This document shows, piece after piece, positions 1-64,000 of a stretch of 64,000 nt of DNA. How positions within the stretch are numbered: the first letter of the stretch is position 1; every line of letters begins with the position of its first letter. The position numbers and the translations under genes are program-made. The stretch is from Halorubrum sp. JWXQ-INN 858. GTDB taxonomy: Archaea; Halobacteriota; Halobacteria; Halobacteriales; Haloferacaceae. The notes under the pieces are model-generated. The model did not search any database. It saw nothing but the letters and a program-made list of their open reading frames with translations, and was not told the origin of the DNA. The DNA lies in the NCBI RefSeq assembly GCF_009806985.1, contig NZ_WUAX01000006.1, positions 246,184 to 310,183 on the forward strand, written 5' to 3'.

Positions 1-30
1 AGGGCTGTGGGTCCACGCGAAGGAGTCGAC

Positions 31-101
31 CGATCCGGTCGCCGGCCCCGATCCGGTCGCCGGCCCCGATCCGGTCGCTGGCCCGATCCGGTCGCCGACC
101 C
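31..101. repeat. Tandem repeat, 18-bp unit, 4 copies
   Basis: Four consecutive copies of a unit close to CGATCCGGTCGCCGGCCC (the third is one base shorter) lie upstream of the first gene and stop about 45 bases before its TATA box. The unit resembles other GATCCG-rich minisatellites in the window. No protein-coding or palindromic logic is visible; replication slippage is the simplest origin. Confidence 0.9.
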
Positions 102-145
102 CGCCGATCCCCAGCCGGGCTCGACCCCGATCCCCGGGCGCGGAC

Positions 146-153
146 TTTTATAT
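146..153 (+). promoter_or_regulatory. TATA box of the gene at 177
   Basis: TTTTATAT centred about 27 bases before the ATG at 177, the spacing expected of an archaeal promoter driving a leaderless transcript. It decides the start codon of the downstream gene. Confidence 0.75.
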
Positions 154-176
154 CCGATCCCGAAGAACGCCCGCAC

Positions 177-1262
177 ATGACGTGGCACGCCGTCGACGCC
201 GTCGACGACGCGGTCGGCGCGACTCGCCGGTTCCTCTTCCCGTTCAGCGTCGTCCGCTGGACGAAACTCGTCCTGCTCGTCCTCCTGATGGGCGGGGCGG
301 GGGCGAACGTCTCGGTTCCGCCGCTCCCGGTCGGGGAACGCGCCGCCGAACGCCTCGATGCCGACGGGCTCGCGGGCGTCGCGACGGACCCGTTCGCGGG
401 CGTCTCACCGAGTATCGTCGCCGGCATCGTCGCCGCGACCGTCGCCCTCGCGATCGTGTTCTCGGTGGCGTCGCTGTCGCTCCGGCTCGTCTTCTACGAC
501 GCGCTCCGGACGAACGAGGTCCGACTGCGTGGACCGTTCGTCCGCCGGCTCCGACAGGCGGCCGGTCTCTTCGCCTTCTCGCTCGGCCTCGGGCTCCTGC
601 TCGGCGGGCCGTTCGCGCTCGCGGCGGCGGCGAGCGAGCGGTCGCTCGTCGGGGTCGAGACGCTGCCGCCCGCGGCGATCGCGGCCCTCGCGCTCTGCGG
701 GGCCGTCCTCGTCGTCGCCGTGCTGGCGGCGCTCCGGGCGACCTACGAGTTCGTCGTCCCGGTGATGGTGCGCCGCGACGACGGCGTCATCGCCGCGTGG
801 CGGCGCTTCTGGCCGACGCTACGGGCGTCGTGGACCGGTTTCCTCGTCTACCTCGTCGTCCACTTCTTCCTCGCGCTCGGCGTCGCGATCGCGGAGACGG
901 TCGTCCTCCTCGTGGTCGGCGGCACCGTGCTCGTGCTCGCGGCCGTCGCGCTCGTCGTCGCCGCCGGTCTGCTCGGCGGGCTCGCGGCGCTCACGGGGAC
1001 CGCTGCGGGGATCGCCGCGACGGTCGCCGTGGCGCTCGTCGCGGTCACGACGCTCCTCGTCGTCCTGTTGCCCGTCCGGCTGTTGACCCGCACGTACCTC
1101 GTCGCCTACGAGGTCGCCACGCTCGGCGGGATCGACCCCGACCTCGCCCTGCTGGCTCCCGCGATCGACCCGACGACGGAGGCGGTGGCGGACGGATCGA
1201 CGACGGACGAATCGACGACGGACGGATCGACGACGGACGGATCGACGACGGACGGGCCGTGA
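177..1262 (+). CDS. Multi-pass membrane protein, haloarchaeal family (DUF7544-like)
   Basis: This is a 361-residue integral membrane protein of unknown function. Hydrophobic segments lie at about residues 28-45, 78-107, 125-152, 163-190, 213-250, 250-285 and 288-303. The opening (MTWHAVDAVDDAVGATRRFL) recalls, from memory, haloarchaeal proteins labelled DUF7544. The C-terminal tail is an in-frame minisatellite repeating TTDGS/TTDES, so its length is probably variable between strains. The start is set by a TATA box 27 bases upstream. It stands alone, 174 bases before the malic enzyme gene, which has its own promoter. No catalytic motif is visible; the membrane location is secure, the role is not. 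Confidence 0.85.
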   Translation: MTWHAVDAVDDAVGATRRFLFPFSVVRWTKLVLLVLLMGGAGANVSVPPLPVGERAAERLDADGLAGVATDPFAGVSPSIVAGIVAATVALAIVFSVASLSLRLVFYDALRTNEVRLRGPFVRRLRQAAGLFAFSLGLGLLLGGPFALAAAASERSLVGVETLPPAAIAALALCGAVLVVAVLAALRATYEFVVPVMVRRDDGVIAAWRRFWPTLRASWTGFLVYLVVHFFLALGVAIAETVVLLVVGGTVLVLAAVALVVAAGLLGGLAALTGTAAGIAATVAVALVAVTTLLVVLLPVRLLTRTYLVAYEVATLGGIDPDLALLAPAIDPTTEAVADGSTTDESTTDGSTTDGSTTDGP

Positions 1263-1405
1263 CGGCGAGTCGACCCCTCACGACGGATCGTGGACCGACG
1301 CCGGCGGAGCGGACGACGGAGATGACAACGAAGCGGCGTGAAACCGGAAGAATCGGCGGCGGTGTTCGACGATCGTCGTCGGTAACGATCGACGGGTTCG
1401 GATAG

Positions 1406-1414
1406 CTTTTTACC
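1406..1414 (+). promoter_or_regulatory. TATA box of maeB
   Basis: CTTTTTACC sits 23-31 bases before the ATG at 1437, consistent with a leaderless transcript of the malic enzyme gene. Confidence 0.65.
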
Positions 1415-1436
1415 CTCTTCGTGAAACGCGTAACAC

Positions 1437-3689
1437 ATGGGACTAGACGACGACGCGAGGGAGTATCACCGGCGGGACCCGCCGGGGAAGATCGAGATCT
1501 CGACGACGAAGCCGACGAACACGCAGCGTGACCTCTCGCTCGCCTACTCGCCGGGCGTCGCGGCCCCGTGTCTCGACATCGCCGAGGACCCGGAGGCGGC
1601 GTTCGAGTACACGGCGAAGGGGAACCTCGTCGCCGTCGTCTCGAACGGGTCGGCCGTGCTCGGGCTCGGCGACATCGGTGCGCAGGCGTCGAAACCCGTC
1701 ATGGAGGGGAAGGGCGTGCTGTTCAAGCGCTTCGCCGACATCGACGTGTTCGACATCGAGCTCGACATCGACGAGGTCGAGCCGTTCTGTACGGCCGTCT
1801 CCGCGATGGAGCCGACGTTCGGCGGGATCAACCTCGAGGACATCAAGGCCCCCGAGTGTTTCGAGATCGAGGAGCGCCTCCGCGAGGAGATGGACATCCC
1901 CGTCTTCCACGACGACCAGCACGGCACCGCGATCATCTCCGGTGCGGCGCTTCTCAACGCGGCCGACGTCGTCGACAAGGAGCTCGCCGACCTCGAGATC
2001 GTCTTCTCCGGCGCGGGCGCGTCGGCGCTCGCCAGCGCGCGGTTTTACGTCTCGCTCGGCGTGAAGCCCGAGAACATCACGATGTGTGACTCCTCGGGGA
2101 TCATCACGACCGCCCGCGCCGACGCGGGCGAGGTCAACGAGTACAAACGCGACTTCGCGCGCGACGTCGAGGGCGGCGACCTCGCGGACGCGATCGCTGG
2201 CGCGGACGTCTTCGTCGGCCTCTCGGTCGGCGGGATCGTCTCCCAGGAGATGGTCCGGTCGATGGCCGACGACCCGATCATCTTCGCGATGGCGAACCCG
2301 GACCCCGAGATCACCTACGAGGACGCCAAGTCCGCCCGCGACGACACCGTGATCATGGCGACGGGCCGCTCGGACTACCCGAACATGGTGAACAACGTGC
2401 TGGGCTTCCCGTTCCTCTTCCGGGGCGCGCTCGACGTGCGCGCGACCGAGATCAACGAGGAGATGAAGACCGCCGCCGCCGAGGCGCTCGCGGAACTCGC
2501 CCGCAAGGACGTCCCTGACGCGGTCGTGAAGGCGTACGGCGACGACCCGCTCCAGTTCGGCCCCGACTACGTGATCCCGAAGCCGCTCGACCCGCGCGTG
2601 CTGTTCGAGGTCGCCCCGAAGGTCGCCGAGGCCGCGATGGACTCCGGCTGTGCGCGGAGCGAGATCGACGCGGAACGGTACCGCGAGCGGCTCGAGGCCC
2701 GGCTCGGCAAGTCCCGCGAGATGATGCGCGTCGTGTTGAACAAGGCGAAAAGCGACCCGAAACGGATCGCGCTCGCGGAGGGGACCGACGAGAAGATGAT
2801 CCGCGCCGCCTACCAGATCGCCGAACAGGGGATCGCGGAGCCCGTCCTTCTCGGCGACGCGGAGTCCATCCGGGGGACCGCCCGCCGGCTCGGGCTCACG
2901 TTCGACCCCGAGATCGTCGACCCCGACGAGCGGGACGTCACCGCCTACGGCGATCAGCTCTACGACCTCCGCAAGCGGAAGGGCATCACCCGCCGGGAGG
3001 CCGGCGAGCTCGTCCAGCGTGACACGAACTACCTCGGGAGCGTGATGGTGAAAGCCGGCGACGCCGACGCGCTGTTGACCGGACTCACCCACCACTACCC
3101 GTCCGCGCTCCGGCCGCCGCTACAGGTGATCGGGTCGGCCGAGGACACCGACACGGTCGCCGGCGTCTACATGCTGACGTTCAAGAACCGGGTCGTCTTC
3201 TGTGCGGACACCACGGTCAATCAGGACCCGGATGCAGAAACCCTCGCGGAGATCACCCGCCACACCGCGGAGCTCGCGCGCCGGTTCAACGTCGAGCCGC
3301 GCGCCGCGATGCTGTCGTACTCGAACTTCGGCAGCGTCGACAACGCGGGGACGCGGCAGTCGCGCGACGCGGTGTCGCTGCTCCACGACGACCCGGCGGT
3401 CGACTTCCCGGTCGACGGCGAGATGCAGGCCGACACCGCGGTCGTCGAGGAGATCCTCACGGGGACCTACGACTTCTCCGACCTCGACGAGGCGGCGAAC
3501 GTCCTCGTCTTCCCGAACCTCGAGTCCGGCAACATCGGGTACAAGCTCCTCCAGCGGCTCGGCGGGGCCGAGGCCATCGGGCCGATGCTCGTCGGGATGG
3601 ACGAGCCCGTCCACGTCCTCCAGCGCGGCGACGAAGTGAAGGACATCGTCAACCTCGCGGGCGTCGCCGTCGTCGACGCACAGGAATAA
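1437..3689 (+). CDS. maeB: NADP-dependent malic enzyme with phosphotransacetylase-like C-terminal domain
   Basis: The 750-residue protein decarboxylates malate oxidatively to pyruvate, linking the citric acid cycle to pyruvate and supplying NADPH. Residues 1 to about 400 form the malic enzyme part, with FHDDQHGTAI near residue 157 (metal/substrate region) and a nucleotide-binding SGAGAS near residue 191. Residues from about 425 on match the phosphotransacetylase fold (KSDPKRIALAEGTDEKMIRA, later NFGSVDN), which in MaeB-type enzymes is regulatory and binds acetyl-CoA rather than acting as a transferase. The length fits the bacterial and archaeal MaeB class (about 750). Its own TATA box precedes it. 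It converges on the gene at 3742-4335. Identification is firm; cofactor preference is inferred from family. Confidence 0.95.
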   Translation: MGLDDDAREYHRRDPPGKIEISTTKPTNTQRDLSLAYSPGVAAPCLDIAEDPEAAFEYTAKGNLVAVVSNGSAVLGLGDIGAQASKPVMEGKGVLFKRFADIDVFDIELDIDEVEPFCTAVSAMEPTFGGINLEDIKAPECFEIEERLREEMDIPVFHDDQHGTAIISGAALLNAADVVDKELADLEIVFSGAGASALASARFYVSLGVKPENITMCDSSGIITTARADAGEVNEYKRDFARDVEGGDLADAIAGADVFVGLSVGGIVSQEMVRSMADDPIIFAMANPDPEITYEDAKSARDDTVIMATGRSDYPNMVNNVLGFPFLFRGALDVRATEINEEMKTAAAEALAELARKDVPDAVVKAYGDDPLQFGPDYVIPKPLDPRVLFEVAPKVAEAAMDSGCARSEIDAERYRERLEARLGKSREMMRVVLNKAKSDPKRIALAEGTDEKMIRAAYQIAEQGIAEPVLLGDAESIRGTARRLGLTFDPEIVDPDERDVTAYGDQLYDLRKRKGITRREAGELVQRDTNYLGSVMVKAGDADALLTGLTHHYPSALRPPLQVIGSAEDTDTVAGVYMLTFKNRVVFCADTTVNQDPDAETLAEITRHTAELARRFNVEPRAAMLSYSNFGSVDNAGTRQSRDAVSLLHDDPAVDFPVDGEMQADTAVVEEILTGTYDFSDLDEAANVLVFPNLESGNIGYKLLQRLGGAEAIGPMLVGMDEPVHVLQRGDEVKDIVNLAGVAVVDAQE

Positions 3690-3741
3690 GCGGCGCTCGG
3701 GCTCTCCGAGGAGTCCTCGACTCGGAACCCGCGATCGAACC

Positions 3742-4335
3742 TCAGAACCCGCGCTCGAACTCGAGCGGCTCGGACACGGTGTAGTACGGACCGCCCAGCC
3801 GCCCGACGGTGTCGACCTTTCGGGAGTCGATCTTCCCGTCGGTCAACACGTCCTCGTCGACGTGGTAGTGACGGACGTCGCCGAGGATCATCACCTTGTC
3901 GTACACCTCGATCGCGTCGTAGAGGGTACACTCCATCGTGACGACGGCGTCGGCCACCCGCGGCGGATCGATGTGTCGGCAGTCCGCCCGCTCGACGCCC
4001 GCGGCCTCGAACTCGCTCTCGTCGGGGGCGAGCCGCTCGGAGGTCCGGTCCATCCGCTCGATGAACGCCTCGGTGACGACGTTCACGGCGAACTCCTCGG
4101 TGTCCACCGCGTTCCGGGCCGTGTCCTTCATCCGTCCGGACGCCTCGCTCGGCGAGTTGAACACGAGAACCGGCTGGCTCGACCCGACGTAGTTGTACGA
4201 GCTGAACGGCGCGAGGTTCTCGTTGCCGTCGGCGTCGACCGTGCTTATCCAGGCGATCGGTCGTGGAGTGACGGCGGTCTTGATCAGCCGCGCGTTCTCG
4301 TCGCGGTCCAGGGTGTCGGCGCTGAGTTCGGGCAT
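3742..4335 (-). CDS. Flavin reductase-like / DIM6-NTAB family FMN-binding protein
   Basis: A 197-residue protein of the split-barrel FMN-binding flavin reductase family. It has the family opening VTPRPIAWISTVDADGNENL, followed by LAPFSSYNYVG and FNVVTEAF-type strands that bind FMN. Such proteins usually reduce flavin with NAD(P)H or act as flavoprotein partners of oxygenases; the specific substrate cannot be read from the sequence. The ATG at 4335 is supported by a reverse-strand TATA-like CCTTTTAG at about 4361-4368. The gene is single and converges with maeB, 52 bases apart. Confidence 0.85.
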   Translation of the reverse strand: MPELSADTLDRDENARLIKTAVTPRPIAWISTVDADGNENLAPFSSYNYVGSSQPVLVFNSPSEASGRMKDTARNAVDTEEFAVNVVTEAFIERMDRTSERLAPDESEFEAAGVERADCRHIDPPRVADAVVTMECTLYDAIEVYDKVMILGDVRHYHVDEDVLTDGKIDSRKVDTVGRLGGPYYTVSEPLEFERGF

Positions 4336-4400
4336 CGTGACCCGGGGTTGGACGGACCGACGCTAAAAGGTCGCCCTTCAGGCAGGGAACCGCCGGGAAT

Positions 4401-4470
4401 CGCCTCGAATCGTCCCGACCCGTTTCGACCCGTTTCGACTCATTTCGACTCGTCTCGACTCATCTCGAAT
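4401..4470. repeat. Degenerate 10-bp tandem repeat, about 7 copies
   Basis: A run of CG(T/A)(T/C)TCGA(C/A)(T/C) decamers fills most of the space between two minus-strand genes, upstream of the gene starting at 4335. The 10-base period is close to one DNA turn. No function is evident. Confidence 0.8.
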
Positions 4471-4494
4471 CGCCGCCGGGAGGCTCCCGCTCGG

Positions 4495-4770
4495 TCAGGG
4501 GTGGAACTCGTCCTCGTACTCCTCCTCGTCGTCCCCCTCGTCGGGCGGCACGAGGTGGCCGGTAAGCAGGAAGCTCACGACGAACAGCACGATGAAGCCG
4601 ACCCCGACGGCGGCGGTCGTCCGGACGACGAACGGCCACTCCATCCAGAGGAAGTAGCGGTCCGCGATCATCATGGCGACGATCGCGACGACGATCGCCT
4701 TCTGCTCGTCGGTCGGGTTCGTCACAACCTGTTTGAGGTCGGCTTTGATCTCCGCGAGGAGTCCGGCCAT
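4495..4770 (-). CDS. Small two-helix membrane protein
   Basis: A 91-residue protein, MAGLLAEIKADLKQ at the N-terminus, with two hydrophobic segments (about residues 25-42 and 50-70) and a very acidic C-terminal tail (DEGDDEEEYEDE). The ATG at 4770 lies 2 bases beyond the stop codon of the aminotransferase gene, so the two are almost certainly translated from one mRNA. A longer reading frame runs back through the aminotransferase gene but has shadow-like composition and is not used here. Function unknown. Confidence 0.8.
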   Translation of the reverse strand: MAGLLAEIKADLKQVVTNPTDEQKAIVVAIVAMMIADRYFLWMEWPFVVRTTAAVGVGFIVLFVVSFLLTGHLVPPDEGDDEEEYEDEFHP

Positions 4771-4772
4771 GG

Positions 4773-5888
4773 TCAGCGTTCCTCCTCGTCGCGAATGACG
4801 CGGCGGACCCGCGCGAGCCCCTCCTCGAGCTCCGCCGTCGGGAGGCCGAACCCGATCCGGAACCGGCCGGGATAGCCGAACAACCCGCCCGGCGCGAGCA
4901 CGACGCTCGCCTCCTCGGCGACGGTTCGACAGAACGCCTCCGCGTCCGCGAAGCCGTCCGGCACCGTCACGAAGCCGTTGACGCCCACCGGCTCGTACCA
5001 GTCGAGCCCCATCCGGTCGATCCAGTCGACGACCAGCGTGCGGTGTTCGTGCGCGAGGTCGCGGTTCTCCTGGAGGATCCGCCGTTCGCGCCGCCCGAGC
5101 GCCTGCTTCGCGACGTGCTGATCGATCAGCCCCGGCGAGATGGTGGTGTAGTCCTTCCACTCCCAGGCGCGCTCGACGACGGGCTCGGGGCCGGCCAGCC
5201 AGCCGAACCGCAGCCCCGCGAGCCCGTACGCCTTGGTGAGACTCGTCGTCGAGATCCCGTGGCTCCCGAAGCTCGCGACCGGCGGCAGCGGGTCCTCAGC
5301 GAGCAGGCGGTACACCTCGTCACACAGCAGGTACGCGTCGTGCTCGACGGCGACGTCGTACACCGCGCGCATGACCGTCTCGTCGTGGTACCGGCCGGTC
5401 GGGTTGTTGGGGTTGTTGACGACGATGACGGCGGTGTCGTCGCGGACCGCCTCGGCGACCGCGTCCGGATCGAGCGTCCACGTGGGCTCCTCGAGCTCGA
5501 CGCGCGTCACCTCGCCGAACGCCGCCGGGACCGCGTGCAGGGCCTGATACGTCGGGGTGACGACGACGGCGTGCGAGCCGGAGCCGGTGGTGGACCCTTC
5601 GCCACCCGGTGCGGCGTCGCTCGCGAGCAGCGCGAGGAACGCGAGGAAGTTCGCCTCCTGTGTGCCACACGTGAACAGCACCTCGTCGGCGCTGCGTCCG
5701 TATCGCTCGCCGACGTCGGCCCGGAGCTTCGGGTCGCCGTTCGTCGGGATGACGTAACCGAGCGCCCCCGGGTCGAGGTCGAACCGGTCGGCCTCGAGCG
5801 ACCGGATCCCGCTTTCGGCCAGCATGACGTCGGCCTCGTGTTCGTACTCCGCGAACCAGCGTTCGAGGCCGAACGGCTCGATGTGCAT
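4773..5888 (-). CDS. PLP-dependent aminotransferase, class I/II
   Basis: A 371-residue fold-type I aminotransferase. The PLP lysine lies in STTSLTKAYGLAGLRFGWLA (near residue 220), the Asn-rich active-site motif is VNNPNNPTGRYHDE (near 158), and an arginine in the C-terminal PGRFRIGFG would hold the substrate carboxylate. It transfers an amino group between an amino acid and a 2-oxo acid; the amino acid is not predictable, though the compact form resembles the aspartate/alanine or capreomycidine-synthase-like branch. It is the first gene of a two-gene unit with the small membrane protein at 4495-4770. A TATA-like ATCTAACC lies about 27 bases upstream of the ATG at 5888. Confidence 0.9.
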   Translation of the reverse strand: MHIEPFGLERWFAEYEHEADVMLAESGIRSLEADRFDLDPGALGYVIPTNGDPKLRADVGERYGRSADEVLFTCGTQEANFLAFLALLASDAAPGGEGSTTGSGSHAVVVTPTYQALHAVPAAFGEVTRVELEEPTWTLDPDAVAEAVRDDTAVIVVNNPNNPTGRYHDETVMRAVYDVAVEHDAYLLCDEVYRLLAEDPLPPVASFGSHGISTTSLTKAYGLAGLRFGWLAGPEPVVERAWEWKDYTTISPGLIDQHVAKQALGRRERRILQENRDLAHEHRTLVVDWIDRMGLDWYEPVGVNGFVTVPDGFADAEAFCRTVAEEASVVLAPGGLFGYPGRFRIGFGLPTAELEEGLARVRRVIRDEEER

Positions 5889-5990
5889 ACCGAACGTCCG
5901 GGTGGCGACAGGTTAGATGCTACGGTCCCGCTCGAAGCGTCGGTCGCCGATCGACGGTCGACCGTCGTCCCGAGCCCGGCCGAACGAGGA

Positions 5991-6494
5991 CTACTGGAGC
6001 CCTTCGAACTCCGCCGCAGACACGAGCGCCGCGACGTCGTCGAGCTCGAGCGTTTCGAGCACCGCGGCCGCGTCGCCGTCGACCAACAGCGCCCCCGCCT
6101 GGACGCTGCTGTCCGCCACGGCGAGCCCGTCGATGTCCACCACGTGCTCCTCGACGGCGGCGGTCGCGCCCTCCAACGCCTCGAGCTGGGCCTCCTGGAA
6201 CTCGGCCTGCGCCTCCTCCTGATCGATCTCCTCGTCCTGCAGCCGCTCCTGGATGTCGGCCTCCCGTTCCGCCATCCGATCGTCGATGTCGACCGCGACC
6301 GTGGCGGCGGCCTCGCCGCTCGGGGTCGTCCCGCTCGTGTCATCGTCGCCCTCCCCGTCACCGGAGGCGGGGGCGTCCTCCCCGCCGTCGGTAGGCGCGT
6401 CCTCGTCCCCATCGAGCGCGCTACAGCCGGCGAGCGAGAGGGCGGTGCCGGTCGCTGCGACCTCCAGTACGCGTCGTCGCGGTGTCTCGACCAT
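5991..6494 (-). CDS. Secreted lipoprotein, acidic, unknown function
   Basis: A 167-residue protein with a Tat-like opening (PRRRVLEVAATG) and lipobox LAGC at residues 21-24, so it should be exported folded and anchored by a lipid. It continues with an Asp/Gly/Ser-rich linker (residues about 25-60), a Glu/Gln-rich helix likely to be coiled (70-110), and an Ala/Asp-rich end. The ATG at 6494 was chosen because it places the signal sequence at the very N-terminus; a longer frame upstream is arginine-rich and not convincing. It neighbours the aminotransferase gene on the same strand, 102 bases away. Confidence 0.8.
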   Translation of the reverse strand: MVETPRRRVLEVAATGTALSLAGCSALDGDEDAPTDGGEDAPASGDGEGDDDTSGTTPSGEAAATVAVDIDDRMAEREADIQERLQDEEIDQEEAQAEFQEAQLEALEGATAAVEEHVVDIDGLAVADSSVQAGALLVDGDAAAVLETLELDDVAALVSAAEFEGLQ

Positions 6495-6993
6495 ACCTGG
6501 GCTTCGAGCGCGGAGACAAGGGCCTTGTGTTGTTTCCCACGCGCCCGGAGCCGGGCGCTCGGACTCTCGGACTCCCGGGATCCCGCGGGATCCGCCTCTC
6601 TGTGTCCCGTCGGTCCGATCCTCCGAACCCCGTCGGTCCGTCCCCTCGTATCCCGTCGACACCGACTCGTTCACGATCGTGTCCTCCCGACGATCGAGCG
6701 GCTCACGAAGGACGGCCCGAACAGGAGACGTTACCGGGGGAAGCGGGACGCCGTCCGGTCGACGCCTCGGCGGGACCACTCACGAGACGCGATCACGACC
6801 GGCGTGGGCTATCATTACAACTATCATACCAATTCACTCGGATCACCACTTTTCGGAGCGAACGGATCCGTTCTCGTCGGCCGTGAAAAGTCGTATAGAA
6901 CCATTACCGGCTCGTTCGAAAATCGGTTACGAGAATGAAAAACGCGTGATAAGTTTCCCAGGGGTTAAGTAACCGTTCGTCGAGGCTCACCTA
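6495..6993. other. Gene-free stretch between divergent genes
   Basis: About 500 bases between the lipoprotein gene (minus) and the receiver-PAS gene (plus). Reading frames here have shadow-like, Arg/Ser/Pro-rich products. The right third is notably AT-rich and includes TTAAGTAACC around 6964-6973, which is 27 bases before the ATG at 6994 and is the likely promoter. Nothing else recognised. Confidence 0.6.
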
Positions 6994-8139
6994 ATGGTAC
7001 CTGGAATCGCCGTCCTCCATGTGGACGATGAGCCGGATTTCAGCGATCTGGTGGAGATCTACTTGGAGCGAGAGTGCGACGAGATCGAAGTCACGGCCGA
7101 GTCCGACAGCACGGCGGTCCTCGATCTGCTGGAGACACACGAGTTCGACTGTATCGTCTCCGACTTCGACATGCCGTCGCTGAACGGTGTCGAGCTTTTG
7201 AAACGACTCCGAGAGGAGGGACACACGCTCCCGTTTATCCTCTACACCGGGAAGGGCTCCGAAGAAGTGGCGAGCGAAGCGATCTCCGCCGGCGTCGATG
7301 ACTACCTCCAGAAGCGGACGAATACGGAGCAGTACACGCTGCTCACCGCTCGCATCCGAAACCTCGTCTCGAAACACCGCGCGGAGACGGAGGTCGAACG
7401 TATGCGACGCTACTACGAGAAGGTCCTCCAACGCTCTTCGGACTACGTCATGATCCTCGACCGGGACGCGAACCTCGAGTACATCTCGCCGGCGGTCAAG
7501 CGTGTGATCGGATACACCGCCTCGGAGATCACACGCCGGGACGTGTTCGACTTCGCCGTCGATGCGGACCGAACGCGTGCTCGGGAGTTCTTTCAGAGAG
7601 TCGTCGCTCGGTCGGGTGAGGAACTCACGACGCGGCTCCGCGTACATCACGCGGACGGCTCCTCACGGTGGATCGAGTTGCGAGCACGCGACCTCACGAC
7701 GGACCCGATCATACGAGGCGTTATCGTCAACGCGCGGGACGTCACGGAGAGCGTGGAAGACCTGCAGTGTAACGAATCGATCATCGAAAACCTCCCCGGA
7801 TACGTCTACCGCCATCACGACGAGGAGGGCTGGCCACTGGAGTTCGTCAGGGGCAGCGCCGAACGGGTTACCGGCTACACCACCGAGGAACTCGAGAACG
7901 AAGTCGTGGACGCGGAGGACATCATCTATCCGGACGACAGGGACCTCGTCCGCGAGATAATCGTCGACTGCATACGGTCAAACGAGCGATTCGACGAGAC
8001 GTACCGCATCATCACGAAGCGCGGTGACGTCGAGTGGATCCGGGACCAAGGCCACGTGATCGACGACCCGCTGACCGGGGAGCAGTACCTCGACGGCTTC
8101 ATTAATACGTGTGAAAAGCCCAGGCCACAGCCGCCGTAG
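6994..8139 (+). CDS. Receiver-PAS-PAS signalling protein without kinase domain
   Basis: A 381-residue protein. Residues 1-120 are a response-regulator receiver with acidic pair DDEPDF, phospho-acceptor Asp in CIVSDFDMPSLNG, and the haloarchaeal TGKGSEEVASEAISAGVDDY segment. Two PAS domains follow (about 140-255 and 262-372). It stops at IDGFIN-like sequence just where a histidine kinase domain usually begins (ends CEKPRPQPP), so it either acts through partner kinases or lost a C-terminus. The stop lies only 129 bases before the left junction of the putative island. TATA box 27 bases upstream supports the start. Two relatives lie at 37392 and 45212. Confidence 0.9.
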   Translation: MVPGIAVLHVDDEPDFSDLVEIYLERECDEIEVTAESDSTAVLDLLETHEFDCIVSDFDMPSLNGVELLKRLREEGHTLPFILYTGKGSEEVASEAISAGVDDYLQKRTNTEQYTLLTARIRNLVSKHRAETEVERMRRYYEKVLQRSSDYVMILDRDANLEYISPAVKRVIGYTASEITRRDVFDFAVDADRTRAREFFQRVVARSGEELTTRLRVHHADGSSRWIELRARDLTTDPIIRGVIVNARDVTESVEDLQCNESIIENLPGYVYRHHDEEGWPLEFVRGSAERVTGYTTEELENEVVDAEDIIYPDDRDLVREIIVDCIRSNERFDETYRIITKRGDVEWIRDQGHVIDDPLTGEQYLDGFINTCEKPRPQPP

Positions 8140-8953
8140 GGGGTAACAGGGAGTGCTGTATCGACCGGTTTGCGAGTGAGTCGCCGGTCCGTACTGTGAA
8201 CCGACACGGGGTCATACTTCGAGACTCTCGCTTTCGTTGTGACTGGGAACGTGAATAATGTCGTGAGTGGCCGGGGTGGGCTCCACACATGGTGTTTACA
8301 TGCGCAGTAATATACTCTCCATGAATGACCGATCAGCCGGGGAACGCGATCGATCGCAACGTCGAGATCGAAGGAGGATTTCGTTGACGCCAAGATCATA
8401 GATATCATCGTCGTCCCGGGTTGTCGTGTCGTGTGCGGACATCGGACTTCGACGTGTACTTCGAAACCATAGAAATAGGACGTCGAACTTTCGGAGATGA
8501 CTTCGCGAGTCCGGACGTAATTAATTTAAAAATAAAGTCATATCTACTCATATACATTTGATAAGAACCGTAGATGGTATTTTCAAGGATATAGAATGGG
8601 TAAGGCCACCGAATACGGGCCATAATTCCTTCGCATGGGCGTAAATAAGACGGCGATATTTTCTGTTTCAGGCGAGGTCTGATGCGTTTTCACTCATTAG
8701 GAATGCATTATTGGCAGACATGTTTATGAGGTATGGTGTTTTTACTGCCTTTGTCTCATCTCGAATGGGAAGCACATATATCCGACATCGATCCCGGTCG
8801 TATCGCCTCTCACACACTCTGCGTTCGACGATGCAGGCCAGCAGTGTGGGTGTGCAGTGTACTTTGAACCGATCTTCCTTCGCGAGCGCGCACAAGCGCA
8901 CTACGCATGGTGACGACGGATCGGTTGAGCACAGCGTGGAGTAACACGATAGC
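8140..8953. other. AT-rich gene-free stretch carrying the left island junction
   Basis: About 814 bases with no convincing gene. It contains the 17-bp tRNA-Met copy (8268-8284) and then becomes markedly AT-rich (8500-8800). CATATATCC at 8775-8783 is the best promoter candidate for the large surface-protein gene at 8954, which would give a leader of roughly 150 bases; GGAG at 8938-8941 could assist ribosome binding. Short minus-strand frames such as 8405-8623 have no recognisable product. No integrase remnant seen. Confidence 0.55.
8268..8284. repeat. Left att-like repeat (copy of tRNA-Met 3' end)
   Basis: TGGCCGGGGTGGGCTCC, identical to 15864-15880 and in the same orientation. It corresponds to the discriminator base, the acceptor 3' strand, the 3' T-stem strand and four T-loop bases of the tRNA on the minus strand. 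The match ends one base either side. Confidence 0.7.
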
Positions 8954-11900
8954 ATGACGGACACACGCATACGAGTGCAGGCAGTACTGTTCGCCGTGAT
9001 CATGGTCGTTTCCATGGTCGCGGTTGGAGCTGGCGGCATCGCCGCCGAGGAGACGTCGTCGAATGGAGTCATTGAGGTTGAGACGGCAGATGAACTTCGA
9101 GATGCCGCAGCGGGTGAAGAGGTAGACGGCCAAACAGCAAGTTCCGAGACTCCTATCGAGATCGTCGGTGACATCACGCTCACCCAAGATGACATCTCCG
9201 TTGAGGCTGCGGACGTGACGATCACGAGCGATGATACCGATCGGACGGTCAAGTACCAGCCCAATAGCGAATCCTCGGACAAGGTCTTCCGAGTCAACGC
9301 GGACAACGTGGAGATTCAGGACATCGAAGTGAAGCGAATCGCCGCAGACGATCGCGGCGAAGATGCCACGTCATTCGCACACGGGATCGTTATTCGAGAC
9401 AGAGCCGGTGATGAAATCTCCGGTGTTTCCATCGAGAACGTCGACGTCGTCGGTGAAGGTTTCGACGATCAGAACAATCGGGGTGTACAGGTTCTCGACG
9501 GCACGGACAATGAGGCCGCTGATGCGTCCGATATCAGCGTCACGGATTCAACTGTCGAGGGCTTTGACGGTGGCTTTTCTGCCGGAGCAGCCTACGGAGG
9601 AACGATCACCGATGTTTCCATTACAGATAACGACCTGATAGATGGAAATTCGGTCGGTGTGGACGTCTCTACTGCCGCACTTGATGGTAGTAGCGGCGGT
9701 TTCTTCGGCGATGCAGGGATCACGGTCATCAACAACGAGTTTGGTGATTTCGATGGTGAAGACCAGGCACCTATGGTCGAGATCGCGCCTGAGGATGAAG
9801 ATCCAAGCGTCCTCAATTTCCGTGAGACGTTCGAAGGGAATGACTTCGAAGGCGCAGCTGTCGCGTTTGAGTTTGATAGCGATATCGGCGCACAGTCGTA
9901 TACTGCTGAAAAACTCCCGGACGTTGATGCGACCTTCGCCAGCATCACCTCCGACATTCAGTCCTCCGTCGACATTGCGGAAGGCGGAAACACTGTCGAA
10001 GTTGCTCCTGGAACCTACGACGAGGATATGTTGGTTGTCGGTGACGAAAAGGAGGGGCTTCTGATCAGCTCTCAGGCAAGGCCTGAGGAGACACTCATCG
10101 ACACTGAAGCCGGTGTCGACCTTAGAGCCGAAGATGCGAGGATCGAAGGCTTTGAGATCGATACTGAAGACGCAGAGTTCACCGTGTTCGCTGATGCACC
10201 TGGTGTTGAAATCGTAGACAACGTCATCAACTCCGGCACTGGCCAAGATGCGAACGGCGTTCTGGTAAACGTCGATGACGTCGTCATCGAAGACAACGAA
10301 ATTACTGGTGCTGAGGCCGGTGATCGCGGTGGCGATATTAACATCGAAACAGAGACCCCGGATATTGTAGACTACCCGATCACGGTTAATGGCGAGGAGT
10401 TTGCTGACGGCGAAACAGCCGAAGCCAGTCAGAAGCTCTTCGACGACAACACCGAGATAGGCGTGGTACAGATCGGTGACGAAGAGTTCCTTGAGTCTGG
10501 CGAGGTCGACGGTGCGCCTGTCGTAAACGTCAATCAAAAAGAAGGATTTGACACCATCCAAGCTGCAGTCGACGCAGCCAGCGACGGCGACACGATCGAA
10601 CTCGCTGCTGGAGAAACCTTCGAGGACGACGATATCCGTCTGAACACGGATGAGATCACGCTCACGTCCACTGACACAGAAGACGTAGCAGAGATTCAGA
10701 GTGACACAGCTGAGGGCGACATCCTGAAAGTCGAGAATGATGGAATTACCGTCGAGAACGTCGATATCACCGTGACCGAAGATGGTCAGGGTGCGATTGA
10801 CGACAGCGGCGGTGCCGACTTCACGCTTGAGGAGAGCACGGTTGCATACGATGCTGATCCGGAAGAGAGGCCCACCTCAACCGTGAACTTCGCCCAGAAT
10901 GGTGCGACAGTCGTCGGCTCCGAAGTGGAGGGTCAGATCCGCGTGAACGCTGATGCGGACTTCACTGCGATAGATAACGAACTCGACCAGATCAACCACA
11001 ACGCTGACAACTCAGAGATTCGTGATAACGAGTTCAACCCCGAAGGGACGAACTCCGGAATTACCCACAATGCCGATCACGTCGAGATTGTAAACAACGC
11101 CTTTAGCGGCGAGCAAGTGGGTGTGTTCCTCCGCGGTGACGGTAACGAGGTTCGTGACAACACCTTCGAGGACATGTCCGGTGAAGTGGTAGCCGGTGGT
11201 GAACAGCAGACAGTCCAAGGCGTGACCGTCCTCGCCGGGACGAACAACGACATCGAAGACAACGAGTTCGATAACGTTGCACGCGGACTCGTGGTCTTCA
11301 GCCCCGAAACCGAGACTGGGGACATCGAAAATAACGATTTCCTTGGTGGTGACAATACCGAAACGTACGTTGAAGATCCAGACGAGAACCTCAACCTCGA
11401 TGACGTGGTAGATAACAACGAGTTTGACCCGGGTGCGGTAGTTGAGGAGAACCAGGTCGTTGTCGGAGGACCGGCCGAGCCCGAGCTGAGCAACCTCAAC
11501 ATCGCTGGCGACGGTGACGACGCGACGATCACGGAGGGTGACGACGAGTCCATTGAGGTCGACGTCGAGAACGTCGGTGACGAAGCGGATCGGTTCTACC
11601 TCACGCTCGAGATCGGGGATGAGGTGGAATCTGAGGAAGGTATCGATGTAGATGCTGGTGACACGGAAACGCTCACTTTCGATGGCGTGACTGACGGCCT
11701 TGGCGCACAAGATGAGGCTTACACAGTCAGCGTACAAGACAGCGATGAGGTAGGTAGCGAGCTCACTGGTGAGCTGACCGTTGAAGAGGCGCCTGAGCCG
11801 GCTGAGCCCGCACTGAGCAACCTCGATATCGCCGGCGACGGTGACGACGCGACGATCACGGAGGGCGACGACGAGCCCATCACGGTCGACGTCGAGAACG

Positions 11901-14900
11901 TCGGTGACGAAGAAGGAACGTTCGTCATCGAGCTCGAGATCGGTGGAGAAGTCACTGAGAGTGAAAACACCGGAACGCTCGAGGGTGGCGAAACCGAGAC
12001 AGTCACGTTCGAGGATGTCACTGGCGACCTCGACGCAGATGAGTACAGCGTCACTGTCACTGCTGATGACGATCCCACGGAACTCACCGGCGACCTGACT
12101 GTCGAAGAGGCAGACGAGGTGCCCGAGGTCGGCATCAAGCACGCAGAAACCTCTGCCGGGTCGACTGGCACTACGGATGGCGATGATCTCGTCATCAGCG
12201 AGGTTCTGAGCGCTGCGCCCGACGGACAGGATACGATCGAGTTCGGTAGCGACGCCGACCGCACGATCGAAATCCGCAACACGGAGACCGATATGAGTGT
12301 CGAGATCATCCCTGAAGCGGACGAAGGGACCTACGACGTTGATCGCATCCGGCTTGACGTCTACGACGGCACTGGAGAGCTTACTCCTGAAGATGCCGAC
12401 CCGGACGTCAGCCTTACGATTCCTGAAGAGGAAGATGATGGAACAATCAACCGGACAAACGAGCGCCTGAACGTCACGCTGGAGGGTGATGACGACGTCT
12501 TCACCTCCAGTGATGGGACCTTCACTGAGTTCGAGCTCGAGCTCGTCGATGACGGTACCGTCGTCGATACGAGCGACGAGCGATTCATCGGGGTCGGCTA
12601 CGTCGGCGGGATCGAGCAGGATAGCACCGAAGACGAAGTCACGGTGACGATCCCGCGCGATGACGAAGTCGATGAGGACTGGTTCGTTCAGTTCGGTATT
12701 GCTGATCTCGACTTCGAGACTGAAGTCGAGCACAGCGACGATGATGACGTCTTCGAGTTCACGATCGACGTCTCCGATATCGAAGACGGTGAGTACACCC
12801 CGCGACTGGAGATGTACGAGACTGAAGATGCGCCACTCGGTGAACGCATCATCAACGTCTTCGACGTGGATGGCTTCCAGGTTGGTGAAGACGAAGATGT
12901 CGTCGACGTCGACATCGACCTCGACGTACAACCCGACCTGGTGAGCACGCAGACGCCGCTCGAAGTCACCACCGAGATCTCCGAGGGCGACGTTGAGTCC
13001 GCACAGGTCTCGATCGTCGACGCTGACGGCGACGTCGTCGCCAGCGCCGATGCGAGCGGTGCCATCAACGAGGAGATCGAACTGTTCTGGGCCGCCACCG
13101 ACGGTGAAAACGACCCAGTCGCGGACGGTGAGTACTCCGTCGAAGTGACGGCAACGACTGACGACGGCGACGAGGTCACGGCCGAGTCCGACCCGTTCGA
13201 GGTCGACAACTCCCCACCGGAGGTCGATGACATCGAGCTTGACACGGACCTGACGAACGATGAGGTCACGGTCAGTGCGGACGTCTCGGGCGTCAACAGC
13301 GACGTTACGGACGTCCAACTCGGCCTGAGCGCAACGTTCGCCGCCTTCACCGTCACCGAGCCCGCAGCGGGCGGCGAGACTGAAGGCGAGGTCGAAGCGA
13401 CGATCGATGCGGATGACGTCGTCGCTGACGGCGACTACTCCGCAATCGTCGTTGCGACTGACGCCGCCGGCAACGAACAGGAAGTCGGGGACGGCCTCGT
13501 GACGATCGACACGTCCGCACCCGAGATCCAGCCGCGCGTGACGGACCTCGGTGAGGACGATGCGACGCTGGAGATCGAGGCTGACGAGGACGTCACGATC
13601 GAGGAGCTCGACATTGAAGCAGCTGCTGGCGAGGATACGGAGGACCGCTTCACCGAGGACCCGCCGAGCGAACTCACTGACGAGTTCGAGATCGAGTTCG
13701 ACGGAGCGACCGTCAATGAGGAAGACACCACGTTCACGATCGACGTGGTTGCAGAGGATGAAGCAGGCAACGAGGACACCTACCAGCTGACATCGTCGAT
13801 CACCGGCTACGAACTCGAGGACGGTGAGGCGACGGTCGAGCCGGAGTCGACTGACGGGGTGTTCGACCTGAGCGCCGACGACGACGCCGACGGTGAACGC
13901 AGCGCGGCCGTCGGCCAGACGTCCAGCGCGCCCGCTGGAACGTCCGTGGATGCCGACCAGATCGCGGAGGAGTTCATCGACGTCGCTGACATCGGTCTTG
14001 AGGAAGAAGAGCTCGAGGACGCGACGGTTCGCGTCCCGCTCGAGGACATCGACATTGAGGCCCTCGACGATGATGAGGACTTCGACGAGGAGGACCTCGT
14101 CTTCTTCTACTCACCCGAGGGTGAGGAGGACTACGAGGTGCTCGAACCGGAGATCGTCGATGACGAGCTCGTCGTCGACGTCGATGGCTTCAGCCAGCTC
14201 GCACCCGGTGGCGTGGACGACCAGCCACCGTCGCTCGGCGAAACGACCATCGACCCCGGCACCGAGCTCGAGGTTGATGACGGAGCCGTGACGCTCACGT
14301 TCGAGTACTCGCCCGTCATCTCCGACATCGACGTGTCGGCGACGACCGTCGATGCCGACGTGGATAACGCGCGAACGGACGTGCAGATCACGAGCGAGGG
14401 TACCGAGGTTACCGTTAGTGACCTCCAGCCCGACGAGACGTTCGACGTCGAGCTGACGGTCGTCGACGAGGCAGGCAACGAGGTCACGACGACAGAGACG
14501 TTGTCGGTTGCTGACATCGAAGAGGAAGAAGAAGAAGAGGAGACGACCGCTCGTAGTGGTGGTGGCGGTGGTGGTGGTGCAGCCAGCCTCACCGCACCTG
14601 ACGGCACGTCCGTCGCTGATAGCATGCGACAGACGGTGTCTGACTTCAACCAGAACATCGATGGCACGACCGTCGTGCTCCCGCAGACTGCGCTCGACTC
14701 GATCGCGTTCGCAGAGGGTGGCCTCAGCGGCGACGTCGATGTGTTCGAGCTTGACGCGCTACCGGAGTACGCACCCGGACTCGATGACGGCCAGCCGTTC
14801 GTGTCTGGCTTCGTCATCGAGCTGGACGACGAACTGACCGAGGAGTCGGCCACGCTAACGGCGACTATCCCGGCCGAGCAGGTCGAGGATGCTGGCGCTG

Positions 14901-15250
14901 ATGCGGATGACCTGGTCATCCTGCGCGTTGCTGGTGACGACTACGAGCAACTCGAGACGACCGTTGAGTCGAACGGGGAGCTCACTGTCTCCGCAGAGAC
15001 GCCTGGCTTCTCAACGTTCATCGTGACGACCGGCGAGTCAGCTGAAGAGGTCGAAGAGACGCCGGAGGACACGCCGGAGGATACACCTGAAGAGACGCCG
15101 GAGGATACACCTGAGGAGATGCCCGAAGACACGCCAGAAGACGTTGACGAGCCCACGGATGACGACACGCCCGGCTTCGGTGCTGTCGCTGCACTCGTCG
15201 CACTGCTGGCTGCAGCACTCCTCGCAACCCGACGGCGAACGCAACTCTGA
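8954..15250 (+). CDS. Giant cell-surface protein: beta-helix, CARDB and Ig-like repeats, PGF-CTERM anchor
   Basis: A 2098-residue exported protein. Residues 1-32 form a signal peptide like those of haloarchaeal S-layer glycoproteins. About 35-835 read as right-handed parallel beta-helix, with repeated VxIxDNxI turns and an AVDAASDGDTIEL motif near 545. About 838-1050 are two CARDB-like modules with nearly repeated SNL(N/D)IAGDGDDATITEG sequence. About 1055-1310 resemble an S-layer/DUF segment and 1315-1640 hold Ig-like repeats. About 1870-2020, after an eight-Gly run, is a PGF-pre-PGF domain. A PE(D/E)TPE linker leads to the PGF-CTERM tail (TPGFGAVAALVALL, then TRRR), the signal for archaeosortase processing and lipid anchoring. 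It probably acts in adhesion, surface structure or carbohydrate binding. Codon use is less GC-rich than neighbours, and it fills the putative island. Confidence 0.9.
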   Translation: MTDTRIRVQAVLFAVIMVVSMVAVGAGGIAAEETSSNGVIEVETADELRDAAAGEEVDGQTASSETPIEIVGDITLTQDDISVEAADVTITSDDTDRTVKYQPNSESSDKVFRVNADNVEIQDIEVKRIAADDRGEDATSFAHGIVIRDRAGDEISGVSIENVDVVGEGFDDQNNRGVQVLDGTDNEAADASDISVTDSTVEGFDGGFSAGAAYGGTITDVSITDNDLIDGNSVGVDVSTAALDGSSGGFFGDAGITVINNEFGDFDGEDQAPMVEIAPEDEDPSVLNFRETFEGNDFEGAAVAFEFDSDIGAQSYTAEKLPDVDATFASITSDIQSSVDIAEGGNTVEVAPGTYDEDMLVVGDEKEGLLISSQARPEETLIDTEAGVDLRAEDARIEGFEIDTEDAEFTVFADAPGVEIVDNVINSGTGQDANGVLVNVDDVVIEDNEITGAEAGDRGGDINIETETPDIVDYPITVNGEEFADGETAEASQKLFDDNTEIGVVQIGDEEFLESGEVDGAPVVNVNQKEGFDTIQAAVDAASDGDTIELAAGETFEDDDIRLNTDEITLTSTDTEDVAEIQSDTAEGDILKVENDGITVENVDITVTEDGQGAIDDSGGADFTLEESTVAYDADPEERPTSTVNFAQNGATVVGSEVEGQIRVNADADFTAIDNELDQINHNADNSEIRDNEFNPEGTNSGITHNADHVEIVNNAFSGEQVGVFLRGDGNEVRDNTFEDMSGEVVAGGEQQTVQGVTVLAGTNNDIEDNEFDNVARGLVVFSPETETGDIENNDFLGGDNTETYVEDPDENLNLDDVVDNNEFDPGAVVEENQVVVGGPAEPELSNLNIAGDGDDATITEGDDESIEVDVENVGDEADRFYLTLEIGDEVESEEGIDVDAGDTETLTFDGVTDGLGAQDEAYTVSVQDSDEVGSELTGELTVEEAPEPAEPALSNLDIAGDGDDATITEGDDEPITVDVENVGDEEGTFVIELEIGGEVTESENTGTLEGGETETVTFEDVTGDLDADEYSVTVTADDDPTELTGDLTVEEADEVPEVGIKHAETSAGSTGTTDGDDLVISEVLSAAPDGQDTIEFGSDADRTIEIRNTETDMSVEIIPEADEGTYDVDRIRLDVYDGTGELTPEDADPDVSLTIPEEEDDGTINRTNERLNVTLEGDDDVFTSSDGTFTEFELELVDDGTVVDTSDERFIGVGYVGGIEQDSTEDEVTVTIPRDDEVDEDWFVQFGIADLDFETEVEHSDDDDVFEFTIDVSDIEDGEYTPRLEMYETEDAPLGERIINVFDVDGFQVGEDEDVVDVDIDLDVQPDLVSTQTPLEVTTEISEGDVESAQVSIVDADGDVVASADASGAINEEIELFWAATDGENDPVADGEYSVEVTATTDDGDEVTAESDPFEVDNSPPEVDDIELDTDLTNDEVTVSADVSGVNSDVTDVQLGLSATFAAFTVTEPAAGGETEGEVEATIDADDVVADGDYSAIVVATDAAGNEQEVGDGLVTIDTSAPEIQPRVTDLGEDDATLEIEADEDVTIEELDIEAAAGEDTEDRFTEDPPSELTDEFEIEFDGATVNEEDTTFTIDVVAEDEAGNEDTYQLTSSITGYELEDGEATVEPESTDGVFDLSADDDADGERSAAVGQTSSAPAGTSVDADQIAEEFIDVADIGLEEEELEDATVRVPLEDIDIEALDDDEDFDEEDLVFFYSPEGEEDYEVLEPEIVDDELVVDVDGFSQLAPGGVDDQPPSLGETTIDPGTELEVDDGAVTLTFEYSPVISDIDVSATTVDADVDNARTDVQITSEGTEVTVSDLQPDETFDVELTVVDEAGNEVTTTETLSVADIEEEEEEEETTARSGGGGGGGAASLTAPDGTSVADSMRQTVSDFNQNIDGTTVVLPQTALDSIAFAEGGLSGDVDVFELDALPEYAPGLDDGQPFVSGFVIELDDELTEESATLTATIPAEQVEDAGADADDLVILRVAGDDYEQLETTVESNGELTVSAETPGFSTFIVTTGESAEEVEETPEDTPEDTPEETPEDTPEEMPEDTPEDVDEPTDDDTPGFGAVAALVALLAAALLATRRRTQL

Positions 15251-15863
15251 CACGAGCGCCCGCACGCGCGTGCCGTGACGCACGCACCGGTCGCGGTAAC
15301 CGGTGACATCATTTCGGTTGCGGCTTTTTTATGGACGATCGCTAACTCTACGAATTCTCTGTGGCCGCCGTTCTGAGATGCTGTGGAGTCGAACCGACGA
15401 GTGCGAGGCAAAACGTCCACCTGCGTCGTGAAAATATACTTTGATAAGCAAGCAGACAACACTCTCCACGAAATGCAGGCGGTTATGACTATCACCGACA
15501 TGACTGACTAGATCAAGACTGCGGCACCACACGATCATACCTCAAAATATCCCGTTTGGTCTCGGAACCGGCGTCAAACGGTGAGTACAACCACCGGCGA
15601 CCGGGACGCTATCGCTCGAGCAGATCGTATTCTCGGACCTTCGCAGGTTGTTCTGTCGACTGTGCCGACTGATGGGCTCTGTGTTGTCCGATCATCAGTG
15701 TAGACGAGGTCGGTGACGCACTCCTATCGCTGGTGTAACCGCGTGAGTCGCTCAGTGTTCGGCGTGTTGTGCGCGGCATCGCCTCCGCTGGTACTTTGCA
15801 GAAACAAGGCTGTCGAACCCTACGATTCGATAGCGAACACACTCTATCTCGAAATCTGAAGTA
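15251..15863. other. Gene-free stretch downstream of the surface-protein gene
   Basis: About 610 bases of lower GC at the right side of the putative island. It includes a likely terminator at 15325-15330. Minus-strand frames around 15609-15899 could be decayed coding sequence, but no family is recognisable. Confidence 0.5.
15319..15331 (+). terminator. T-tract terminator after the surface-protein gene
   Basis: A run of six T after a GC-rich stretch (TTGCGGCTTTTTTATGG) about 75 bases past the stop codon. Oligo-T tracts terminate archaeal RNA polymerase; no strong hairpin is required. Confidence 0.5.
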
Positions 15864-15880
15864 TGGCCGGGGTGGGCTCC
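15864..15880. repeat. Right att-like repeat (3' end of tRNA-Met)
   Basis: The 17-bp partner of 8268-8284. It overlaps the tRNA-Met gene and includes one flanking base, the complement of the discriminator A. Confidence 0.7.
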
Positions 15881-16019
15881 GAACCCACGATCTCCGCATG
15901 TCCCAGGTCCGAGGCTCGGCGGAGCCACGGGAAGGACGCGGACGCTTCCAAGGCAGCGTACCGCACCGAATCTCTGAACCCTATGAGTGCGGCGCTATGT
16001 CCAGCTAAGCCACCCGGCC
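15865..16019 (-). tRNA. Elongator tRNA-Met (CAU) with an 82-nt intron
   Basis: On the minus strand the gene reads GGCCGGG, then a D-arm with GCTTAGCTGGACATAGC, anticodon stem CCGCA and loop CTCATA up to base 37 (15982). The second exon starts with A38 at 15899, then TGCGG, the variable region, the T-arm (GTGGG TTCGGAG CCCAC) and CCCGGCC. The acceptor stem pairs perfectly. The intron (15900-15981) lies at the canonical 37/38 position, is typical of haloarchaeal elongator tRNA-Met, and would be removed by the bulge-helix-bulge endonuclease. CCA is not encoded. A TATA-like GGTTAAA lies about 30 bases upstream (16048-16054). Confidence 0.93.
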
Positions 16020-16123
16020 TCACCGTTACGTACCGCGATGACACTCTTTAACCTTCTCATCCGCCGCACCATTGCTACCCGATACCACGTTCGACGTCAT
16101 CGCTCGTGAGAACCGGACCCCGC

Positions 16124-16132
16124 GGATTTATG
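16124..16132 (+). promoter_or_regulatory. TATA box deciding the start at 16157
   Basis: GGATTTATG centred 27-28 bases upstream of the ATG at 16157. It excludes the earlier in-frame ATGs at 16106 and 16130, which would lie at or before the promoter. Confidence 0.7.
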
Positions 16133-16156
16133 CCGGACGGGGCGAATCCACGGGCA

Positions 16157-17359
16157 ATGAGCCTTCCCGAACGACTCGCGGGGGCGGTCGACGACGAGGA
16201 CGTCGTCGCCCGGGTCCCGCTCGGCGGCGACGACGTGCTCGTCGTCACGCCGACCCGAACGCTCGTCTATCGGGCCGAGGGGCTGCTCTCGGACGAGACG
16301 GTCGAGGAGTACGGTCACGACGCCGAACGGATCGACGTCTCGAAGGGTCGCCGCAAGTCGAAGCTCACCCTGAGCTACGGTCTCGACGGCGACGAGACGG
16401 TCACGATCCCCACCAAGCGACTGGACGACGCCCTCCATCCCGTGCTCGCCGGGGTCCTCTCGGGCGTCGGGGTCACGGAGCCCGGCGAGTCGGTCGTGCG
16501 GACGTTCCGGTTCTCCGAGCTCACCCTCGTCGTCACCAGCCATCGGCTGGTCAAACACATCGGGTCGGCCGTGTGGGACGGCGACTTCGAGGAGTTCCCG
16601 TACGCGGACCTCACCGGGCTCGACTTCGAGGAGGGGACCGTCGCGACGTCCGTCGTCCTCACCCACGACGGGCGCTCCGAGCGGTTCAAGGCCCCCAACG
16701 AGTCGGCCCGCGCGGTTCGGGAGACGCTTACCGACGCGGTCTGTGAGTTCCACGGGGTCGACAGCGTCGAGGAGTTCCGGATCGTCGCCGCGGAGGCCGC
16801 TGAGGCGGCCGGAGCCGACGCGTCGGGCGGCGGATCGGGCGGGACGACGGACTTCGGCGACGGACCGGACCCGCTGTCGGCGTCCCCGGTCTCCGACGCC
16901 GAGGCCGAGGCGGGGGCCGACGCGGGACCCGGCCCCGCGGAAGCGTCCGGAGCCGACCCTCTCGCCGGGAGCGGCCGATCGGCCGCGGCCGGATCGAACG
17001 AGGGGATGAGCGTCGCGGACGCCGCGACCGGATCGGTCGAGCCGGACGACCCGCTCGCGGGCGATCCCGGGGGCGACCCGATGCCGTCGCCGACGGGGTC
17101 CGCCGAGTCCGCCGGATCGGGGGCCGCAAGCGGGTCCGAGCCCGCCGGTTCGGGCGCGGCCGGCGTGGATGGTGCGGCCGGCGGCGACGCGGGCGACGCG
17201 TTCGAGGGGTCGGCGTTCGAGAGCGCCGGAGTCGAGGACGAGGACCTCACGGCCGAGGTGGCCGCGCTCCGCGAGACCGTCGAGCAGCAGTCCGAGCGGC
17301 TCGACCGGCAGGCGGAGCTCATCGAGCAGCTCATCGCCGAACTCCGTCAGGGGCGGTAG
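16157..17359 (+). CDS. Conserved haloarchaeal protein (DUF7115-like) with coiled-coil end
   Basis: A 400-residue soluble protein of unknown function. Residues 1 to about 210 form a compact domain with repeated short beta-strands (VLVVTPTRTLVYRAEG, then LVVTSHRLVKHIG), reminiscent of pleckstrin-like or bacterial PH folds. About 215-360 is a low-complexity Gly/Ala/Ser/Asp linker. The end (about 362-400, AALRETVEQQSERLDRQAEL) is a heptad coiled coil ending in a basic GR. DUF7115 is a recollection, not a search result. Start chosen by the TATA box. It converges with the gene at 17422. Confidence 0.8.
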   Translation: MSLPERLAGAVDDEDVVARVPLGGDDVLVVTPTRTLVYRAEGLLSDETVEEYGHDAERIDVSKGRRKSKLTLSYGLDGDETVTIPTKRLDDALHPVLAGVLSGVGVTEPGESVVRTFRFSELTLVVTSHRLVKHIGSAVWDGDFEEFPYADLTGLDFEEGTVATSVVLTHDGRSERFKAPNESARAVRETLTDAVCEFHGVDSVEEFRIVAAEAAEAAGADASGGGSGGTTDFGDGPDPLSASPVSDAEAEAGADAGPGPAEASGADPLAGSGRSAAAGSNEGMSVADAATGSVEPDDPLAGDPGGDPMPSPTGSAESAGSGAASGSEPAGSGAAGVDGAAGGDAGDAFEGSAFESAGVEDEDLTAEVAALRETVEQQSERLDRQAELIEQLIAELRQGR

Positions 17360-17421
17360 CGGGGGACGTCCGCGACTGACGGCCGTCCGGATTTCACCCC
17401 AGCCCAGTCGCGTTCCGGTTT

Positions 17422-17796
17422 TCACTCCCGTCCAGTCACCTTCCGGATACACGACGAGCCGAACGGTCCGAGCTCGCCGGCCTCGAACCGGACGAAGTGA
17501 CCCGTCGAGATCCCCGCGCCGCAGCGACGGCACTCGAACTCGCCCTCGCGGGTGACGACCTGGCTGTCGAAGTCGACGTACGTCCCGCCGCGGCGCACGC
17601 GGAGCCGGGCGTCCTCGCGCTCGATGACGCCCCGCTTCTCGGCGGCGTCGAGGATCTCGCGCGTGAGCGACGGGCTCGTCGTGACCGTCTCGATCCGGTC
17701 TATCGCCTCCGGGAGCCCGAGCGTCCCGTGTTCGAGGTGGGCCAACAGCTCGACGCCCAGTTCGCGCTTCTCCGCCCGGGTCGGCTCGTCCGTCAC
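17422..17796 (-). CDS. Conserved haloarchaeal protein with zinc-ribbon-like cysteines (DUF5830-like)
   Basis: A 124-residue protein. The N-terminal two thirds are helical and resemble a winged-helix (LGVELLAHLEHG, ILDAAEKRGVIERED). The C-terminal part has ECRRCGAGISTGHFVRF and GSSCIRKVTG, a Cys-X2-Cys pair with a later Cys that may hold a metal. The start is a GTG at 17796, because a reverse-strand TATA-like GGCTTAAGA lies 24-32 bases upstream; an in-frame GTG at 17811 would be too close to it. From memory this is the DUF5830 family. Role unknown; a nucleic-acid-binding role is possible. Confidence 0.8.
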   Translation of the reverse strand: MTDEPTRAEKRELGVELLAHLEHGTLGLPEAIDRIETVTTSPSLTREILDAAEKRGVIEREDARLRVRRGGTYVDFDSQVVTREGEFECRRCGAGISTGHFVRFEAGELGPFGSSCIRKVTGRE

Positions 17797-17901
17797 GTTC
17801 GAGGGGAACACGGCGACCCTCTTAAGCCGACGGGACGGGCGGGCGGACGCCGCGGGTGCGATCGGCGCACCGTCGTCGCGGGGGGCTCCGACCCCACAAG
17901 G

Positions 17902-17909
17902 CGTTTATC
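17902..17909 (+). promoter_or_regulatory. TATA box deciding the GTG start at 17931
   Basis: CGTTTATC centred 26 bases before the GTG at 17931; it rules out the longer frame beginning at 17856. Confidence 0.7.
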
Positions 17910-17930
17910 GGTCGGGGACGCAGTCCGAGC

Positions 17931-18596
17931 GTGAACCGTCGGTTCGTCGCCGGAGGGGCGTTCGTCACGCTCATCGCGGCCGCCGCGCTGCTCGTCTCGC
18001 CGGGGAGAGCGATGGCGACCCTGGAGTGGCTCGCCGCGGACCCCGTGCGCTTCGGGGCCGCGCTGCTCGCGCTCGCGCTGGTCCGCCCGTTCCTCGCCTG
18101 GCCGACGACGCTCGTCGCCGTCGCGGTCGGGTTCGGCTACGGCTGGGTCGGCGTCCCGTTCGGGGTGGCCCTGCTCACGCTGACGGCGCTCCCGCCGTAC
18201 TACCTCTCACGGGCCGGGCGGGCGACCGTCGAGGACCGGCCGGGGAGCCGACTCCTCGACGCGGGCGAGCGATTCGTCGGCGTCGCGGGCGGGACCCGAA
18301 CCGTTGCGGCGACGCGGCTCCTCCCGATGCCGTCGGACGCGATCTCGATCGGCGCCGGCGTCGCGGGCGTCCGGCTCCGGCCCTTTCTGTTCGGCACCGC
18401 GGTCGGCGAGCTGCCGTGGGTGATCGCGGGGGTCGCGGTCGGCGTCTCCGCCGACCGGCTCGTCGCCGGCGACCTCTCGGCGCTCGACCCCGCGCTCTTC
18501 GTCGGAATGGCGGGCGTCGCCGCCCTCCTGCTCGCCGGCCCGTTCTACCGCGCTTATAAACGGCGCGGCGGCGAGGCCACGTCGCCAACGACCTGA
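17931..18596 (+). CDS. DedA/VTT-type membrane protein
   Basis: A 221-residue polytopic membrane protein with hydrophobic segments at about 5-25, 40-60, 63-90, 140-165 and 180-205. The family's re-entrant region is visible as RLLPMPSDAISIGAGVAGVR, matching the conserved G(R/T)xxPxxxxxxxxxAG pattern of TVP38/TMEM64/DedA proteins. These are lipid scramblase-like or proton-dependent transporters; the substrate is unknown. It starts with GTG, fixed by the TATA box 26 bases upstream. A second, shorter VTT-like protein is encoded at 43849. Confidence 0.85.
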   Translation: MNRRFVAGGAFVTLIAAAALLVSPGRAMATLEWLAADPVRFGAALLALALVRPFLAWPTTLVAVAVGFGYGWVGVPFGVALLTLTALPPYYLSRAGRATVEDRPGSRLLDAGERFVGVAGGTRTVAATRLLPMPSDAISIGAGVAGVRLRPFLFGTAVGELPWVIAGVAVGVSADRLVAGDLSALDPALFVGMAGVAALLLAGPFYRAYKRRGGEATSPTT

Positions 18597-18771
18597 CGCC
18601 GACCGGATCCGCTCCGCTCCCGCCGCCGCCGACGGTTCTCAGCGAGCCCGCGAGGGGAGCCGCTTCCGAACGCCGATCCCCCGCCGACTCTCCCTGCTGA
18701 GTTCACACGTGCCGAGGCCGGCGGCGGCGACGAGTCGGGAACGCCTAAGTCGTGGAACCCCAAGCGGAAGC

Positions 18772-20355
18772 ATGGTCGAGGCTCCAGCAACCGAGGAGGG
18801 TTGGTTCGCGCTCCACGACTTCCGGTCGATCGACTGGGACGCGTGGCGTGAGGCCCCCGAACACGAGCGGGACCGGGCGATCGAGGAGGGGGAGTCGTTC
18901 CTCCGACACCGCGAGCTGCTCGCGGACGCCGACGCCGGCGACTCGGCGGTGTTCTCCGTGCTCGGGCACAAGGCGGACCTCCTCATGGTCCACTTCCGCC
19001 CGACCCTCGACGACCTCTCGTCGATCGAGCGCCGCTTCGAGGACACCGCGCTCGGCGCGTTCACCGAGCGGGAGACCTCGTACGTCTCGGTCACCGAGGT
19101 GTCGGGGTACGTCTCGGACGACTACTTCACGGGCGACGAGGACGACGTCGACGAGGGGCTCCGCCGCTACATCGAGGGGAAGATGAAACCGGAGATCCCC
19201 GACGACGAGTACGTCTCCTTTTACCCGATGAGCAAGCGCCGCGGCGAGGAGTACAACTGGTACGACCTCTCCTTCGAGGACCGCGCCGACCTGATGGCGG
19301 GCCACGGCGAGGTCGGCCGGGAGTACGCCGGCCGGATCAAACAGGTGATCGCCTCCTCCGTCGGCTTCGACGACCACGAGTGGGGCGTCACGCTCTTTGC
19401 GGCCGACCCCACCGACATCAAGGACATCGTCTACGAGATGCGCTTCGACGAGGCGTCCTCGCGATACGGCGAGTTCGGCGACTTCTACGTCGGCCGCCGG
19501 TTCCCGCCGGCCGACCTCGGGGCGTACCTCGCCGGTGCGAAGGTTCCCGCGAGCGCCCACCCGGACGACGAGGGGAGCCACTCCCACGACGAAGGGGGCC
19601 ACGGTGGGTCCGCACACGGCCACGGTGGGTCCGCACACGGCGACCACCCGCACGGCGAAGGCGGTCACGGCGGCTCCGGCGACCACCCGCACGGCGAGGA
19701 CGGCCACGGCGAGTCCGGCGACGACCACCACGGCGACTCCGGCGACGCCGACGGAGAGGCCGAAGACGGCGACGCGGGGATCCGCGGGGAGCTCGCGGAC
19801 CTCGACATCTACGCCGGCAAGCCCCACGGCGAGGACGTGTACGCGACGGTCCTCTACAGCGAGGCCGACGTCGACGCGCTGTTCGACGAGGTCGAGGGGC
19901 TCCGCGGCAACTTCGACCACTACGGCTCGCACGTGAAGACGGCCGTCTACGAGGGGCGCGCGACGGACCGGGCGGCGGTCGTCTCGATCTGGGAGACCGC
20001 CTCTGCGGCCGAGACCGCGGGAGGCTTCCTCTCGGAGCTGCCGGGCGTCGTCGCCCGCGCCGGCGAGGAGTCCGGCTTCGGGACGATGGGGATGTTCTAC
20101 ACGACGAAGTCGGAACACCGCGAGGACTTCGTCGAGACGTTCGACGACGTGGGCGAGCTGCTCGGCGAGATGGAGGGCCACTTCGAGACCGATCTCATGG
20201 TGAACGTCGAGAACGACGACGACATGTTCATCGCGAGCCAGTGGCGCTCGAAGGAGGACGCGATGGCGTTCTTCCGCTCCGACGAGTTCGGCGAGACGGT
20301 GCGGTTCGGCCGCGAGGTGCTCGCGGACCGGCCGCGACACGTCTTCCTCGCGTAG
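18772..20355 (+). CDS. pitA: PitA: heme-binding chlorite-dismutase-like domain joined to a monooxygenase-like domain
   Basis: A 527-residue fusion found in haloarchaea. Residues 1 to about 250 form a chlorite-dismutase/HemQ-type domain: DLMAGHGEVGREYAGRIKQV near 180 carries the likely heme-ligand His and the HGxxGR pattern. A His/Gly/Asp-rich linker (about 263-335, repeating GGSAHGH and GDHPHGE) follows. About 340-527 is a ferredoxin-like antibiotic-biosynthesis-monooxygenase (ABM) domain, seen as FGTMGMFYTTKSEHREDFVE and FIASQWRSKEDAMAFF. The family is thought to act in heme metabolism, possibly as a coproheme decarboxylase. A TATA-like element at about 18742 supports the ATG at 18772 over the upstream frame. 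The His-rich linker may bind metal. Confidence 0.92.
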   Translation: MVEAPATEEGWFALHDFRSIDWDAWREAPEHERDRAIEEGESFLRHRELLADADAGDSAVFSVLGHKADLLMVHFRPTLDDLSSIERRFEDTALGAFTERETSYVSVTEVSGYVSDDYFTGDEDDVDEGLRRYIEGKMKPEIPDDEYVSFYPMSKRRGEEYNWYDLSFEDRADLMAGHGEVGREYAGRIKQVIASSVGFDDHEWGVTLFAADPTDIKDIVYEMRFDEASSRYGEFGDFYVGRRFPPADLGAYLAGAKVPASAHPDDEGSHSHDEGGHGGSAHGHGGSAHGDHPHGEGGHGGSGDHPHGEDGHGESGDDHHGDSGDADGEAEDGDAGIRGELADLDIYAGKPHGEDVYATVLYSEADVDALFDEVEGLRGNFDHYGSHVKTAVYEGRATDRAAVVSIWETASAAETAGGFLSELPGVVARAGEESGFGTMGMFYTTKSEHREDFVETFDDVGELLGEMEGHFETDLMVNVENDDDMFIASQWRSKEDAMAFFRSDEFGETVRFGREVLADRPRHVFLA

Positions 20356-20416
20356 GCGACGCCCGACGCCCGGCACCCGGAACCCGGCTGTCGACCGGGC
20401 GAGCGACCCATCGCCC

Positions 20417-20425
20417 GTTTTTAAG
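20417..20425 (+). promoter_or_regulatory. TATA box of uspA gene at 20449
   Basis: TTTTTAAGT about 27 bases before the ATG at 20449. Confidence 0.65.
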
Positions 20426-20448
20426 TTCCCGCTGATCGAACGGCGAGT

Positions 20449-20913
20449 ATGTTCGATACGATCGTGATCGCGACGGACGGCTCCGACAGCGTCCGTCGGG
20501 CCGTCGAGGTCGCGCTCGACATGGCCGGCCGGTTCGACGCCGACGTCCACGCCCTGTACGTCATCGACGCGGGCGAGGTCGAGTCGTCGCCGGAGGCCGT
20601 CCGCGAGGACCTGCGGGACGCGCTCGACGAGCGGGGCGAGGCGGCGCTCGAACGGGTGATCGACACGGCCGCGACCGCCGGCGACGGCGTCGACGTCGCC
20701 GTCGAGGTGCGCCAGGGCCGGCCCGCGGCGGAGATCGGCGCGTACGCCCGCGAGATCGACGCGGACCTCGTCGCCACCGGCACCCGCGGCCGACACGGCG
20801 AGAACCGGTTCCTCATCGGCTCGGTCGCGGAGCGGGTCGTCCGCACCTGTCCGGTCCCCGTGTTGACCGTCCGGCAGCTGACCGACGAGGACCCCCGGCG
20901 GACGACGATCTGA
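20449..20913 (+). CDS. Universal stress protein UspA family
   Basis: A 154-residue single UspA domain. It opens with the family strand IVIATDGSDSVRRAV and ends with the ATP-binding signature ATGTRGRHGENRFLIGSVAE followed by CPVPVLTVR. Proteins with the G-x2-G-x9-G(S/T) pattern, seen here, usually bind ATP. A cytoplasmic stress-response role is inferred. It has its own promoter. Two other UspA proteins are encoded at 33366 and 40895. Confidence 0.92.
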   Translation: MFDTIVIATDGSDSVRRAVEVALDMAGRFDADVHALYVIDAGEVESSPEAVREDLRDALDERGEAALERVIDTAATAGDGVDVAVEVRQGRPAAEIGAYAREIDADLVATGTRGRHGENRFLIGSVAERVVRTCPVPVLTVRQLTDEDPRRTTI

Positions 20914-20918
20914 GTCCA

Positions 20919-21006
20919 GCGGACGACGTCGATCCGGGTTGCGGACGACGTCGATCTGGGGGCGACGGGAGACGGCGGTCTGGGTTGCGGACGACGTCGA
21001 TCTGGG
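20919..21006. repeat. Direct repeats of GCGGACGACGTCGAT(C/T)(C/T)GGG, three copies
   Basis: Copies at 20919-20938, 20941-20960 and 20987-21006 lie between the uspA gene and the DHH phosphoesterase gene. The core GACGTC is palindromic. They could be slippage products; a binding-site role is possible but unproven. Confidence 0.7.
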
Positions 21007-21094
21007 GGGACGGGCGGCGACCGATCGGGGCCGAACGCGCGTCGTCCGCGGGGAGAACGGCGGAGTTTTCCGGCTGCCGGCCGCCAACGCGAGT

Positions 21095-22459
21095 ATGGAC
21101 GACGAACTCATCGACGAGACGGGCCGTCCGGTCTCGCGGTACACGCGGCTCCCCGGCAAGGGCTTCTTCTACCCGGATTCGCTCGACGACGGACATCAGG
21201 AGGAGCGCGCCGCGGAGACGATCGAGGGGGCCGACGCGGTCGTGATCGCCGACGGCGACGCCGACGGCCTCGCCTGCGCGGCGATGGTCCGCGAGACGCA
21301 CGACGCCGCGCTCGACGTCGCCGCCTTCGAGGCCGCCATCGAGGCCCGACTGGCCGCCGAGGGCGTCGACGGCGCGGGGGCGGCGGCCGACGTCGGGGAC
21401 GATGCGGACGCCTCCACCGAGGACGAGTCCACGGAACCCGATGACTCGACCGCGGAACCCGATGACCCGACCGCGGAAACGGACGATCCGACCGCGGAAA
21501 CGGACGACCCGACCGCGGACGCCCACGCGGAGTCGCCCGTCGGGCTGATCGCCGCCGGGCCGTACGCGCTCGCGCGCTCGCTCGAACGCGTCGTCGAGTA
21601 CGCCGACGACGGGATCGACCTGTACGTCTGTGACCTCTGTCCGGACGAGTACGAGCCGATCGCGGAGTCGTTGGAGGCGCTCGCGGACGTCTGTGCGTCG
21701 ATCCGCTGGTTCGACCACCATCAGTGGGACGACGCGGTCGCGGCGTCGGTTCGCGAGGCCGGCGTCGACCTCGTCGTCGGCGACTCCGACGCCGAGTGTA
21801 CGGCGGACGTGGCGCTTCGCTCGCTCGACGGCCTCGACGACGACCGCTGGGCGGAGCTGGCCGCGGTCACCCGCGACCACGACCTCTGGATCAAGGAGGA
21901 CCCGCGCTCGGACGACCTCGCCGACTACGCCTACTGGACCGGTGCGGAGGAGTACACGACGGTCGTCGGCGCGTACGGCGCGGACCTCCCCCGGACGGTC
22001 CACGACTACGTCGAGCACCGACGGGTCGAGAAACGCGCCCGGATCGACGCCGCCATCGACCGCGCGGTCACCCACGAGGTCGGCGAGTGGACCGTCGCCG
22101 TGACGTACGGCCGGTGCTCACAGAACGAGGTCGCCGAGGGGCTCCGGGAGAGGGGCGCCGACGCGGCCGTGATCGTCAAACCCGCGGGGTCGGCGTCGAT
22201 CCGCGGCTCCGAGGGCTTCGAGCACGCCCACGAGGTCGCCGGGAAGGTCAACGGCGGTGGCCACCCGCGGGCCGCGGGCTGTAAGCCCGACATCTACGAC
22301 GACATGCTCGACTACGCACACCACTGGACGACCGACGGACAGGCGTGCCGACGGGTCATCCTCGCGGCGTTCGAGGCCGTCGCGGAGGCGGTCGCGGACG
22401 CTGAAGAGGGTACGGAAGGCACGGAGGCGGACGCGGAGGCGAACGCCGACGACGCGTAG
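21095..22459 (+). CDS. DHH-family phosphoesterase
   Basis: A 454-residue protein of the DHH superfamily. Visible motifs are DGDADGLACAAMV (motif I, metal-binding Asp), WFDHHQWDD (the DHH signature), and the DHHA1-domain GKVNGGGHPRAAGC. Members hydrolyse phosphodiester bonds in oligonucleotides or nucleotides (RecJ, NrnA, archaeal GAN-like exonucleases). Residues about 93-150 are an in-frame repeat insertion (DDPTAETDDPTAE units) between motif I and the rest, which looks like slippage-driven linker growth. The ATG at 21095 gives the conserved N-terminus MDDELIDETGRPVSRY; the longer frame runs through the repeat region and is not used. Confidence 0.9.
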   Translation: MDDELIDETGRPVSRYTRLPGKGFFYPDSLDDGHQEERAAETIEGADAVVIADGDADGLACAAMVRETHDAALDVAAFEAAIEARLAAEGVDGAGAAADVGDDADASTEDESTEPDDSTAEPDDPTAETDDPTAETDDPTADAHAESPVGLIAAGPYALARSLERVVEYADDGIDLYVCDLCPDEYEPIAESLEALADVCASIRWFDHHQWDDAVAASVREAGVDLVVGDSDAECTADVALRSLDGLDDDRWAELAAVTRDHDLWIKEDPRSDDLADYAYWTGAEEYTTVVGAYGADLPRTVHDYVEHRRVEKRARIDAAIDRAVTHEVGEWTVAVTYGRCSQNEVAEGLRERGADAAVIVKPAGSASIRGSEGFEHAHEVAGKVNGGGHPRAAGCKPDIYDDMLDYAHHWTTDGQACRRVILAAFEAVAEAVADAEEGTEGTEADAEANADDA

Positions 22460-22574
22460 CCGACGGCGACGACGCGTACCCGACGACGGTAAGCGCCTCA
22501 TACTCGAAGTAACGCCGCCGTACGACGCTTAACGGTCTATACAACTCTTATAGGGGACCCTCCAACGGGGCGGC

Positions 22575-23405
22575 ATGACGTGGTCAGCAACGGCGGTCGC
22601 GGTCGGGGTCGTGGCGGGACTCGGCGGGCTCGTCGCCGGAGGACGCGGAGCGGACGACGGGTTCGACCCGACAGTCCGGATCAGCGACGACGGGTTGAGC
22701 TTCCGGCTCGCGTACGACGACGTCGAGCCCGACACCGTGACCGTCCACACCGCGGACGGCACGGTCCACGAGTTCACCGGTGCGATGGCGCGCGAGGGGG
22801 GCTACCGACGGGGGTGGGACGCGCTCCACATCGACGACGGCTGGTACGGCCCGATCGAGCGCGTCGAGGCGACGCGAGGGTCGAAGACGGTCGTGGCCGA
22901 GGCCGAGCGGGAGCCGTCGCTGAGGGTCACCTGTTCGCTGTGGCGGACGCCGGACCGTCGCCCGGACGACTTCCGGATGGAGTACGACCACGCCTCGCTG
23001 TGGTACGACCCGCCGGTCGGCGACGAGCCCGTCTACGGGTCGCCCGGGCGCGTCCTGCGGTCGGTCGAGGACGTCGCCTCGGAGCTACGGATCGACTTCG
23101 ACAACCGCCCGGACTGCGAGCCGGACGGCGACGTGGCGGTGGTCTTCGACGACGACGCGGTGACCGTCCACCCCGAGGAGTTCGTCACTGGCGTCGCCGA
23201 GATCTATCGCCCGCAGCTAACGTTCGCGGACGGCAGCCGGGCGATCCTCGCGGACCGCGACGACCCGATCGAACCGCCCGTGACGTTCGTCGGCGACGGC
23301 GAGCACGCGGGGACCCCGATCCGCGAGCTCCACTTCCGGAACGACCCCGGCGGCGAGACGGCGTTCACCTACCGGAACCCGGACCTCGATCACTCCCCTC
23401 GCTGA
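22575..23405 (+). CDS. Membrane-anchored or secreted beta-rich protein, unknown
   Basis: A 276-residue protein with one N-terminal hydrophobic segment (residues 4-24, VAVGVVAGLGGLVAGG) acting as a signal anchor. The rest is acidic and beta-strand-rich (DGLSFRLAYDDVEPDTVTVH and similar). No catalytic motif recognised. CTCTTATAGG at 22544-22553 is a good TATA box 26 bases upstream, fixing the start. It ends just before the tRNA-Val region. Confidence 0.8.
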   Translation: MTWSATAVAVGVVAGLGGLVAGGRGADDGFDPTVRISDDGLSFRLAYDDVEPDTVTVHTADGTVHEFTGAMAREGGYRRGWDALHIDDGWYGPIERVEATRGSKTVVAEAEREPSLRVTCSLWRTPDRRPDDFRMEYDHASLWYDPPVGDEPVYGSPGRVLRSVEDVASELRIDFDNRPDCEPDGDVAVVFDDDAVTVHPEEFVTGVAEIYRPQLTFADGSRAILADRDDPIEPPVTFVGDGEHAGTPIRELHFRNDPGGETAFTYRNPDLDHSPR

Positions 23406-23432
23406 CGCTCGTAGTTACGGTGTCGACGAGAA

Positions 23433-23456
23433 TGGGTTGGGGCGGATTCGAACCGC
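23433..23456. repeat. 24-bp copy of the tRNA-Val 3' end
   Basis: Identical to 23562-23585, same orientation, 129 bases away. It starts exactly at the base corresponding to the tRNA discriminator and covers acceptor 3' strand, the 3' T-stem strand, the T-loop and four bases of the 5' T-stem strand. This is an att-like tRNA fragment. Confidence 0.75.
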
Positions 23457-23558
23457 GAGGACTTCGCTCCGCTCGTCCTCTGGGCTCGGATCCGTGTCAT
23501 CCATCCTGGCGGCACGGCTCCTCACTCGCGTCGCTCGTTCGTCGCAGTGTGCCGCCAG
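23457..23558. repeat. Two inverted repeats between the tRNA-Val fragment and tRNA-Val
   Basis: GAGGAC (23457-23462) pairs with GTCCTC (23475-23480), and CTGGCGGCAC (23506-23515) pairs perfectly with GTGCCGCCAG (23549-23558). The spacer between the two tRNA 3'-end copies is therefore almost entirely hairpin-forming. Confidence 0.7.
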
Positions 23559-23561
23559 AAG

Positions 23562-23636
23562 TGGGTTGGGGCGGATTCGAACCGCCGACCTGCTCCGTGT
23601 GAAGGAGCCGTCATAACCGGGCTAGACCACCAACCC
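23562..23636 (-). tRNA. tRNA-Val (CAC)
   Basis: On the minus strand: acceptor GGGTTGG, D-arm TGGTCTAGCCCGGTTATGAC, anticodon stem and loop GCTCC TTCACAC GGAGC giving anticodon CAC, and T-arm GGCGG TTCGAAT CCGCC, closing with CCAACCC and discriminator A. All stems pair. CCA is not encoded and there is no intron. A TATA-like CTTAAGTTTC lies about 27 bases upstream on the minus strand (23661-23670). Confidence 0.95.
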
Positions 23637-23732
23637 GTGCGGATCAACGTACCCGACGTCGAAACTTAAGGGTTGCTTTGTCGGGCCGATCGGCGGGTCG
23701 GTTTCAAGCCCTCCCCGCGCATGTGTGGGGGT

Positions 23733-24311
23733 ATGACTCACGAGCTTCGGTTCCTCGAACGGCTCCGTCAGCGCGTCGCCGGCCTGCTTCACCTCCCGCT
23801 GTCGGCGGTCGGCCTCTACGCCGAACGCGAGACCTCACGCGACCAGTACGCGCTCACCCTGCGGGAGCCGTACCCGAGGGTCGAAGCGACGCTCCATCGA
23901 CTCGGCTTCGTCCGCAACCTCGTCTCCTCGCTCAAACACCGCGCGTACGACGCCCCATCGGAGACGACCGTGGCGAGCTGGGCGCGCTACCCCGAGGGCG
24001 CGCTCGCCAGCACCCACCAGCTTCACCTCGGGCTGTTCGTCGGGGCCGACGGCGAGACGACCGACGTGTACGCCCACTGGGAGCCCTCGTGGATCCGCCA
24101 CCCGATCCGCCACTACCGTGCGCGGGAGGTGGACTCCGCCGCCGGCGTCGCCCGCGTCCGGGACCTGTTCGAGCGCGAGGGGGTCGAGTACGTGATCGTC
24201 CCGGCGGGCGACCGGCTCGCGACGGAGCCGGCACACGACGCCGAAGCGGGGCGGGAAGACCTCGACGGCGAGCGTCCGGGCGACGACGTCGACCACGGAA
24301 GCGACATCTGA
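23733..24311 (+). CDS. Conserved hypothetical protein
   Basis: A 192-residue protein I do not recognise. It starts MTHELRFLERLRQRVAG, is rich in Arg and His in its centre (HWEPSWIRHPIRHYRARE) and ends in a disordered acidic tail. It may be a small alpha/beta protein; no signal peptide or membrane segment. The ATG at 23733 is preferred; an in-frame ATG at 23721 would add four residues and cannot be excluded. It lies next to tRNA-Val and converges with 24366-24701. Confidence 0.7.
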   Translation: MTHELRFLERLRQRVAGLLHLPLSAVGLYAERETSRDQYALTLREPYPRVEATLHRLGFVRNLVSSLKHRAYDAPSETTVASWARYPEGALASTHQLHLGLFVGADGETTDVYAHWEPSWIRHPIRHYRAREVDSAAGVARVRDLFEREGVEYVIVPAGDRLATEPAHDAEAGREDLDGERPGDDVDHGSDI

Positions 24312-24365
24312 TCCGGCTCAAACGCCCGCCCACAACGGCTCCGTTGGCGGTCACACCGTTTCCGG

Positions 24366-24701
24366 TTACTTCTCGGTCGCCGCCGACTCCGCCGACTCCG
24401 TCGGTTCGCCCGCCTCACCCGACGCCGCCTCGTCCCCGCCGCGGTTCCGGTACGCCTCGATCCGCTGTCGCGCCGCGGCGACGGCCTCCCGCGCCTCGCC
24501 TTCGGCCCGCTCCTCCAGCTCCGCGAGGTCCGCCTGGAGCTTCGCGAGCCGGGACGGCTCCGGCTCCTCGGGTTCTTCCTCGTCGCCGACGAGCTCCGAG
24601 ACGCGGCGCTGGAGCGGTTCGAGCTCCTCTTTGATCCCCGCTTTCGCGTGTTCGGCCGCGCGACCTAGGTAGTACCGAGCGTCCTCGAAGTGCTTGCTCA
24701 T
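24366..24701 (-). CDS. Coiled-coil haloarchaeal protein (DUF7553-like)
   Basis: A 111-residue charged helical protein: MSKHFEDARYYLGRAAEHAK at the N-terminus, then heptad-rich helices (LQADLAELEERAEGEAREAV) and an Ala/Glu/Ser tail. This family (DUF7553 from memory) is common in haloarchaea and unstudied. A reverse-strand TATA box (GATTATAT, about 24723-24730) lies 25-27 bases upstream of the ATG at 24701. Confidence 0.8.
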   Translation of the reverse strand: MSKHFEDARYYLGRAAEHAKAGIKEELEPLQRRVSELVGDEEEPEEPEPSRLAKLQADLAELEERAEGEAREAVAAARQRIEAYRNRGGDEAASGEAGEPTESAESAATEK

Positions 24702-24754
24702 ATCTGCCCTTTGGCGAACAACAGATATAATCTTTCCGTCCGAGGGAGGTGGGA

Positions 24755-25390
24755 TCAGTACGTCGGCGACTCTTCGCGCTCGCCGTCGCGCGCGTTCGCC
24801 ACGCGACCGAGCGTGAAGAGGAGGTCGGAGAGCCGGTTGAGGTAGGTGACGACGTTCCCGTTGATCGCCTCGGTGCGGGCGAGCGCGACCGTTCGGCGCT
24901 CCGCCCGGCGCACGACCGCCCGAGCGTGATGGAGCGCCGCCCCGGCCTCGCCGCCGCCGGGCAGCACGAACGAGCGCAGCGGCTCCAGCTCGTCGTCGAA
25001 CCCGTCGATCCGCGCCTCGAGCGTTTCGACGTGTGCGGGACGAACGCGCGGCGCCTCGGACGTCGGGGCGGCGTCGGTCGCGTCGGCGTCGCCCGTGTCG
25101 GCGTCGGTCGCGTCGGCGTCGCCCGTGCCGGTGTCGGTTGCGCCGGCATCATCCGCCGCGTCGCCGACGGCCGGGTCCGCGAGGTCCGCCTGCACGACGT
25201 GGAGGTGGTTCTGGACCGTGGCGAGCAGCTCGTCGATGTCCTCGTGGCCGGTCGGTCTGACCGTGCCGATCAGCGCGTTCGCCTCGTCGACGGTCCCGTA
25301 CGCCTCGATGCGCGGGTCGGTCTTCGGGACCCGAGTTCGATCCCGGAGGTCCGTCTCGCCGGCGTCGCCGCGGCCCGTGTAGATCGTCAT
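24755..25390 (-). CDS. pduO: ATP:cob(I)alamin adenosyltransferase, PduO type
   Basis: A 211-residue enzyme that transfers the adenosyl group of ATP to cob(I)alamin, making coenzyme B12. Family motifs are TGRGDAGETDL near residue 5 (phosphate binding), EAYGTVDEANA near 29, and RRAERRTVAL plus NVVTYLNRLSDLLFTLGR near the end. Residues about 73-112 are a repeat insertion (DADATDADTGDADATDA) absent from typical PduO enzymes, placed in a loop before the RVRPAHVETLE helix. The ATG overlaps the glutaredoxin stop codon by four bases (ATGA), so both genes form one operon. Confidence 0.92.
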   Translation of the reverse strand: MTIYTGRGDAGETDLRDRTRVPKTDPRIEAYGTVDEANALIGTVRPTGHEDIDELLATVQNHLHVVQADLADPAVGDAADDAGATDTGTGDADATDADTGDADATDAAPTSEAPRVRPAHVETLEARIDGFDDELEPLRSFVLPGGGEAGAALHHARAVVRRAERRTVALARTEAINGNVVTYLNRLSDLLFTLGRVANARDGEREESPTY

Positions 25391-25626
25391 GCCAACGTCC
25401 GCTCGACGTACTCGAGGATGTTCGCGCTCTCCGACATCGTCACGCCGCGTTCCTCGTCGACGAGCACGGGGACGCCGCGCTGGCCGCTCACGCGTTTGAC
25501 CTCGTTTCGGTCGGCGTGGAGCGCATCGACCCACACCGTCTCGTAGTCGACGCCGGCGTCGGACAGGGCGTCGTGGACCGTCACGCACCACGGGCAGCCG
25601 TCCAGCGCGTACAGAGTGATGCTCAT
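25387..25626 (-). CDS. Glutaredoxin-like protein
   Basis: A 79-residue thioredoxin-fold protein with redox motif CPWC at residues 11-14 and the cis-proline GVPVLVDEE near 51-59, matching glutaredoxins/NrdH-like proteins. It would reduce disulfides or protein thiols in the cytoplasm. It is the first gene of a two-gene unit with the corrinoid adenosyltransferase, which needs reduced cobalt, so a reducing role for that enzyme is possible but unproven. Confidence 0.88.
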   Translation of the reverse strand: MSITLYALDGCPWCVTVHDALSDAGVDYETVWVDALHADRNEVKRVSGQRGVPVLVDEERGVTMSESANILEYVERTLA

Positions 25627-25763
25627 ACGGCTACGTCTCCGTCGGCGACGCTCAAGAAGGTGTGGCCCGCTCCGTCCGTCGGCCGCCGCCGGCCGCCGCC
25701 GGTCGCCGCCGGTCACCTCACGGACGCGACGATCGCCGACGATCGAAGGCCGTGAGCCGGCGG

Positions 25764-26162
25764 CTACAGGTCGTGGTAGTCGACGATCGCCGAGCGGTAC
25801 GCCTCGGGGATCGGCATCGGTCGTCCGGTCGACTCGTCGAGGAACACCTGCGTCGACTCCGCCTCCGCGGCGACCCCCTCGTCCGTACGGATCTCGTAGG
25901 TCATCGGGAGGCTCGACGTCCCGATCTCGGGCACGTCGATCGCGGCTGTCACCGAGCCAGCCTCGAGTTCGACCGGCCGCCGGTACTCGATCGACAGCGC
26001 CGCCAACACGGTCGGGATCGACGAGAGGTCGGTGTCCAACACGTCGCGGGCGTACCGCGTGCGCGCCTGCTCCGTGTACGTCGCGTAGACGGCGTTGTTC
26101 ACGTGTCCCATCGAGTCGATGTCCCGGAAACGTACCTCGATCTCGGCCGCGTACTCGGTCAT
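25764..26162 (-). CDS. Acyl-CoA thioesterase, 4HBT hot-dog family
   Basis: A 132-residue single hot-dog domain. FRDIDSMGHVNNAVYATYTE carries the family's catalytic Asp region (D-x-M-G-H-V-N-N). It should hydrolyse an acyl-CoA thioester; the acyl group is unknown. The start at 26162 gives the usual short N-terminus MTEYAAEIEVRF; nine extra codons upstream are possible but run towards the tandem repeats. Confidence 0.88.
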   Translation of the reverse strand: MTEYAAEIEVRFRDIDSMGHVNNAVYATYTEQARTRYARDVLDTDLSSIPTVLAALSIEYRRPVELEAGSVTAAIDVPEIGTSSLPMTYEIRTDEGVAAEAESTQVFLDESTGRPMPIPEAYRSAIVDYHDL

Positions 26163-26193
26163 ACCCCGAGCGACGTCGACCGCCCCCATGTAG

Positions 26194-26372
26194 CCACCGC
26201 CTCCGGCCAGTTCGTCCGTTCCTGTCTCGCCACCGCCGCCGGCCGGTTCGGCCGTTCCTGTCTCGCCACCGCCGCCGGCCGGTTCGGCCGTTCCTGTCTC
26301 GCCACCGCCGCCGGCCGGTTCGGCCGTTCCTGTCTCGCCACCGCCGCCGGCCGGTTCGGCCCTTCGGCTCCG
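26194..26372. repeat. 36-bp tandem repeat, nearly five copies
   Basis: The unit begins CCACCGCCGCCGGCCGGTTC and ends in CCTGTCTCG. Copies are at 26194, 26230, 26266, 26302 and a partial one at 26338. The first copy is the most diverged; the middle three are nearly identical. There are no spacers, so this is not CRISPR. The unit length is a multiple of three and the minus strand is open, but the product (RQERPNRPAAVA repeated) has no supporting start or context. Confidence 0.9.
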
Positions 26373-26520
26373 TTGGAATCCTCAGCGAGAGACCTCTGTT
26401 TTCGTGGTCGTGCTGAATGCGAGGAGCAGGTAACGACCCCGGTCTTGCAGTGGAGTCGGAGCTTCTCACAGCGGCCGGTTGTCCATACGGTTTCTTACGT
26501 CGGGGGTGTCTCTTCGGACC

Positions 26521-27660
26521 ATGTCTACATGGACGACTGACGAGATGGGGCCGACACTGTATCAGCCGGTCGAGGACCTCGAAACCCCGGCGCTGCTCGT
26601 CGACATCGATGCAATGACATCCAACATCGAAGCGTACGTGGCGTTCGCCGACGAGCACGACGTCTCGCTCCGGTCGCACGTCAAAACGCACAAAAACGCC
26701 GAACTCGCGGCACTCGAAGACGAGATGACTGACGGTGGGGGCATCTGCTGTCAAACGCTGGGTGAGGTAGAAACGATGGCACGCAACGGAATCGATGACA
26801 TCTACCTCTCGTATCAGGTCATCGGCGACCGGAAACTCGACCGGTTCTGCTGGCTCTCGCAGAAGGTCGACAAACTGGCGACGACGGTCGACTCGGTAGC
26901 AACGATAGAGATGCTCCAAGACGCCGCCAGCGATCACGAAACAACGATCAACGTCATCCTCGAGATCGATTTGGGACTACACAGGACGGGGGTCAGTCCC
27001 GACTCTGAGGCCGTCGCCCTCGCGAAACGGGTCGATGAGGCAGCCGACCTCGAGTTCGACGGCATCCTCGCATACGAGGCCCAGGTGAAGTCCAAGGCCG
27101 AAACGGAAGCGGAGTACGACGAGTTATGCTGGGAGGCAATGGAACTGGCCCGAGGCGTCGTCGAGGACATCGAGGTCGCAGGCGTTCCCGTCGACGAGGT
27201 GAAGGTCGGTGGAACCGCGACTTCGCGCTACAGCGGCAAGCACCCGGTAGTCACCGAGATCAATCCGGGCATGTATCCGTTCAACGACGTTGGCGAACTC
27301 AAGCGTCGACCGTGGGAGGTATCGAAGGACGACTGTGCAGCGACGGTCGTTACGACGGTCGTCTCCGTGCCCGAGGAGGATCGACTCGTTGTCGACGGAG
27401 GCAGTAAGACGTTCTCGTTAGACACTCCAGAAATGCCGGTTCCGAAGAACCGCGATGACATCGAGTACGTCAACGCGAGCGAGGAACACGGATGGATCGA
27501 CACCAGCGACGCTGAGGAGTCGTTTGCAGTCGGCGACCGGCTGGAGTTCATCGTCCCCCACGTCTGCACGACGATTAACCTCCACGACCTCATCATCGGC
27601 GTTCGCGCCGACCGCGTCGAAGAGCTCTGGGAAGTTCAGGCTAGAGGGAAGGTACGGTGA
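26521..27660 (+). CDS. D-threonine aldolase / D-serine dehydratase-like PLP enzyme
   Basis: A 379-residue fold-type III PLP enzyme. LRSHVKTHKN near residue 50 carries the PLP lysine, the central barrel includes ILEIDLGLHRTGV, and the C-terminal part has DGGSKTFSLD and PHVCTTINL, whose His and Cys match the zinc-binding site of the DSD1/D-threonine-aldolase group. It probably cleaves or deaminates a beta-hydroxy D-amino acid. TTTCTTAC about 26489-26496 fits a promoter 27 bases before the ATG. Its GC content is lower than that of surrounding genes, and it sits between a minisatellite and an IS-like hairpin, suggesting acquisition. Confidence 0.88.
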   Translation: MSTWTTDEMGPTLYQPVEDLETPALLVDIDAMTSNIEAYVAFADEHDVSLRSHVKTHKNAELAALEDEMTDGGGICCQTLGEVETMARNGIDDIYLSYQVIGDRKLDRFCWLSQKVDKLATTVDSVATIEMLQDAASDHETTINVILEIDLGLHRTGVSPDSEAVALAKRVDEAADLEFDGILAYEAQVKSKAETEAEYDELCWEAMELARGVVEDIEVAGVPVDEVKVGGTATSRYSGKHPVVTEINPGMYPFNDVGELKRRPWEVSKDDCAATVVTTVVSVPEEDRLVVDGGSKTFSLDTPEMPVPKNRDDIEYVNASEEHGWIDTSDAEESFAVGDRLEFIVPHVCTTINLHDLIIGVRADRVEELWEVQARGKVR

Positions 27661-27704
27661 CGTCCTCCTCGCCGTAAACGCTGAGGCCGGACGAGGCTAC
27701 GCTC

Positions 27705-28094
27705 CTATCCCTCTTGAATCAGAACGCCCTGTTCGAGTGACGGTTCGTACCAGACGTCTGCCTTCGAGGCTATGCTTCCCAACTCGCTGTTCGACGCTGG
27801 CCACGGAAACGACATCTCTTCGGACGAATCTATCTCGAGATAGATCCGGGATGGGGTGTCCTCTACCGGGACGTTCTCGTTGGCTGTCTCAGCGTCCATC
27901 TCGAACACTTCTTCTTGAAAGTGCCCCTCCAAAGAATTTCCAATTCGAACGGTGATCGTATGGGAGTCCTGTGAACCATTATAGATCCCAACTTCATACT
28001 CCGGCTGCTGCTCGTCGGATATGACATCCGAACAGCCAGCGGTCAGGACAGTGAGAGTGGTTCCTGCCGCAGCCAGCAATGACCGCCTTTTCAT
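27705..28094 (-). CDS. Small secreted lipoprotein
   Basis: A 129-residue protein with signal MKRRSLLAAAGTTLTVLTAGC: twin Arg, hydrophobic core and lipobox LTAGC at residues 17-21. The mature part is beta-rich (YEVGIYNGSQDSHTITVRIG), resembling small haloarchaeal lipoproteins with an Ig-like or FxLYD-like fold. Function unknown. A reverse-strand TATA (GTTAAATT, about 28114-28121) supports the start. GC content is low for the window; with the neighbouring D-amino-acid enzyme it forms a convergent low-GC pair. Confidence 0.82.
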   Translation of the reverse strand: MKRRSLLAAAGTTLTVLTAGCSDVISDEQQPEYEVGIYNGSQDSHTITVRIGNSLEGHFQEEVFEMDAETANENVPVEDTPSRIYLEIDSSEEMSFPWPASNSELGSIASKADVWYEPSLEQGVLIQEG

Positions 28095-28464
28095 ATTTCA
28101 TAAGCCCTGTCGCCAATTTAACTGTCTTCTGGATAATAAGACTGCAACCACGGAACGCTCTCGATATCGACCGATTCGTGGAAGCCCTGCACTGACCGAT
28201 CCGATTCCCCGTTAGGGGAGTTGCAAGGCTAATACCCGCCCTTCAGGGCGGGAAGGACGTCGATGGGAGAGGGGTGAGTGCGGGATACGCGCGTCGTATT
28301 CACCACACCGCGTTGTCAGCCAGCGAGACTTCAACGAAGCCGACCCTTCCGTCTCGCCACCGCCTCCGGCGGATTCGCCGTCACGCGTAAACGGATTCCG
28401 TAGCTTCGGTGCACGAAATACTTTAGTGACGCGTGAGAGAGGTGTTCGATAGGGACTCGGTATC
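28095..28464. other. Intergenic stretch with IS-like hairpin
   Basis: 370 bases without a gene. It contains the hairpin at 28235-28252 and a 15-bp match (28356-28370) to the start of the 36-bp minisatellite at 26193-26207. ACTTTAG at 28420-28426 is a possible promoter for the M24 gene at 28465. Confidence 0.55.
28231..28260. mobile_element. IS200/IS605-type end hairpin, probable relic
   Basis: A perfect 7-bp stem, CCCGCCC (28235-28241) and GGGCGGG (28246-28252), with a TTCA loop, followed by AAGGACGTC. Subterminal hairpins of this kind, with similar following sequence, mark ends of haloarchaeal IS200/IS605 (TnpB-only) elements. No tnpA or tnpB remains nearby, so this is a relic, a solo end or a MITE. 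Confidence 0.5.
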
Positions 28465-29643
28465 ATGTCACTCGACGTCTTCCCGCAGTCGGAACACGAG
28501 CGGCGGGTCGAACGGACGAAAGCGCGGCTCCACGAGCGCGACCTCGACGCGGTCGTCGTCTCGGACCCGGCGAACATGAACTACCTCGCCGGCTACGACG
28601 GCTGGTCGTTTTACGTCCATCAGGCGGTCGTCGTCACGAGGGAGCACCCGGAGCCGGTCTGGGTCGGCCGCGACATGGACGCCAACGGGGCGCGCGCGAC
28701 GACGTGGCTCGCCGAGCCGAACATCCGGGCGTACAGCGACGACCACGTCCACTCGCCGTACGACCTCCACCCCATGGACTTCCTCGCGGAGGTGTTGGCG
28801 GACTTGGGGGTCGACCGCGGGCGGATCGGCCTCGAGATGGACGCCGCCTACTTCACCGCCAAGTCGTACACGCGGCTCGACTCGGAGCTCCCGAGGGCGG
28901 AGTTCGTCGACACGACGCTGCTCGTCAACTGGCTCCGGGTGAAGAAGTCGGACCGCGAGATCGCCTACATGGAGGAGGCCGCCCGGATCTCCGAGAACGC
29001 GATGCTCGCGGGGCTCGACGCGATCGAGGCGGGCGTGCCCGAGTACGAGGCGGCCGCCGCGATCTACGACCGTTTGATCCGGGGCACCGACGACTACGGC
29101 GGCGACTACCCCGCGATCGTCCCGCTCATGCCCTCCGGGGACCACACCGGAACGCCCCACCTCACCTGGACCGACCGCGAGTTCGAGGAGGGCGACCCGG
29201 TGCTCATCGAGCTGTCGGGCTGTCGCCACCGCTACCACTCGCCGCTCGCGCGGACGACGTTCGTCGGCGATCCGCCCGAGGCGGTCGAGCGGACCGCGGA
29301 GATCGTCGTCGAAGGGATGGAGGCGGCGCTCGACGCCGTCGAGCCGGGGGTGACCTGCGAGCGCGTCGAGCGGGCGTGGCGCGAGACGATCGCACGGTAC
29401 GGCGTCGAAAAGGAGGACCGGATCGGCTACTCGATGGGGCTCGGCTACCCGCCGGACTGGGGCGAACACACCGCCAGCATCCGCCCCGGCGACGAGACCG
29501 TCCTCGAGGAGAACATGACCTTCCACGTGATCCCCGGGCTGTGGGAGGACGAGTTCGGCGTCGAACTGAGCGAGACGTTCCGGGTGACCGCGACCGGCGC
29601 GGAGACGCTCGCCGACTTCCCCCGACGGCTGTTCACGGCCTGA
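28465..29643 (+). CDS. M24-fold hydrolase, ectoine-hydrolase/creatinase-like (DoeA-like)
   Basis: A 392-residue pita-bread protein. Residues 1-150 are the creatinase N-domain (VVSDPANMNYLAGYDGWSFY), and about 165-390 the M24 catalytic domain. Normal M24 metallopeptidases have two Asp metal ligands near the start of the catalytic domain; here the segment reads ELSGCRHRYHSPLARTTFVG, so both are replaced. That matches metal-independent C-N hydrolases such as creatinase and the ectoine hydrolase DoeA. PSGDHTGTPHLTW before it also resembles DoeA. It may therefore open ectoine or a similar cyclic amidine. Exact substrate is uncertain. Confidence 0.85.
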   Translation: MSLDVFPQSEHERRVERTKARLHERDLDAVVVSDPANMNYLAGYDGWSFYVHQAVVVTREHPEPVWVGRDMDANGARATTWLAEPNIRAYSDDHVHSPYDLHPMDFLAEVLADLGVDRGRIGLEMDAAYFTAKSYTRLDSELPRAEFVDTTLLVNWLRVKKSDREIAYMEEAARISENAMLAGLDAIEAGVPEYEAAAAIYDRLIRGTDDYGGDYPAIVPLMPSGDHTGTPHLTWTDREFEEGDPVLIELSGCRHRYHSPLARTTFVGDPPEAVERTAEIVVEGMEAALDAVEPGVTCERVERAWRETIARYGVEKEDRIGYSMGLGYPPDWGEHTASIRPGDETVLEENMTFHVIPGLWEDEFGVELSETFRVTATGAETLADFPRRLFTA

Positions 29644-29653
29644 AGCGGCCGAA

Positions 29654-29722
29654 GCGATCGCCTCCGACAGCCTCACGCGATCGCCTCCGACAGCCTCACG
29701 CGATCGCCTCCGACAGCCTCCG
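29654..29722. repeat. 23-bp tandem repeat, three copies
   Basis: GCGATCGCCTCCGACAGCCT followed by CAC, at 29654, 29677 and 29700 (the last ends differently). It lies immediately after the M24 gene. Two copies are identical, so duplication is recent. Confidence 0.9.
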
Positions 29723-29851
29723 GACGTCCCCGACTGTTTCCGACCACCCTGCCCGCCGCCTCCCATCGGCGCCTGTCGCCGCCACCCACCGCATCTACGA
29801 CCGATCAGGGCCCGCGAAAGCCACTTGCCGCCGCGGCACGAACGGACGTCG

Positions 29852-30442
29852 ATGGACGACGAGGTCGAACGGACCCTCCGAGCGGACCCGGTGCTGGCGC
29901 GGCTGATCGACCGTCACGGCCGGCTCTCGGTCGAGCCGGCCGCCGACGAGTTCGAGCGGCTCTGCGTCTCCGTGCTCAACCAACAGCTGTCGACCGCCTC
30001 CGCGGCGGCGATCCGCGGGCGCGTCTTCGACCTGCTCGACGACGAAGTGACCCCGGAGCGCGTGCTCGACGCGGACCCGGAACGGCTCCGCGAGGCGGGC
30101 GTGAGCGGGACCAAGGTCCGGTACCTGCGGGCGGCGGCGACGGCGTTCACGGAGCGCGACCTGACGCGGGAGGGGTTGGCGTCGATGAGCGACGACGCGG
30201 TCGTCGACGAGCTGACGACGATCCACGGCGTCGGCGAGTGGACCGCACGGATGTACCTGATCGGCGCGCTGGGCCGCGAGGACGTCCTGCCGCTCGGCGA
30301 CCTCGCCGTACGGCGCGGGATCGAGGCGCTGTACAACGACGGCGCGGAGCTGAGCCGGGCGGAGATGCGGGCGATCGCCGACCCGTGGCGACCGTACCGG
30401 AGCTACGGGACGCGGTACGTCTGGGCGGCATACGAGTCGTGA
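29852..30442 (+). CDS. DNA-3-methyladenine glycosylase, AlkA/HhH-GPD type
   Basis: A 196-residue base-excision repair enzyme that removes alkylated bases from DNA. VLNQQLSTASAAAIRGR is the first conserved helix, IHGVGEWTARMYLIG the helix-hairpin-helix, and the catalytic Asp is in VLPLGDLAVRRG about 18 residues later. There is no iron-sulphur Cys cluster, which fits AlkA rather than MutY/Nth. The ATG at 29852 gives MDDEVERTLRADPVLARL; the upstream frame adds nine residues without support. Confidence 0.92.
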   Translation: MDDEVERTLRADPVLARLIDRHGRLSVEPAADEFERLCVSVLNQQLSTASAAAIRGRVFDLLDDEVTPERVLDADPERLREAGVSGTKVRYLRAAATAFTERDLTREGLASMSDDAVVDELTTIHGVGEWTARMYLIGALGREDVLPLGDLAVRRGIEALYNDGAELSRAEMRAIADPWRPYRSYGTRYVWAAYES

Positions 30443-30494
30443 GGAGGGTGTCGAAGAGTGGGGGACGAGAACCTTGCACGGACGGGCCGCGTGC

Positions 30495-31871
30495 TTACTG
30501 CTCCTGCGTTTCCGCCTCCGCTTCCTCCTCCTCTTCGAGGACTTCGCCGGTCTGCTCGTCGGGGTCGGCGTCGACGCGCTTGCGGACGTCGACGCGGTAG
30601 TTCTCGAGGATGTCGCGGCCGAGGAGGATCGGGTACTCCATGTGGCCGCGGTCCTCGACGCTCGCGGTGACGGTGTGTTGGTTGCCGCCGACGCCGATGA
30701 CCAGGTCGACGACCGGCCGTGCCTTCCCGCCCTTCATGCTGCCGGACTTGACGCGCGTCATGCTCTTGATCGGCCCCGCGCCGATCTCCGCGGCGAGTTT
30801 CGTGTCGATGCTGGTCCGGGTCGCGCCCGTGTCGGACTTCGCGAGCGACGGCGTCGATCCGGAGGTGCCGGTGACGACGATCTCTTCGATGTAGCCGATG
30901 ACGGGCTGTTCGGCGGGGCGGGGCTTCGGCGTCGGCGCACAGTCCGGTCGCGAGTCGTCGAGGGTGGCCGTCAGCTGCTCGACGGTCTCGTCGTCGACCT
31001 CGCCGCCGGCGGTCTCGATCGCGAGCTTGGCGATGTACGGGGCGGGGCTTCGACCGGTCGCCGCGAACAGCCCCTTGAAGCCGGCCGTCGGGTTCACCTC
31101 GAGGACGTACCAGCCGTCGTACCCCTCGACGAGGTCGACGCCGGCGTAGTCGAGCCCCATCACTTCCGCCGCGTAGAGGGCAGTTTCGGCGGCCTCGTCG
31201 GGCATGTCGTCGGTCGCGTCCTCGACCGCGCCGCCGAGTGCGACGTTCGTCCGCCAGTCGCCCTCGGGCGCGTACCGGTACATCGAGCCGACGATCTCGT
31301 CGCCGACGATGTACACGCGGAGGTCGCGGTGTTCCTCGTCGTCGCGGTCGATGAGCCGCTGGAGGAACGCTTGCCGGTTGCCCACCTTCGGGTTCACGGG
31401 CTCCGTGAGGTCGACCTTCCACGTGCCGCCGCCGTGGGTCCCGATCGCGGTCTTGTAGACGCCGACGTCGCCGAAGCGCTCGCGACCTTCGTTGAGCCGG
31501 TCGTTCGAGAGCGCGAGCAGGGCGTCGGGGACGCGGATGTTCCAATCAGCGAGCGTCGCGGCGGTCGCGAACTTGTGGATCGATGCGAGGACCGTGTCGG
31601 GCTCGTTAAGCATCGGTCGGATCCGCTCGAACGTCGCCGCCAGCCCGAGCAGCTCCGCGGGCTGGTCGGTGTTCGAGAGCAACAGTCGATTGGCGATGAC
31701 GTCGACGGCCGGTTCGATGTCGACCTCGCCGTCGTCGACGCTGACGGCGGTGTTCTCCTCCCGCAGCCACACCGGCTGGTGTCCGAGGTCGTCGACGGCG
31801 TTGCAGATAGCTTTCGTCTCCTTGCTGTTGTGGAGCGACAGGACACCCACACGGACCGGATCCCGAGTCAT
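30495..31871 (-). CDS. RimK-like ATP-grasp ligase fused to an ATP-dependent zinc protease-like (aspartic) domain
   Basis: A 458-residue fusion. Residues 1 to about 290 form the RimK family ATP-grasp part (VGVLSLHNSKETKAI, YAGVDLVEGYDGWYVLEVNP with metal-binding E and N). About 310-440 match the domain called ATP-dependent zinc protease (pfam05618), with retropepsin-like SDTGATRTSID and later ILLGRDILENY. RimK enzymes add glutamate or similar to proteins or small molecules. An acidic tail ends it. The start at 31871 lies 25 bases from a TATA box on the minus strand (TTTTTATG, 31893-31900), which excludes an earlier ATG inside that box. An M14 deacylase gene lies divergently next door, a recurrent pairing. 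Confidence 0.9.
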   Translation of the reverse strand: MTRDPVRVGVLSLHNSKETKAICNAVDDLGHQPVWLREENTAVSVDDGEVDIEPAVDVIANRLLLSNTDQPAELLGLAATFERIRPMLNEPDTVLASIHKFATAATLADWNIRVPDALLALSNDRLNEGRERFGDVGVYKTAIGTHGGGTWKVDLTEPVNPKVGNRQAFLQRLIDRDDEEHRDLRVYIVGDEIVGSMYRYAPEGDWRTNVALGGAVEDATDDMPDEAAETALYAAEVMGLDYAGVDLVEGYDGWYVLEVNPTAGFKGLFAATGRSPAPYIAKLAIETAGGEVDDETVEQLTATLDDSRPDCAPTPKPRPAEQPVIGYIEEIVVTGTSGSTPSLAKSDTGATRTSIDTKLAAEIGAGPIKSMTRVKSGSMKGGKARPVVDLVIGVGGNQHTVTASVEDRGHMEYPILLGRDILENYRVDVRKRVDADPDEQTGEVLEEEEEAEAETQEQ

Positions 31872-31890
31872 GGGAAGTGCTGTGTCGGCC

Positions 31891-31900
31891 GGCATAAAAA
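31891..31900 (-). promoter_or_regulatory. TATA box of the RimK-like gene
   Basis: TTTTTATGCC read on the minus strand, centred 25 bases before the ATG at 31871. Confidence 0.7.
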
Positions 31901-32055
31901 CACACCCGATCGACGCTCAAAACGATCACACACGGCAGGATCGGGATCCGAAACGGGGGCACGAGGGCGATCGGATCCCTCCGAAATCGACGGACTGCGA
32001 GGCCTTGGAAGGGGCGCGGGCGGGACGACTCGGAACGACCGGGGACGATACGGAC

Positions 32056-32240
32056 GGAACGGATCGGTAGGGTGGACCGACGCGGAACGGATCGGCGGGC
32101 GGACCGACGCGGAACGGATCGACGGGCGGACCGACGCGGAACGGATCGACGGGGCGGACCGGCGCAGAACGGATCGGTAGGGCGGATCGGCGCAGAACGG
32201 ATCGACAGGGTGGACCGGCGCGGAACGGATCGGGGCGGCG
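32056..32240. repeat. 27-28-bp tandem repeat, about 6.5 copies
   Basis: Units start GGAACGGATCG (or AGAACGGATCG) at 32056, 32084, 32111, 32138, 32166, 32194 and 32222. The repeat lies between the divergent RimK-like and M14 genes and stops about 18 bases before the M14 TATA box, so copy number could affect promoter spacing. Reading frames across it are artefacts. Confidence 0.9.
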
Positions 32241-32257
32241 AGCCGGAGCGCGGCCGT

Positions 32258-32267
32258 CATATATATA
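32258..32267 (+). promoter_or_regulatory. TATA box of the M14 gene
   Basis: CATATATATA ends 25 bases before the ATG at 32292; strong match and spacing. Confidence 0.75.
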
Positions 32268-32291
32268 CCCACCCTCCTGTTCCGGTGTGAC

Positions 32292-33317
32292 ATGAGCGAC
32301 GATGGGGTCTTCACGTACAACGGCGGCGCGGTGCCGCCCGGTGAGACCCAGAACATCCGGTACGGAATCAGCGAGACGTACCTCGGGGACCCGGTCCGCA
32401 TTCCGGTGACGATCATCAACGGGGAGCACGACGGCCCCACGGCGTTCCTCTCCGCGGCCGCGCACGGAGATGAGCTCAACGGCATCGAAGTCGTCCGCGA
32501 GGTCGCCCACGAGTGGGACCTCACGGGGCTCGCCGGGACGCTCGTCTGTCTGCCCGTCCTCAACGTGCCGGGCTTCCTCGCACAACAGCGGTACCTCCCC
32601 GTGTACGACCGCGACCTCAACCGGTCGTTCCCCGGCCAGCCGGAGTCGACGAGCTCGAAGCGGATGGCTCACCGGATCTACTCGAACTTCGTCGAGCCCT
32701 GCGACATCGGGCTCGACTTCCACACGTCGACGCGCGGGCGGACGAACATGCTCCACGTCCGCGGCGACATGACCGATCCTGACGTCCACCGGCTCGCGAT
32801 GTCGTTCGGCTCCAGCGTGATCCTCGACAGCGACGGGCCGACCGGGACCCTCCGGCGGGAGGCGTCCGACGCCGGCGTTCCGACGATCACGATCGAGATG
32901 GGCGAGGCACACCGCTTCCAGCGGACGCTGATCGACGACGCGCTCTCCGGGGTTCGCTCGGTGTTCGCGGAGTACGGGATGCTCGAAACCGACATCGTCC
33001 GATGGCCGGGCTGGCGGACGATCGTCTCGGGGGCGGGCGAGAAGACGTGGCTCCGCGCGGACGCCGGCGGCATCGTCGACACCCACTACGAGAGCGGGTC
33101 GCTCGTCCACGAGGGCGACCGCATCGCCACCATCACCAACCCGTTCAAGCAGGACGCCATCGGCGTGGAGGCCCCGTTCACGGGGCTGTTGATCGGCGTC
33201 TTGGAGAACCCGGTGGTCTACCCGGGGAACCCGCTGTGTCACCTCGTCGAGATCAATGAGTCGACGCGCCGGGCACTGGAGAGCGAACAGTCGCCGCCGA
33301 ATCCGAACGTCCGCTGA
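32292..33317 (+). CDS. Succinylglutamate desuccinylase/aspartoacylase-family (M14) zinc hydrolase
   Basis: A 341-residue member of the M14 AspA/AstE branch. Zinc ligands are visible in AAHGDELNGIE (H and E, near 56) and GLDFHTSTRGRTN (H, near 144); DRDLNRSFPG carries the substrate-binding Arg and ITIEMGEA the catalytic Glu (near 204). The C-terminal 100 residues form the family's beta barrel. It removes an acyl group from an N-acyl amino acid. Candidate roles are with the neighbouring RimK-like ligase or as a DoeB-like deacetylase in ectoine breakdown with the M24 protein 3 kb away. Leaderless, with a strong TATA box. Confidence 0.9.
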   Translation: MSDDGVFTYNGGAVPPGETQNIRYGISETYLGDPVRIPVTIINGEHDGPTAFLSAAAHGDELNGIEVVREVAHEWDLTGLAGTLVCLPVLNVPGFLAQQRYLPVYDRDLNRSFPGQPESTSSKRMAHRIYSNFVEPCDIGLDFHTSTRGRTNMLHVRGDMTDPDVHRLAMSFGSSVILDSDGPTGTLRREASDAGVPTITIEMGEAHRFQRTLIDDALSGVRSVFAEYGMLETDIVRWPGWRTIVSGAGEKTWLRADAGGIVDTHYESGSLVHEGDRIATITNPFKQDAIGVEAPFTGLLIGVLENPVVYPGNPLCHLVEINESTRRALESEQSPPNPNVR

Positions 33318-33333
33318 GGACGCCGTATCGACA

Positions 33334-33346
33334 GTATATTTATATA
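33334..33346 (+). promoter_or_regulatory. TATA box of uspA gene at 33366
   Basis: GTATATTTATATA, centred about 26 bases before the ATG at 33366, right after the M14 stop codon. Confidence 0.75.
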
Positions 33347-33365
33347 CAGCGTCCAACCGTTCGGT

Positions 33366-33767
33366 ATGAGCTTGGTCGTGGTGCCGGTACGGTACCCGCC
33401 GTCGTCGCACTCGGAGGCGACCCTCCGCGAGGCCACCCGTATCGCCACGGAGCGCGACGCGGACCTGACGGTCCTCCACGTGGACCTGTACCAGAACAGC
33501 CGCCACGTCACGCGGACGGAGCTGAAGCGGGCCGTCGAGCGGCGCATCGGCCCGCTCGAACGCGCCCGCTACGTCGTCCGCCGAGGGTTCCTCGTCGAGG
33601 AGACGATCCTCGAGGAGATCGCCGCCGAGGGGGCCGACGTCGTCGTCATCGGCTCGAAGCAGGCGGGACGGTGGCGGCGGATGGTCCAGAAGCTGCTCTC
33701 GGACCCCGACATCGACGCGTTCCTCCGCGAGAAGCTCGACTGTACGGTCGTCACCGTCGACGGGTGA
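33366..33767 (+). CDS. Universal stress protein UspA-like
   Basis: A 133-residue UspA-fold protein: LVVVPVRYPPSSHSEATLRE at the start, ADVVVIGSKQAGRWRRMVQK at the usual nucleotide-binding loop, and DCTVVTVDG at the end. The loop lacks the clear G-x2-G-x9-G pattern, so ATP binding is doubtful. Stress or regulatory role is inferred. Own promoter. Confidence 0.88.
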   Translation: MSLVVVPVRYPPSSHSEATLREATRIATERDADLTVLHVDLYQNSRHVTRTELKRAVERRIGPLERARYVVRRGFLVEETILEEIAAEGADVVVIGSKQAGRWRRMVQKLLSDPDIDAFLREKLDCTVVTVDG

Positions 33768-33793
33768 CCGGCGACGCCGAGCCGAAGCCGATC

Positions 33794-33802
33794 TTTTATA
33801 TC
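33794..33802 (+). promoter_or_regulatory. TATA box of the 43-residue membrane protein
   Basis: TTTTATATC centred 27 bases before the ATG at 33825. Confidence 0.7.
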
Positions 33803-33824
33803 ACGAGTGGCCGTTCCGGCGTGC

Positions 33825-33956
33825 ATGGGAATCGGCGATATCCTCAGCGGGCAGGAACTCACGATGCGACAGATCGGGATCATCATCATCGGATGGATCG
33901 TGCTCGTCTCCCTCATCTCGGTCCTGCTGCTCCTCTACACCCGGACGTTGCTGTAG
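33825..33956 (+). CDS. 43-residue single-pass membrane protein
   Basis: A small gene: MGIGDILSGQELTMRQ, then a continuous hydrophobic helix (about residues 17-38) and a short basic end YTRTLL, stop at 33954-33956. A well-placed TATA box at 27 bases upstream supports a leaderless start. No family recognised. It follows the UspA gene by 57 bases but has its own promoter; it may be a small regulator or subunit of a membrane complex. Confidence 0.75.
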   Translation: MGIGDILSGQELTMRQIGIIIIGWIVLVSLISVLLLLYTRTLL

Positions 33957-33988
33957 CGCCGTCGGCTGGCCGTTCGACCTCGAACCGG

Positions 33989-34630
33989 TCAGGCGGGGTC
34001 GTCCGCGACCGTGCCCCGCCGCTCGTGTTCCATGACCGTCGCGATCCGCTCGGCGAGCGGCGCGCCGAACTCCCGCTCGACGAGGTATAAGGCGAGGTCG
34101 ATCCCGGAGGTGACCCCGCCCGCGGTCACGAGGTCGCCGTCGTCGACGACGCGGGCCTCGACCACCTCCGCGCCGGAGTCGCGGAGCTCCGCCACCGCGC
34201 TCGCGTGGGTGATCGCCCGGCGGCCGTCGGTGATCCCGGCCTCGGCGAGCAACATCGCGCCGGTACAGACGGTGCCGATCCGGACCCCGGCATCGTGGTA
34301 CTCCGCCAGCGCGCGCGGGACGTCGCCCTTCTTCGCCTCCGCCCACGCGCTCGCGTCCTCGTCGCGGGCGGTCCAGCCGCCGCCGGGGACGACGAGGAGG
34401 TCCGGCGCGTCAGCGGCGGACGGGTCCGGAAGGACGCCGTCGATCCCGACGCGCGTCCCGTGGCTCGCGGTCACCCAGTCGCGTTCGTCGAGCGTCACGT
34501 ACCGGACGGCGAGCGAGCGCCCGTCGGCGTCGTCCTCGGCGAGGTAGCCGCCGGCGTAGTCGAACACTTCGTACGGGCCGATCCCGTCGAGTTCGTCGAA
34601 CCCGTCGTACAGCAGCACGTCGACGTTCAT
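33989..34630 (-). CDS. DJ-1/PfpI (GATase1-like) family protein
   Basis: A 213-residue protein of the DJ-1/PfpI superfamily, of the AraC-ligand/isonitrile-hydratase type. NVDVLLYDGFDELDGIGPYE is the conserved opening, LLVVPGGG near 85, and the nucleophile elbow IGTVCTGAMLLAEAG near 122, followed by THASAVAEL. The reactive Cys is present. Functions in the family include isonitrile hydratase, deglycase-like and chaperone roles; none can be chosen. The ATG at 34630 sits at the conserved N-terminus; upstream frame is arginine-rich noise. Confidence 0.88.
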   Translation of the reverse strand: MNVDVLLYDGFDELDGIGPYEVFDYAGGYLAEDDADGRSLAVRYVTLDERDWVTASHGTRVGIDGVLPDPSAADAPDLLVVPGGGWTARDEDASAWAEAKKGDVPRALAEYHDAGVRIGTVCTGAMLLAEAGITDGRRAITHASAVAELRDSGAEVVEARVVDDGDLVTAGGVTSGIDLALYLVEREFGAPLAERIATVMEHERRGTVADDPA

Positions 34631-35207
34631 GCCACCGGTAGGCCCGCGGCCGTCAAGTGCGTTGCCCACGCGGCGACGACGGCCGCGAGACCGTCCCGGG
34701 ATCGGGACGGATCGACGGGGGGACCGTCGACGACGTTTATAAACGGGACGCAGGAGCATCGAAGGTACTTATAAGTGGAGGCAGGGTTTCGGTGGGGGTC
34801 CGGGGCGCCCAACGACGCGCCACGGCGGTGGCGTACCGCGACCGCACCTCGAACCTCCCCAACCTCGGCAGCGGACCGCCGTCGGAGCCGCTCGACGGCG
34901 GTCCGACTGCCTCCCTCGCGCGCGTCCGAGGGCTCCCGACGGTCGCCCTCGGGAGTCGCGCGCGCCACGGCCGTTTATCAGGGACGCCGCCTCCGCCGCG
35001 TCGGTCGGACGCTTTTTATAAGGTCTGCGCGACCGGTTCAGGACGGTTTATAAGGGGGTGGGGAGTCGGCCCGTTCGTCCATTCGGCTCGTCCGGGCCGT
35101 CCGAGCCGTCCGAGCCATCCGGGCCGTCCGAGCCGTCCGACCACCGGATCGCCCGAGCCGTCCGGATCGTCCGACTGCCGGACCGCTCGAGCCCTCCGAC
35201 CGTCGGT
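34631..35207. other. Gene-free stretch with several TATA-like boxes and strong hairpins; candidate ncRNA locus
   Basis: 577 bases with no plausible protein. TATA-like sequences occur at about 34734-34743, 34767-34775, 35012-35019 and 35046-35053. Downstream of the second lie a 12-bp perfect stem (34872-34883 with 34894-34905), then nested stems GCGCGCG/CGCGCGC (34918-34924 with 34959-34965) and CCGAGGG/CCCTCGG (34926-34932 with 34946-34952). CTCCCGA (34933-34939) can alternatively pair with TCGGGAG (34949-34955). Neither SRP RNA nor RNase P RNA signature sequences were seen. A structured RNA is a hypothesis only. Confidence 0.4.
35085..35142. repeat. 9-bp tandem repeat (CCGTCCGAG)
   Basis: About six copies of a CCGTCCGAG/CCGTCCGGG unit just past the photolyase stop codon. 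Confidence 0.75.
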
Positions 35208-36728
35208 TCACTCCTCGGGGTCCTCGCCGCGCGCCCGCTTGTACATCGCGAGCGCCGCCTCGCGGCGCTCGCCGTGGTCGACGATCGGGTCCGGGTACTC
35301 GGGGGCCGCGTTCGCCCGCTGGACGGCCATGAGGTCGGGCCACTCGTGGATCAGGTCGGCGTCGACGCCGCGGAGCTCGGGGACGTGCTCCGTGATGTAC
35401 GTCGCGTCGGGGTCGTACCGCTCGCCCTGCGTGGTCGGGTTGAAGATCCGGAAGTACGGCTGCGCGTCGGTGCCCGTCGAGGCGGCCCACTGCCAGCCGC
35501 CGTTGTCGTTGGCGGTGTCGTGGTCGGCGAGCAGCTCGCGGAAGTGGTCGTAGCCGTGCCGCCAGTCGGCCAGCAGGTCCTTCGTGAGGAAGGAGGCGAC
35601 GATCATCCGCACGCGGTTGTGCATGAAGCCCTCCGCGCGGAGCTGGCGCATCCCCGCGTCGACGATGGGGTACCCCGTCTCGCCCCGTTTCCACGCCGCG
35701 ATCTCCGCGGGTTCGTCGCGCCACTCGATCCCCTCCTCGTACGACTTGTAGTTCGCCGTCACCACCTCGGGGTTGTGGTACAGCACCTGCGTGTAGAACT
35801 CCCGCCAGGCGAGCTGGCCCTGGAACTCCGCGACGGACTCGTCCGCGTCGTCTTCCGGCCGGTCCGCGGCGGCGTCCCTCGCGCGCTCGGTGGCGGCGTA
35901 CACCTCGCGGACGCCGATCTCGCCGTACTTGAGGAACGTCGAGAGCCGCGAGGTCCCGTTCCGGACCGGGTAGTCGCGGTCGGCCGCGTAAGCGAACACG
36001 TCCGCGTCGAGGAACGCCTTGAGGCGCTCGCGCGCCGCGTCGGTCCCGGCCGGACCGAGGTCGGCGTCCGGCTCGGCGAACCCGAGCGCCGACGCGCTCG
36101 GGAGGTCACCGACCGCGACCGTGGCGTCCCCGTCGAGGCCGTTCCCGCCGTTGTCGAGGGCGTCGCCGCCGTCGACCCCGTCCCCGTTCCCGTCGAGGAC
36201 CGCGTCACGAAGGGTCCCGGCGTCGACGAGGTCGGCGGCGTCGGGTGCCGGTCGGGGGGCCGCCTTCTCGCGGTCCCGCCACTTCTTCCAGTAGTACGAG
36301 TACACCGAGTAGGGGTCGCCCGCGTTCGTCCGGATCGCGTCCGGCGTGTGCAACACCGCGTCGTGGTGGGCCTCTCGGGGGACACCGACCTCGTTCAGCG
36401 CCCGGCGGACCCGGGCGTCGCGCTCCCGCGCGAGCCCGGAGTAATCGCGGTTCCACACGACCCCGTCCGCGCCGAGCCGGTCGGCGAGCGCCGGCAGGAC
36501 CGTCGCGGGGTCGCCGCGGGCGACGAGCAGGTCGCTCCCGCGCTCGCGGTAGGCCGCCCTGAGCGCCGCCAGCCCGTCGAGCAGTCGTCGAACCCGGACG
36601 TCGCTCGCGTGCGCGAGCACGTCGTCGTCGAAGACGAAGACGGGGGCGACGGCGGATCGGTCGACGGCGGCCGCGATCCCGACGTTGTCGGCGACGCGTA
36701 GGTCCCGCCGGTGCCAGAACAGCTCCAT
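35208..36728 (-). CDS. phr: Deoxyribodipyrimidine (CPD) photolyase, class I
   Basis: A 506-residue FAD enzyme that reverses UV-induced pyrimidine dimers using blue light. Residues 1-130 are the antenna-pigment domain (FWHRRDLRVADN). The C-terminal half is the FAD/DNA-binding domain, with QLAWREFYTQVLYHNP, MHNRVRMIVASFLTKDL, DWRHGYDHF and NDNGGWQWAASTGTD, whose Trp residues form the electron relay. A Gly/Asp-rich repeat insertion near 180-200 (VDGGDALDN GGNGLDGD) lengthens the inter-domain linker. UV repair suits an organism of sunlit brine. Single gene, converging with the structured region. Confidence 0.95.
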   Translation of the reverse strand: MELFWHRRDLRVADNVGIAAAVDRSAVAPVFVFDDDVLAHASDVRVRRLLDGLAALRAAYRERGSDLLVARGDPATVLPALADRLGADGVVWNRDYSGLARERDARVRRALNEVGVPREAHHDAVLHTPDAIRTNAGDPYSVYSYYWKKWRDREKAAPRPAPDAADLVDAGTLRDAVLDGNGDGVDGGDALDNGGNGLDGDATVAVGDLPSASALGFAEPDADLGPAGTDAARERLKAFLDADVFAYAADRDYPVRNGTSRLSTFLKYGEIGVREVYAATERARDAAADRPEDDADESVAEFQGQLAWREFYTQVLYHNPEVVTANYKSYEEGIEWRDEPAEIAAWKRGETGYPIVDAGMRQLRAEGFMHNRVRMIVASFLTKDLLADWRHGYDHFRELLADHDTANDNGGWQWAASTGTDAQPYFRIFNPTTQGERYDPDATYITEHVPELRGVDADLIHEWPDLMAVQRANAAPEYPDPIVDHGERREAALAMYKRARGEDPEE

Positions 36729-36819
36729 GCGTCACCTGCGGACGGCACGCTCCTGAATCCATCGGGAACGGCGGTGAGGGCGGTAGCGCGACCGGTGGAG
36801 TCGGTCGGTTCGCTCGAGT

Positions 36820-37218
36820 TCAGATCTGCGTCACCCACGCCTTGTACCCGTCCTCGAGCCCGTACACCTCCCGGAACGCGCGCTCGATGAAGCCGGCGAC
36901 GCGGTTCGCGTCCGACCGGGCGGTGACGACCGCGTTCGTCCCCTCGGCGTCCTCGGGGCTGACGAGCTCGTCGATCCGGAACTCGGGGAACGACCCGAGC
37001 AGCGACTTCAGCCGCTCCAGCTCCGCGTCGGTGCAGTCCAGGACGACCTCCGTGCCGGCGAGCTGGATCCACGGCGGGACCTCGCCGCCGTCGGTGACGT
37101 CGCTGTCGGGGTCGACGTCGACGGTCATCACCGCGCTCGACCGGCTCCGGTGGGCCGTCGCGGCGTCCGCGAACAGCTTCAGCCGCTCCGTCTCCGTCGC
37201 GGCATCGAATCGAGTCAT
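36820..37218 (-). CDS. Conserved haloarchaeal protein (DUF7112-like)
   Basis: A 132-residue acidic protein. It starts MTRFDAATETERLKLFADAA and has an alpha/beta pattern with paired strands (AVMTVDVDPD, EVVLDCTDAELERLKSLLG). No catalytic motif. The family name is from memory. A reverse-strand TATA (GTTTTAAGGG, about 37241-37250) lies 27 bases upstream of the ATG at 37218 and fixes the start. Confidence 0.8.
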   Translation of the reverse strand: MTRFDAATETERLKLFADAATAHRSRSSAVMTVDVDPDSDVTDGGEVPPWIQLAGTEVVLDCTDAELERLKSLLGSFPEFRIDELVSPEDAEGTNAVVTARSDANRVAGFIERAFREVYGLEDGYKAWVTQI

Positions 37219-37391
37219 GCGTACGGGTCCGCCGTACGAACCCTTAAAACGCGGAGGTCTCCGGGAACGGAGTTCCCGATCGGGCGGCGGTCCGAAGACC
37301 GTCATGCCGCCCGCACGGGACCCTGTCGTTCGCACGGGGCCTTGCCGCCCGCACGGAAGGTTCATAACCGTCCCGCGTGGTGTACGCCCGT

Positions 37392-40373
37392 ATGGATGGC
37401 CCCCGATCGGACGAGTCCGATGCCGACCGGCGGGACACCTCCGATCCCCCCGACGCCCCTGCGACGAGCGGGGGCGATCGGGCGGGATGGAGCCGGGACG
37501 ACCGAAGGGGATCGAGCGGGGACGGGGTCGCCTGGGGAGATGGAGACACGGATCCGGGCACCGTCCTCGTCGTCGACGACGAGCCGGGCGCGGCCGACCT
37601 CGCGGCGACCTACCTCGAGCGGATCCTCGACGGCGTCGAGACGGTCACGGCGACGGCCCCCGAGGACGCGCTGGAGTCGATCTGTGAGCGCCGCGTCGAC
37701 TGCGTCGTCAGCGACTACGACATGCCCGGGATGAACGGGCTCGAACTCCTCCGGGACGTTCGGTCCGTCGCCGGCGACGTTCCGTTCGTGCTGTTCACGG
37801 GGAAGGGAAGCGAGGAGATCGCGAGCGAGGCGATCTCGGCGGGCGTGACCGACTACCTCCAGAAGGGGACGGGAACGGACCAGTACGCCGTGCTCGCCAA
37901 CCGGGTGGAAAACGCCCTGTTGCGCCGCCGCGCCGAGGCCCGCTCGCGGGCCCGCGGCGAGACGATCGGGCGGTACGAGACCGTCCTCGCGACGCTTCGA
38001 GACCCCGTCTTCACCCTCGACGGGAGGGGGCGGATCGCGTACGTGAACCGCGCGCTCTGCCGGCTCACCGGCGCGCCCGCGTCCGACCTCCGCGGCAGCG
38101 ATCCGGCGACGCTGTTCGAGGGACCGCCGCCGACCGCGCTCCGGTCGGCTGCCGGCGAGGGGGACGGCCACGAACCCGGAACTCACGACGGCCACGAACC
38201 CGGAACTCACGACGGCCACGAACCCGGCGCTCACGAAAGCCACGAGCCGGTCGGGTTCGACGTCCTCGTCCGGACGGCGGACGGCGGGGTCGTCGAGTGC
38301 GAGAGCCGCGTGAGTCGCGTTCGGGGGGACGAGGACGCCCTCGCGTGCGTCCTCCGGGACGTCAGCGACCGAGTCGGCGTCGAAACCGAGCTCACGGAGA
38401 TCAACCGGAAGGTCACGGCGATCCACGAGTTCGCGTCGACGGTGTCGACCGCAACGACGGTCGCGGCGGTGTTCGAACACGTCGTCGACGCCGCCGAGCG
38501 GATCCTGGAGTTCGACCGGTGTATCACCGCACGCCGCGAGGGCGACTACGTCTATCCGGCGGCGCTCTCACGGGACGTCACGTCCTCGGAGGTCCGCCGG
38601 TTCGAGGTCGGCGAGGCGATCGCCGGGCGGACCGTCGCCGAGCGACGGACGTTCGTCATCGACGACTTCCACGACGAACACAGTGCGGACGCGAACGCGG
38701 CCGACCCGGTCGCGGACGACCTCCGCTCGGCGATCAGCGTGCCGATCGGCGAACACGGGGTGTTCCAGGCGGTGTCGAGCCGGATCGGGGAGTTCGACGG
38801 GACCGACGTCGAGTTCGCCGAGCTGATCGCCTCACACGCCGGGGACGCGATAGAGCAGATCCTGACCGAGACCGACCTCCGGACCGAACGCGACCGGCTC
38901 GCCGCGCTGTTCGACAACGTCCCGGTCCCGATCGCCCGGGTCGCGATCGATCCGGACGGCGAGAAGACGCTGGACGCGACGAACGAGGCGTTCGAGTCGA
39001 CGTTCGGGTTCGCGGCCGACGAGGAGCCACACGCCACGCTGGTCGACGAGCTGATCCCCGAGGACGGGCGGCGGCTGCGCCCCGGGCCGGCCGCGGAGGT
39101 CGGCGAGCCCACCCAGTGGGAAGTCAGGCGGGTGACGACCGACGGCGCTCGGGACTTCCTGTTGAACGTGATCCCCACCGAGCGGAGCGACGGCGTCCTC
39201 GTGTACGCCGTCTACGCCGACATCGGCGAGCAGAAGCGCATCGAGCGGACGCTCCGCGGGCTCCACGAGACGACGCGGGAGATGTTCCTCGCGGAGGACC
39301 GGGAGGCGGTCGCGTGGGTCGCCACCCGTGCCGCGATCGACACCCTCGGGTTCCCCAGTAGCGGGGTCCGGCTGTACGACCCGGCGGCCGGGACGCTGCA
39401 ACCGACGGCGATCAGCCGCGAGGCGACCGCCGTCATCGGCGACCGTCCGGCGTTCGGTCCCGGGGACGGGGTGATCTGGGACGCCTTCGGGACGGAGGAA
39501 CCGGCGGTCGTCGACGACCTCGACGGGATCGACACCGCCGTCGAGTACGGCGACCTCCGGAGCCTCCTCGTCGTCCCGCTGGACGATCACGGGGTGATGC
39601 CGTTCGGGTCGACGGAGCCCGACTTCTTCGACGACACCGACGTCCAGCTCGCGCGCGTCCTCGCCGCGAACGTGGCGGTCGCGCTCGACCGCGCGGAGCG
39701 GACCGAACAGCTCCACGAGCGCGACGCGGCGCTCGAACGGGAGGTCGACCGGCTGGAGAAGTTCGCCGGCGTCGTCTCACACGACCTCCGCAACCCCCTC
39801 AACGTCGCCATGGGGCGGCTCGACCTCGCACGCGAGCGGGTCGACGGCGCCGACGTCCGGGCTGACCTCGACCGTGTCGCCGACGCGCACGACCGGATGA
39901 GCCGACTGATCGACGACCTGCTCGCGCTGGCCAGGCAGGGGAGGACCGTCAACGACCGGGAGCCGGTCGCGCTCGCGGCGGCGGCGACCGAGGCGTGGCG
40001 GACCGTCGAAACCGGAACGGCCGACCTCGACGCCCGCGACCCGGACGCGTCGGTCGAGGCGGACCCCGAGCGGCTCCGCACGCTGTTCGAGAACCTCTTC
40101 CGGAACGCGGTGGAACACGCCGCGACGGACGCCGACCCCGCGGTCCGGGTGACGGTCGGGCCCCTCGATGGTGAGGCCGGGTTCTACGTCGCCGACGACG
40201 GACCCGGGTTCGACGTCGACCCCGAGCGGGCGATGGAGTACGGCGTCAGCGGCCGCGACGACGGCACGGGGTTCGGGCTCGCGATCGTCCGCGAGATCGC
40301 GGCCGCACACGGGTGGACGGTGACCGTGGACGACGACGACGGTGCACGGTTCGAGTTCCTGACGGCCGACTGA
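37392..40373 (+). CDS. Hybrid sensor histidine kinase: receiver-PAS-GAF-PAS-GAF-kinase
   Basis: A 993-residue cytoplasmic kinase. After a disordered N-terminus (1-55), residues about 57-175 form a receiver (VDDEPGAADL, phospho-Asp in CVVSDYDMPGMNG, TGKGSEEIASEAISAGVTDY). A PAS domain (about 195-325) is interrupted by 24-bp repeats coding GHEPGTHD. Next come GAF (about 345-490), PAS (about 495-620), GAF (about 630-775), and the kinase core: His in GVVSHDLRNPLNVA near 800, NLFRNAVEHA, DDGPGFD and GTGFGLAIVREIAAAHGW. A TATA-like TTCATAACC centred 26 bases upstream selects the ATG at 37392. No transmembrane segment; stimulus unknown. Confidence 0.93.
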   Translation: MDGPRSDESDADRRDTSDPPDAPATSGGDRAGWSRDDRRGSSGDGVAWGDGDTDPGTVLVVDDEPGAADLAATYLERILDGVETVTATAPEDALESICERRVDCVVSDYDMPGMNGLELLRDVRSVAGDVPFVLFTGKGSEEIASEAISAGVTDYLQKGTGTDQYAVLANRVENALLRRRAEARSRARGETIGRYETVLATLRDPVFTLDGRGRIAYVNRALCRLTGAPASDLRGSDPATLFEGPPPTALRSAAGEGDGHEPGTHDGHEPGTHDGHEPGAHESHEPVGFDVLVRTADGGVVECESRVSRVRGDEDALACVLRDVSDRVGVETELTEINRKVTAIHEFASTVSTATTVAAVFEHVVDAAERILEFDRCITARREGDYVYPAALSRDVTSSEVRRFEVGEAIAGRTVAERRTFVIDDFHDEHSADANAADPVADDLRSAISVPIGEHGVFQAVSSRIGEFDGTDVEFAELIASHAGDAIEQILTETDLRTERDRLAALFDNVPVPIARVAIDPDGEKTLDATNEAFESTFGFAADEEPHATLVDELIPEDGRRLRPGPAAEVGEPTQWEVRRVTTDGARDFLLNVIPTERSDGVLVYAVYADIGEQKRIERTLRGLHETTREMFLAEDREAVAWVATRAAIDTLGFPSSGVRLYDPAAGTLQPTAISREATAVIGDRPAFGPGDGVIWDAFGTEEPAVVDDLDGIDTAVEYGDLRSLLVVPLDDHGVMPFGSTEPDFFDDTDVQLARVLAANVAVALDRAERTEQLHERDAALEREVDRLEKFAGVVSHDLRNPLNVAMGRLDLARERVDGADVRADLDRVADAHDRMSRLIDDLLALARQGRTVNDREPVALAAAATEAWRTVETGTADLDARDPDASVEADPERLRTLFENLFRNAVEHAATDADPAVRVTVGPLDGEAGFYVADDGPGFDVDPERAMEYGVSGRDDGTGFGLAIVREIAAAHGWTVTVDDDDGARFEFLTAD
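38163..38245. repeat. 24-bp in-frame tandem repeat inside the sensor kinase
   Basis: Copies at 38163, 38187 and 38211 plus a partial one at 38235, coding DGHEPGTH repeats within a PAS domain loop. Two copies are identical. Confidence 0.92.
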
Positions 40374-40411
40374 GAGCGGATGGCCGTCGGGGCGGAGATG
40401 GGGGTGGATAT

Positions 40412-40455
40412 GGGGCGGAGACGGGGCGGAGACGGGGCGGAGACGGGACGGGAAC
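40412..40455. repeat. 11-bp tandem repeat (GGGGCGGAGAC)
   Basis: Four copies between the sensor kinase gene and the small wHTH gene, ending about 45 bases before the latter's promoter. Confidence 0.8.
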
Positions 40456-40532
40456 GAAGCGGTTCGCGACTGTCGTGCGCGACGGGTGCACGGCCGAGCC
40501 ACGGTTAACCCGGCGGAACTCGCATCGGGAAC

Positions 40533-40826
40533 ATGGACGAGCGCGCATCCGAGCGACTCGCGTCGCTTCCCCCGAGCGCGAAGCTGGTGTACTACGTTCT
40601 CGACGCCGAGGGACGTCTGGATCAGACGGGGTTGGCCGCCGAGACGCGGCTGTCGACGCGGACCGTCCGGTTCGCCGTCGAGAAGCTCTCGGCGGCCGAG
40701 CTGGTCGACGAGGGATTCTGCCCCACCGACGCCCGCCGGTCCGTGTACGAGACGGCCCCGGGTCCCGACTCCGAGTCGGATCCCGACCCGACGGCCGCCG
40801 TGCGGACGGCCCCCGTCGACGACTGA
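40533..40826 (+). CDS. Small winged-helix DNA-binding protein
   Basis: A 97-residue protein. SAKLVYYVLDAEGRLDQTGL, then AETRLSTRTVRFAVEKL as the recognition helix and ELVDEGFCPTDARRSVYE as the wing, match MarR/TrmB-like winged helices of haloarchaea. The last 25 residues are disordered. TATA-like GGTTAACCC at 40503-40511 lies 26 bases upstream. Target genes unknown; the neighbouring sensor kinase is a possible partner. Confidence 0.85.
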   Translation: MDERASERLASLPPSAKLVYYVLDAEGRLDQTGLAAETRLSTRTVRFAVEKLSAAELVDEGFCPTDARRSVYETAPGPDSESDPDPTAAVRTAPVDD

Positions 40827-40894
40827 CGCCGAGGATCTTGCCCGGCGGTCGGATGCCTGTTCCGCTCAGTCCCTTCCCGGGCGGCGCGGTCGCC

Positions 40895-41293
40895 TTACTT
40901 CGTCGGGCCGGGGACGGCGAACACCGGGCGGTCGCTCGTGAGGATCGTCCCCTGGGTCACGCTCCCGAACACCGCCTTCCCCGCCGGCGACCGCTTGCGC
41001 CCGGAGAGACAGATAGCGTCGGCGTCGATGTCCTCGGCGGCCGCGACGAGCTCTTCCGCCGGCCTCCCGCTGGCCTCGTAGTGGACACAGGAGACGCCCG
41101 CGTCCTCGAGGAGCGTCCGCGCCCGGCGGACGGCCGCCAGCTGGTGGACCGACGCGCCCTCGGGGTTGTCGCCGAACACGTGACAGAGGTGTGCGGTCAC
41201 GTCCTCGCTCGCGGCGGGGAGGGCCGCGATGGCCTCGGCCTGTGCGATCGCTCGGTCCTCGTCGACATCGATCCCCACGAGTACTCGATACAT
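40895..41293 (-). CDS. Universal stress protein UspA family
   Basis: A 132-residue UspA domain: MYRVLVGIDVDEDRAIAQAE at the start, DADAICLSGRKRSPAGKAVF near the nucleotide loop and DRPVFAVPGPTK at the end. The ATG at 41293 is preferred over an upstream frame because a reverse-strand TATA (CACTTATGTG) sits 27 bases away. Third UspA of the window. Confidence 0.88.
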   Translation of the reverse strand: MYRVLVGIDVDEDRAIAQAEAIAALPAASEDVTAHLCHVFGDNPEGASVHQLAAVRRARTLLEDAGVSCVHYEASGRPAEELVAAAEDIDADAICLSGRKRSPAGKAVFGSVTQGTILTSDRPVFAVPGPTK

Positions 41294-41407
41294 ACCTCCC
41301 CGTTCGATCGACCGGCACATAAGTGATCGTGGGAGGACACGTGGGGGAGGGCGACCGCGCCGACCTTCGCGCCCCTGTTTTTACCCGATGCCGACGAACG
41401 GGCGGTC

Positions 41408-42643
41408 GTGATAACGATCAAAGACACCGTCCACGACCACATCGAGATCGACGGCGTCGCCGCCGACCTCCTCGACACGCCGGCGGTACAGCGGCTCCGG
41501 CACGTCAAACAGCTCGGCACGGTCCAGCTCGTCTATCCGTCGGCTAACCACACGCGGTTCGAGCACAGCCTCGGCGTCTACCACCTCGCGCGGCAGGCGC
41601 TCGAGCACCTCGGGATCGGCGGCAAGCGGGCCGACCGGATCGAGGCGGCCGCGATGGTCCACGACGTGGGACACGGCCCGTTCAGCCACAACCTGGAGGC
41701 GCTCACCCACCGCCGGACCGGGAAGTACCACGACGACGTCGAGGGGCTGTTGGCCCGCGGCGCGGTCGGCGACGTCCTCCGCGACCACGACCTCGACCCG
41801 TCCCGGATCGCCGGCCTCGTCGCGGGCGAGGGGCGCTACGCGGGGCTGGTCTCGGGTGAACTCGACGTCGATCGGATGGACTACCTCGTGCGCGACGCGT
41901 ATCACACCGGCGTCCCGTACGGGACGATAGACACCGAGCGATTCGTCCGTGAGCTGGCGTTCACGACGGTCGACGGCGACGGGCCCCGGCTCGTGTTGGA
42001 CGAGGGGAACGTCCAGACCGCCGAGAGCCTCCTCCTGGCGCGCGCGCTGATGAACCCGGTCGTCTACACCCACCACGTCGCGCGGATCTCGAAGGCGATG
42101 CTGCGTGACGGGGCGGCGACGCTGCTCGACGCGACGGAGACGACGGCGGCGGAGCTCCGTCGCATGGACGACCACGACTTCCTCGTCGCGCTCCGCTCGT
42201 GTCCGGACACCGCGCCGATCGCCCGGCGGTACGACGAGCGGGACCTCTACAAGCTGGCGGTCTGGGCGGAGTACGACGACGTCCCCGAGCGGGTCCACGA
42301 CGCGGAGCACGAAACCATCGTCGCGCTCGAACGCGAGATCGCCGCGGAGGCCGGCGTCGATCGCGACGCCGTCGTGCTCGACGTCCCGCCGGAGCCCTCG
42401 ATGCGGGAGTCGAGCGCCCGCGTGACCGTCAACGGGGAGGTCCGGCGGCTGGAGCGACAGTCGCCGCTCGTCTCGGCGCTCCGGACCGTCCAGCGGAACC
42501 AGTGGCGGCTCGGCGTGTACGCCCCCGCGCCGGCGACCGACCGGGTCGGGCGAGCCGCCGCCGACGTGTTGGACCTCGACCCCGACGGGCTCGTGAGCGA
42601 GGTGCGGCGGGGGATGTCGACCACCCTCGACGAGTTCGAGTGA
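41408..42643 (+). CDS. HD-domain phosphohydrolase
   Basis: A 411-residue protein of the HD superfamily related to dNTP triphosphohydrolases (SAMHD1-like). HTRFEHSLGVYHLARQ gives the first His, AAMVHDVGHGPFSHNLEAL the HD pair, and ELDVDRMDYLVRDAYHTGV the last Asp and following helix. It should cleave phosphate from a nucleotide such as a dNTP or signalling nucleotide. The start is a GTG at 41408, with TTTTTACCC 27 bases upstream. Confidence 0.92.
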   Translation: MITIKDTVHDHIEIDGVAADLLDTPAVQRLRHVKQLGTVQLVYPSANHTRFEHSLGVYHLARQALEHLGIGGKRADRIEAAAMVHDVGHGPFSHNLEALTHRRTGKYHDDVEGLLARGAVGDVLRDHDLDPSRIAGLVAGEGRYAGLVSGELDVDRMDYLVRDAYHTGVPYGTIDTERFVRELAFTTVDGDGPRLVLDEGNVQTAESLLLARALMNPVVYTHHVARISKAMLRDGAATLLDATETTAAELRRMDDHDFLVALRSCPDTAPIARRYDERDLYKLAVWAEYDDVPERVHDAEHETIVALEREIAAEAGVDRDAVVLDVPPEPSMRESSARVTVNGEVRRLERQSPLVSALRTVQRNQWRLGVYAPAPATDRVGRAAADVLDLDPDGLVSEVRRGMSTTLDEFE

Positions 42644-42717
42644 CCGCCGGACGGGAGGGGACGGCAGGGTCGTCGCGGGTCGTGACGTTTTAACCCCCCG
42701 CTGTCGACCACCCGCGT

Positions 42718-43755
42718 ATGCACGTCGAGGGGACCGTACTGGTCGGGCGCGGGTTCGAGCCGGTCGAGGGGCGGGTCGTCGTCGCAGACGGGGAGATCGT
42801 CGCGATCGAGGAGTGCGAGACCGACAGCGACGACGTGGTCCTCCCGGCGTTCGTCAACGCACACACGCACATCGGCGACTCCATCGCCAAGGAGGCCGGC
42901 GAGGGGCTCTCGCTCGACGAGCTGGTCGCCCCGCCGGACGGGCTCAAACACCGGCTCCTCCGGGCGGCGAGCCACGAGGAGAAGGTGGCCGCGATGGCGC
43001 GGACCCTCCGTTACATGGAGTCGACCGGAACCGGCACGTTCCTCGAGTTCCGCGAGGGGGGCGTCGACGGCGTCGCGGCCCTCCGCGACGCGCTGGCCGG
43101 CGAGGGCGTCCCGTTCGGCGAGCGCGACGTCGAGGCGGTCGTGTTCGGTCGCGACGACCCCGACGTCCTGTCGGTCGCGGACGGCTACGGCGCGTCCGGC
43201 GCGCGCGACGCCGACTTCGACGCCGTTCGCTCCGAGACCCGGCGGGCGGGGAAGCTGTTCGGGATCCACGCGGGCGAGCGCGACGCCGACGACGTTAACC
43301 CCGCGATGGACCTCGAGCCCGACTTCCTCGTTCACATGGTCCACGCCGAGGCGATCCACCTCGACCGGCTGGCGGACCGCGGGACGCCCGTCGTCGTCTG
43401 TCCGCGGTCCAACCTCGTGACGAACGTCGGGGTCCCCCCGATCCGCGAGCTGGTCGAGCGCACCACGGTCGCGCTCGGCACCGACAACGTGATGCTCGAC
43501 TCGCCGTCGATGTTCCGCGAGATGGAGTTCGCCGCCAAGCTCGCGGACCTGCCCGCGAGGGAGGTGCTCCGGATGGCGACGGTCAACGGGGCGGCGATCG
43601 CGGGGCTCAACCGCGGCGTCATCGAGGAGGGAGCCGACGCCCGCCTCCTCGTGCTCGACGGCGACTCCGACAACCTCGCCGGTGCACGCGACCTCGTCCG
43701 GGCGATCGTCCGCCGGGCGGGGGCGGCCGACGTCGAGCGCGTCGTCCTCGGGTGA
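42718..43755 (+). CDS. Amidohydrolase-family metal-dependent hydrolase
   Basis: A 345-residue TIM-barrel amidohydrolase. NAHTHIGDS gives the first metal His pair, GIHAGE and HMVHAEAI the later His residues, and LGTDNVMLDSPSMF the catalytic Asp. The short, GTDN-containing form resembles chlorohydrolase/cytosine-deaminase-like or cyclic-amide deaminases. It probably deaminates or hydrolyses a heterocycle; substrate unknown. TATA-like GTTTTAACC lies 27 bases upstream. Confidence 0.9.
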   Translation: MHVEGTVLVGRGFEPVEGRVVVADGEIVAIEECETDSDDVVLPAFVNAHTHIGDSIAKEAGEGLSLDELVAPPDGLKHRLLRAASHEEKVAAMARTLRYMESTGTGTFLEFREGGVDGVAALRDALAGEGVPFGERDVEAVVFGRDDPDVLSVADGYGASGARDADFDAVRSETRRAGKLFGIHAGERDADDVNPAMDLEPDFLVHMVHAEAIHLDRLADRGTPVVVCPRSNLVTNVGVPPIRELVERTTVALGTDNVMLDSPSMFREMEFAAKLADLPAREVLRMATVNGAAIAGLNRGVIEEGADARLLVLDGDSDNLAGARDLVRAIVRRAGAADVERVVLG

Positions 43756-43848
43756 GCCGGTAGCCACGGGTCGGGCCGAGTAGCCGACCGCGGGGCCGCT
43801 CGAGAGGCGAGCCACAGATTGAAGCGTGGGAAGCCCGTGCGCTCCGGT

Positions 43849-44403
43849 ATGCTCCCGAGCGCCACCGGAACCGGTGTGCTCCTGCAGGCGCTCGGCGTGC
43901 CCCTGATCCTGCTGTTGTTTTACGTCGACGGGATGATCGTCGGGAAGGTCACGCCGCCGGCCGCGCTGTACGTCGCGTACGTGGCGCTGGTCGCCCCGGA
44001 AAACGCCGTGCTCGTGGCCGTCGCGGCCGGATGCGTCATCGCCGCCACGCTCGGCCAGTGGACCATCTACCGCGGCTTCAACGAGGACAGCCCGGAGTTC
44101 GTCGGGATCCGGCGGGCGGTTCCGTACGTCGACCGGATCCCCGCCGTCGTGAAGAGGCGTATCGGCCAGCGACGGATGGACGTCGTGAGCGGGCTGTTCG
44201 ATCGCTTCGGTGGGGCCGGGATCGCCGTCACGAACGCGGTTCCGGGGATCCGGAGCCTGATGGCCGTCCCGGCCGGGCTGAGCGGCTATCCTCGCTGGCG
44301 GTTCCTCGCGTTCGCGACGGTCGGCAACGTCGGCTATCTCGTCCTGCTCACCGCGATCGCCCGGGGGGCGGTCACCGTCGTCGGGTTCGCGCCGGGCGGC
44401 TGA
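43849..44403 (+). CDS. DedA/VTT-like membrane protein
   Basis: A 184-residue membrane protein with hydrophobic segments at about 6-26, 36-66, 118-140 and 145-180. TNAVPGIRSLMAVPAGLSGYPRW is the DedA/VTT re-entrant signature with its Pro, Arg and Gly. It is a shorter relative of the protein at 17931. Likely role is lipid or small-molecule transport. Promoter is weak; the ATG at 43849 is the first giving a credible N-terminus. Confidence 0.82.
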   Translation: MLPSATGTGVLLQALGVPLILLLFYVDGMIVGKVTPPAALYVAYVALVAPENAVLVAVAAGCVIAATLGQWTIYRGFNEDSPEFVGIRRAVPYVDRIPAVVKRRIGQRRMDVVSGLFDRFGGAGIAVTNAVPGIRSLMAVPAGLSGYPRWRFLAFATVGNVGYLVLLTAIARGAVTVVGFAPGG

Positions 44404-44540
44404 CCGCCGACGGCAGAACGCGTCGGGCCGGCGGCGATCGGGTGCCGATCGGACGGGGCCGGCCGCCGTCGGCGGTGATGAGGTCGACGTGACGGGGGCG
44501 GAGAGCAACCGTTTAGTCGTTGGCTCGACGCCGATACCGC

Positions 44541-45257
44541 ATGCACGCCATCACCCGATCCGGGTGGATCGAGGTCGTCTCCGGGTCGATGTTCTCCGGG
44601 AAGACCGAGGAGCTCCTCCGGCGGCTCCGGCGGGCGGAGATCGCCGAACAGTCCGTCGCCGTTTATAAACCAGCGATCGATGATCGCTACGGCGAGGCGA
44701 CGATCGGCACGCACAACGGCCGTCAGTGGGAGGCGACGGTCGTCGACGCCGAAGGCGACGGCCCGCTGGCGATCGTCGACGACGCCGGCGACGCGGCGGT
44801 CGTCGCGATCGACGAGGCGAACTTCTTCTCGCCCGCGCTCGTCGACGCGTGCAACGCGCTCGCGGACCGCGGCGCACGGGTCATCGTCACGGGAACCGAC
44901 CAGACGTTCCGCGGCGAGCCGTTCGAACCTCTGCCGCGGCTGATGGCGGTCGCGGAGTACGTCGACAAACTGCGAGCGATCTGTTCGTGCTGTGGCGAGC
45001 CGGCGACACGGAACCAGCGACTGATCGGCGGCGAGCCCGCCCACGTCGACGACCCGACGATACTCGTCGGGGCCGAGGAGTCCTACGAGGCGCGGTGTCG
45101 CGACTGCCACGTGCTTCGGACGGGCGAGCGGGGCGGAGACGACCGCCGCCGGGAACGTCCCGACGCGGGGCAGTCGTCAGCAGGCACGGGGCAGTCGTCA
45201 GCAGACGTGGATCAGTCGTCGTCCGGCGGGGGCGGATCATCGCCCGACGCCTCCTGA
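44541..45257 (+). CDS. tdk: Thymidine kinase, type II
   Basis: A 238-residue enzyme that phosphorylates thymidine. GSMFSGKTEELLRRL is the P-loop, AIDEANFF the catalytic region with Mg/Glu, GTDQTFRGEPF the lasso loop, and CSCCGEPATRNQRL plus EARCRDCHV the zinc site. About 45 extra C-terminal residues are low complexity (QSSAGTGQSSADVDQ) and grow from a 24-bp-like repeat. This tail overlaps the convergent gene at 45212 by 46 bases. TATA-like CGTTTAGTC lies 26 bases upstream of the ATG at 44541. Confidence 0.93.
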   Translation: MHAITRSGWIEVVSGSMFSGKTEELLRRLRRAEIAEQSVAVYKPAIDDRYGEATIGTHNGRQWEATVVDAEGDGPLAIVDDAGDAAVVAIDEANFFSPALVDACNALADRGARVIVTGTDQTFRGEPFEPLPRLMAVAEYVDKLRAICSCCGEPATRNQRLIGGEPAHVDDPTILVGAEESYEARCRDCHVLRTGERGGDDRRRERPDAGQSSAGTGQSSADVDQSSSGGGGSSPDAS

Positions 45258-46417
45258 TACACCCAGAGGTGTCCCTGTCCGTCGGGGAGGTCGATCGGCT
45301 GGTACGTCCGTCGGAACGCGCCCCCGTCCGCCAGCGGGAGCCGCTCGTCCCGGACGGGGCGGCGCTCGGCGACGACCGTCGCGATCCGGTCGACGAACCC
45401 CTCCGGGTCGGCGAACGCGCCGCCGACCCGTTCCGCGAAGCGCTCGCAGTCCGCGCCGACGGCGTCCGCCGGCGCCCCGTCGATGTCGAACAGGTCGTAG
45501 AGCTGTTGGTTAATCGCGATGACGCGCCGGTCGGCGTCCTCCGCGAGCATCCCGACCGGGAGGGTGTCGCAGATCGTCGAGAGAACGGCGTTCGTCCGCG
45601 TTATTTCCCGTTTTCTCGCCTCCCGTTCGGTGATGTCCTCGAACTGTGAGACGACGCTGATGACCGCTCCGTCCGCGTCGGTCACCACCTGGTTATGCCA
45701 GGCGCAACGGATCCGCTCGCCGGTCGCGGTCACGTTGTCGTTCACGCTCCGGTAGCCGCCCGCCTCCGCGAGGAGCTGTCGCTCCACCTCCGCGACGTGC
45801 CGGCGCGCCTCCTCCGGGACGAACGGCAGCCACGTCCCCCCGACGAGGTCGTCGGCGTCGTAGCCGAGGATCGACTCGGCGGCGGCGTTCACGCGGACGA
45901 TCCGGAACCGCTCGTCGTACTCGATCGTGCCCAGCGGCGACTGGTCGATGAACCGCGAGAGGCGTTCCTGGCTCGCGGCCAGCGCGCGCCGCGAACGGTA
46001 CTGCTCGACCGCGTTCCGGACCCGGTTGGCGAGCACGGCGTACTGGTCCGTTCCCGTTCCCTTCTGGATGTAGTCGGTCACGCCCGCCGAGATCGCCTCG
46101 CTCGCGATCTCCTCGCTCCCCTTCCCCGTGAACAGCACGAACGGGATCTCCGAATCGATCTCGCGGGCCCGTTCGAGGAACTCCAGCCCGTTCATCCCGG
46201 GCATGTCGTAGTCGCTGACGACGCAGTCGAACGGCTCGTCGACGAGCGCCTCGAGCGCCGCCCGGGGGCTGGCCTCGGTCCGGACCGTGAACGAGCCGTC
46301 GACCCGGGCGAGGAACGCCGCGGTGAGCTCCGCGAAGTCCGGCTCGTCGTCGACGTGGAGGAGCCGAACCGCGGACGGCCGCCCGGGCGACTGCCCGTAA
46401 GGATCGGCCCCGTGCAT
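45212..46417 (-). CDS. Receiver-PAS-PAS signalling protein without kinase domain
   Basis: A 401-residue protein. Residues about 16-135 form a receiver (LHVDDEPDFAELT, CVVSDYDMPGMNG, TGKGSEEIASEAISAGVTDY). Two PAS domains follow: about 150-265 (YDERFRIVRVNAAAESILGY) and about 275-390. No histidine kinase follows. The receiver is nearly identical to that of the kinase at 37392 and close to the protein at 6994. A strong reverse-strand TATA (ACATATATGT, 46441-46450) lies 27 bases upstream. The 3' end overlaps tdk by 46 bases. Confidence 0.9.
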   Translation of the reverse strand: MHGADPYGQSPGRPSAVRLLHVDDEPDFAELTAAFLARVDGSFTVRTEASPRAALEALVDEPFDCVVSDYDMPGMNGLEFLERAREIDSEIPFVLFTGKGSEEIASEAISAGVTDYIQKGTGTDQYAVLANRVRNAVEQYRSRRALAASQERLSRFIDQSPLGTIEYDERFRIVRVNAAAESILGYDADDLVGGTWLPFVPEEARRHVAEVERQLLAEAGGYRSVNDNVTATGERIRCAWHNQVVTDADGAVISVVSQFEDITEREARKREITRTNAVLSTICDTLPVGMLAEDADRRVIAINQQLYDLFDIDGAPADAVGADCERFAERVGGAFADPEGFVDRIATVVAERRPVRDERLPLADGGAFRRTYQPIDLPDGQGHLWVYQEASGDDPPPPDDD

Positions 46418-46440
46418 ACAGTCCGTCCGCGTCGGCGATC

Positions 46441-46450
46441 ACATATATGT
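46441..46450 (-). promoter_or_regulatory. TATA box of the receiver-PAS-PAS gene at 45212
   Basis: Palindromic ACATATATGT centred about 28 bases upstream of the ATG at 46417. Confidence 0.7.
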
Positions 46451-46601
46451 TTGTATCGGTGACTGTTTCCGGCTCGACGGCGGAAACGGGGGTCGTCCGT
46501 GCCGAAACGGGATCTCCCCGTGCCGAAACCGAGCGTAATCCGCACCCCCGCGAAACATACCACACAAACAACTATTAGGGATCGAACCAACGCGCCAATG
46601 T

Positions 46602-46607
46602 GAGGAG
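46602..46607 (+). promoter_or_regulatory. Shine-Dalgarno-like site of fixA
   Basis: GAGGAG six bases before the ATG at 46614. Unlike most genes here, fixA appears to have a short leader with a ribosome binding site; the likely TATA is CTATTAGGG at 46572-46580. Confidence 0.55.
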
Positions 46608-46613
46608 TGATCA

Positions 46614-47489
46614 ATGTACACAGTCGTACTGACGAAGGGCGTCCCCGACTTCCGCGAGGGGAAGGTGTCGTTCGACGAGGACGGTCACCTCGAACGCGGG
46701 AAGACGCCCACCGTTATGAACCCGAACGACGAGCTCGCACTGCGGGCGGCCCTCCAAGGGAAGGTCCGCCACGGCGGCACCGTCTCGCTTCTGAGCATGG
46801 GCCCGCCCGGATACACGGACGTGTTGCGACAGGGCATGGAGGAGGTGTACGCCGACGACCTCTACCTCCTGTCCGACCGGGAGATGGCCGCGGCGGACAC
46901 CTGGGCGACCGCGATGACGGTCACCACCGGCATCTCGCGGCTGGAGCCGACGCCCGACCTCGTCGTGGCCGGGTTCAAGACGGCCGACGGGGAGACGGGC
47001 CACACCGGCCCGCAGACGAACTGGTGTCACCACATGAACGACGCGCTTCCCGACCGCACGCTCGTCACCCACGTCGTCTCGCTCGACGTCGACCCCGACG
47101 CCGGGACGCTGCGCGCGAAGCGGCTGGTGAAAGGCGACGTCACCGAGGTCGAGACCGTCGAAACCGACCTCCCGGCGTTCGTCGTGACCGACCCCGAGTT
47201 CGAGGCGAGCTACCCGAAAGCCGACCACCGGCTGCGATACAAGGACCTGCGCGAGGAGACGAAGCGGCGGGCCGAGGACCCGGAGGCGGTGCTTACCGTC
47301 TGGAACCACGAGGACCTCAACCTCGATCCGGACTTCATCGGGCTCGACGGCTCGCCGACGATCGTCGCGGGCGTCGACCCGATCCCGAAAGGGCCCGACG
47401 AACGGGAGGCGACGCACGTCTCGCCCGACGACGGCGCGGGGATGGAGACGGTCCTCGAGGAGCTCCAGCCGTTCGCGGGGGGTGACTAA
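46614..47489 (+). CDS. fixA: Electron transfer flavoprotein beta subunit (FixA)
   Basis: A 291-residue ETF beta subunit. MYTVVLTKGVPDFREGKVSF is the opening, NPNDELALRAAL and PDLVVAGFKTADGETGHTGP the nucleotide-binding segments. It pairs with FixB to carry electrons in FAD/AMP or FAD form and pass them to the FixC quinone or ferredoxin branch. First gene of the fixA-fixB-fixC operon; fixB starts 2 bases after its stop codon. Confidence 0.95.
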   Translation: MYTVVLTKGVPDFREGKVSFDEDGHLERGKTPTVMNPNDELALRAALQGKVRHGGTVSLLSMGPPGYTDVLRQGMEEVYADDLYLLSDREMAAADTWATAMTVTTGISRLEPTPDLVVAGFKTADGETGHTGPQTNWCHHMNDALPDRTLVTHVVSLDVDPDAGTLRAKRLVKGDVTEVETVETDLPAFVVTDPEFEASYPKADHRLRYKDLREETKRRAEDPEAVLTVWNHEDLNLDPDFIGLDGSPTIVAGVDPIPKGPDEREATHVSPDDGAGMETVLEELQPFAGGD

Positions 47490-47491
47490 CC

Positions 47492-49144
47492 GTGCCCACG
47501 ATAGACCCGACCGACCACGAGATCGCCGACCTCGGTCCGGAGGTGAACGGGATCGACGACGTCGAGGAGCTGGAGGCGATGCTCGCTCTCGAGGCCGACG
47601 GCGAGGACCGGGGGCCGGTCAGAACGCTCATCGAGAGCCGGATCGAGAAGCTCCGCGCGGCGGACGAGGAGGAGGACGCCGACCCCGGCGACGTCGACCT
47701 CGCCGAACTCACCATCGCGGACGTGGCCAACATGGTCCGGGACGTCGACGACGCCGCGGTGTTGCGGGGGCTGCTCGAACGCGAACGGGAGGGGAAGGAC
47801 CGCTCGGGAGCGATCACGCAGATCGAAAACCGGATCGAGGCCGTCGAGGGCAGCGAGGGCGGCGACGGCGAGGTCGAGTACGTGCCGCCCGAGGAGAAGT
47901 ACCCCGACCTCGACCACCCGACCGCGGACAAACAGTACGTCGAGGGCACCTCCGGCGAGACGTATCGCGACATGTGGGTGTACTGTGAGACCCAACAGGG
48001 CGAGCTGATCGACGTCTCGAAGGAACTGCTCGGGAAGGCTCGCGAGCTGATGGACGAGTACAACGGCGAGGAGGGGTACGGCGGCGACGAGGACGGGACC
48101 CCCGAGGAGGTGATCGCCGTGGTCATCGGCGACGACGTCGTCGATCTCGCCGAGGAGGCGATCGCGTACGGGGCCGACCGGGTCGTCTACCACGAGGACG
48201 AGCGGCTCGAACGGTTCCGCCACAAGCCGTACACGGAGCTGTTCGCGCACATGTGTCGCGACTTCGACGTCGACTGGCGCGACTACCACGAGCCGCGATA
48301 CACCGTCTTCCCGGCGACGAACAACGGTCGCGACCTCTCCGCGCTCGTGCAGGGCGAGCTCGACTCCGGGCTCGCGTCCGACTGCTCGGACCTGTACATC
48401 GACGAGGCGATGATCTCGAACCCGGCGAAGACGGGGATACCCGGCGACAGCGTGGCGTTCGATCGGGTCCTCCACATGCCCCGGCCGGACTTCTCCGGGT
48501 TCGAGTACTCGACGATCCTCTGTATCGACAAGCCGCACCGGGACTTCCACCCGCAGGGCGCGAGCGTCATTCCCGGCGCGTTCGACCTCCCCGATCCGGA
48601 CCCGGACCGGGAGGGCGAGCTCGTGGAACACGACCTCGAGTTACCCGACGAGTGGTTCCAGATCGAGATCGTCGACCACGACCGGCTGGAGGGCGGCGTC
48701 GACCTCACCGGCCACGACGTGGTGGTCGCGCTCGGCCGCGGGATCGGGACCGACCCGACGAAGGGGATCGAGCTCGGGCTCGAGCTGGTCGACGCGTTCG
48801 ACGACGCGGCGTTCGGACTCTCCCGAGGGGTCATCACGGCCTCGTACCAGTTCGGGGGCCACGTCGCGGACTACGTCTCCGAGGAGCGGCAGATCGGCGA
48901 GTCCGGGCAGGTCGTCGAACCCGCCGTCTACATCGCGGCCGGCATCTCCGGCGCGGTACAACACAAGGTCGGGATGGACGAGTCGGACACGATCATCGCG
49001 ATCAACGACGACCCGGACGCGGACATCCGGGGCTTCTCGGACTACTTCATCGAGGGGGACCTCTTCGAGGTGCTCCCGCGGCTGACGGCGGCGGTAGAGA
49101 GCGGGAACCTGGCGGCGGTAGCGGCGGAGGCAAGCGATGACTGA
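47492..49144 (+). CDS. fixB: Electron transfer flavoprotein alpha subunit (FixB) with N-terminal helical extension
   Basis: A 550-residue ETF alpha subunit. The canonical part starts near 170 (VYCETQQGELIDVSKELLGK) and ends with the FAD motif GQVVEPAVYIAAGISGAVQH and AINDDPDADIRGFSDYFI. Ordinary FixB is about 320-360 residues, so roughly 150 are extra. The extension contains two related repeats, GEDRGPVRTLIESRIEKL (about 35-55) and GKDRSGAITQIENRIEAV (about 100-120). GTG start two bases after fixA; last eight bases overlap fixC. Confidence 0.93.
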   Translation: MPTIDPTDHEIADLGPEVNGIDDVEELEAMLALEADGEDRGPVRTLIESRIEKLRAADEEEDADPGDVDLAELTIADVANMVRDVDDAAVLRGLLEREREGKDRSGAITQIENRIEAVEGSEGGDGEVEYVPPEEKYPDLDHPTADKQYVEGTSGETYRDMWVYCETQQGELIDVSKELLGKARELMDEYNGEEGYGGDEDGTPEEVIAVVIGDDVVDLAEEAIAYGADRVVYHEDERLERFRHKPYTELFAHMCRDFDVDWRDYHEPRYTVFPATNNGRDLSALVQGELDSGLASDCSDLYIDEAMISNPAKTGIPGDSVAFDRVLHMPRPDFSGFEYSTILCIDKPHRDFHPQGASVIPGAFDLPDPDPDREGELVEHDLELPDEWFQIEIVDHDRLEGGVDLTGHDVVVALGRGIGTDPTKGIELGLELVDAFDDAAFGLSRGVITASYQFGGHVADYVSEERQIGESGQVVEPAVYIAAGISGAVQHKVGMDESDTIIAINDDPDADIRGFSDYFIEGDLFEVLPRLTAAVESGNLAAVAAEASDD

Positions 49145-50798
49145 CGATCACGAACACTACGAAGCGGTCGTCGTCGGGGCGGGTCCCGGCGGGGCCGCCG
49201 CGGCGGCGGCATTGGCACGGCAGGGCGTCGAGACGCTCGTGTTGGAACGCGGCGTCGACGCCGGCTCGAAGAACGTCTCGGGCGGGCTGATCTACGCGGA
49301 GGAGTCGGCCCCGTACACGATCGACTCGCTGTTCCCCGACTTCCGCGAGGCCGCCTCGGAACGCCCCGTGGACGACTACTACATCCACAACGTCTCGGGA
49401 CGGGACGTGAAGACGTTCGACCTGGGACGGATCCACCGCCACGACACGGACTGGTGTGACGCGGTGTTGCGCCGGAAGATGGACTCGTGGCTCGCCGAGC
49501 GCGTCCACGAACTCACCCGCGAGACGGGCGGGGGGCTGCTCACCGAGGTCCGCGTGAACGGGCTGCTGCGCGAGAACGGGGAGATCGTCGGCGTCACCTG
49601 CGACGAGCTCGACCCCATCACCGCGGACCTCATCGTCGCGGCCGACGGGGTGAACTCCGAGCTGGCCCGCGACGCCGGCCTGATGGACTGGGACGAGCCC
49701 GACGACTGGTTCCAGGGGGTGAAAGCCGTCGTCGAGATGGAGCCCGACGCGATCGCCGACCGCTTCGGGATCGACGACGACGAGGGGGCCGCACACCTGT
49801 TCTCGGGCGACCTCTTCGAGGGAGTCCGCGGCGGCGGGTTCCTCTACACCAACGAGGACTCGCTCTCGGTCGGGACGGTCTTCCACCTCGACTCGCTCGC
49901 GGCCGAGCGGGCGGAGCCGCACGAGCTGCTGGACGCGCTGCTCACGCACCCGTTGCTCGATCAGTGGCTTCAGGGCGAGTACGAGGAGCGCGAGTACGCG
50001 GCGAAGCTCGTCCCGGACTCGAAGAAGGTGGCTCACCCCTCGCCGCACCGCGGGCGGCTCCTTCTCGTCGGCGACGCCGCCGGCCAGATGCAGGCGCAGG
50101 GACCGATCATCAAGGGGATGAACCACGCCGTGACCGCCGGCGGGCTCGCCGCCGAGGCGTACGCCGACGCGAAGACGCGGGGGGACCCGTCCGCGGCCGG
50201 CGAGCTGTACGAGGCGAAGCTCAACGAGGAAGGGGTCATGGACCAGCTCCGGCCGGCACGCTACCGCGCGACCCGGTCGGTCTCGGAGAGCGACCTGCTC
50301 GGCACGATCGGGGACGCCGTGATCCGGTCGCCGATCGGGGCGGCGGGGTTGAAGGCGTTCGACGGCGCGATAGAGCGGGCGTTCAACTCGCCGTTCCTGC
50401 TCGGGATGGTCCCGGACACGCGCTTCTCGTACGTGACGCTTCCGACCCGGATCGGCGAGGTGCTCGGCGAGCCGGTGACCGGCGACAACGACGTCGAGCC
50501 GCCGGATCTCGCCGACCGGATCGGCGACCTGACGTACGACGTGGGCGAGCCGCACATCGAGCTGGTCGACAACAGCTTCGAGGCGAGCGGGACCGCCGTC
50601 ACGGCGTGTCCGGTCAGCGCGGTCGGGTTCGGCGGCGGCTGTTACCGCGAGGAGACGGTCCGGACGAACGGGAGCGAGGAGCGGCTCGTCAGTCTCGACA
50701 CCCAGCCGTGCGTCGAGTGTGGCACCTGCGCGATCGTCGCCGACACCGAGTGGGAGCACCCGGCCGGCGGCAAGGGCGTCGAGTACGAACAGGGGTGA
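49137..50798 (+). CDS. fixC: FixC flavoprotein oxidoreductase with fused FixX-like ferredoxin domain
   Basis: A 553-residue geranylgeranyl-reductase/ETF-quinone-oxidoreductase family protein. VVVGAGPGGAAAAAALARQG near 10 is the Rossmann FAD site; GDAAGQMQAQGPIIKGMNHA near 317 is the second FAD motif. The C-terminal 80 residues (TACPVSAVGF, GGCYREET, CVECGTCAIV) contain the four-Cys 4Fe-4S signature of FixX, usually a separate protein. It accepts electrons from FixAB and passes them to quinone or ferredoxin, possibly with electron bifurcation. Overlaps fixB by 8 bases. Confidence 0.94.
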   Translation: MTDDHEHYEAVVVGAGPGGAAAAAALARQGVETLVLERGVDAGSKNVSGGLIYAEESAPYTIDSLFPDFREAASERPVDDYYIHNVSGRDVKTFDLGRIHRHDTDWCDAVLRRKMDSWLAERVHELTRETGGGLLTEVRVNGLLRENGEIVGVTCDELDPITADLIVAADGVNSELARDAGLMDWDEPDDWFQGVKAVVEMEPDAIADRFGIDDDEGAAHLFSGDLFEGVRGGGFLYTNEDSLSVGTVFHLDSLAAERAEPHELLDALLTHPLLDQWLQGEYEEREYAAKLVPDSKKVAHPSPHRGRLLLVGDAAGQMQAQGPIIKGMNHAVTAGGLAAEAYADAKTRGDPSAAGELYEAKLNEEGVMDQLRPARYRATRSVSESDLLGTIGDAVIRSPIGAAGLKAFDGAIERAFNSPFLLGMVPDTRFSYVTLPTRIGEVLGEPVTGDNDVEPPDLADRIGDLTYDVGEPHIELVDNSFEASGTAVTACPVSAVGFGGGCYREETVRTNGSEERLVSLDTQPCVECGTCAIVADTEWEHPAGGKGVEYEQG

Positions 50799-50802
50799 AC
50801 GA

Positions 50803-51234
50803 ATGCCCTCAGCGTACGCCGACCGGATCGCGACCCTCGCGGCGGCGGCAACCGACGCGCGCGAGTGCGTCGACGAGGCTCCCGCCCCCGACGGCCGCCC
50901 GTTCGTCGACCGCGTGGCCGACGGGGACGTCCGGCTCGCCGGGACGCGGGTCGCGGATCCCGACGAGGCCGCGCTCGTCGCCGCCCGCGACGGGCTCGGG
51001 CCGGTCGTCGCGACCTACGTGGAGGCCCGGACCGCGGACGAGTGGGTGTGGTTCTCCCAACGGGAGATGGACCGGCTACACGCCGCGACCCGCGACTGGC
51101 TCGCCGTCTACGCCGGCTGTCACGGCGTGGACGCCGACCCCGACGTCACCGTCCGCGAGGCCGCCGAAGTCCTCCTCGACACGCACGACATCACCGACGT
51201 CGCCGCGCTGTTGACGGGACTCCATCGCCGGTAG
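50803..51234 (+). CDS. Hypothetical protein at the end of the fix operon
   Basis: A 143-residue acidic, mostly helical protein (MPSAYADRIATLAAAATDAR; DEWVWFSQREMDRLHAATRD). I do not recognise the family. It begins 4 bases after the fixC stop, with a purine-rich GGGGTGAACGA before the ATG, so it should be co-transcribed and may serve the electron-transfer system. Confidence 0.8.
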   Translation: MPSAYADRIATLAAAATDARECVDEAPAPDGRPFVDRVADGDVRLAGTRVADPDEAALVAARDGLGPVVATYVEARTADEWVWFSQREMDRLHAATRDWLAVYAGCHGVDADPDVTVREAAEVLLDTHDITDVAALLTGLHRR

Positions 51235-51339
51235 CCGCTCGCGTGTGCTAGGGGGCCGCGCTTGTTGTGCCCTCCCCGACGTTGTTTATCACGTTCTTTC
51301 GTGGCAATCGTTAAGTAGCGCACCGTGGTATCGACCAGC

Positions 51340-52095
51340 ATGGAGCTCGCCAGACGCGTCGCGATCGAGAACAGGGACCGAAAGGACATCTACGAGCACG
51401 TCGAACGCCGCGGCTCCGTACCCGCGGAGGACGTCCGCCAGGAACTCGGCTTCGAGCCGGCCGCGTTCGGCCACCACCTCGCGGTGTTGCGCCGCGACGG
51501 CTACGTTCGGAAGGTCGGCGACGAGTTGGAGATCGCCTTCGACACCGACGCCGGCACCGTCCACGAGTCCGACCGCTCCCGGTTTACGATCCGGACCGCC
51601 CGACAGGCGGACCTGACGGGGCTCGTCGGCGCCATCAGACAGGTGGCGAAGGACGGCTCCTATATCGAGGCCGAGACGGTGGCGGACCTCCTCGACTACG
51701 AGGAGATCATCCTCCGGAACAACGAGGTCGAGTCGCGGATGTTCTTCGTGGCGACCGTCGAGGACCAGGTGGTCGGCTGGGTCCACCTCGAGCTCCCCGA
51801 GACGGACAAGCTGAAACACACGGCGCGGCTCACCGTCGGCGTCCTAGAGGAGTACCGCGGTCGGGGGATCGGCGAGACGCTCCTCCGAAAAGGGACGTCG
51901 TGGGCCCGCGAACACGGCTTCGAGAAGCTGTACAACAGCGTGCCGGCGACGAACACCGACGCCGTCTCGTTCCTCGAGGCGCACGGCTGGACGCGGGAGG
52001 CGACGCGGAAGGACCACTACCGGATCGACGGCGAGTACGTCGACGAGGTGATGATGGCCGCCTCCATCGCGTCGCCCGACGGCGATCAGTCCTGA
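51340..52095 (+). CDS. HTH domain fused to GNAT acetyltransferase
   Basis: A 251-residue protein. Residues 1-65 form a winged helix ([40 protein letters not shown]). About 82-245 is a GNAT domain: [20 protein letters not shown] is the acetyl-CoA loop (R/Q-x2-G-x-G/A), and [17 protein letters not shown] the C-terminal strand. It may acetylate a metabolite or protein and regulate its own neighbourhood. TTAAGTAGC at 51311 lies about 27 bases upstream of the ATG at 51340. Its end overlaps the convergent transducer gene by 10 bases. Confidence 0.9.
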
Positions 52096-53930
52096 TCGGG
52101 TCCGCCCCGCGTCGCTCCCGGCGGCTCGATCGACGCGGCCGACTCGCCGACCCACTCCATCGAGCCGTCGCCCCCGTCCGCGACCGCCTCGGTCCCGGCC
52201 GCCGTCTCACCTGTAGCCCTGGTCCCGGCCGCCGTCTCACCTGTACCCCCGGTCTCGTCCGCGGTCTCACCTGTATCTCCGGTCCCGCCCGTGGCCCGCT
52301 CGTCCCCGTTCGGGACCTCGAACCTCGCGAGCAGCGCCCGGAGATCGTCCGACCGCGCCGAGACGTCGTGGACGCTCTCGGTCACCGTCGAGACGGTCGC
52401 CGTCTGCTGTTCGGCGGCCGCCGCCGCGTTCTCCGCCTCCGTGGACGTGCGCTCGCTGATCGCCGCGATGTCGTCGACCATGTCGACGACCTCCGCGGTG
52501 GTCCCCGCCTGGTCGTCGGTCGCGTCGCTTATCTCCTGTATCGTCCCGTTAACCGTCGTGACCTCGTCGACGATCTCGTCGAACTCCCGGAGCGTCGTCT
52601 CGATGGTGTGGACGCTCTCGGACACTTGCGTCTCCATCGTCTCGACGTCGTCCGTCGTCTCCGCGGTGGCCGTCTGTACCTGCTCGATGCGCTCGGAGAT
52701 CTCCGCCGCGGAGCCGCGGGCCTCCTCCGCGAGCGACTTGACCTCGTCGGCGACGACCGCGAACCCGGCCCCCTTTTCGCCCGCGCGAGCCGCCTCGATC
52801 GAGGCGTTGAGCGCGAGGAGGTTCGTCTCCTCCGCGATGCCGTCGATCACCGACGCGATCTCGTCGATCTCCGCGACGCGGTCGGCCAGGTCCTCGACCG
52901 CGCCCGCCGTCTCCGCGATCCGCGACTCCAGCTGGTCGAGCTCGTCGATCGCGTCCTCGGCGGCCTCCCGCCCGGACCGGCTCCGATCCGCGGCCCCCTG
53001 TGCCGTTCGTGCCGCCTCGTTGGCCGACGCCGCGATCTCCTCGACGGTCGCCGACAGCGTGTTCATCTCGCCCGCGACGGACCGGAGGTCCGTGGTCTGT
53101 TCGGTCGCCCCGTCGGAGATCGCCTGCACCGAGCGGGCCACGTCGCCGCTGGCTTCGTCGAGCTCATCCATGCTCACGGTGACGTCGTCGGTGGCGTCGG
53201 CGACGCCCCCGGTGAACGCCTGCGCCTCGACGAGCGTCTCCCCGAGCGTCTCGACCAGCCGGTTGTAGTCCTCGACGAGCGCCATGTACCGGTCCCGCTC
53301 GACCGACAGCTCAGCGGCGTCGATCGTCGCGGTCAGGTCGCCCTCGGTCGCCCGGGCGGTGGCATCGCCGAACGCCGTCACGAGCGTCTCGAGGTCGGTC
53401 GTGTACGCTTCGAGGTTCTCCGCCATGCGGGAGAGCGACTCGCCGAACGCGCCCGGGACGTCCGCCTCGAGCGACGGGTCGTCGAACTCCTGGTCCGCGA
53501 GCGCGTCCGCCTGCGAGGAGACCGTCTCGAGGTAGCCCTGGAGGTCCGCGAACGACGCGGTAAGCGCACCGATCTCGTCGGCCTGGTCCGTCTCGGTGAC
53601 CCGGGTGCCGACGTCGCCGGCGGCGATGGCGTCCGCCTGCCGCTCCAGCTCCCGTACCGGCTCCGTGAAGTCACGCCGCACGATCAGCACCGTGTTGTAG
53701 ACGGCGACGAGGGCCGCACAGAACAGCACGCCCGAGAGGACGTACCAGACGGTGCCCGCGAACAGGAAGGGGACGAGGAAGATCCCGACGGTGACGAGCA
53801 GCTGGATCCCGACCGCGGCGAGGACCTTGCGCTCGATCGATCCCGAGACGCCCAACACGTCCATCGTCCGCCGAAGAAACGCCTCGTAGCGTCCCGCGAG
53901 CCCGAAGCGTGTCCGTCGAATCGACGTCAT
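52086..53930 (-). CDS. Methyl-accepting chemotaxis transducer without large sensor domain
   Basis: A 614-residue halobacterial transducer. Two closely spaced hydrophobic segments (about 38-60 and 62-85) leave almost no extracellular part. A HAMP domain (about 88-145), a further helical region, and the long signalling coil follow, with the conserved hairpin [20 protein letters not shown] and [19 protein letters not shown] near 395-425. The last 60 residues are in-frame repeats (TGETAAGT). It signals to CheW/CheA; the stimulus must come through the membrane, a partner protein or the cytoplasm. TATA-like GCTTTGAT lies 27 bases upstream of the ATG at 53930. Confidence 0.93.
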
Positions 53931-54098
53931 ACCCGAACGTCGATCGAACCGGGCTATCAAAGCACGGCTGCGATTATCGAAAGTGATAACGACGGGTTCT
54001 CGGATCGGCGGATCGCTGGACTGGAGGGCCGGGGAGCAAGGACGTCGATTACAGAATTACGGACATCGAACCCGTGACAGGCGCACGACGCCGACCCG

Positions 54099-54677
54099 TT
54101 ACAACTGGCTCGCCCGCGTGTATCGGAAGTGGGCGACCGCCGCCACCGCGAGGAGGAGCGCGAACGATCCCATCACGACCGTCGCCGAGAGCGCACTGAA
54201 CGGGGGCGTCCCGGTCGCGTACGCCAGCGTAACCGCGGCGAAGAGCCCGGCGAGCCCGAGATAGAACTCCGACCACGTGAACTCGTCGTCGCCGACGACC
54301 TCGAGGTACGCGTCGAACGTGTCCGCCCCGGGCGCGAGGGTGATGGCCCCGCTGTTCCGGTTGTACTCGATCACGCCGCTCCGTTCCATCCGTGGTAGGT
54401 GTGACTGATACAACGACGTGTACAGCCGCTTGCGCTGGGCGTACGTGACCTCGACCGGCTCGACGTCGTTCTCCTCGGCGGCGATCGTGGTGGCGAGCTC
54501 GCGGAGGCGTACCTCCCCGCCGTTCATCGAGAGGTGCCGCAGCACGCTCCGGCGTCGCTCGTTGCTCAACAGGGCGAACACCTCGTCCGTCGAGATGGCT
54601 TCCGGGCCCTCCTCGTCCAGTGATTCGTCGCTCGGTCCCTCGCTGTCCACGGTTTCGGATGACTGGATTTGGCTCAT
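54099..54677 (-). CDS. Membrane-anchored HTH regulator (DUF7344-like)
   Basis: A 192-residue protein. Residues about 25-115 form the haloarchaeal winged-helix DUF7344 domain (TDEVFALLSNERRRSVLRHL, YQSHLPRMERSGVIEYN). Two transmembrane helices follow (about 135-155 and 160-182). It could transmit a membrane signal to transcription. The ATG at 54677 is preferred; an in-frame GTG at 54689 would add four residues. The region upstream (54690-54870) is AT-rich with a TTAATAC promoter candidate near 54740. Confidence 0.85.
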   Translation of the reverse strand: MSQIQSSETVDSEGPSDESLDEEGPEAISTDEVFALLSNERRRSVLRHLSMNGGEVRLRELATTIAAEENDVEPVEVTYAQRKRLYTSLYQSHLPRMERSGVIEYNRNSGAITLAPGADTFDAYLEVVGDDEFTWSEFYLGLAGLFAAVTLAYATGTPPFSALSATVVMGSFALLLAVAAVAHFRYTRASQL

Positions 54678-54950
54678 AGAACGTTCCACAGGCTCCCCCC
54701 GATCGGCAGGAAACCGCTTGCTACTACAATATCGTCAAAAGTATTAACAGTATCCATGTGTCTATTGATTGTCTATAGATGCGTTATGAGGTCCGTACCG
54801 GGCGAAATATCTCGTCTCTGTTTCTCTGACGAGAGAGTTATAACTTCATTGGGTATTCTCGCCTTCGGTGACGATCGGGATCGAGGCCCCTGACGGGGAG
54901 GGGACGCTCCGGGAACGGTTGGGGCTCGAGGACCGGACCGTTCACGGGAG

Positions 54951-54960
54951 ACGTATATGG
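54951..54960 (+). promoter_or_regulatory. TATA box deciding the start at 54979
   Basis: ACGTATATGG, centred 24-27 bases before the ATG at 54979. It excludes the earlier frame start at 54868. Confidence 0.6.
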
Positions 54961-54978
54961 AACGCGGGCCGTGACGGT

Positions 54979-55896
54979 ATGGGTGCCATAACTATGCCGT
55001 ATCGTGGCCTCCATGGCGCCATGGCGACGTCATTCACGCTTCCCGCATGGCTGCGGGATCCACGCTACACCGGACCGAACCGCTGTCTCCCCTGCACCGC
55101 GGTGAACGTCGTGATCGCGGCGGCGATCGCCCTCCTCGTCGCGACGGTGTCGGTCCCGGGCGCGCTGCTCGTGTTCGGCGCGTCCGTCGCGACGATCTCG
55201 GTCCGTGGGTACCTCGTGCCGGGGACTCCGACGCTGACGAAGCGGTACCTCCCGGACCGCGTGTTGGCGTGGTTCGACAAGGGGCCGGCACGCTCGACGG
55301 CCGCGACCGTCGCGGCCGGTGCGGGCGGGTCCGGCGGCGACGCCGAAACGGGTGCGCCGTTCGACCCCGGAGCCCGCCTCGTGGACGCAGGGGTGCTGTT
55401 CGATGACCCTGCCGTCGACGACTACGTGCTCGAGCCGGCGTTCCATGTGACGTGGACCGACCGCGCCCGTGAACTGGCCGACGCCGACGGCGACGCGGCC
55501 GCGCTGGCGCGATTCCTCGAGGTCGATGCCGACTCGATCGACCTCGTCGACCGCGGCTACGTCTTCGCGGCCGCCCTCGACGGCGAATGGATCGGACAGT
55601 GGGAGTCCCGATCGGCGTTCATCGTCGACGTGGCAGCCGCCGAGGTGCTCGCCGAACGGTGGGGGGAATGGGCCGGGCTCCCCACCGCACAGCGCAGCGA
55701 GCTGCTCGGTGGCCTCCGGCTGTTCGTGGAGGACTGTCCGACCTGCGACGGTTCGGTGACGCTCGGAACGACCGTCGTCGAGTCCTGTTGCCGGCAGTAC
55801 GACGTGCTCGCGGCGACGTGTGACGACTGCGGCGCGCGGCTGTTCGAGGCCGACGTCGACCCGGAAGCGCTCGAACGTGTCGCGGGGACCGCGTGA
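54979..55896 (+). CDS. Membrane protein with C-terminal zinc-ribbon-like cysteines
   Basis: A 305-residue protein. N-terminal WLRDPRYTGPNRCLPCTAVN precedes two hydrophobic helices (about residues 40-62 and 62-82). The soluble rest is acidic, with CPTCDG near 255 and TCDDCGARLFE near 285: two Cys-X2-Cys pairs suited to zinc, plus a CCRQY between. Family not recognised. Start by the TATA box; an alternative is the ATG at 55021 (MATSFTLPAWLRD). Confidence 0.78.
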   Translation: MGAITMPYRGLHGAMATSFTLPAWLRDPRYTGPNRCLPCTAVNVVIAAAIALLVATVSVPGALLVFGASVATISVRGYLVPGTPTLTKRYLPDRVLAWFDKGPARSTAATVAAGAGGSGGDAETGAPFDPGARLVDAGVLFDDPAVDDYVLEPAFHVTWTDRARELADADGDAAALARFLEVDADSIDLVDRGYVFAAALDGEWIGQWESRSAFIVDVAAAEVLAERWGEWAGLPTAQRSELLGGLRLFVEDCPTCDGSVTLGTTVVESCCRQYDVLAATCDDCGARLFEADVDPEALERVAGTA

Positions 55897-55906
55897 TCCG
55901 TTTCGG

Positions 55907-55960
55907 CGCTCGAAGCGCACTCGACGCTCGAAGCGCACTCGACGCCCGAAACACACCCGC
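55907..55960. repeat. 18-bp tandem repeat, three copies
   Basis: CGCTCGAAGCGCACTCGA at 55907-55924 and 55925-55942, with a decayed third copy. It lies between the zinc-ribbon membrane protein gene and moaA. Confidence 0.88.
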
Positions 55961-56042
55961 TGCCCCAAACGCAACCGGATCGCGTTACGCGACCACCGGA
56001 TCGACCCGGACGCTTAAGCGTTCGTAGTGGCTTCCTCGATCC

Positions 56043-57017
56043 ATGAGCGGCCCACTCGCGGACGACTTCGGACGGGAGGTGACGGGGGTTCGCGTGTCAC
56101 TCACCGACCGCTGTAACTTCGACTGTATCTACTGTCACAACGAGGGGCTGGGGGATACGCGTGGACCGATGGATCCCGGCGAGAACGAGATGAGCACCGA
56201 CGACGTCGTTCGCTTCCTGGAGGTCGTCGAGGGGTACGGCGTCCGAAAGGTGAAGTTCACCGGCGGGGAGCCGATGCTCCGCGACGACCTCGAGGAGATC
56301 GTTCGACGGACCCCCGACTCGATGGAGACGTCGATGACGACGAACGGCACGTTCCTCCCGGGGCGCGCCGTCGACCTGAAGGCCGCCGGGCTGGACCGGG
56401 TGAACGTCTCACAGGACGCGCTCGACCCCGATGACTTCGCCGCGGTGACGAAGTCCGGCGCGTACGACCAGGTGTTAAAAGGCGTCAAAGCCGCCGTCGA
56501 CGCCGGGCTCGATCCCGTGAAGCTCAACATGGTCGTGTTCACCCACACCGCCGGCTACGTCGAGGAGATGGTCGACCACGTCGCCGACAACGAGGGGCTC
56601 CAGCTCCAGCTCATCGAGTACATGCCCGAGCTGACCGGGAAGCCCGAGTGGAACGTCGACATCGGCCGGGTCCACGACTGGCTCGCGGGGAAGGCCGACC
56701 GCGTCGAGCGCCGCGAGATGCACGACCGGAAGCGCTACTTCGTCGGCGACGGAATGGTCGAGATCGTCGACCCCGTGGAGAACGCCGACTTCTGTGCGAA
56801 CTGCGGTCGCGTTCGCGTCACCCACGAAGGGTACTTGAAAGGCTGTCTCAACCGGAACGACGACCTGCGGTCGATGGGCGAGATGACCCGGGCGGAGATC
56901 GCCGAGGCGTTCGAGACGGTCGTCGCGAACCGGGTACCGTACTACGGCGAGTACCTGATCGAGAACGACGACGGCGAATACGAACTGAACGAGGAGTACC
57001 TCAAGGCGTCCGTATGA
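56043..57017 (+). CDS. moaA: GTP 3',8-cyclase MoaA
   Basis: A 324-residue radical-SAM enzyme for the first step of molybdenum cofactor synthesis, turning GTP into 3',8-cyclo-GTP. The SAM cluster motif is [15 protein letters not shown] near 21-35, [12 protein letters not shown] follows near 75, and the second cluster ligands lie in [14 protein letters not shown] and LKGCLNRN near 245-275. CGCTTAAGC at 56012-56020 lies 26 bases upstream of the ATG. The C-terminal GG typical of many MoaA is absent (ends LKASV). moaB is encoded 1.9 kb downstream. Confidence 0.94.
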
Positions 57018-57193
57018 ATCGCTTCGGGGCGTACCCCTGAGCGCTCGGGAGAACCGATCCGACCGCGGACAGAGCGCTACCGGAGGTTCGCTACCGAGCA
57101 TTCGAGCGAAAAAACGCGCCGGCACAGGGGACGGTCACCCACCCCCGATCTCACGAGCTCTTCTTGAGGTGTCGGGCCCTCGAAACGGGCGGA

Positions 57194-57640
57194 TCAGTCC
57201 TCGTCGTCCTCGTCAGGATCGTCATCCTCGTCAGGATCCTCGTCCGGGTCGTCATCTTCATCCGGGTCGTCATCTTCATCCGGGTCGTCATCCTCGTCCG
57301 GATCCTCCTCAGGATCGTCGTCTTCGTCAGGATCGTCGTCTAGGTCGTCGTCCTCATCGGGATCCTCCTCAGGATCATCGTCCGGGTCGTCCTCTAGGTC
57401 ATCATCCTCATCGGGATCCTCCTCAGGATCATCGTCCGGGTCGTCGTCTAGGTCGTCGTCCGGGTCGTCGTCTAGGTCGTCGTCCGGGTCGTCGTCTAGG
57501 CCATCATCCGGGTCGTCGTCTAGGCCATCATCCGGGTCATCGTCTAAGTCGTCGTCCAAGTCGTCGTCTAGGCCGTCATCCGGGTCATCGTCTAAGTCGT
57601 CGTCCAGGTCGTCGTCTAAGTCGTCGTCAAGCGGCTCGTC
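57194..57640. repeat. Imperfect in-frame minisatellite coding Asp-rich repeats
   Basis: Repeats of GTCGTCGTCTAGG, GTCGTCCGGGTC and TCATCCTCATC type on the plus strand, with multiple periods (12, 18, 27 and longer bases), making most of the lipoprotein gene. Confidence 0.85.
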
Positions 57641-57766
57641 GTCGGTATCGCCACAGCCGGCGAGCGCGATCGTACCCGCCGCCCCGAGGAGCGTGACGAA
57701 GCCACGCCTGGTGTTCTTGTGTGCACGGTTCTCCGTTCGGTCGTCGGCGTTGTCGTTGGTGGTCAC
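57194..57766 (-). CDS. Poly-Asp repeat lipoprotein
   Basis: A 190-residue exported protein. After KNTRRGFVTLLGAAGTIALA (twin-Arg signal) comes lipobox LAGC near 38. From residue about 44 to the end it is almost only Asp, with Leu, Glu, Pro and Gly, in DDDLDDDP and DEDDDPDED units. A mature chain of over 140 residues with this charge would be disordered and could bind cations at the cell surface. A TATA (GGCTTATAAC, about 57796-57805) lies 30-38 bases upstream. Repeat structure implies rapid length variation. Confidence 0.8.
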   Translation of the reverse strand: MTTNDNADDRTENRAHKNTRRGFVTLLGAAGTIALAGCGDTDDEPLDDDLDDDLDDDLDDDPDDGLDDDLDDDLDDDPDDGLDDDPDDGLDDDPDDDLDDDPDDDLDDDPDDDPEEDPDEDDDLEDDPDDDPEEDPDEDDDLDDDPDEDDDPEEDPDEDDDPDEDDDPDEDDDPDEDPDEDDDPDEDDED

Positions 57767-58054
57767 TGCGACCGTCGGATCGGGCGGATCGCGGATTGTT
57801 ATAAGCCCCCCCGAGAGACGAACGTCTGACGTACTTCACGACAGTCTCCAAAACCACGAGGTGATGAGCGATGGTCGGTTCCTCCGTGTTCCACGAGTAT
57901 GGTTGGCGATATCCGACGTAATCTCTCCGTAGGTGACATTCGACAATCCTCGCGACGACCTCGTGGTCCAGAGCGGGACACGCCCCGTCACGGCGCCGAG
58001 GAACGTTCCCAGTGGACCGCAATCCTTATCATCGATCATGTTGCATGGTATCAC
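57767..58054. other. Intergenic stretch between divergent genes
   Basis: 288 bases. Contains the promoter of the Asp-rich lipoprotein gene and, at its right end, CCTTATC (58024-58030) for the gene at 58055. No gene seen. Confidence 0.5.
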
Positions 58055-58264
58055 ATGTCAGTACAGGGACGACGGATACGGCTGCGTCGAACCGGAACCG
58101 TTCCCCCGAACGCTCGGGTGCGCCACTACGACGAACTGTCCGACGACACCCAGGACGCCGTCGTCGAACTCGCCGGACGAGCTCGGACGCTCCCCGAGAC
58201 GGCCGATCTCGACGACGGCGACGTGGTGAAGTTCACGGAGTACTACCTCGTTCGCGCGCGCTGA
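58055..58264 (+). CDS. Small haloarchaeal protein, 69 residues
   Basis: MSVQGRRIRLRRTGTVPPNA, then HYDELSDDTQDAVVELAGRA and DGDVVKFTEYYLVRAR: a small mixed alpha/beta domain of the kind annotated as hypothetical (DUF7979-like, from memory). The ATG at 58055 is set by a TATA-like CCTTATC 25-31 bases upstream; earlier starts are rejected. Confidence 0.72.
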   Translation: MSVQGRRIRLRRTGTVPPNARVRHYDELSDDTQDAVVELAGRARTLPETADLDDGDVVKFTEYYLVRAR

Positions 58265-58402
58265 GCCGGCGGCGAACGTCGGGAGCGGATGAGGCGGCGT
58301 CCACGGGCGGCTCGTGTGGACGGTGAGACGGCGTCCGTGGCCGGATCGCGTCGATGGGCGGGGAAGCGAAGCTGTTTTCGGCCGGCACGCGAAAGCGCGG
58401 GT

Positions 58403-58816
58403 ATGGACAGTGGCGGATCCAGCGACATGACGCTGGCGTTCGAGTTGAAGGCGCTACGGGCCCTCGCGAACCCCAACGCCGTGTTCAACAGCGCCCGGCA
58501 GTGGACCGAGTACGTCGGCGTCGTGAGCGAGAAGCCCACGTACGTCGTCACCAACTTCACCCGCAAACACCGGGTTCGCCAGGACTTCTTCTCCGGGCCT
58601 CGCGGCGTCGAGGAGAGCCTCGAGAACATCGCCCGGCAGTTCGACACGGACCGGCACGTCTTCGTCGGCATCGACGCCGACGACGAGGCGGTCGCGGAGG
58701 CGACCGGTTGGGAGTTCCTCCACGTCGAGGACGCCGCCGAGGCCGCCGGATGGGCGCTCGCCGACGAGGTCGACGAGGAGCCGACCGAGGAGCCGTCCCG
58801 CGACGACTGGCCCTGA
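58403..58816 (+). CDS. Conserved haloarchaeal protein (DUF7124-like)
   Basis: A 137-residue protein. MTLAFELKALRALANPNAVF follows an eight-residue start, then ARQWTEYVGVVSEKPTYVVT and FFSGPRGVEESLENIARQFD. Alpha/beta composition, acidic end. Start by TTTTCGG about 26 bases upstream; the ATG at 58427 is an alternative. Function unknown; next to moaB, 57 bases apart. Confidence 0.78.
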   Translation: MDSGGSSDMTLAFELKALRALANPNAVFNSARQWTEYVGVVSEKPTYVVTNFTRKHRVRQDFFSGPRGVEESLENIARQFDTDRHVFVGIDADDEAVAEATGWEFLHVEDAAEAAGWALADEVDEEPTEEPSRDDWP

Positions 58817-58846
58817 GTCGATCGGAAGCCCGAACGACGGAGGGTT

Positions 58847-58853
58847 TTACCCG
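58847..58853 (+). promoter_or_regulatory. TATA box of moaB
   Basis: TTTTACC centred 24 bases before the ATG at 58874. Confidence 0.6.
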
Positions 58854-58873
58854 CGACGACCGAAGGGGTTCCC

Positions 58874-59452
58874 ATGAGCGACCACGAGGTCGAAGACGGA
58901 CACGATCACCACGACGACGCCCACGGACACGACCACCACGACGACGCCCGCGGACACGACCACCACCATCACGACGCGGAGACCGTCTCGGTCGCGGTCG
59001 TCACCGTTTCGTCGTCGCGGACGATCGACGACGACCCGTCGGGCGACTACCTCGAGTCCGCGTTCGAGGACGCCGGCCACGACGTCGCGGTCCGCGAGCT
59101 GATCCCCGACGAGTTCGACAGCGTTCAAGGCACCATCGACAGGCTGGCGCGCCGCGACGACACTGACGTCGTCGTGACGACCGGCGGCACGGGGGTGACG
59201 CCGGACGACATCACCCCGGAGGCCGTCGACGACCTCTTCGAGAAGGCGCTTCCGGGCTTCGGCGAGCTGTTCCGTCGGCTCTCCTACGAGGAGGTCGGGA
59301 CGCGAACCATCGGCTCCCGCGCGATCGCCGGCGTCGACGACGGAACGATCGTCTGTTGTCTCCCCGGGTCGGAGAACGCGGTCCGGCTCGGCGTCGACGA
59401 GATCCTCCTCCCCGAAGTCGGCCACCTCGTCGGGTTGGCGACCCGGGAGTGA
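58874..59452 (+). CDS. moaB: MoaB-type molybdopterin adenylyltransferase with His-rich N-terminus
   Basis: A 192-residue protein. Residues 1-36 are a His/Asp-rich extension (HDHHDDAHGHDHH), absent from ordinary MoaB. The MoaB/MogA domain follows: VAVVTVSSSRTIDDD, TDVVVTTGGTGVTPDD near 95 (the substrate-binding GGTG) and TIVCCLPGSENAVRLGVDEI near 155. It would adenylylate molybdopterin before metal insertion. The His-rich segment could bind or deliver a metal; that is an inference. Own TATA box. Confidence 0.92.
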   Translation: MSDHEVEDGHDHHDDAHGHDHHDDARGHDHHHHDAETVSVAVVTVSSSRTIDDDPSGDYLESAFEDAGHDVAVRELIPDEFDSVQGTIDRLARRDDTDVVVTTGGTGVTPDDITPEAVDDLFEKALPGFGELFRRLSYEEVGTRTIGSRAIAGVDDGTIVCCLPGSENAVRLGVDEILLPEVGHLVGLATRE

Positions 59453-59505
59453 TCGGAGTGCGCCGGGGGTGACCGGAGTGCGCCGGCACCGTCGCCGTCA
59501 TACAG

Positions 59506-59514
59506 TGATATAAA
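59506..59514 (+). promoter_or_regulatory. TATA box of the SRPBCC gene
   Basis: TGATATAAA, centred 28 bases before the ATG at 59538. Confidence 0.7.
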
Positions 59515-59537
59515 CGATCGCCGTCCGTAGCACGCTC

Positions 59538-60068
59538 ATGCGACAGGTGGACGTTACGGCCGATCTCCGTGCGCCGCGTGAAACCGTCCTCGACGCGCTC
59601 GACCCGGCGGCGCTGGTCCGGCTCGAAGGGACCTACGAGGTCGACAGCGTGCACGAGACCGACGACGGCTGGATCGTGACGGCGGTGGCCGAAGCGGGCA
59701 GCGACCGCGTTCCGATGACGCTGTCGGTCGACGCCGTCGACGACGGCTACGCGTACGACCTCGTCGACGGGGGGTTCTTCGCGGAGCTCCATACGACGGT
59801 CCTCGTCACGGACCCTCCCGCGGAGGCCCGCCAGGAGGCGGGCGATGAGGACCTGACGCGCGTGACGATACGGTCGACGTTCACGTTCGGCGGGCGGTTG
59901 GCGAGGGTGAAAGACTGGTTCGCGACCTCGAACCGTCGCACCGAGCTCCGCCGGGCGATCGCCCGGCTGGGCGAGGAGGTCGCGGGCGAGGAAAGCGACA
60001 CGGGCAACGAGAGCAACACCGGCGAGGGGAGCAGCACGGACGACGAGGACGCGAGCGGCGGCCGGTGA
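59538..60068 (+). CDS. SRPBCC/START-like domain protein
   Basis: A 176-residue protein with the SRPBCC opening VDVTADLRAPRETVLDALDP and YEVDSVHETDDGWIVTAVAE, a fold that binds lipids or other small hydrophobic molecules. The last 30 residues are Glu/Ser/Asp-rich and disordered. Ligand unknown. It converges with the trp operon. Confidence 0.82.
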   Translation: MRQVDVTADLRAPRETVLDALDPAALVRLEGTYEVDSVHETDDGWIVTAVAEAGSDRVPMTLSVDAVDDGYAYDLVDGGFFAELHTTVLVTDPPAEARQEAGDEDLTRVTIRSTFTFGGRLARVKDWFATSNRRTELRRAIARLGEEVAGEESDTGNESNTGEGSSTDDEDASGGR

Positions 60069-60083
60069 CGCGACGCCTGCGGC

Positions 60084-60680
60084 TCACCGCGCCAGGTCGA
60101 TGAAGTTCCGGATTACGTCGTGGCCGACGCCGGTGAGCACGCTCTCCGGGTGGAACTGCACCGCCTCGATCGGGTGTTCGCGGTGGCGGATCCCCATCAC
60201 GAGCGACTCGCCGTCGTGGTCGGTCGTCGCCGTGACGTCGAAGACGTCCGGGACGCTGGTCGCGACGAGCGAGTGGTATCGGCCGGCACGGAACCCCTGA
60301 TCGAGGCCCGCGAACACGCCCGCGCCGTCGTGGTCGATCGGGAACGCCTTCCCGTGGATCGGCTCGGGGGCGTGGCCGACGGTGCCCCCGTATTCGTAGA
60401 CGGCCGCCTCCAGGCCGAGACAGACCCCGAGCGTGGGGGTCTCCGGCGACAGCTCCCGCAACACCTCGGCGGTCACCCCGACGTCGCGGTCGTTCTTCGG
60501 GTGGCCGGGACCGGGGCTGAGCAGGAGCGCGTCGGGGCCTTCGGCCTCGACGGCGGCGACCGACGCCGTGTTCTTCAACACGGACACGTCGACCGGCTCG
60601 CCGTCGACCCGCTGTTCGGAGACGTACTCGACGAGGTTGTACGTGAACGAGTCGAAGTTGTCGACGACGACGACCCTCAT
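60084..60680 (-). CDS. trpG: Anthranilate synthase component II (glutamine amidotransferase)
   Basis: A 198-residue class I amidotransferase feeding ammonia from glutamine to TrpE. DNFDSFTYNLVEYVSEQRV is the opening, LLLSPGPGHPK near 54, the nucleophile Cys is in TLGVCLGLEAAVYEYGG near 82, and the His-Glu pair in VQFHPESVLTG near 178. The usual HQ after the Cys-Leu-Gly is LE here, a variant I recall from haloarchaea. Its ATG overlaps the trpE stop by four bases. Last gene of the operon. Confidence 0.94.
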   Translation of the reverse strand: MRVVVVDNFDSFTYNLVEYVSEQRVDGEPVDVSVLKNTASVAAVEAEGPDALLLSPGPGHPKNDRDVGVTAEVLRELSPETPTLGVCLGLEAAVYEYGGTVGHAPEPIHGKAFPIDHDGAGVFAGLDQGFRAGRYHSLVATSVPDVFDVTATTDHDGESLVMGIRHREHPIEAVQFHPESVLTGVGHDVIRNFIDLAR

Positions 60681-62410
60681 TCGTCCACCCCCGTTCCCGG
60701 GGCGACCGCTCCGTCCCCCTCGCGGATCGCGTCGATGGCGGCCAACACCCCGTGCATCTTCTGTTCGGTCTCCTCGTACTCGGCCGTCGGGTCGGAGTCG
60801 GCGACGAGTCCCGCGCCGGCACGGACCGTCACGACCGAGTCGCGGTCGACGGTCGAGTCATCGACGGCCGAATCATCGACGACCGAATCATCGACGGCCG
60901 AACCGTCGATCGTCGGCTCCTCGGCGGTCGCGCTCGGCTCGACCGCGTCGCGGATCGTCGCGGTGCGGATGACGATGGCGAAATCGGCGTCGCCCGTCCA
61001 CGAGTAGTAGCCGACGCCGCCGCCGTACGCCTCCCGCGGGGTCGCCTCGAGGTCGTTGATGATCTCCATCGCACGCACCTTCGGCGCGCCCGTGAGGGTC
61101 CCGGCGGGGAACGTCGCGCGCGTCGCGTCGAACGCGTCGGCGTCGGCCGCCAGCGTCCCCGTCACCGTCGACTCGATGTGTTGAACGTGGCTGTACTTCA
61201 ACACGTTCATGAACTCCTCGACGCGGACCGACCCCGGCTCGGAGACCCGCCGCACGTCGTTTCGCGCGAGGTCGACGAGCATCGTGTGCTCGGCGCGCTC
61301 CTTCCCGTCGGCGAGCATCTCGCCGGCGAGCCGCCGGTCCTCGACCGGGCTCTCCCCGCGCGGACAGGTGCCCGCGATCGGGTTCGAGACGATCCGGTCG
61401 CCCTGCACGGAGACGAGCGTCTCGGGGCTCGCCCCGACGATGGTCCGGTCGTCGTGCCGGAGGACGTACATGTACGGCGACGGGTTGATCCGGCGCAGCG
61501 CGGCGTACAGCCCGAGCGGGTCGACCTCCCCGCGCAGCTCGCGCGACCGGGAGACGACGCCCTGGTAGATGTCCCCGTCGAGGACGTGGCGTTTGGCCGT
61601 TCGGACGGCCTCCTCATACGCCGGCTGGGGATCCGCCGTTTCGTCCCGACCGCGGAAGCCGCCGGTCTCCGGCTCCGATGCGGCCGCGAGCGCGTCGACC
61701 ACGCGGTCGGCCTCCGCGGCGATCGCGTCGTACGTCTCGCCGGGGTCGTCGTCGACGTCGATAACCGGAGTGAAGACGACCTCGACGGTCCCCTCCACCT
61801 CGTCGAAGACCACCGTCCGGGTCGTCAGCGCGAACTCCGCGTCCGGGAACGCAGTCTCCGGGCGGTCGACGCCGACCTCCTCCAACCAGAGGTCGTAAAC
61901 CGCCTCGTACGCGAGGAAGCCGACGAACCCGCCCGAGAGGATCTGACGTTCAGTCTCGGGGAAGCCGCGCAGCCGTACGTCGGGGAACGCCGACCTGACT
62001 CGGTCGATGACGTCGCCGGCGTCGGGGCCGAGCGCGTCGTCGCGATGGTGGGGGTCCTCGTTCGCCTCGTCGGGCGTCCCGATCAGGTCCGCCGCCGGCC
62101 CGAGCCGCTGGATCTCGGTCCGGTCCGGATGGATCGAGACGATCGCCTCGGGGTCGTAGCCGACGAACGAGTAGCGGGCGTGCTTGTCGGCCTTCCCGCC
62201 CGCGGTGAACGCCCCGTCGGGGTCGCTGGAGGCGACCTTCTCGCCCGATTCGAGCAGGAAGCCGTACGGGCTGTCGCCGACGAGCGTCGCGTACGCCGCC
62301 AACGGCGTCACGTCGGTGTCGATCGGGGCCGCGGCGCGAACGACGACCGGCCGGTCGGCGTCGGCGGCGAGGTCGACGAACGACTCCCGCGAACGGTCCA
62401 GGGCGGTCAT
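60677..62410 (-). CDS. trpE: Anthranilate synthase component I
   Basis: A 577-residue chorismate-utilising enzyme, the first step of tryptophan synthesis. LLESGEKVASSDPD near 54 resembles the N-terminal tryptophan-binding (feedback) region. The catalytic core has NPIAGTCPRGE near 345, HTMLVDLARNDVRR near 372, KYSHVQHIESTVTG near 400 and PAGTLTGAPKVRAMEII near 430. Between IVIRTATIR and RAGAGLVADS, residues about 495-525 are a repeat insertion (SAVDDSVVDDSAVDDS) not expected in TrpE. Starts 1 base after trpF. Confidence 0.95.
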   Translation of the reverse strand: MTALDRSRESFVDLAADADRPVVVRAAAPIDTDVTPLAAYATLVGDSPYGFLLESGEKVASSDPDGAFTAGGKADKHARYSFVGYDPEAIVSIHPDRTEIQRLGPAADLIGTPDEANEDPHHRDDALGPDAGDVIDRVRSAFPDVRLRGFPETERQILSGGFVGFLAYEAVYDLWLEEVGVDRPETAFPDAEFALTTRTVVFDEVEGTVEVVFTPVIDVDDDPGETYDAIAAEADRVVDALAAASEPETGGFRGRDETADPQPAYEEAVRTAKRHVLDGDIYQGVVSRSRELRGEVDPLGLYAALRRINPSPYMYVLRHDDRTIVGASPETLVSVQGDRIVSNPIAGTCPRGESPVEDRRLAGEMLADGKERAEHTMLVDLARNDVRRVSEPGSVRVEEFMNVLKYSHVQHIESTVTGTLAADADAFDATRATFPAGTLTGAPKVRAMEIINDLEATPREAYGGGVGYYSWTGDADFAIVIRTATIRDAVEPSATAEEPTIDGSAVDDSVVDDSAVDDSTVDRDSVVTVRAGAGLVADSDPTAEYEETEQKMHGVLAAIDAIREGDGAVAPGTGVDE

Positions 62411-62411
62411 C

Positions 62412-63056
62412 TCACGCGACCTCCATCTCGCGTCCCGCGTTTCGAATGAACCGCGCGACGCCGTTGTGGTCCTTCCGGCCGCCGGAGAGCTCGACCCCGG
62501 AGGCGACGTCCACCGCGAACGGGTCGGCGACCCGAACCGCCTCGGCGACGTTCTCGGGCGTCAACCCGCCCGCGAGCACGACCGGCGACGTCAGCCGGTC
62601 CGCCAGCGCGCCCGTCGCGGCCCAGTCGTGCGTCTCGCCGGTCCCGCCCGCACCCGACGCCGTCGTCGAGTCGACGACGAGGGCGTCGACGACCGTGTCG
62701 AGCGCCTCGGCCCGGCCGTGATCCGTCGCGTCGACGGTGAGAAGCACCTTCACGCCCGTCTCCGCACGGACGTACCCCACCTCGTCGGCGGTCCACTCCC
62801 CGTGGAGCTGGAGCGCGTCGGGCTCGACGGTCCGGACGAGCTCGACCGCCCGCTCCGGCGAGTCCGGCATCGTGACGAGCGTCGACGTGACGAACGGCGG
62901 CACGTCCGCGAGCAGCTCCGCCGCGGTCGCCGGGTCGACTTCCCGGGGCGTGTCGACGGGCACCTCGGTGATGACGCCGACCGCGTCGCTGCCCGCATCG
63001 ATCGCGGCCCGGAGGTCCGCGCCGCGGGTCAGCCCGCAGATCTTCACCCGCGCCAT
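62412..63056 (-). CDS. trpF: Phosphoribosylanthranilate isomerase
   Basis: A 214-residue TIM barrel. VKICGLTRGADLRAAIDAG at the start carries the catalytic Cys, DALQLHGEWT the middle phosphate region, and PVVLAGGLTPENVAEAV plus FAVDVASGVELSGG the C-terminal phosphate site with catalytic Asp. It isomerises phosphoribosylanthranilate in tryptophan synthesis. Its ATG overlaps the trpD stop by one base (TGATG). Confidence 0.94.
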   Translation of the reverse strand: MARVKICGLTRGADLRAAIDAGSDAVGVITEVPVDTPREVDPATAAELLADVPPFVTSTLVTMPDSPERAVELVRTVEPDALQLHGEWTADEVGYVRAETGVKVLLTVDATDHGRAEALDTVVDALVVDSTTASGAGGTGETHDWAATGALADRLTSPVVLAGGLTPENVAEAVRVADPFAVDVASGVELSGGRKDHNGVARFIRNAGREMEVA

Positions 63057-64000
63057 CAGTCGTCACCCTCGGCGTCGGGGAGCGTCCCCGCGGTCTCCCC
63101 GTCCGGGCCGCCGGTCCCCGCGGCATCCGCGTCGTCCGCGTCGCCCGGATCGTCCCCGCACAGCGCCGCGAGCTTCCCCGCGGCCGCGCCGGAGTCGATC
63201 GCCTCGGCGGCGCGGTCGACGCCGTCGGCGAGCGTGTCGGCCATCCCGGCGACGTATATCGCCGCGCCCGCGTTCGCGAGTATCAGGTCGCGCTTCGGGC
63301 CGGTCACGTCGCCCTCGACGATCCCCCGGAGGTCCGCGGCGTTCGCCTCGGGCGTCCCGCCGGCGACCGCCTCGATCGGCGCGCGCTCCAGTCCGAGGTC
63401 CGCGGGCGAGACCGTGTACTCGGTCACCGTCTCGCCGTCGACCTCGGCGACGACGGTGTCGTCGTGGAGCGCGATCTCGTCCATGCCCGAGCCGTGAACG
63501 ACCAGCGCGCGCTCGACGGGCATGTGCGAGAGCGCTCGGGCGATCTGCGGGACCAGCGCCGGGTCGTACACGCCGAGCACCTGCGCGTCCGCGCCGGCCG
63601 GGTTGGTGAGCGGGCCGAGGACGTTGAACACCGTCCGCATCCCCAGCTCGCGTCGCGGGCCGATGACGGCCTTCATCGCCGGGTGGAACACGGGCGCGAG
63701 CATGAACCCGATCCCGTCCGCCTCGATCGCGGCCTCGACCGCCGGCGGCTCCGCGTCGATGTCGACCCCGGCGACCTCGAGGACGTCCGCGCTGCCCGAA
63801 GACGACGAGACCGAGTAGTTGCCGTGTTTCGCGACGGCGACGCCCGCGCCCGCCGCGACGATCGCGGCGGTCGTCGACACGTTGATCGTGTCGTAGTCGT
63901 CGCCGCCGGTGCCGCAGGTGTCGACGAGGACGTCGCGGTCCGGCTCGATCGTCCGGGCGGCGTCGCGCATCCCCTGGGCGAAGCCGGCGATCTCGGCCTC
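63056..64000 (-). CDS. trpD: Anthranilate phosphoribosyltransferase, N-terminus cut by the window edge
   Basis: At least 314 residues are visible; the gene starts beyond 64000. The frame stays open past the first internal ATG (63970), giving EAEIAGFAQG before it, so roughly 55-60 N-terminal residues are missing. DTCGTGGDDYDTINVST is the phosphoribosyl-pyrophosphate loop, AVAKHGNYSVSSSSGSAD the following conserved segment, and FNVLGPLTNPAGA the later anthranilate region. It joins anthranilate to phosphoribosyl pyrophosphate. It is upstream in the order trpD-trpF-trpE-trpG seen in other haloarchaea. Confidence 0.93.
   Translation of the reverse strand, partial: EAEIAGFAQGMRDAARTIEPDRDVLVDTCGTGGDDYDTINVSTTAAIVAAGAGVAVAKHGNYSVSSSSGSADVLEVAGVDIDAEPPAVEAAIEADGIGFMLAPVFHPAMKAVIGPRRELGMRTVFNVLGPLTNPAGADAQVLGVYDPALVPQIARALSHMPVERALVVHGSGMDEIALHDDTVVAEVDGETVTEYTVSPADLGLERAPIEAVAGGTPEANAADLRGIVEGDVTGPKRDLILANAGAAIYVAGMADTLADGVDRAAEAIDSGAAAGKLAALCGDDPGDADDADAAGTGGPDGETAGTLPDAEGDD

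Follow-up and report, generated by a model that had tools for sequence, protein, structure and literature searches.

An attachment-site repeat at a Halorubrum tRNA-Met gene as a probable relic of a BJ1/Humcor1-like halovirus

We analyzed a 64,000-nucleotide stretch of the genome of Halorubrum sp. JWXQ-INN 858 (hereafter the window), in which a direct repeat of the 3' end of a tRNA-Met gene lies 7.6 kb away from that gene. We favour, with moderate confidence, the explanation that the left copy of the repeat is a relic, consisting of an attachment (att) site and the start of an integrase gene, of a tailed halovirus of the BJ1/Humcor1 type (Graaviviridae) which used the tRNA-Met 3' end as attB. 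The body of the virus would have been lost, and the giant surface-protein gene enclosed by the repeats is probably not viral cargo. Comparison of sequences identifies the type of virus, the core, both viral arms, the integrase stump and the use of tRNA-Met as attB by the relative Humcor1. The locus is thus a decayed provirus attachment site at a tRNA gene, of a known kind, in an unusual and instructive arrangement. The features are listed in Table 1.

Table 1. Features of the window around the tRNA-Met gene (positions counted from the first nucleotide of the window).
Feature	Coordinates	Strand	Basis or remark
Species-specific low-GC stretch (58% GC)	6530..15863	.	holds the response-regulator gene, the att relic and the giant gene; no counterpart in G061/G066
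Response regulator/PAS gene	6994..8139	+	within the low-GC stretch, left of the repeat
Viral P arm (left arm of attP), 31 nt	8237..8267	+	23/31 identical to BJ1, ungapped, anchored at the core
17-bp attachment core	8268..8284	+	identical to the tRNA-Met 3' end; the same core is present in BJ1 and in Humcor1, where the attP is annotated
Viral P' arm and integrase leader	8285..8324	+	36/40 nt identical to BJ1
Viral integrase stump, first 14 codons (MTDQPGNAIDRNVE)	8325..8366	+	homology then ends abruptly
Low-GC (about 41-52%) non-coding stretch	8367..8953	.	GC profile
Giant surface protein P0001, 2098 aa	8954..15250	+	signal peptide, beta-helix/NosD region, Ig/CARDB-like units, PGF-CTERM anchor
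Non-coding stretch before tRNA-Met	15251..15863	.	without viral P arm (9/31)
attB core	15864-15880		3' end of tRNA-Met
tRNA-Met(CAU), elongator-type	15864-16019	-	74 nt plus 82-nt intron; ARAGORN with introns allowed
DUF7115 gene, conserved right neighbour of tRNA-Met	16106..17359	+	cluster c0 in 44/44 loci clustered (window included); Pfam

The 17-bp repeat, TGGCCGGGGTGGGCTCC, was found exactly at both core positions of the window, in both cases on the + strand. The tRNA-Met gene was missed by the default tRNA scan because of its intron. A first reading of the DNA from its letters (the sequence-only reading) had taken the repeat to be the 3' terminus of tRNA-Met beginning at the discriminator base; the repeat does start there, and the ARAGORN gene model agrees. 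The segment thus has a second copy of the tRNA 3' end, in direct orientation, at its distal border, which is one of the signs of a tRNA-associated genomic island. The left repeat is not one of many scattered copies, as the exact 17-bp word occurs only twice in the whole 3.1-Mb genome. We compared the locus with 44 congener tRNA-Met loci, for which left flanks of up to 14 kb were taken (less where contigs end). No exact match of at least 12 bp to the tRNA-Met 3' end was detected in these flanks, and the window alone has one. The reading of the repeat as a chance similarity, one among many tRNA-like words, has only the short length of the repeat in its favour, and we assign it a vanishingly small probability. 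It is already refuted by the two exact copies in 3.1 Mb, the lack of a copy in the flanks of the 44 congener loci and a 130-bp match to halovirus BJ1 (E 6e-45). In one congener genome (G057, L160, C16:186149-186186) the tRNA-Met query was matched over just 38 nt near its 5' end, and no tRNA was predicted there. This genome is 82% complete, and its tRNA-Met may be missing, diverged or intronless.

The match to BJ1 covers both sides of the left core: window positions 8237-8366 align with BJ1 14575-14446 at 90% identity. As a control, the P-arm score was computed at 20,000 positions drawn at random from the window. Apart from a single value of 23, which we take to be the P-arm site itself, no score exceeded 17/31. 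On the right, the BJ1 match ends at 8366, the P' profile match ends at position 82 of about 180, and tblastn of the Humcor1 integrase matched residues 1-14 only, at the stump. No full-length gene for a tyrosine integrase is present next to the att site. The earlier statement that no integrase lies inside the segment is accordingly correct for an intact gene, but it overlooked the 14-codon start of one. The element is decayed, which was one of the options named earlier. No match to BJ1 or Humcor1 open reading frames was detected in 8400-15860, and head-tail genes (terminase, portal, capsid, tape measure) are absent between the att sites. The left copy is an attP-like P-core-P' site with viral sequence on both sides. 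It is not a host/virus attL, because a true attL has host sequence on its left, as in Humcor1.

Humcor1 is reported as an induced provirus related to BJ1 (PMC7911831). In the genome of its host, Halorubrum coriense DSM 10284 (G044), an additional, incomplete copy of the tRNA-Met end is found at a distance of 46.5 kb from the gene, and Humcor1 (46,474 bp) sits exactly between C26:170618 and tRNA-Met at C26:217092. The distance between the two cores equals the length of the Humcor1 record, 46,474 bp. The record (MW344765) marks an attP matching the tRNA-Met 3' end; the integrase gene lies directly inside attL and is followed by terminase, portal and tape-measure genes. The left att site of this host aligns with window positions 8268-8366 at 78% identity over 101 bp. 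The homology to the BJ1 attP-integrase region, together with the presence of Humcor1 in exactly the same site in Hrr. coriense, supports, as the sequence-only reading had suggested, that an integrase produced the 17-bp repeat by integration at the 3' end of tRNA-Met.

The copy at the tRNA gene looks different. Its match to the viral P arm is at background, and the last bases before tRNA-Met (ctgaagta) are similar to the host sequence at this place in several species, the two nearest among them. We therefore conclude from these alignments that, as it stands, it is not an attR of the BJ1/Humcor1 type. A provirus of this type has the layout host-core-P' at attL and P-core-tRNA at attR, while the window has P-core-P' on the left and 9/31 at the tRNA side. 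This bears directly on the earlier proposal of a simple island, in which a single integrated element, with attL and attR as its ends, makes up the 7.6-kb segment, the surface protein being its cargo and its integrase having been lost. Such an element would account for the direct repeats with correct tRNA geometry, for the low GC and for the position of the integrase start, which follows the left repeat closely as it does at Humcor1 attL. We nevertheless consider it unlikely, since the left copy is preceded by a viral P arm where host sequence should stand, the tRNA copy lacks the P arm that an attR would have, the surface protein is without viral or phage homologue and the low-GC stretch runs past the left repeat.

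The composition was examined further. GC was 57.6% in 8285-15863 in comparison with 69.7% for the rest, so the enclosed DNA is indeed low in GC, as had been noted; the left edge of the low-GC stretch is not at 8268 but at about 6.6-6.7 kb, the drop itself starting at about 6.7 kb. Homology to the two nearest species (G061 and G066) ends at about 6506-6529. In these two, another block adjoins tRNA-Met on the left, the counterpart of which lies on contig C8 of the genome studied here (G000), and the block left of the variable stretch of the window is on another contig in these species. We also observed a local rearrangement, in that window blocks -1209..-27, 1408-3685 and 4495-6529 are reordered in G061 (L169). 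The 44 congener tRNA-Met loci lack the segment, although their left flanks differ; the comparison did not reveal a clean empty site, since these loci include no strain of the same species and the left flank is rearranged in the nearest relatives. We were not able to trace a donor for the non-coding parts. A search of 170 family genomes with the integrase-side intergenic stretch returned, besides itself, one marginal 40-bp match, and at the top of the list of a wide search with the tRNA-side stretch there were only generic surface-protein C-termini.

The segment bounded by the repeats does contain one long gene only, P0001, as had been described. The protein also has a Thr/Pro/Glu-rich stalk, and an Ig/CARDB-like unit of about 109 aa is duplicated in it. 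At the DNA level we observed a 155-nt duplication inside the giant gene (11471-11625 and 11798-11952, 83% identical), which represents a recent doubling of an Ig/CARDB-like unit. By its domains P0001 is predicted to be an accessory PGF-CTERM cell-surface protein, presumably anchored via archaeosortase. We rejected it as the main S-layer protein; the canonical S-layer glycoprotein gene is on contig C6. The best homologue is in G066, with 63% identity over about 820 aa; G042 and G057 have weaker ones, and no tRNA was found in the regions concerned. No homologue was detected in phage records or in viral contigs, the search of plasmids gave nothing useful and there was no match among PDB sequences. 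The proposal that the surface protein was the cargo of the element is not borne out by these searches: homologues are lacking on the viral side, and homologues in a congener lie away from any tRNA found. Nothing in the data ties P0001 to the virus, and such a link has no positive support.

We noticed separately that in four congeners (G002, G004, G053 and G058; L086, L097, L142 and L158) the space between tRNA-Met and the CBS-domain gene, directly downstream of the tRNA (to its left, about -4000 to -400), is taken up by a canonical S-layer glycoprotein gene (900-1004 aa, PGF-CTERM). Most other congeners do not have an S-layer gene at tRNA-Met. These genes were considered as P0001 homologues, but this was rejected because the alignment is confined to about 85-130 aa in the Ig-like part.

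How could a P-core-P' site come to lie 7.6 kb from its attB? Sequential or tandem integration, followed by decay and replacement, fits the arrangement better than a simple attL-attR island. A virus may have integrated at tRNA-Met either beside a P-arm scar of earlier date or as the tandem partner of another copy, and P-core-P' would result. Tandem integration of archaeal elements at a single locus has been described (PMC8371274). Almost the whole provirus would then have disappeared, with it the P arm at the tRNA and the integrase gene from codon 15 onwards. The giant surface-protein gene would probably have arrived, or stayed, by ordinary recombination in the variable region, and would not have been carried by the virus. 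The P arm differs at 8/31 positions between the window and BJ1 and at 5/31 between the viruses (26/31 identical). Since the former divergence is not clearly above the latter, sequential and tandem integration are not separable by it, and two separate integrations are not proved. The tRNA copy without a P arm counts against the explanation that we favour, because it calls for one more event, a loss or a replacement.

The P and P' arms might also both come from one unrecombined attP, without action of an integrase. Viral or plasmid DNA with P-core-P' would then have entered by homologous or illegitimate recombination, and its nearness to attB would reflect a recombination-prone region. Both copies do look unrecombined, with P-core-P' on the left and a non-viral flank at the tRNA, and congeners show rearrangements to the left of tRNA-Met. 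We regard this origin as possible but rather improbable, as it needs the coincidence that a 130-bp viral fragment with just attP landed in direct orientation to its own attB and 7.6 kb away from it, and as recurrent P-arm scars at tRNA-Met show integrase action there.

These scars were observed across the genus. The left side of tRNA-Met is highly variable among congeners. In many of them the usual left neighbour is the CBS-domain gene, which in Hrr. coriense adjoins the left att site of Humcor1; congeners with that neighbour therefore represent empty sites for Humcor1. A P arm also flanks tRNA-Met in the Humcor1 host. In about five other congeners we found viral P arms at tRNA-Met without a detectable provirus in the flanks taken (27/31 in G067, L155; 23/31 in G051 and G013, L139 and L093, with only about 3 kb of left flank existing in G013; 21/31 in G003, L094; 19/31 in G011, L089), and a weaker one in G064 (L145, 18/31). 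These arms are candidate scars of lost BJ1-like proviruses. An intact P' arm with integrase was found within the family only in Hrr. coriense and in G354, which belongs to another genus. The latter locus (L205, C36:73552-73653) has a BJ1-type core with one base different, a P' arm and a full integrase, and is probably a further tRNA-Met provirus. The exact P'-arm pattern, searched over genome contigs, was found in Hrr. coriense only. Among viral contigs a shorter pattern matched BJ1 and one further contig, and a long pattern, which was too strict, matched none. Judged by these alignments, insertion and decay at tRNA-Met recur, and the gene is a recurrent provirus hotspot in Halorubrum-type genomes, leaving recognisable P-arm scars.

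The attP relic and attB lie in direct orientation, and because the two cores are direct repeats, excision in trans is possible in principle. If the relic were still functional, a BJ1-like virus, infecting or resident, might supply integrase in trans and excise the giant surface-protein gene as a circle, so that some cells of an infected population could cease to make a host surface protein. Excision would restore an intact tRNA-Met with a P-arm flank, the configuration of the scars in several congeners. We consider this reading very improbable; were the relic active, a virus integrase would be linked to the loss of a surface-protein gene. Apart from this, the analysis identifies the virus group behind the repeat as BJ1/Humcor1-like. 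It also indicates that a direct repeat of a tRNA end does not by itself delimit an island, and that the arms must be read.

In summary, the locus resembles three known systems in part. BJ1 (Beejeyvirus, Graaviviridae; NC_008695) has the identical 17-bp core, and the likeness runs over P arm, core, P' arm and integrase start; in contrast to the virus, the window keeps just 14 integrase codons and no other recognisable viral gene. Humcor1 has the same attB and the same type of integrase at the attL end. It is complete, however, with host sequence left of attL and a viral P arm at the tRNA, whereas in the window the P arm stands on the left and is missing at the tRNA. The integrase-bearing genomic islands described close to tRNAs of Halorubrum ezzemoulense (PMC11078007) differ in that they were defined by comparison of strains and kept their integrases, while the window has a stump only. 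Like the window, they are low in GC and variable, and many of them were read as remnants of integrated elements.
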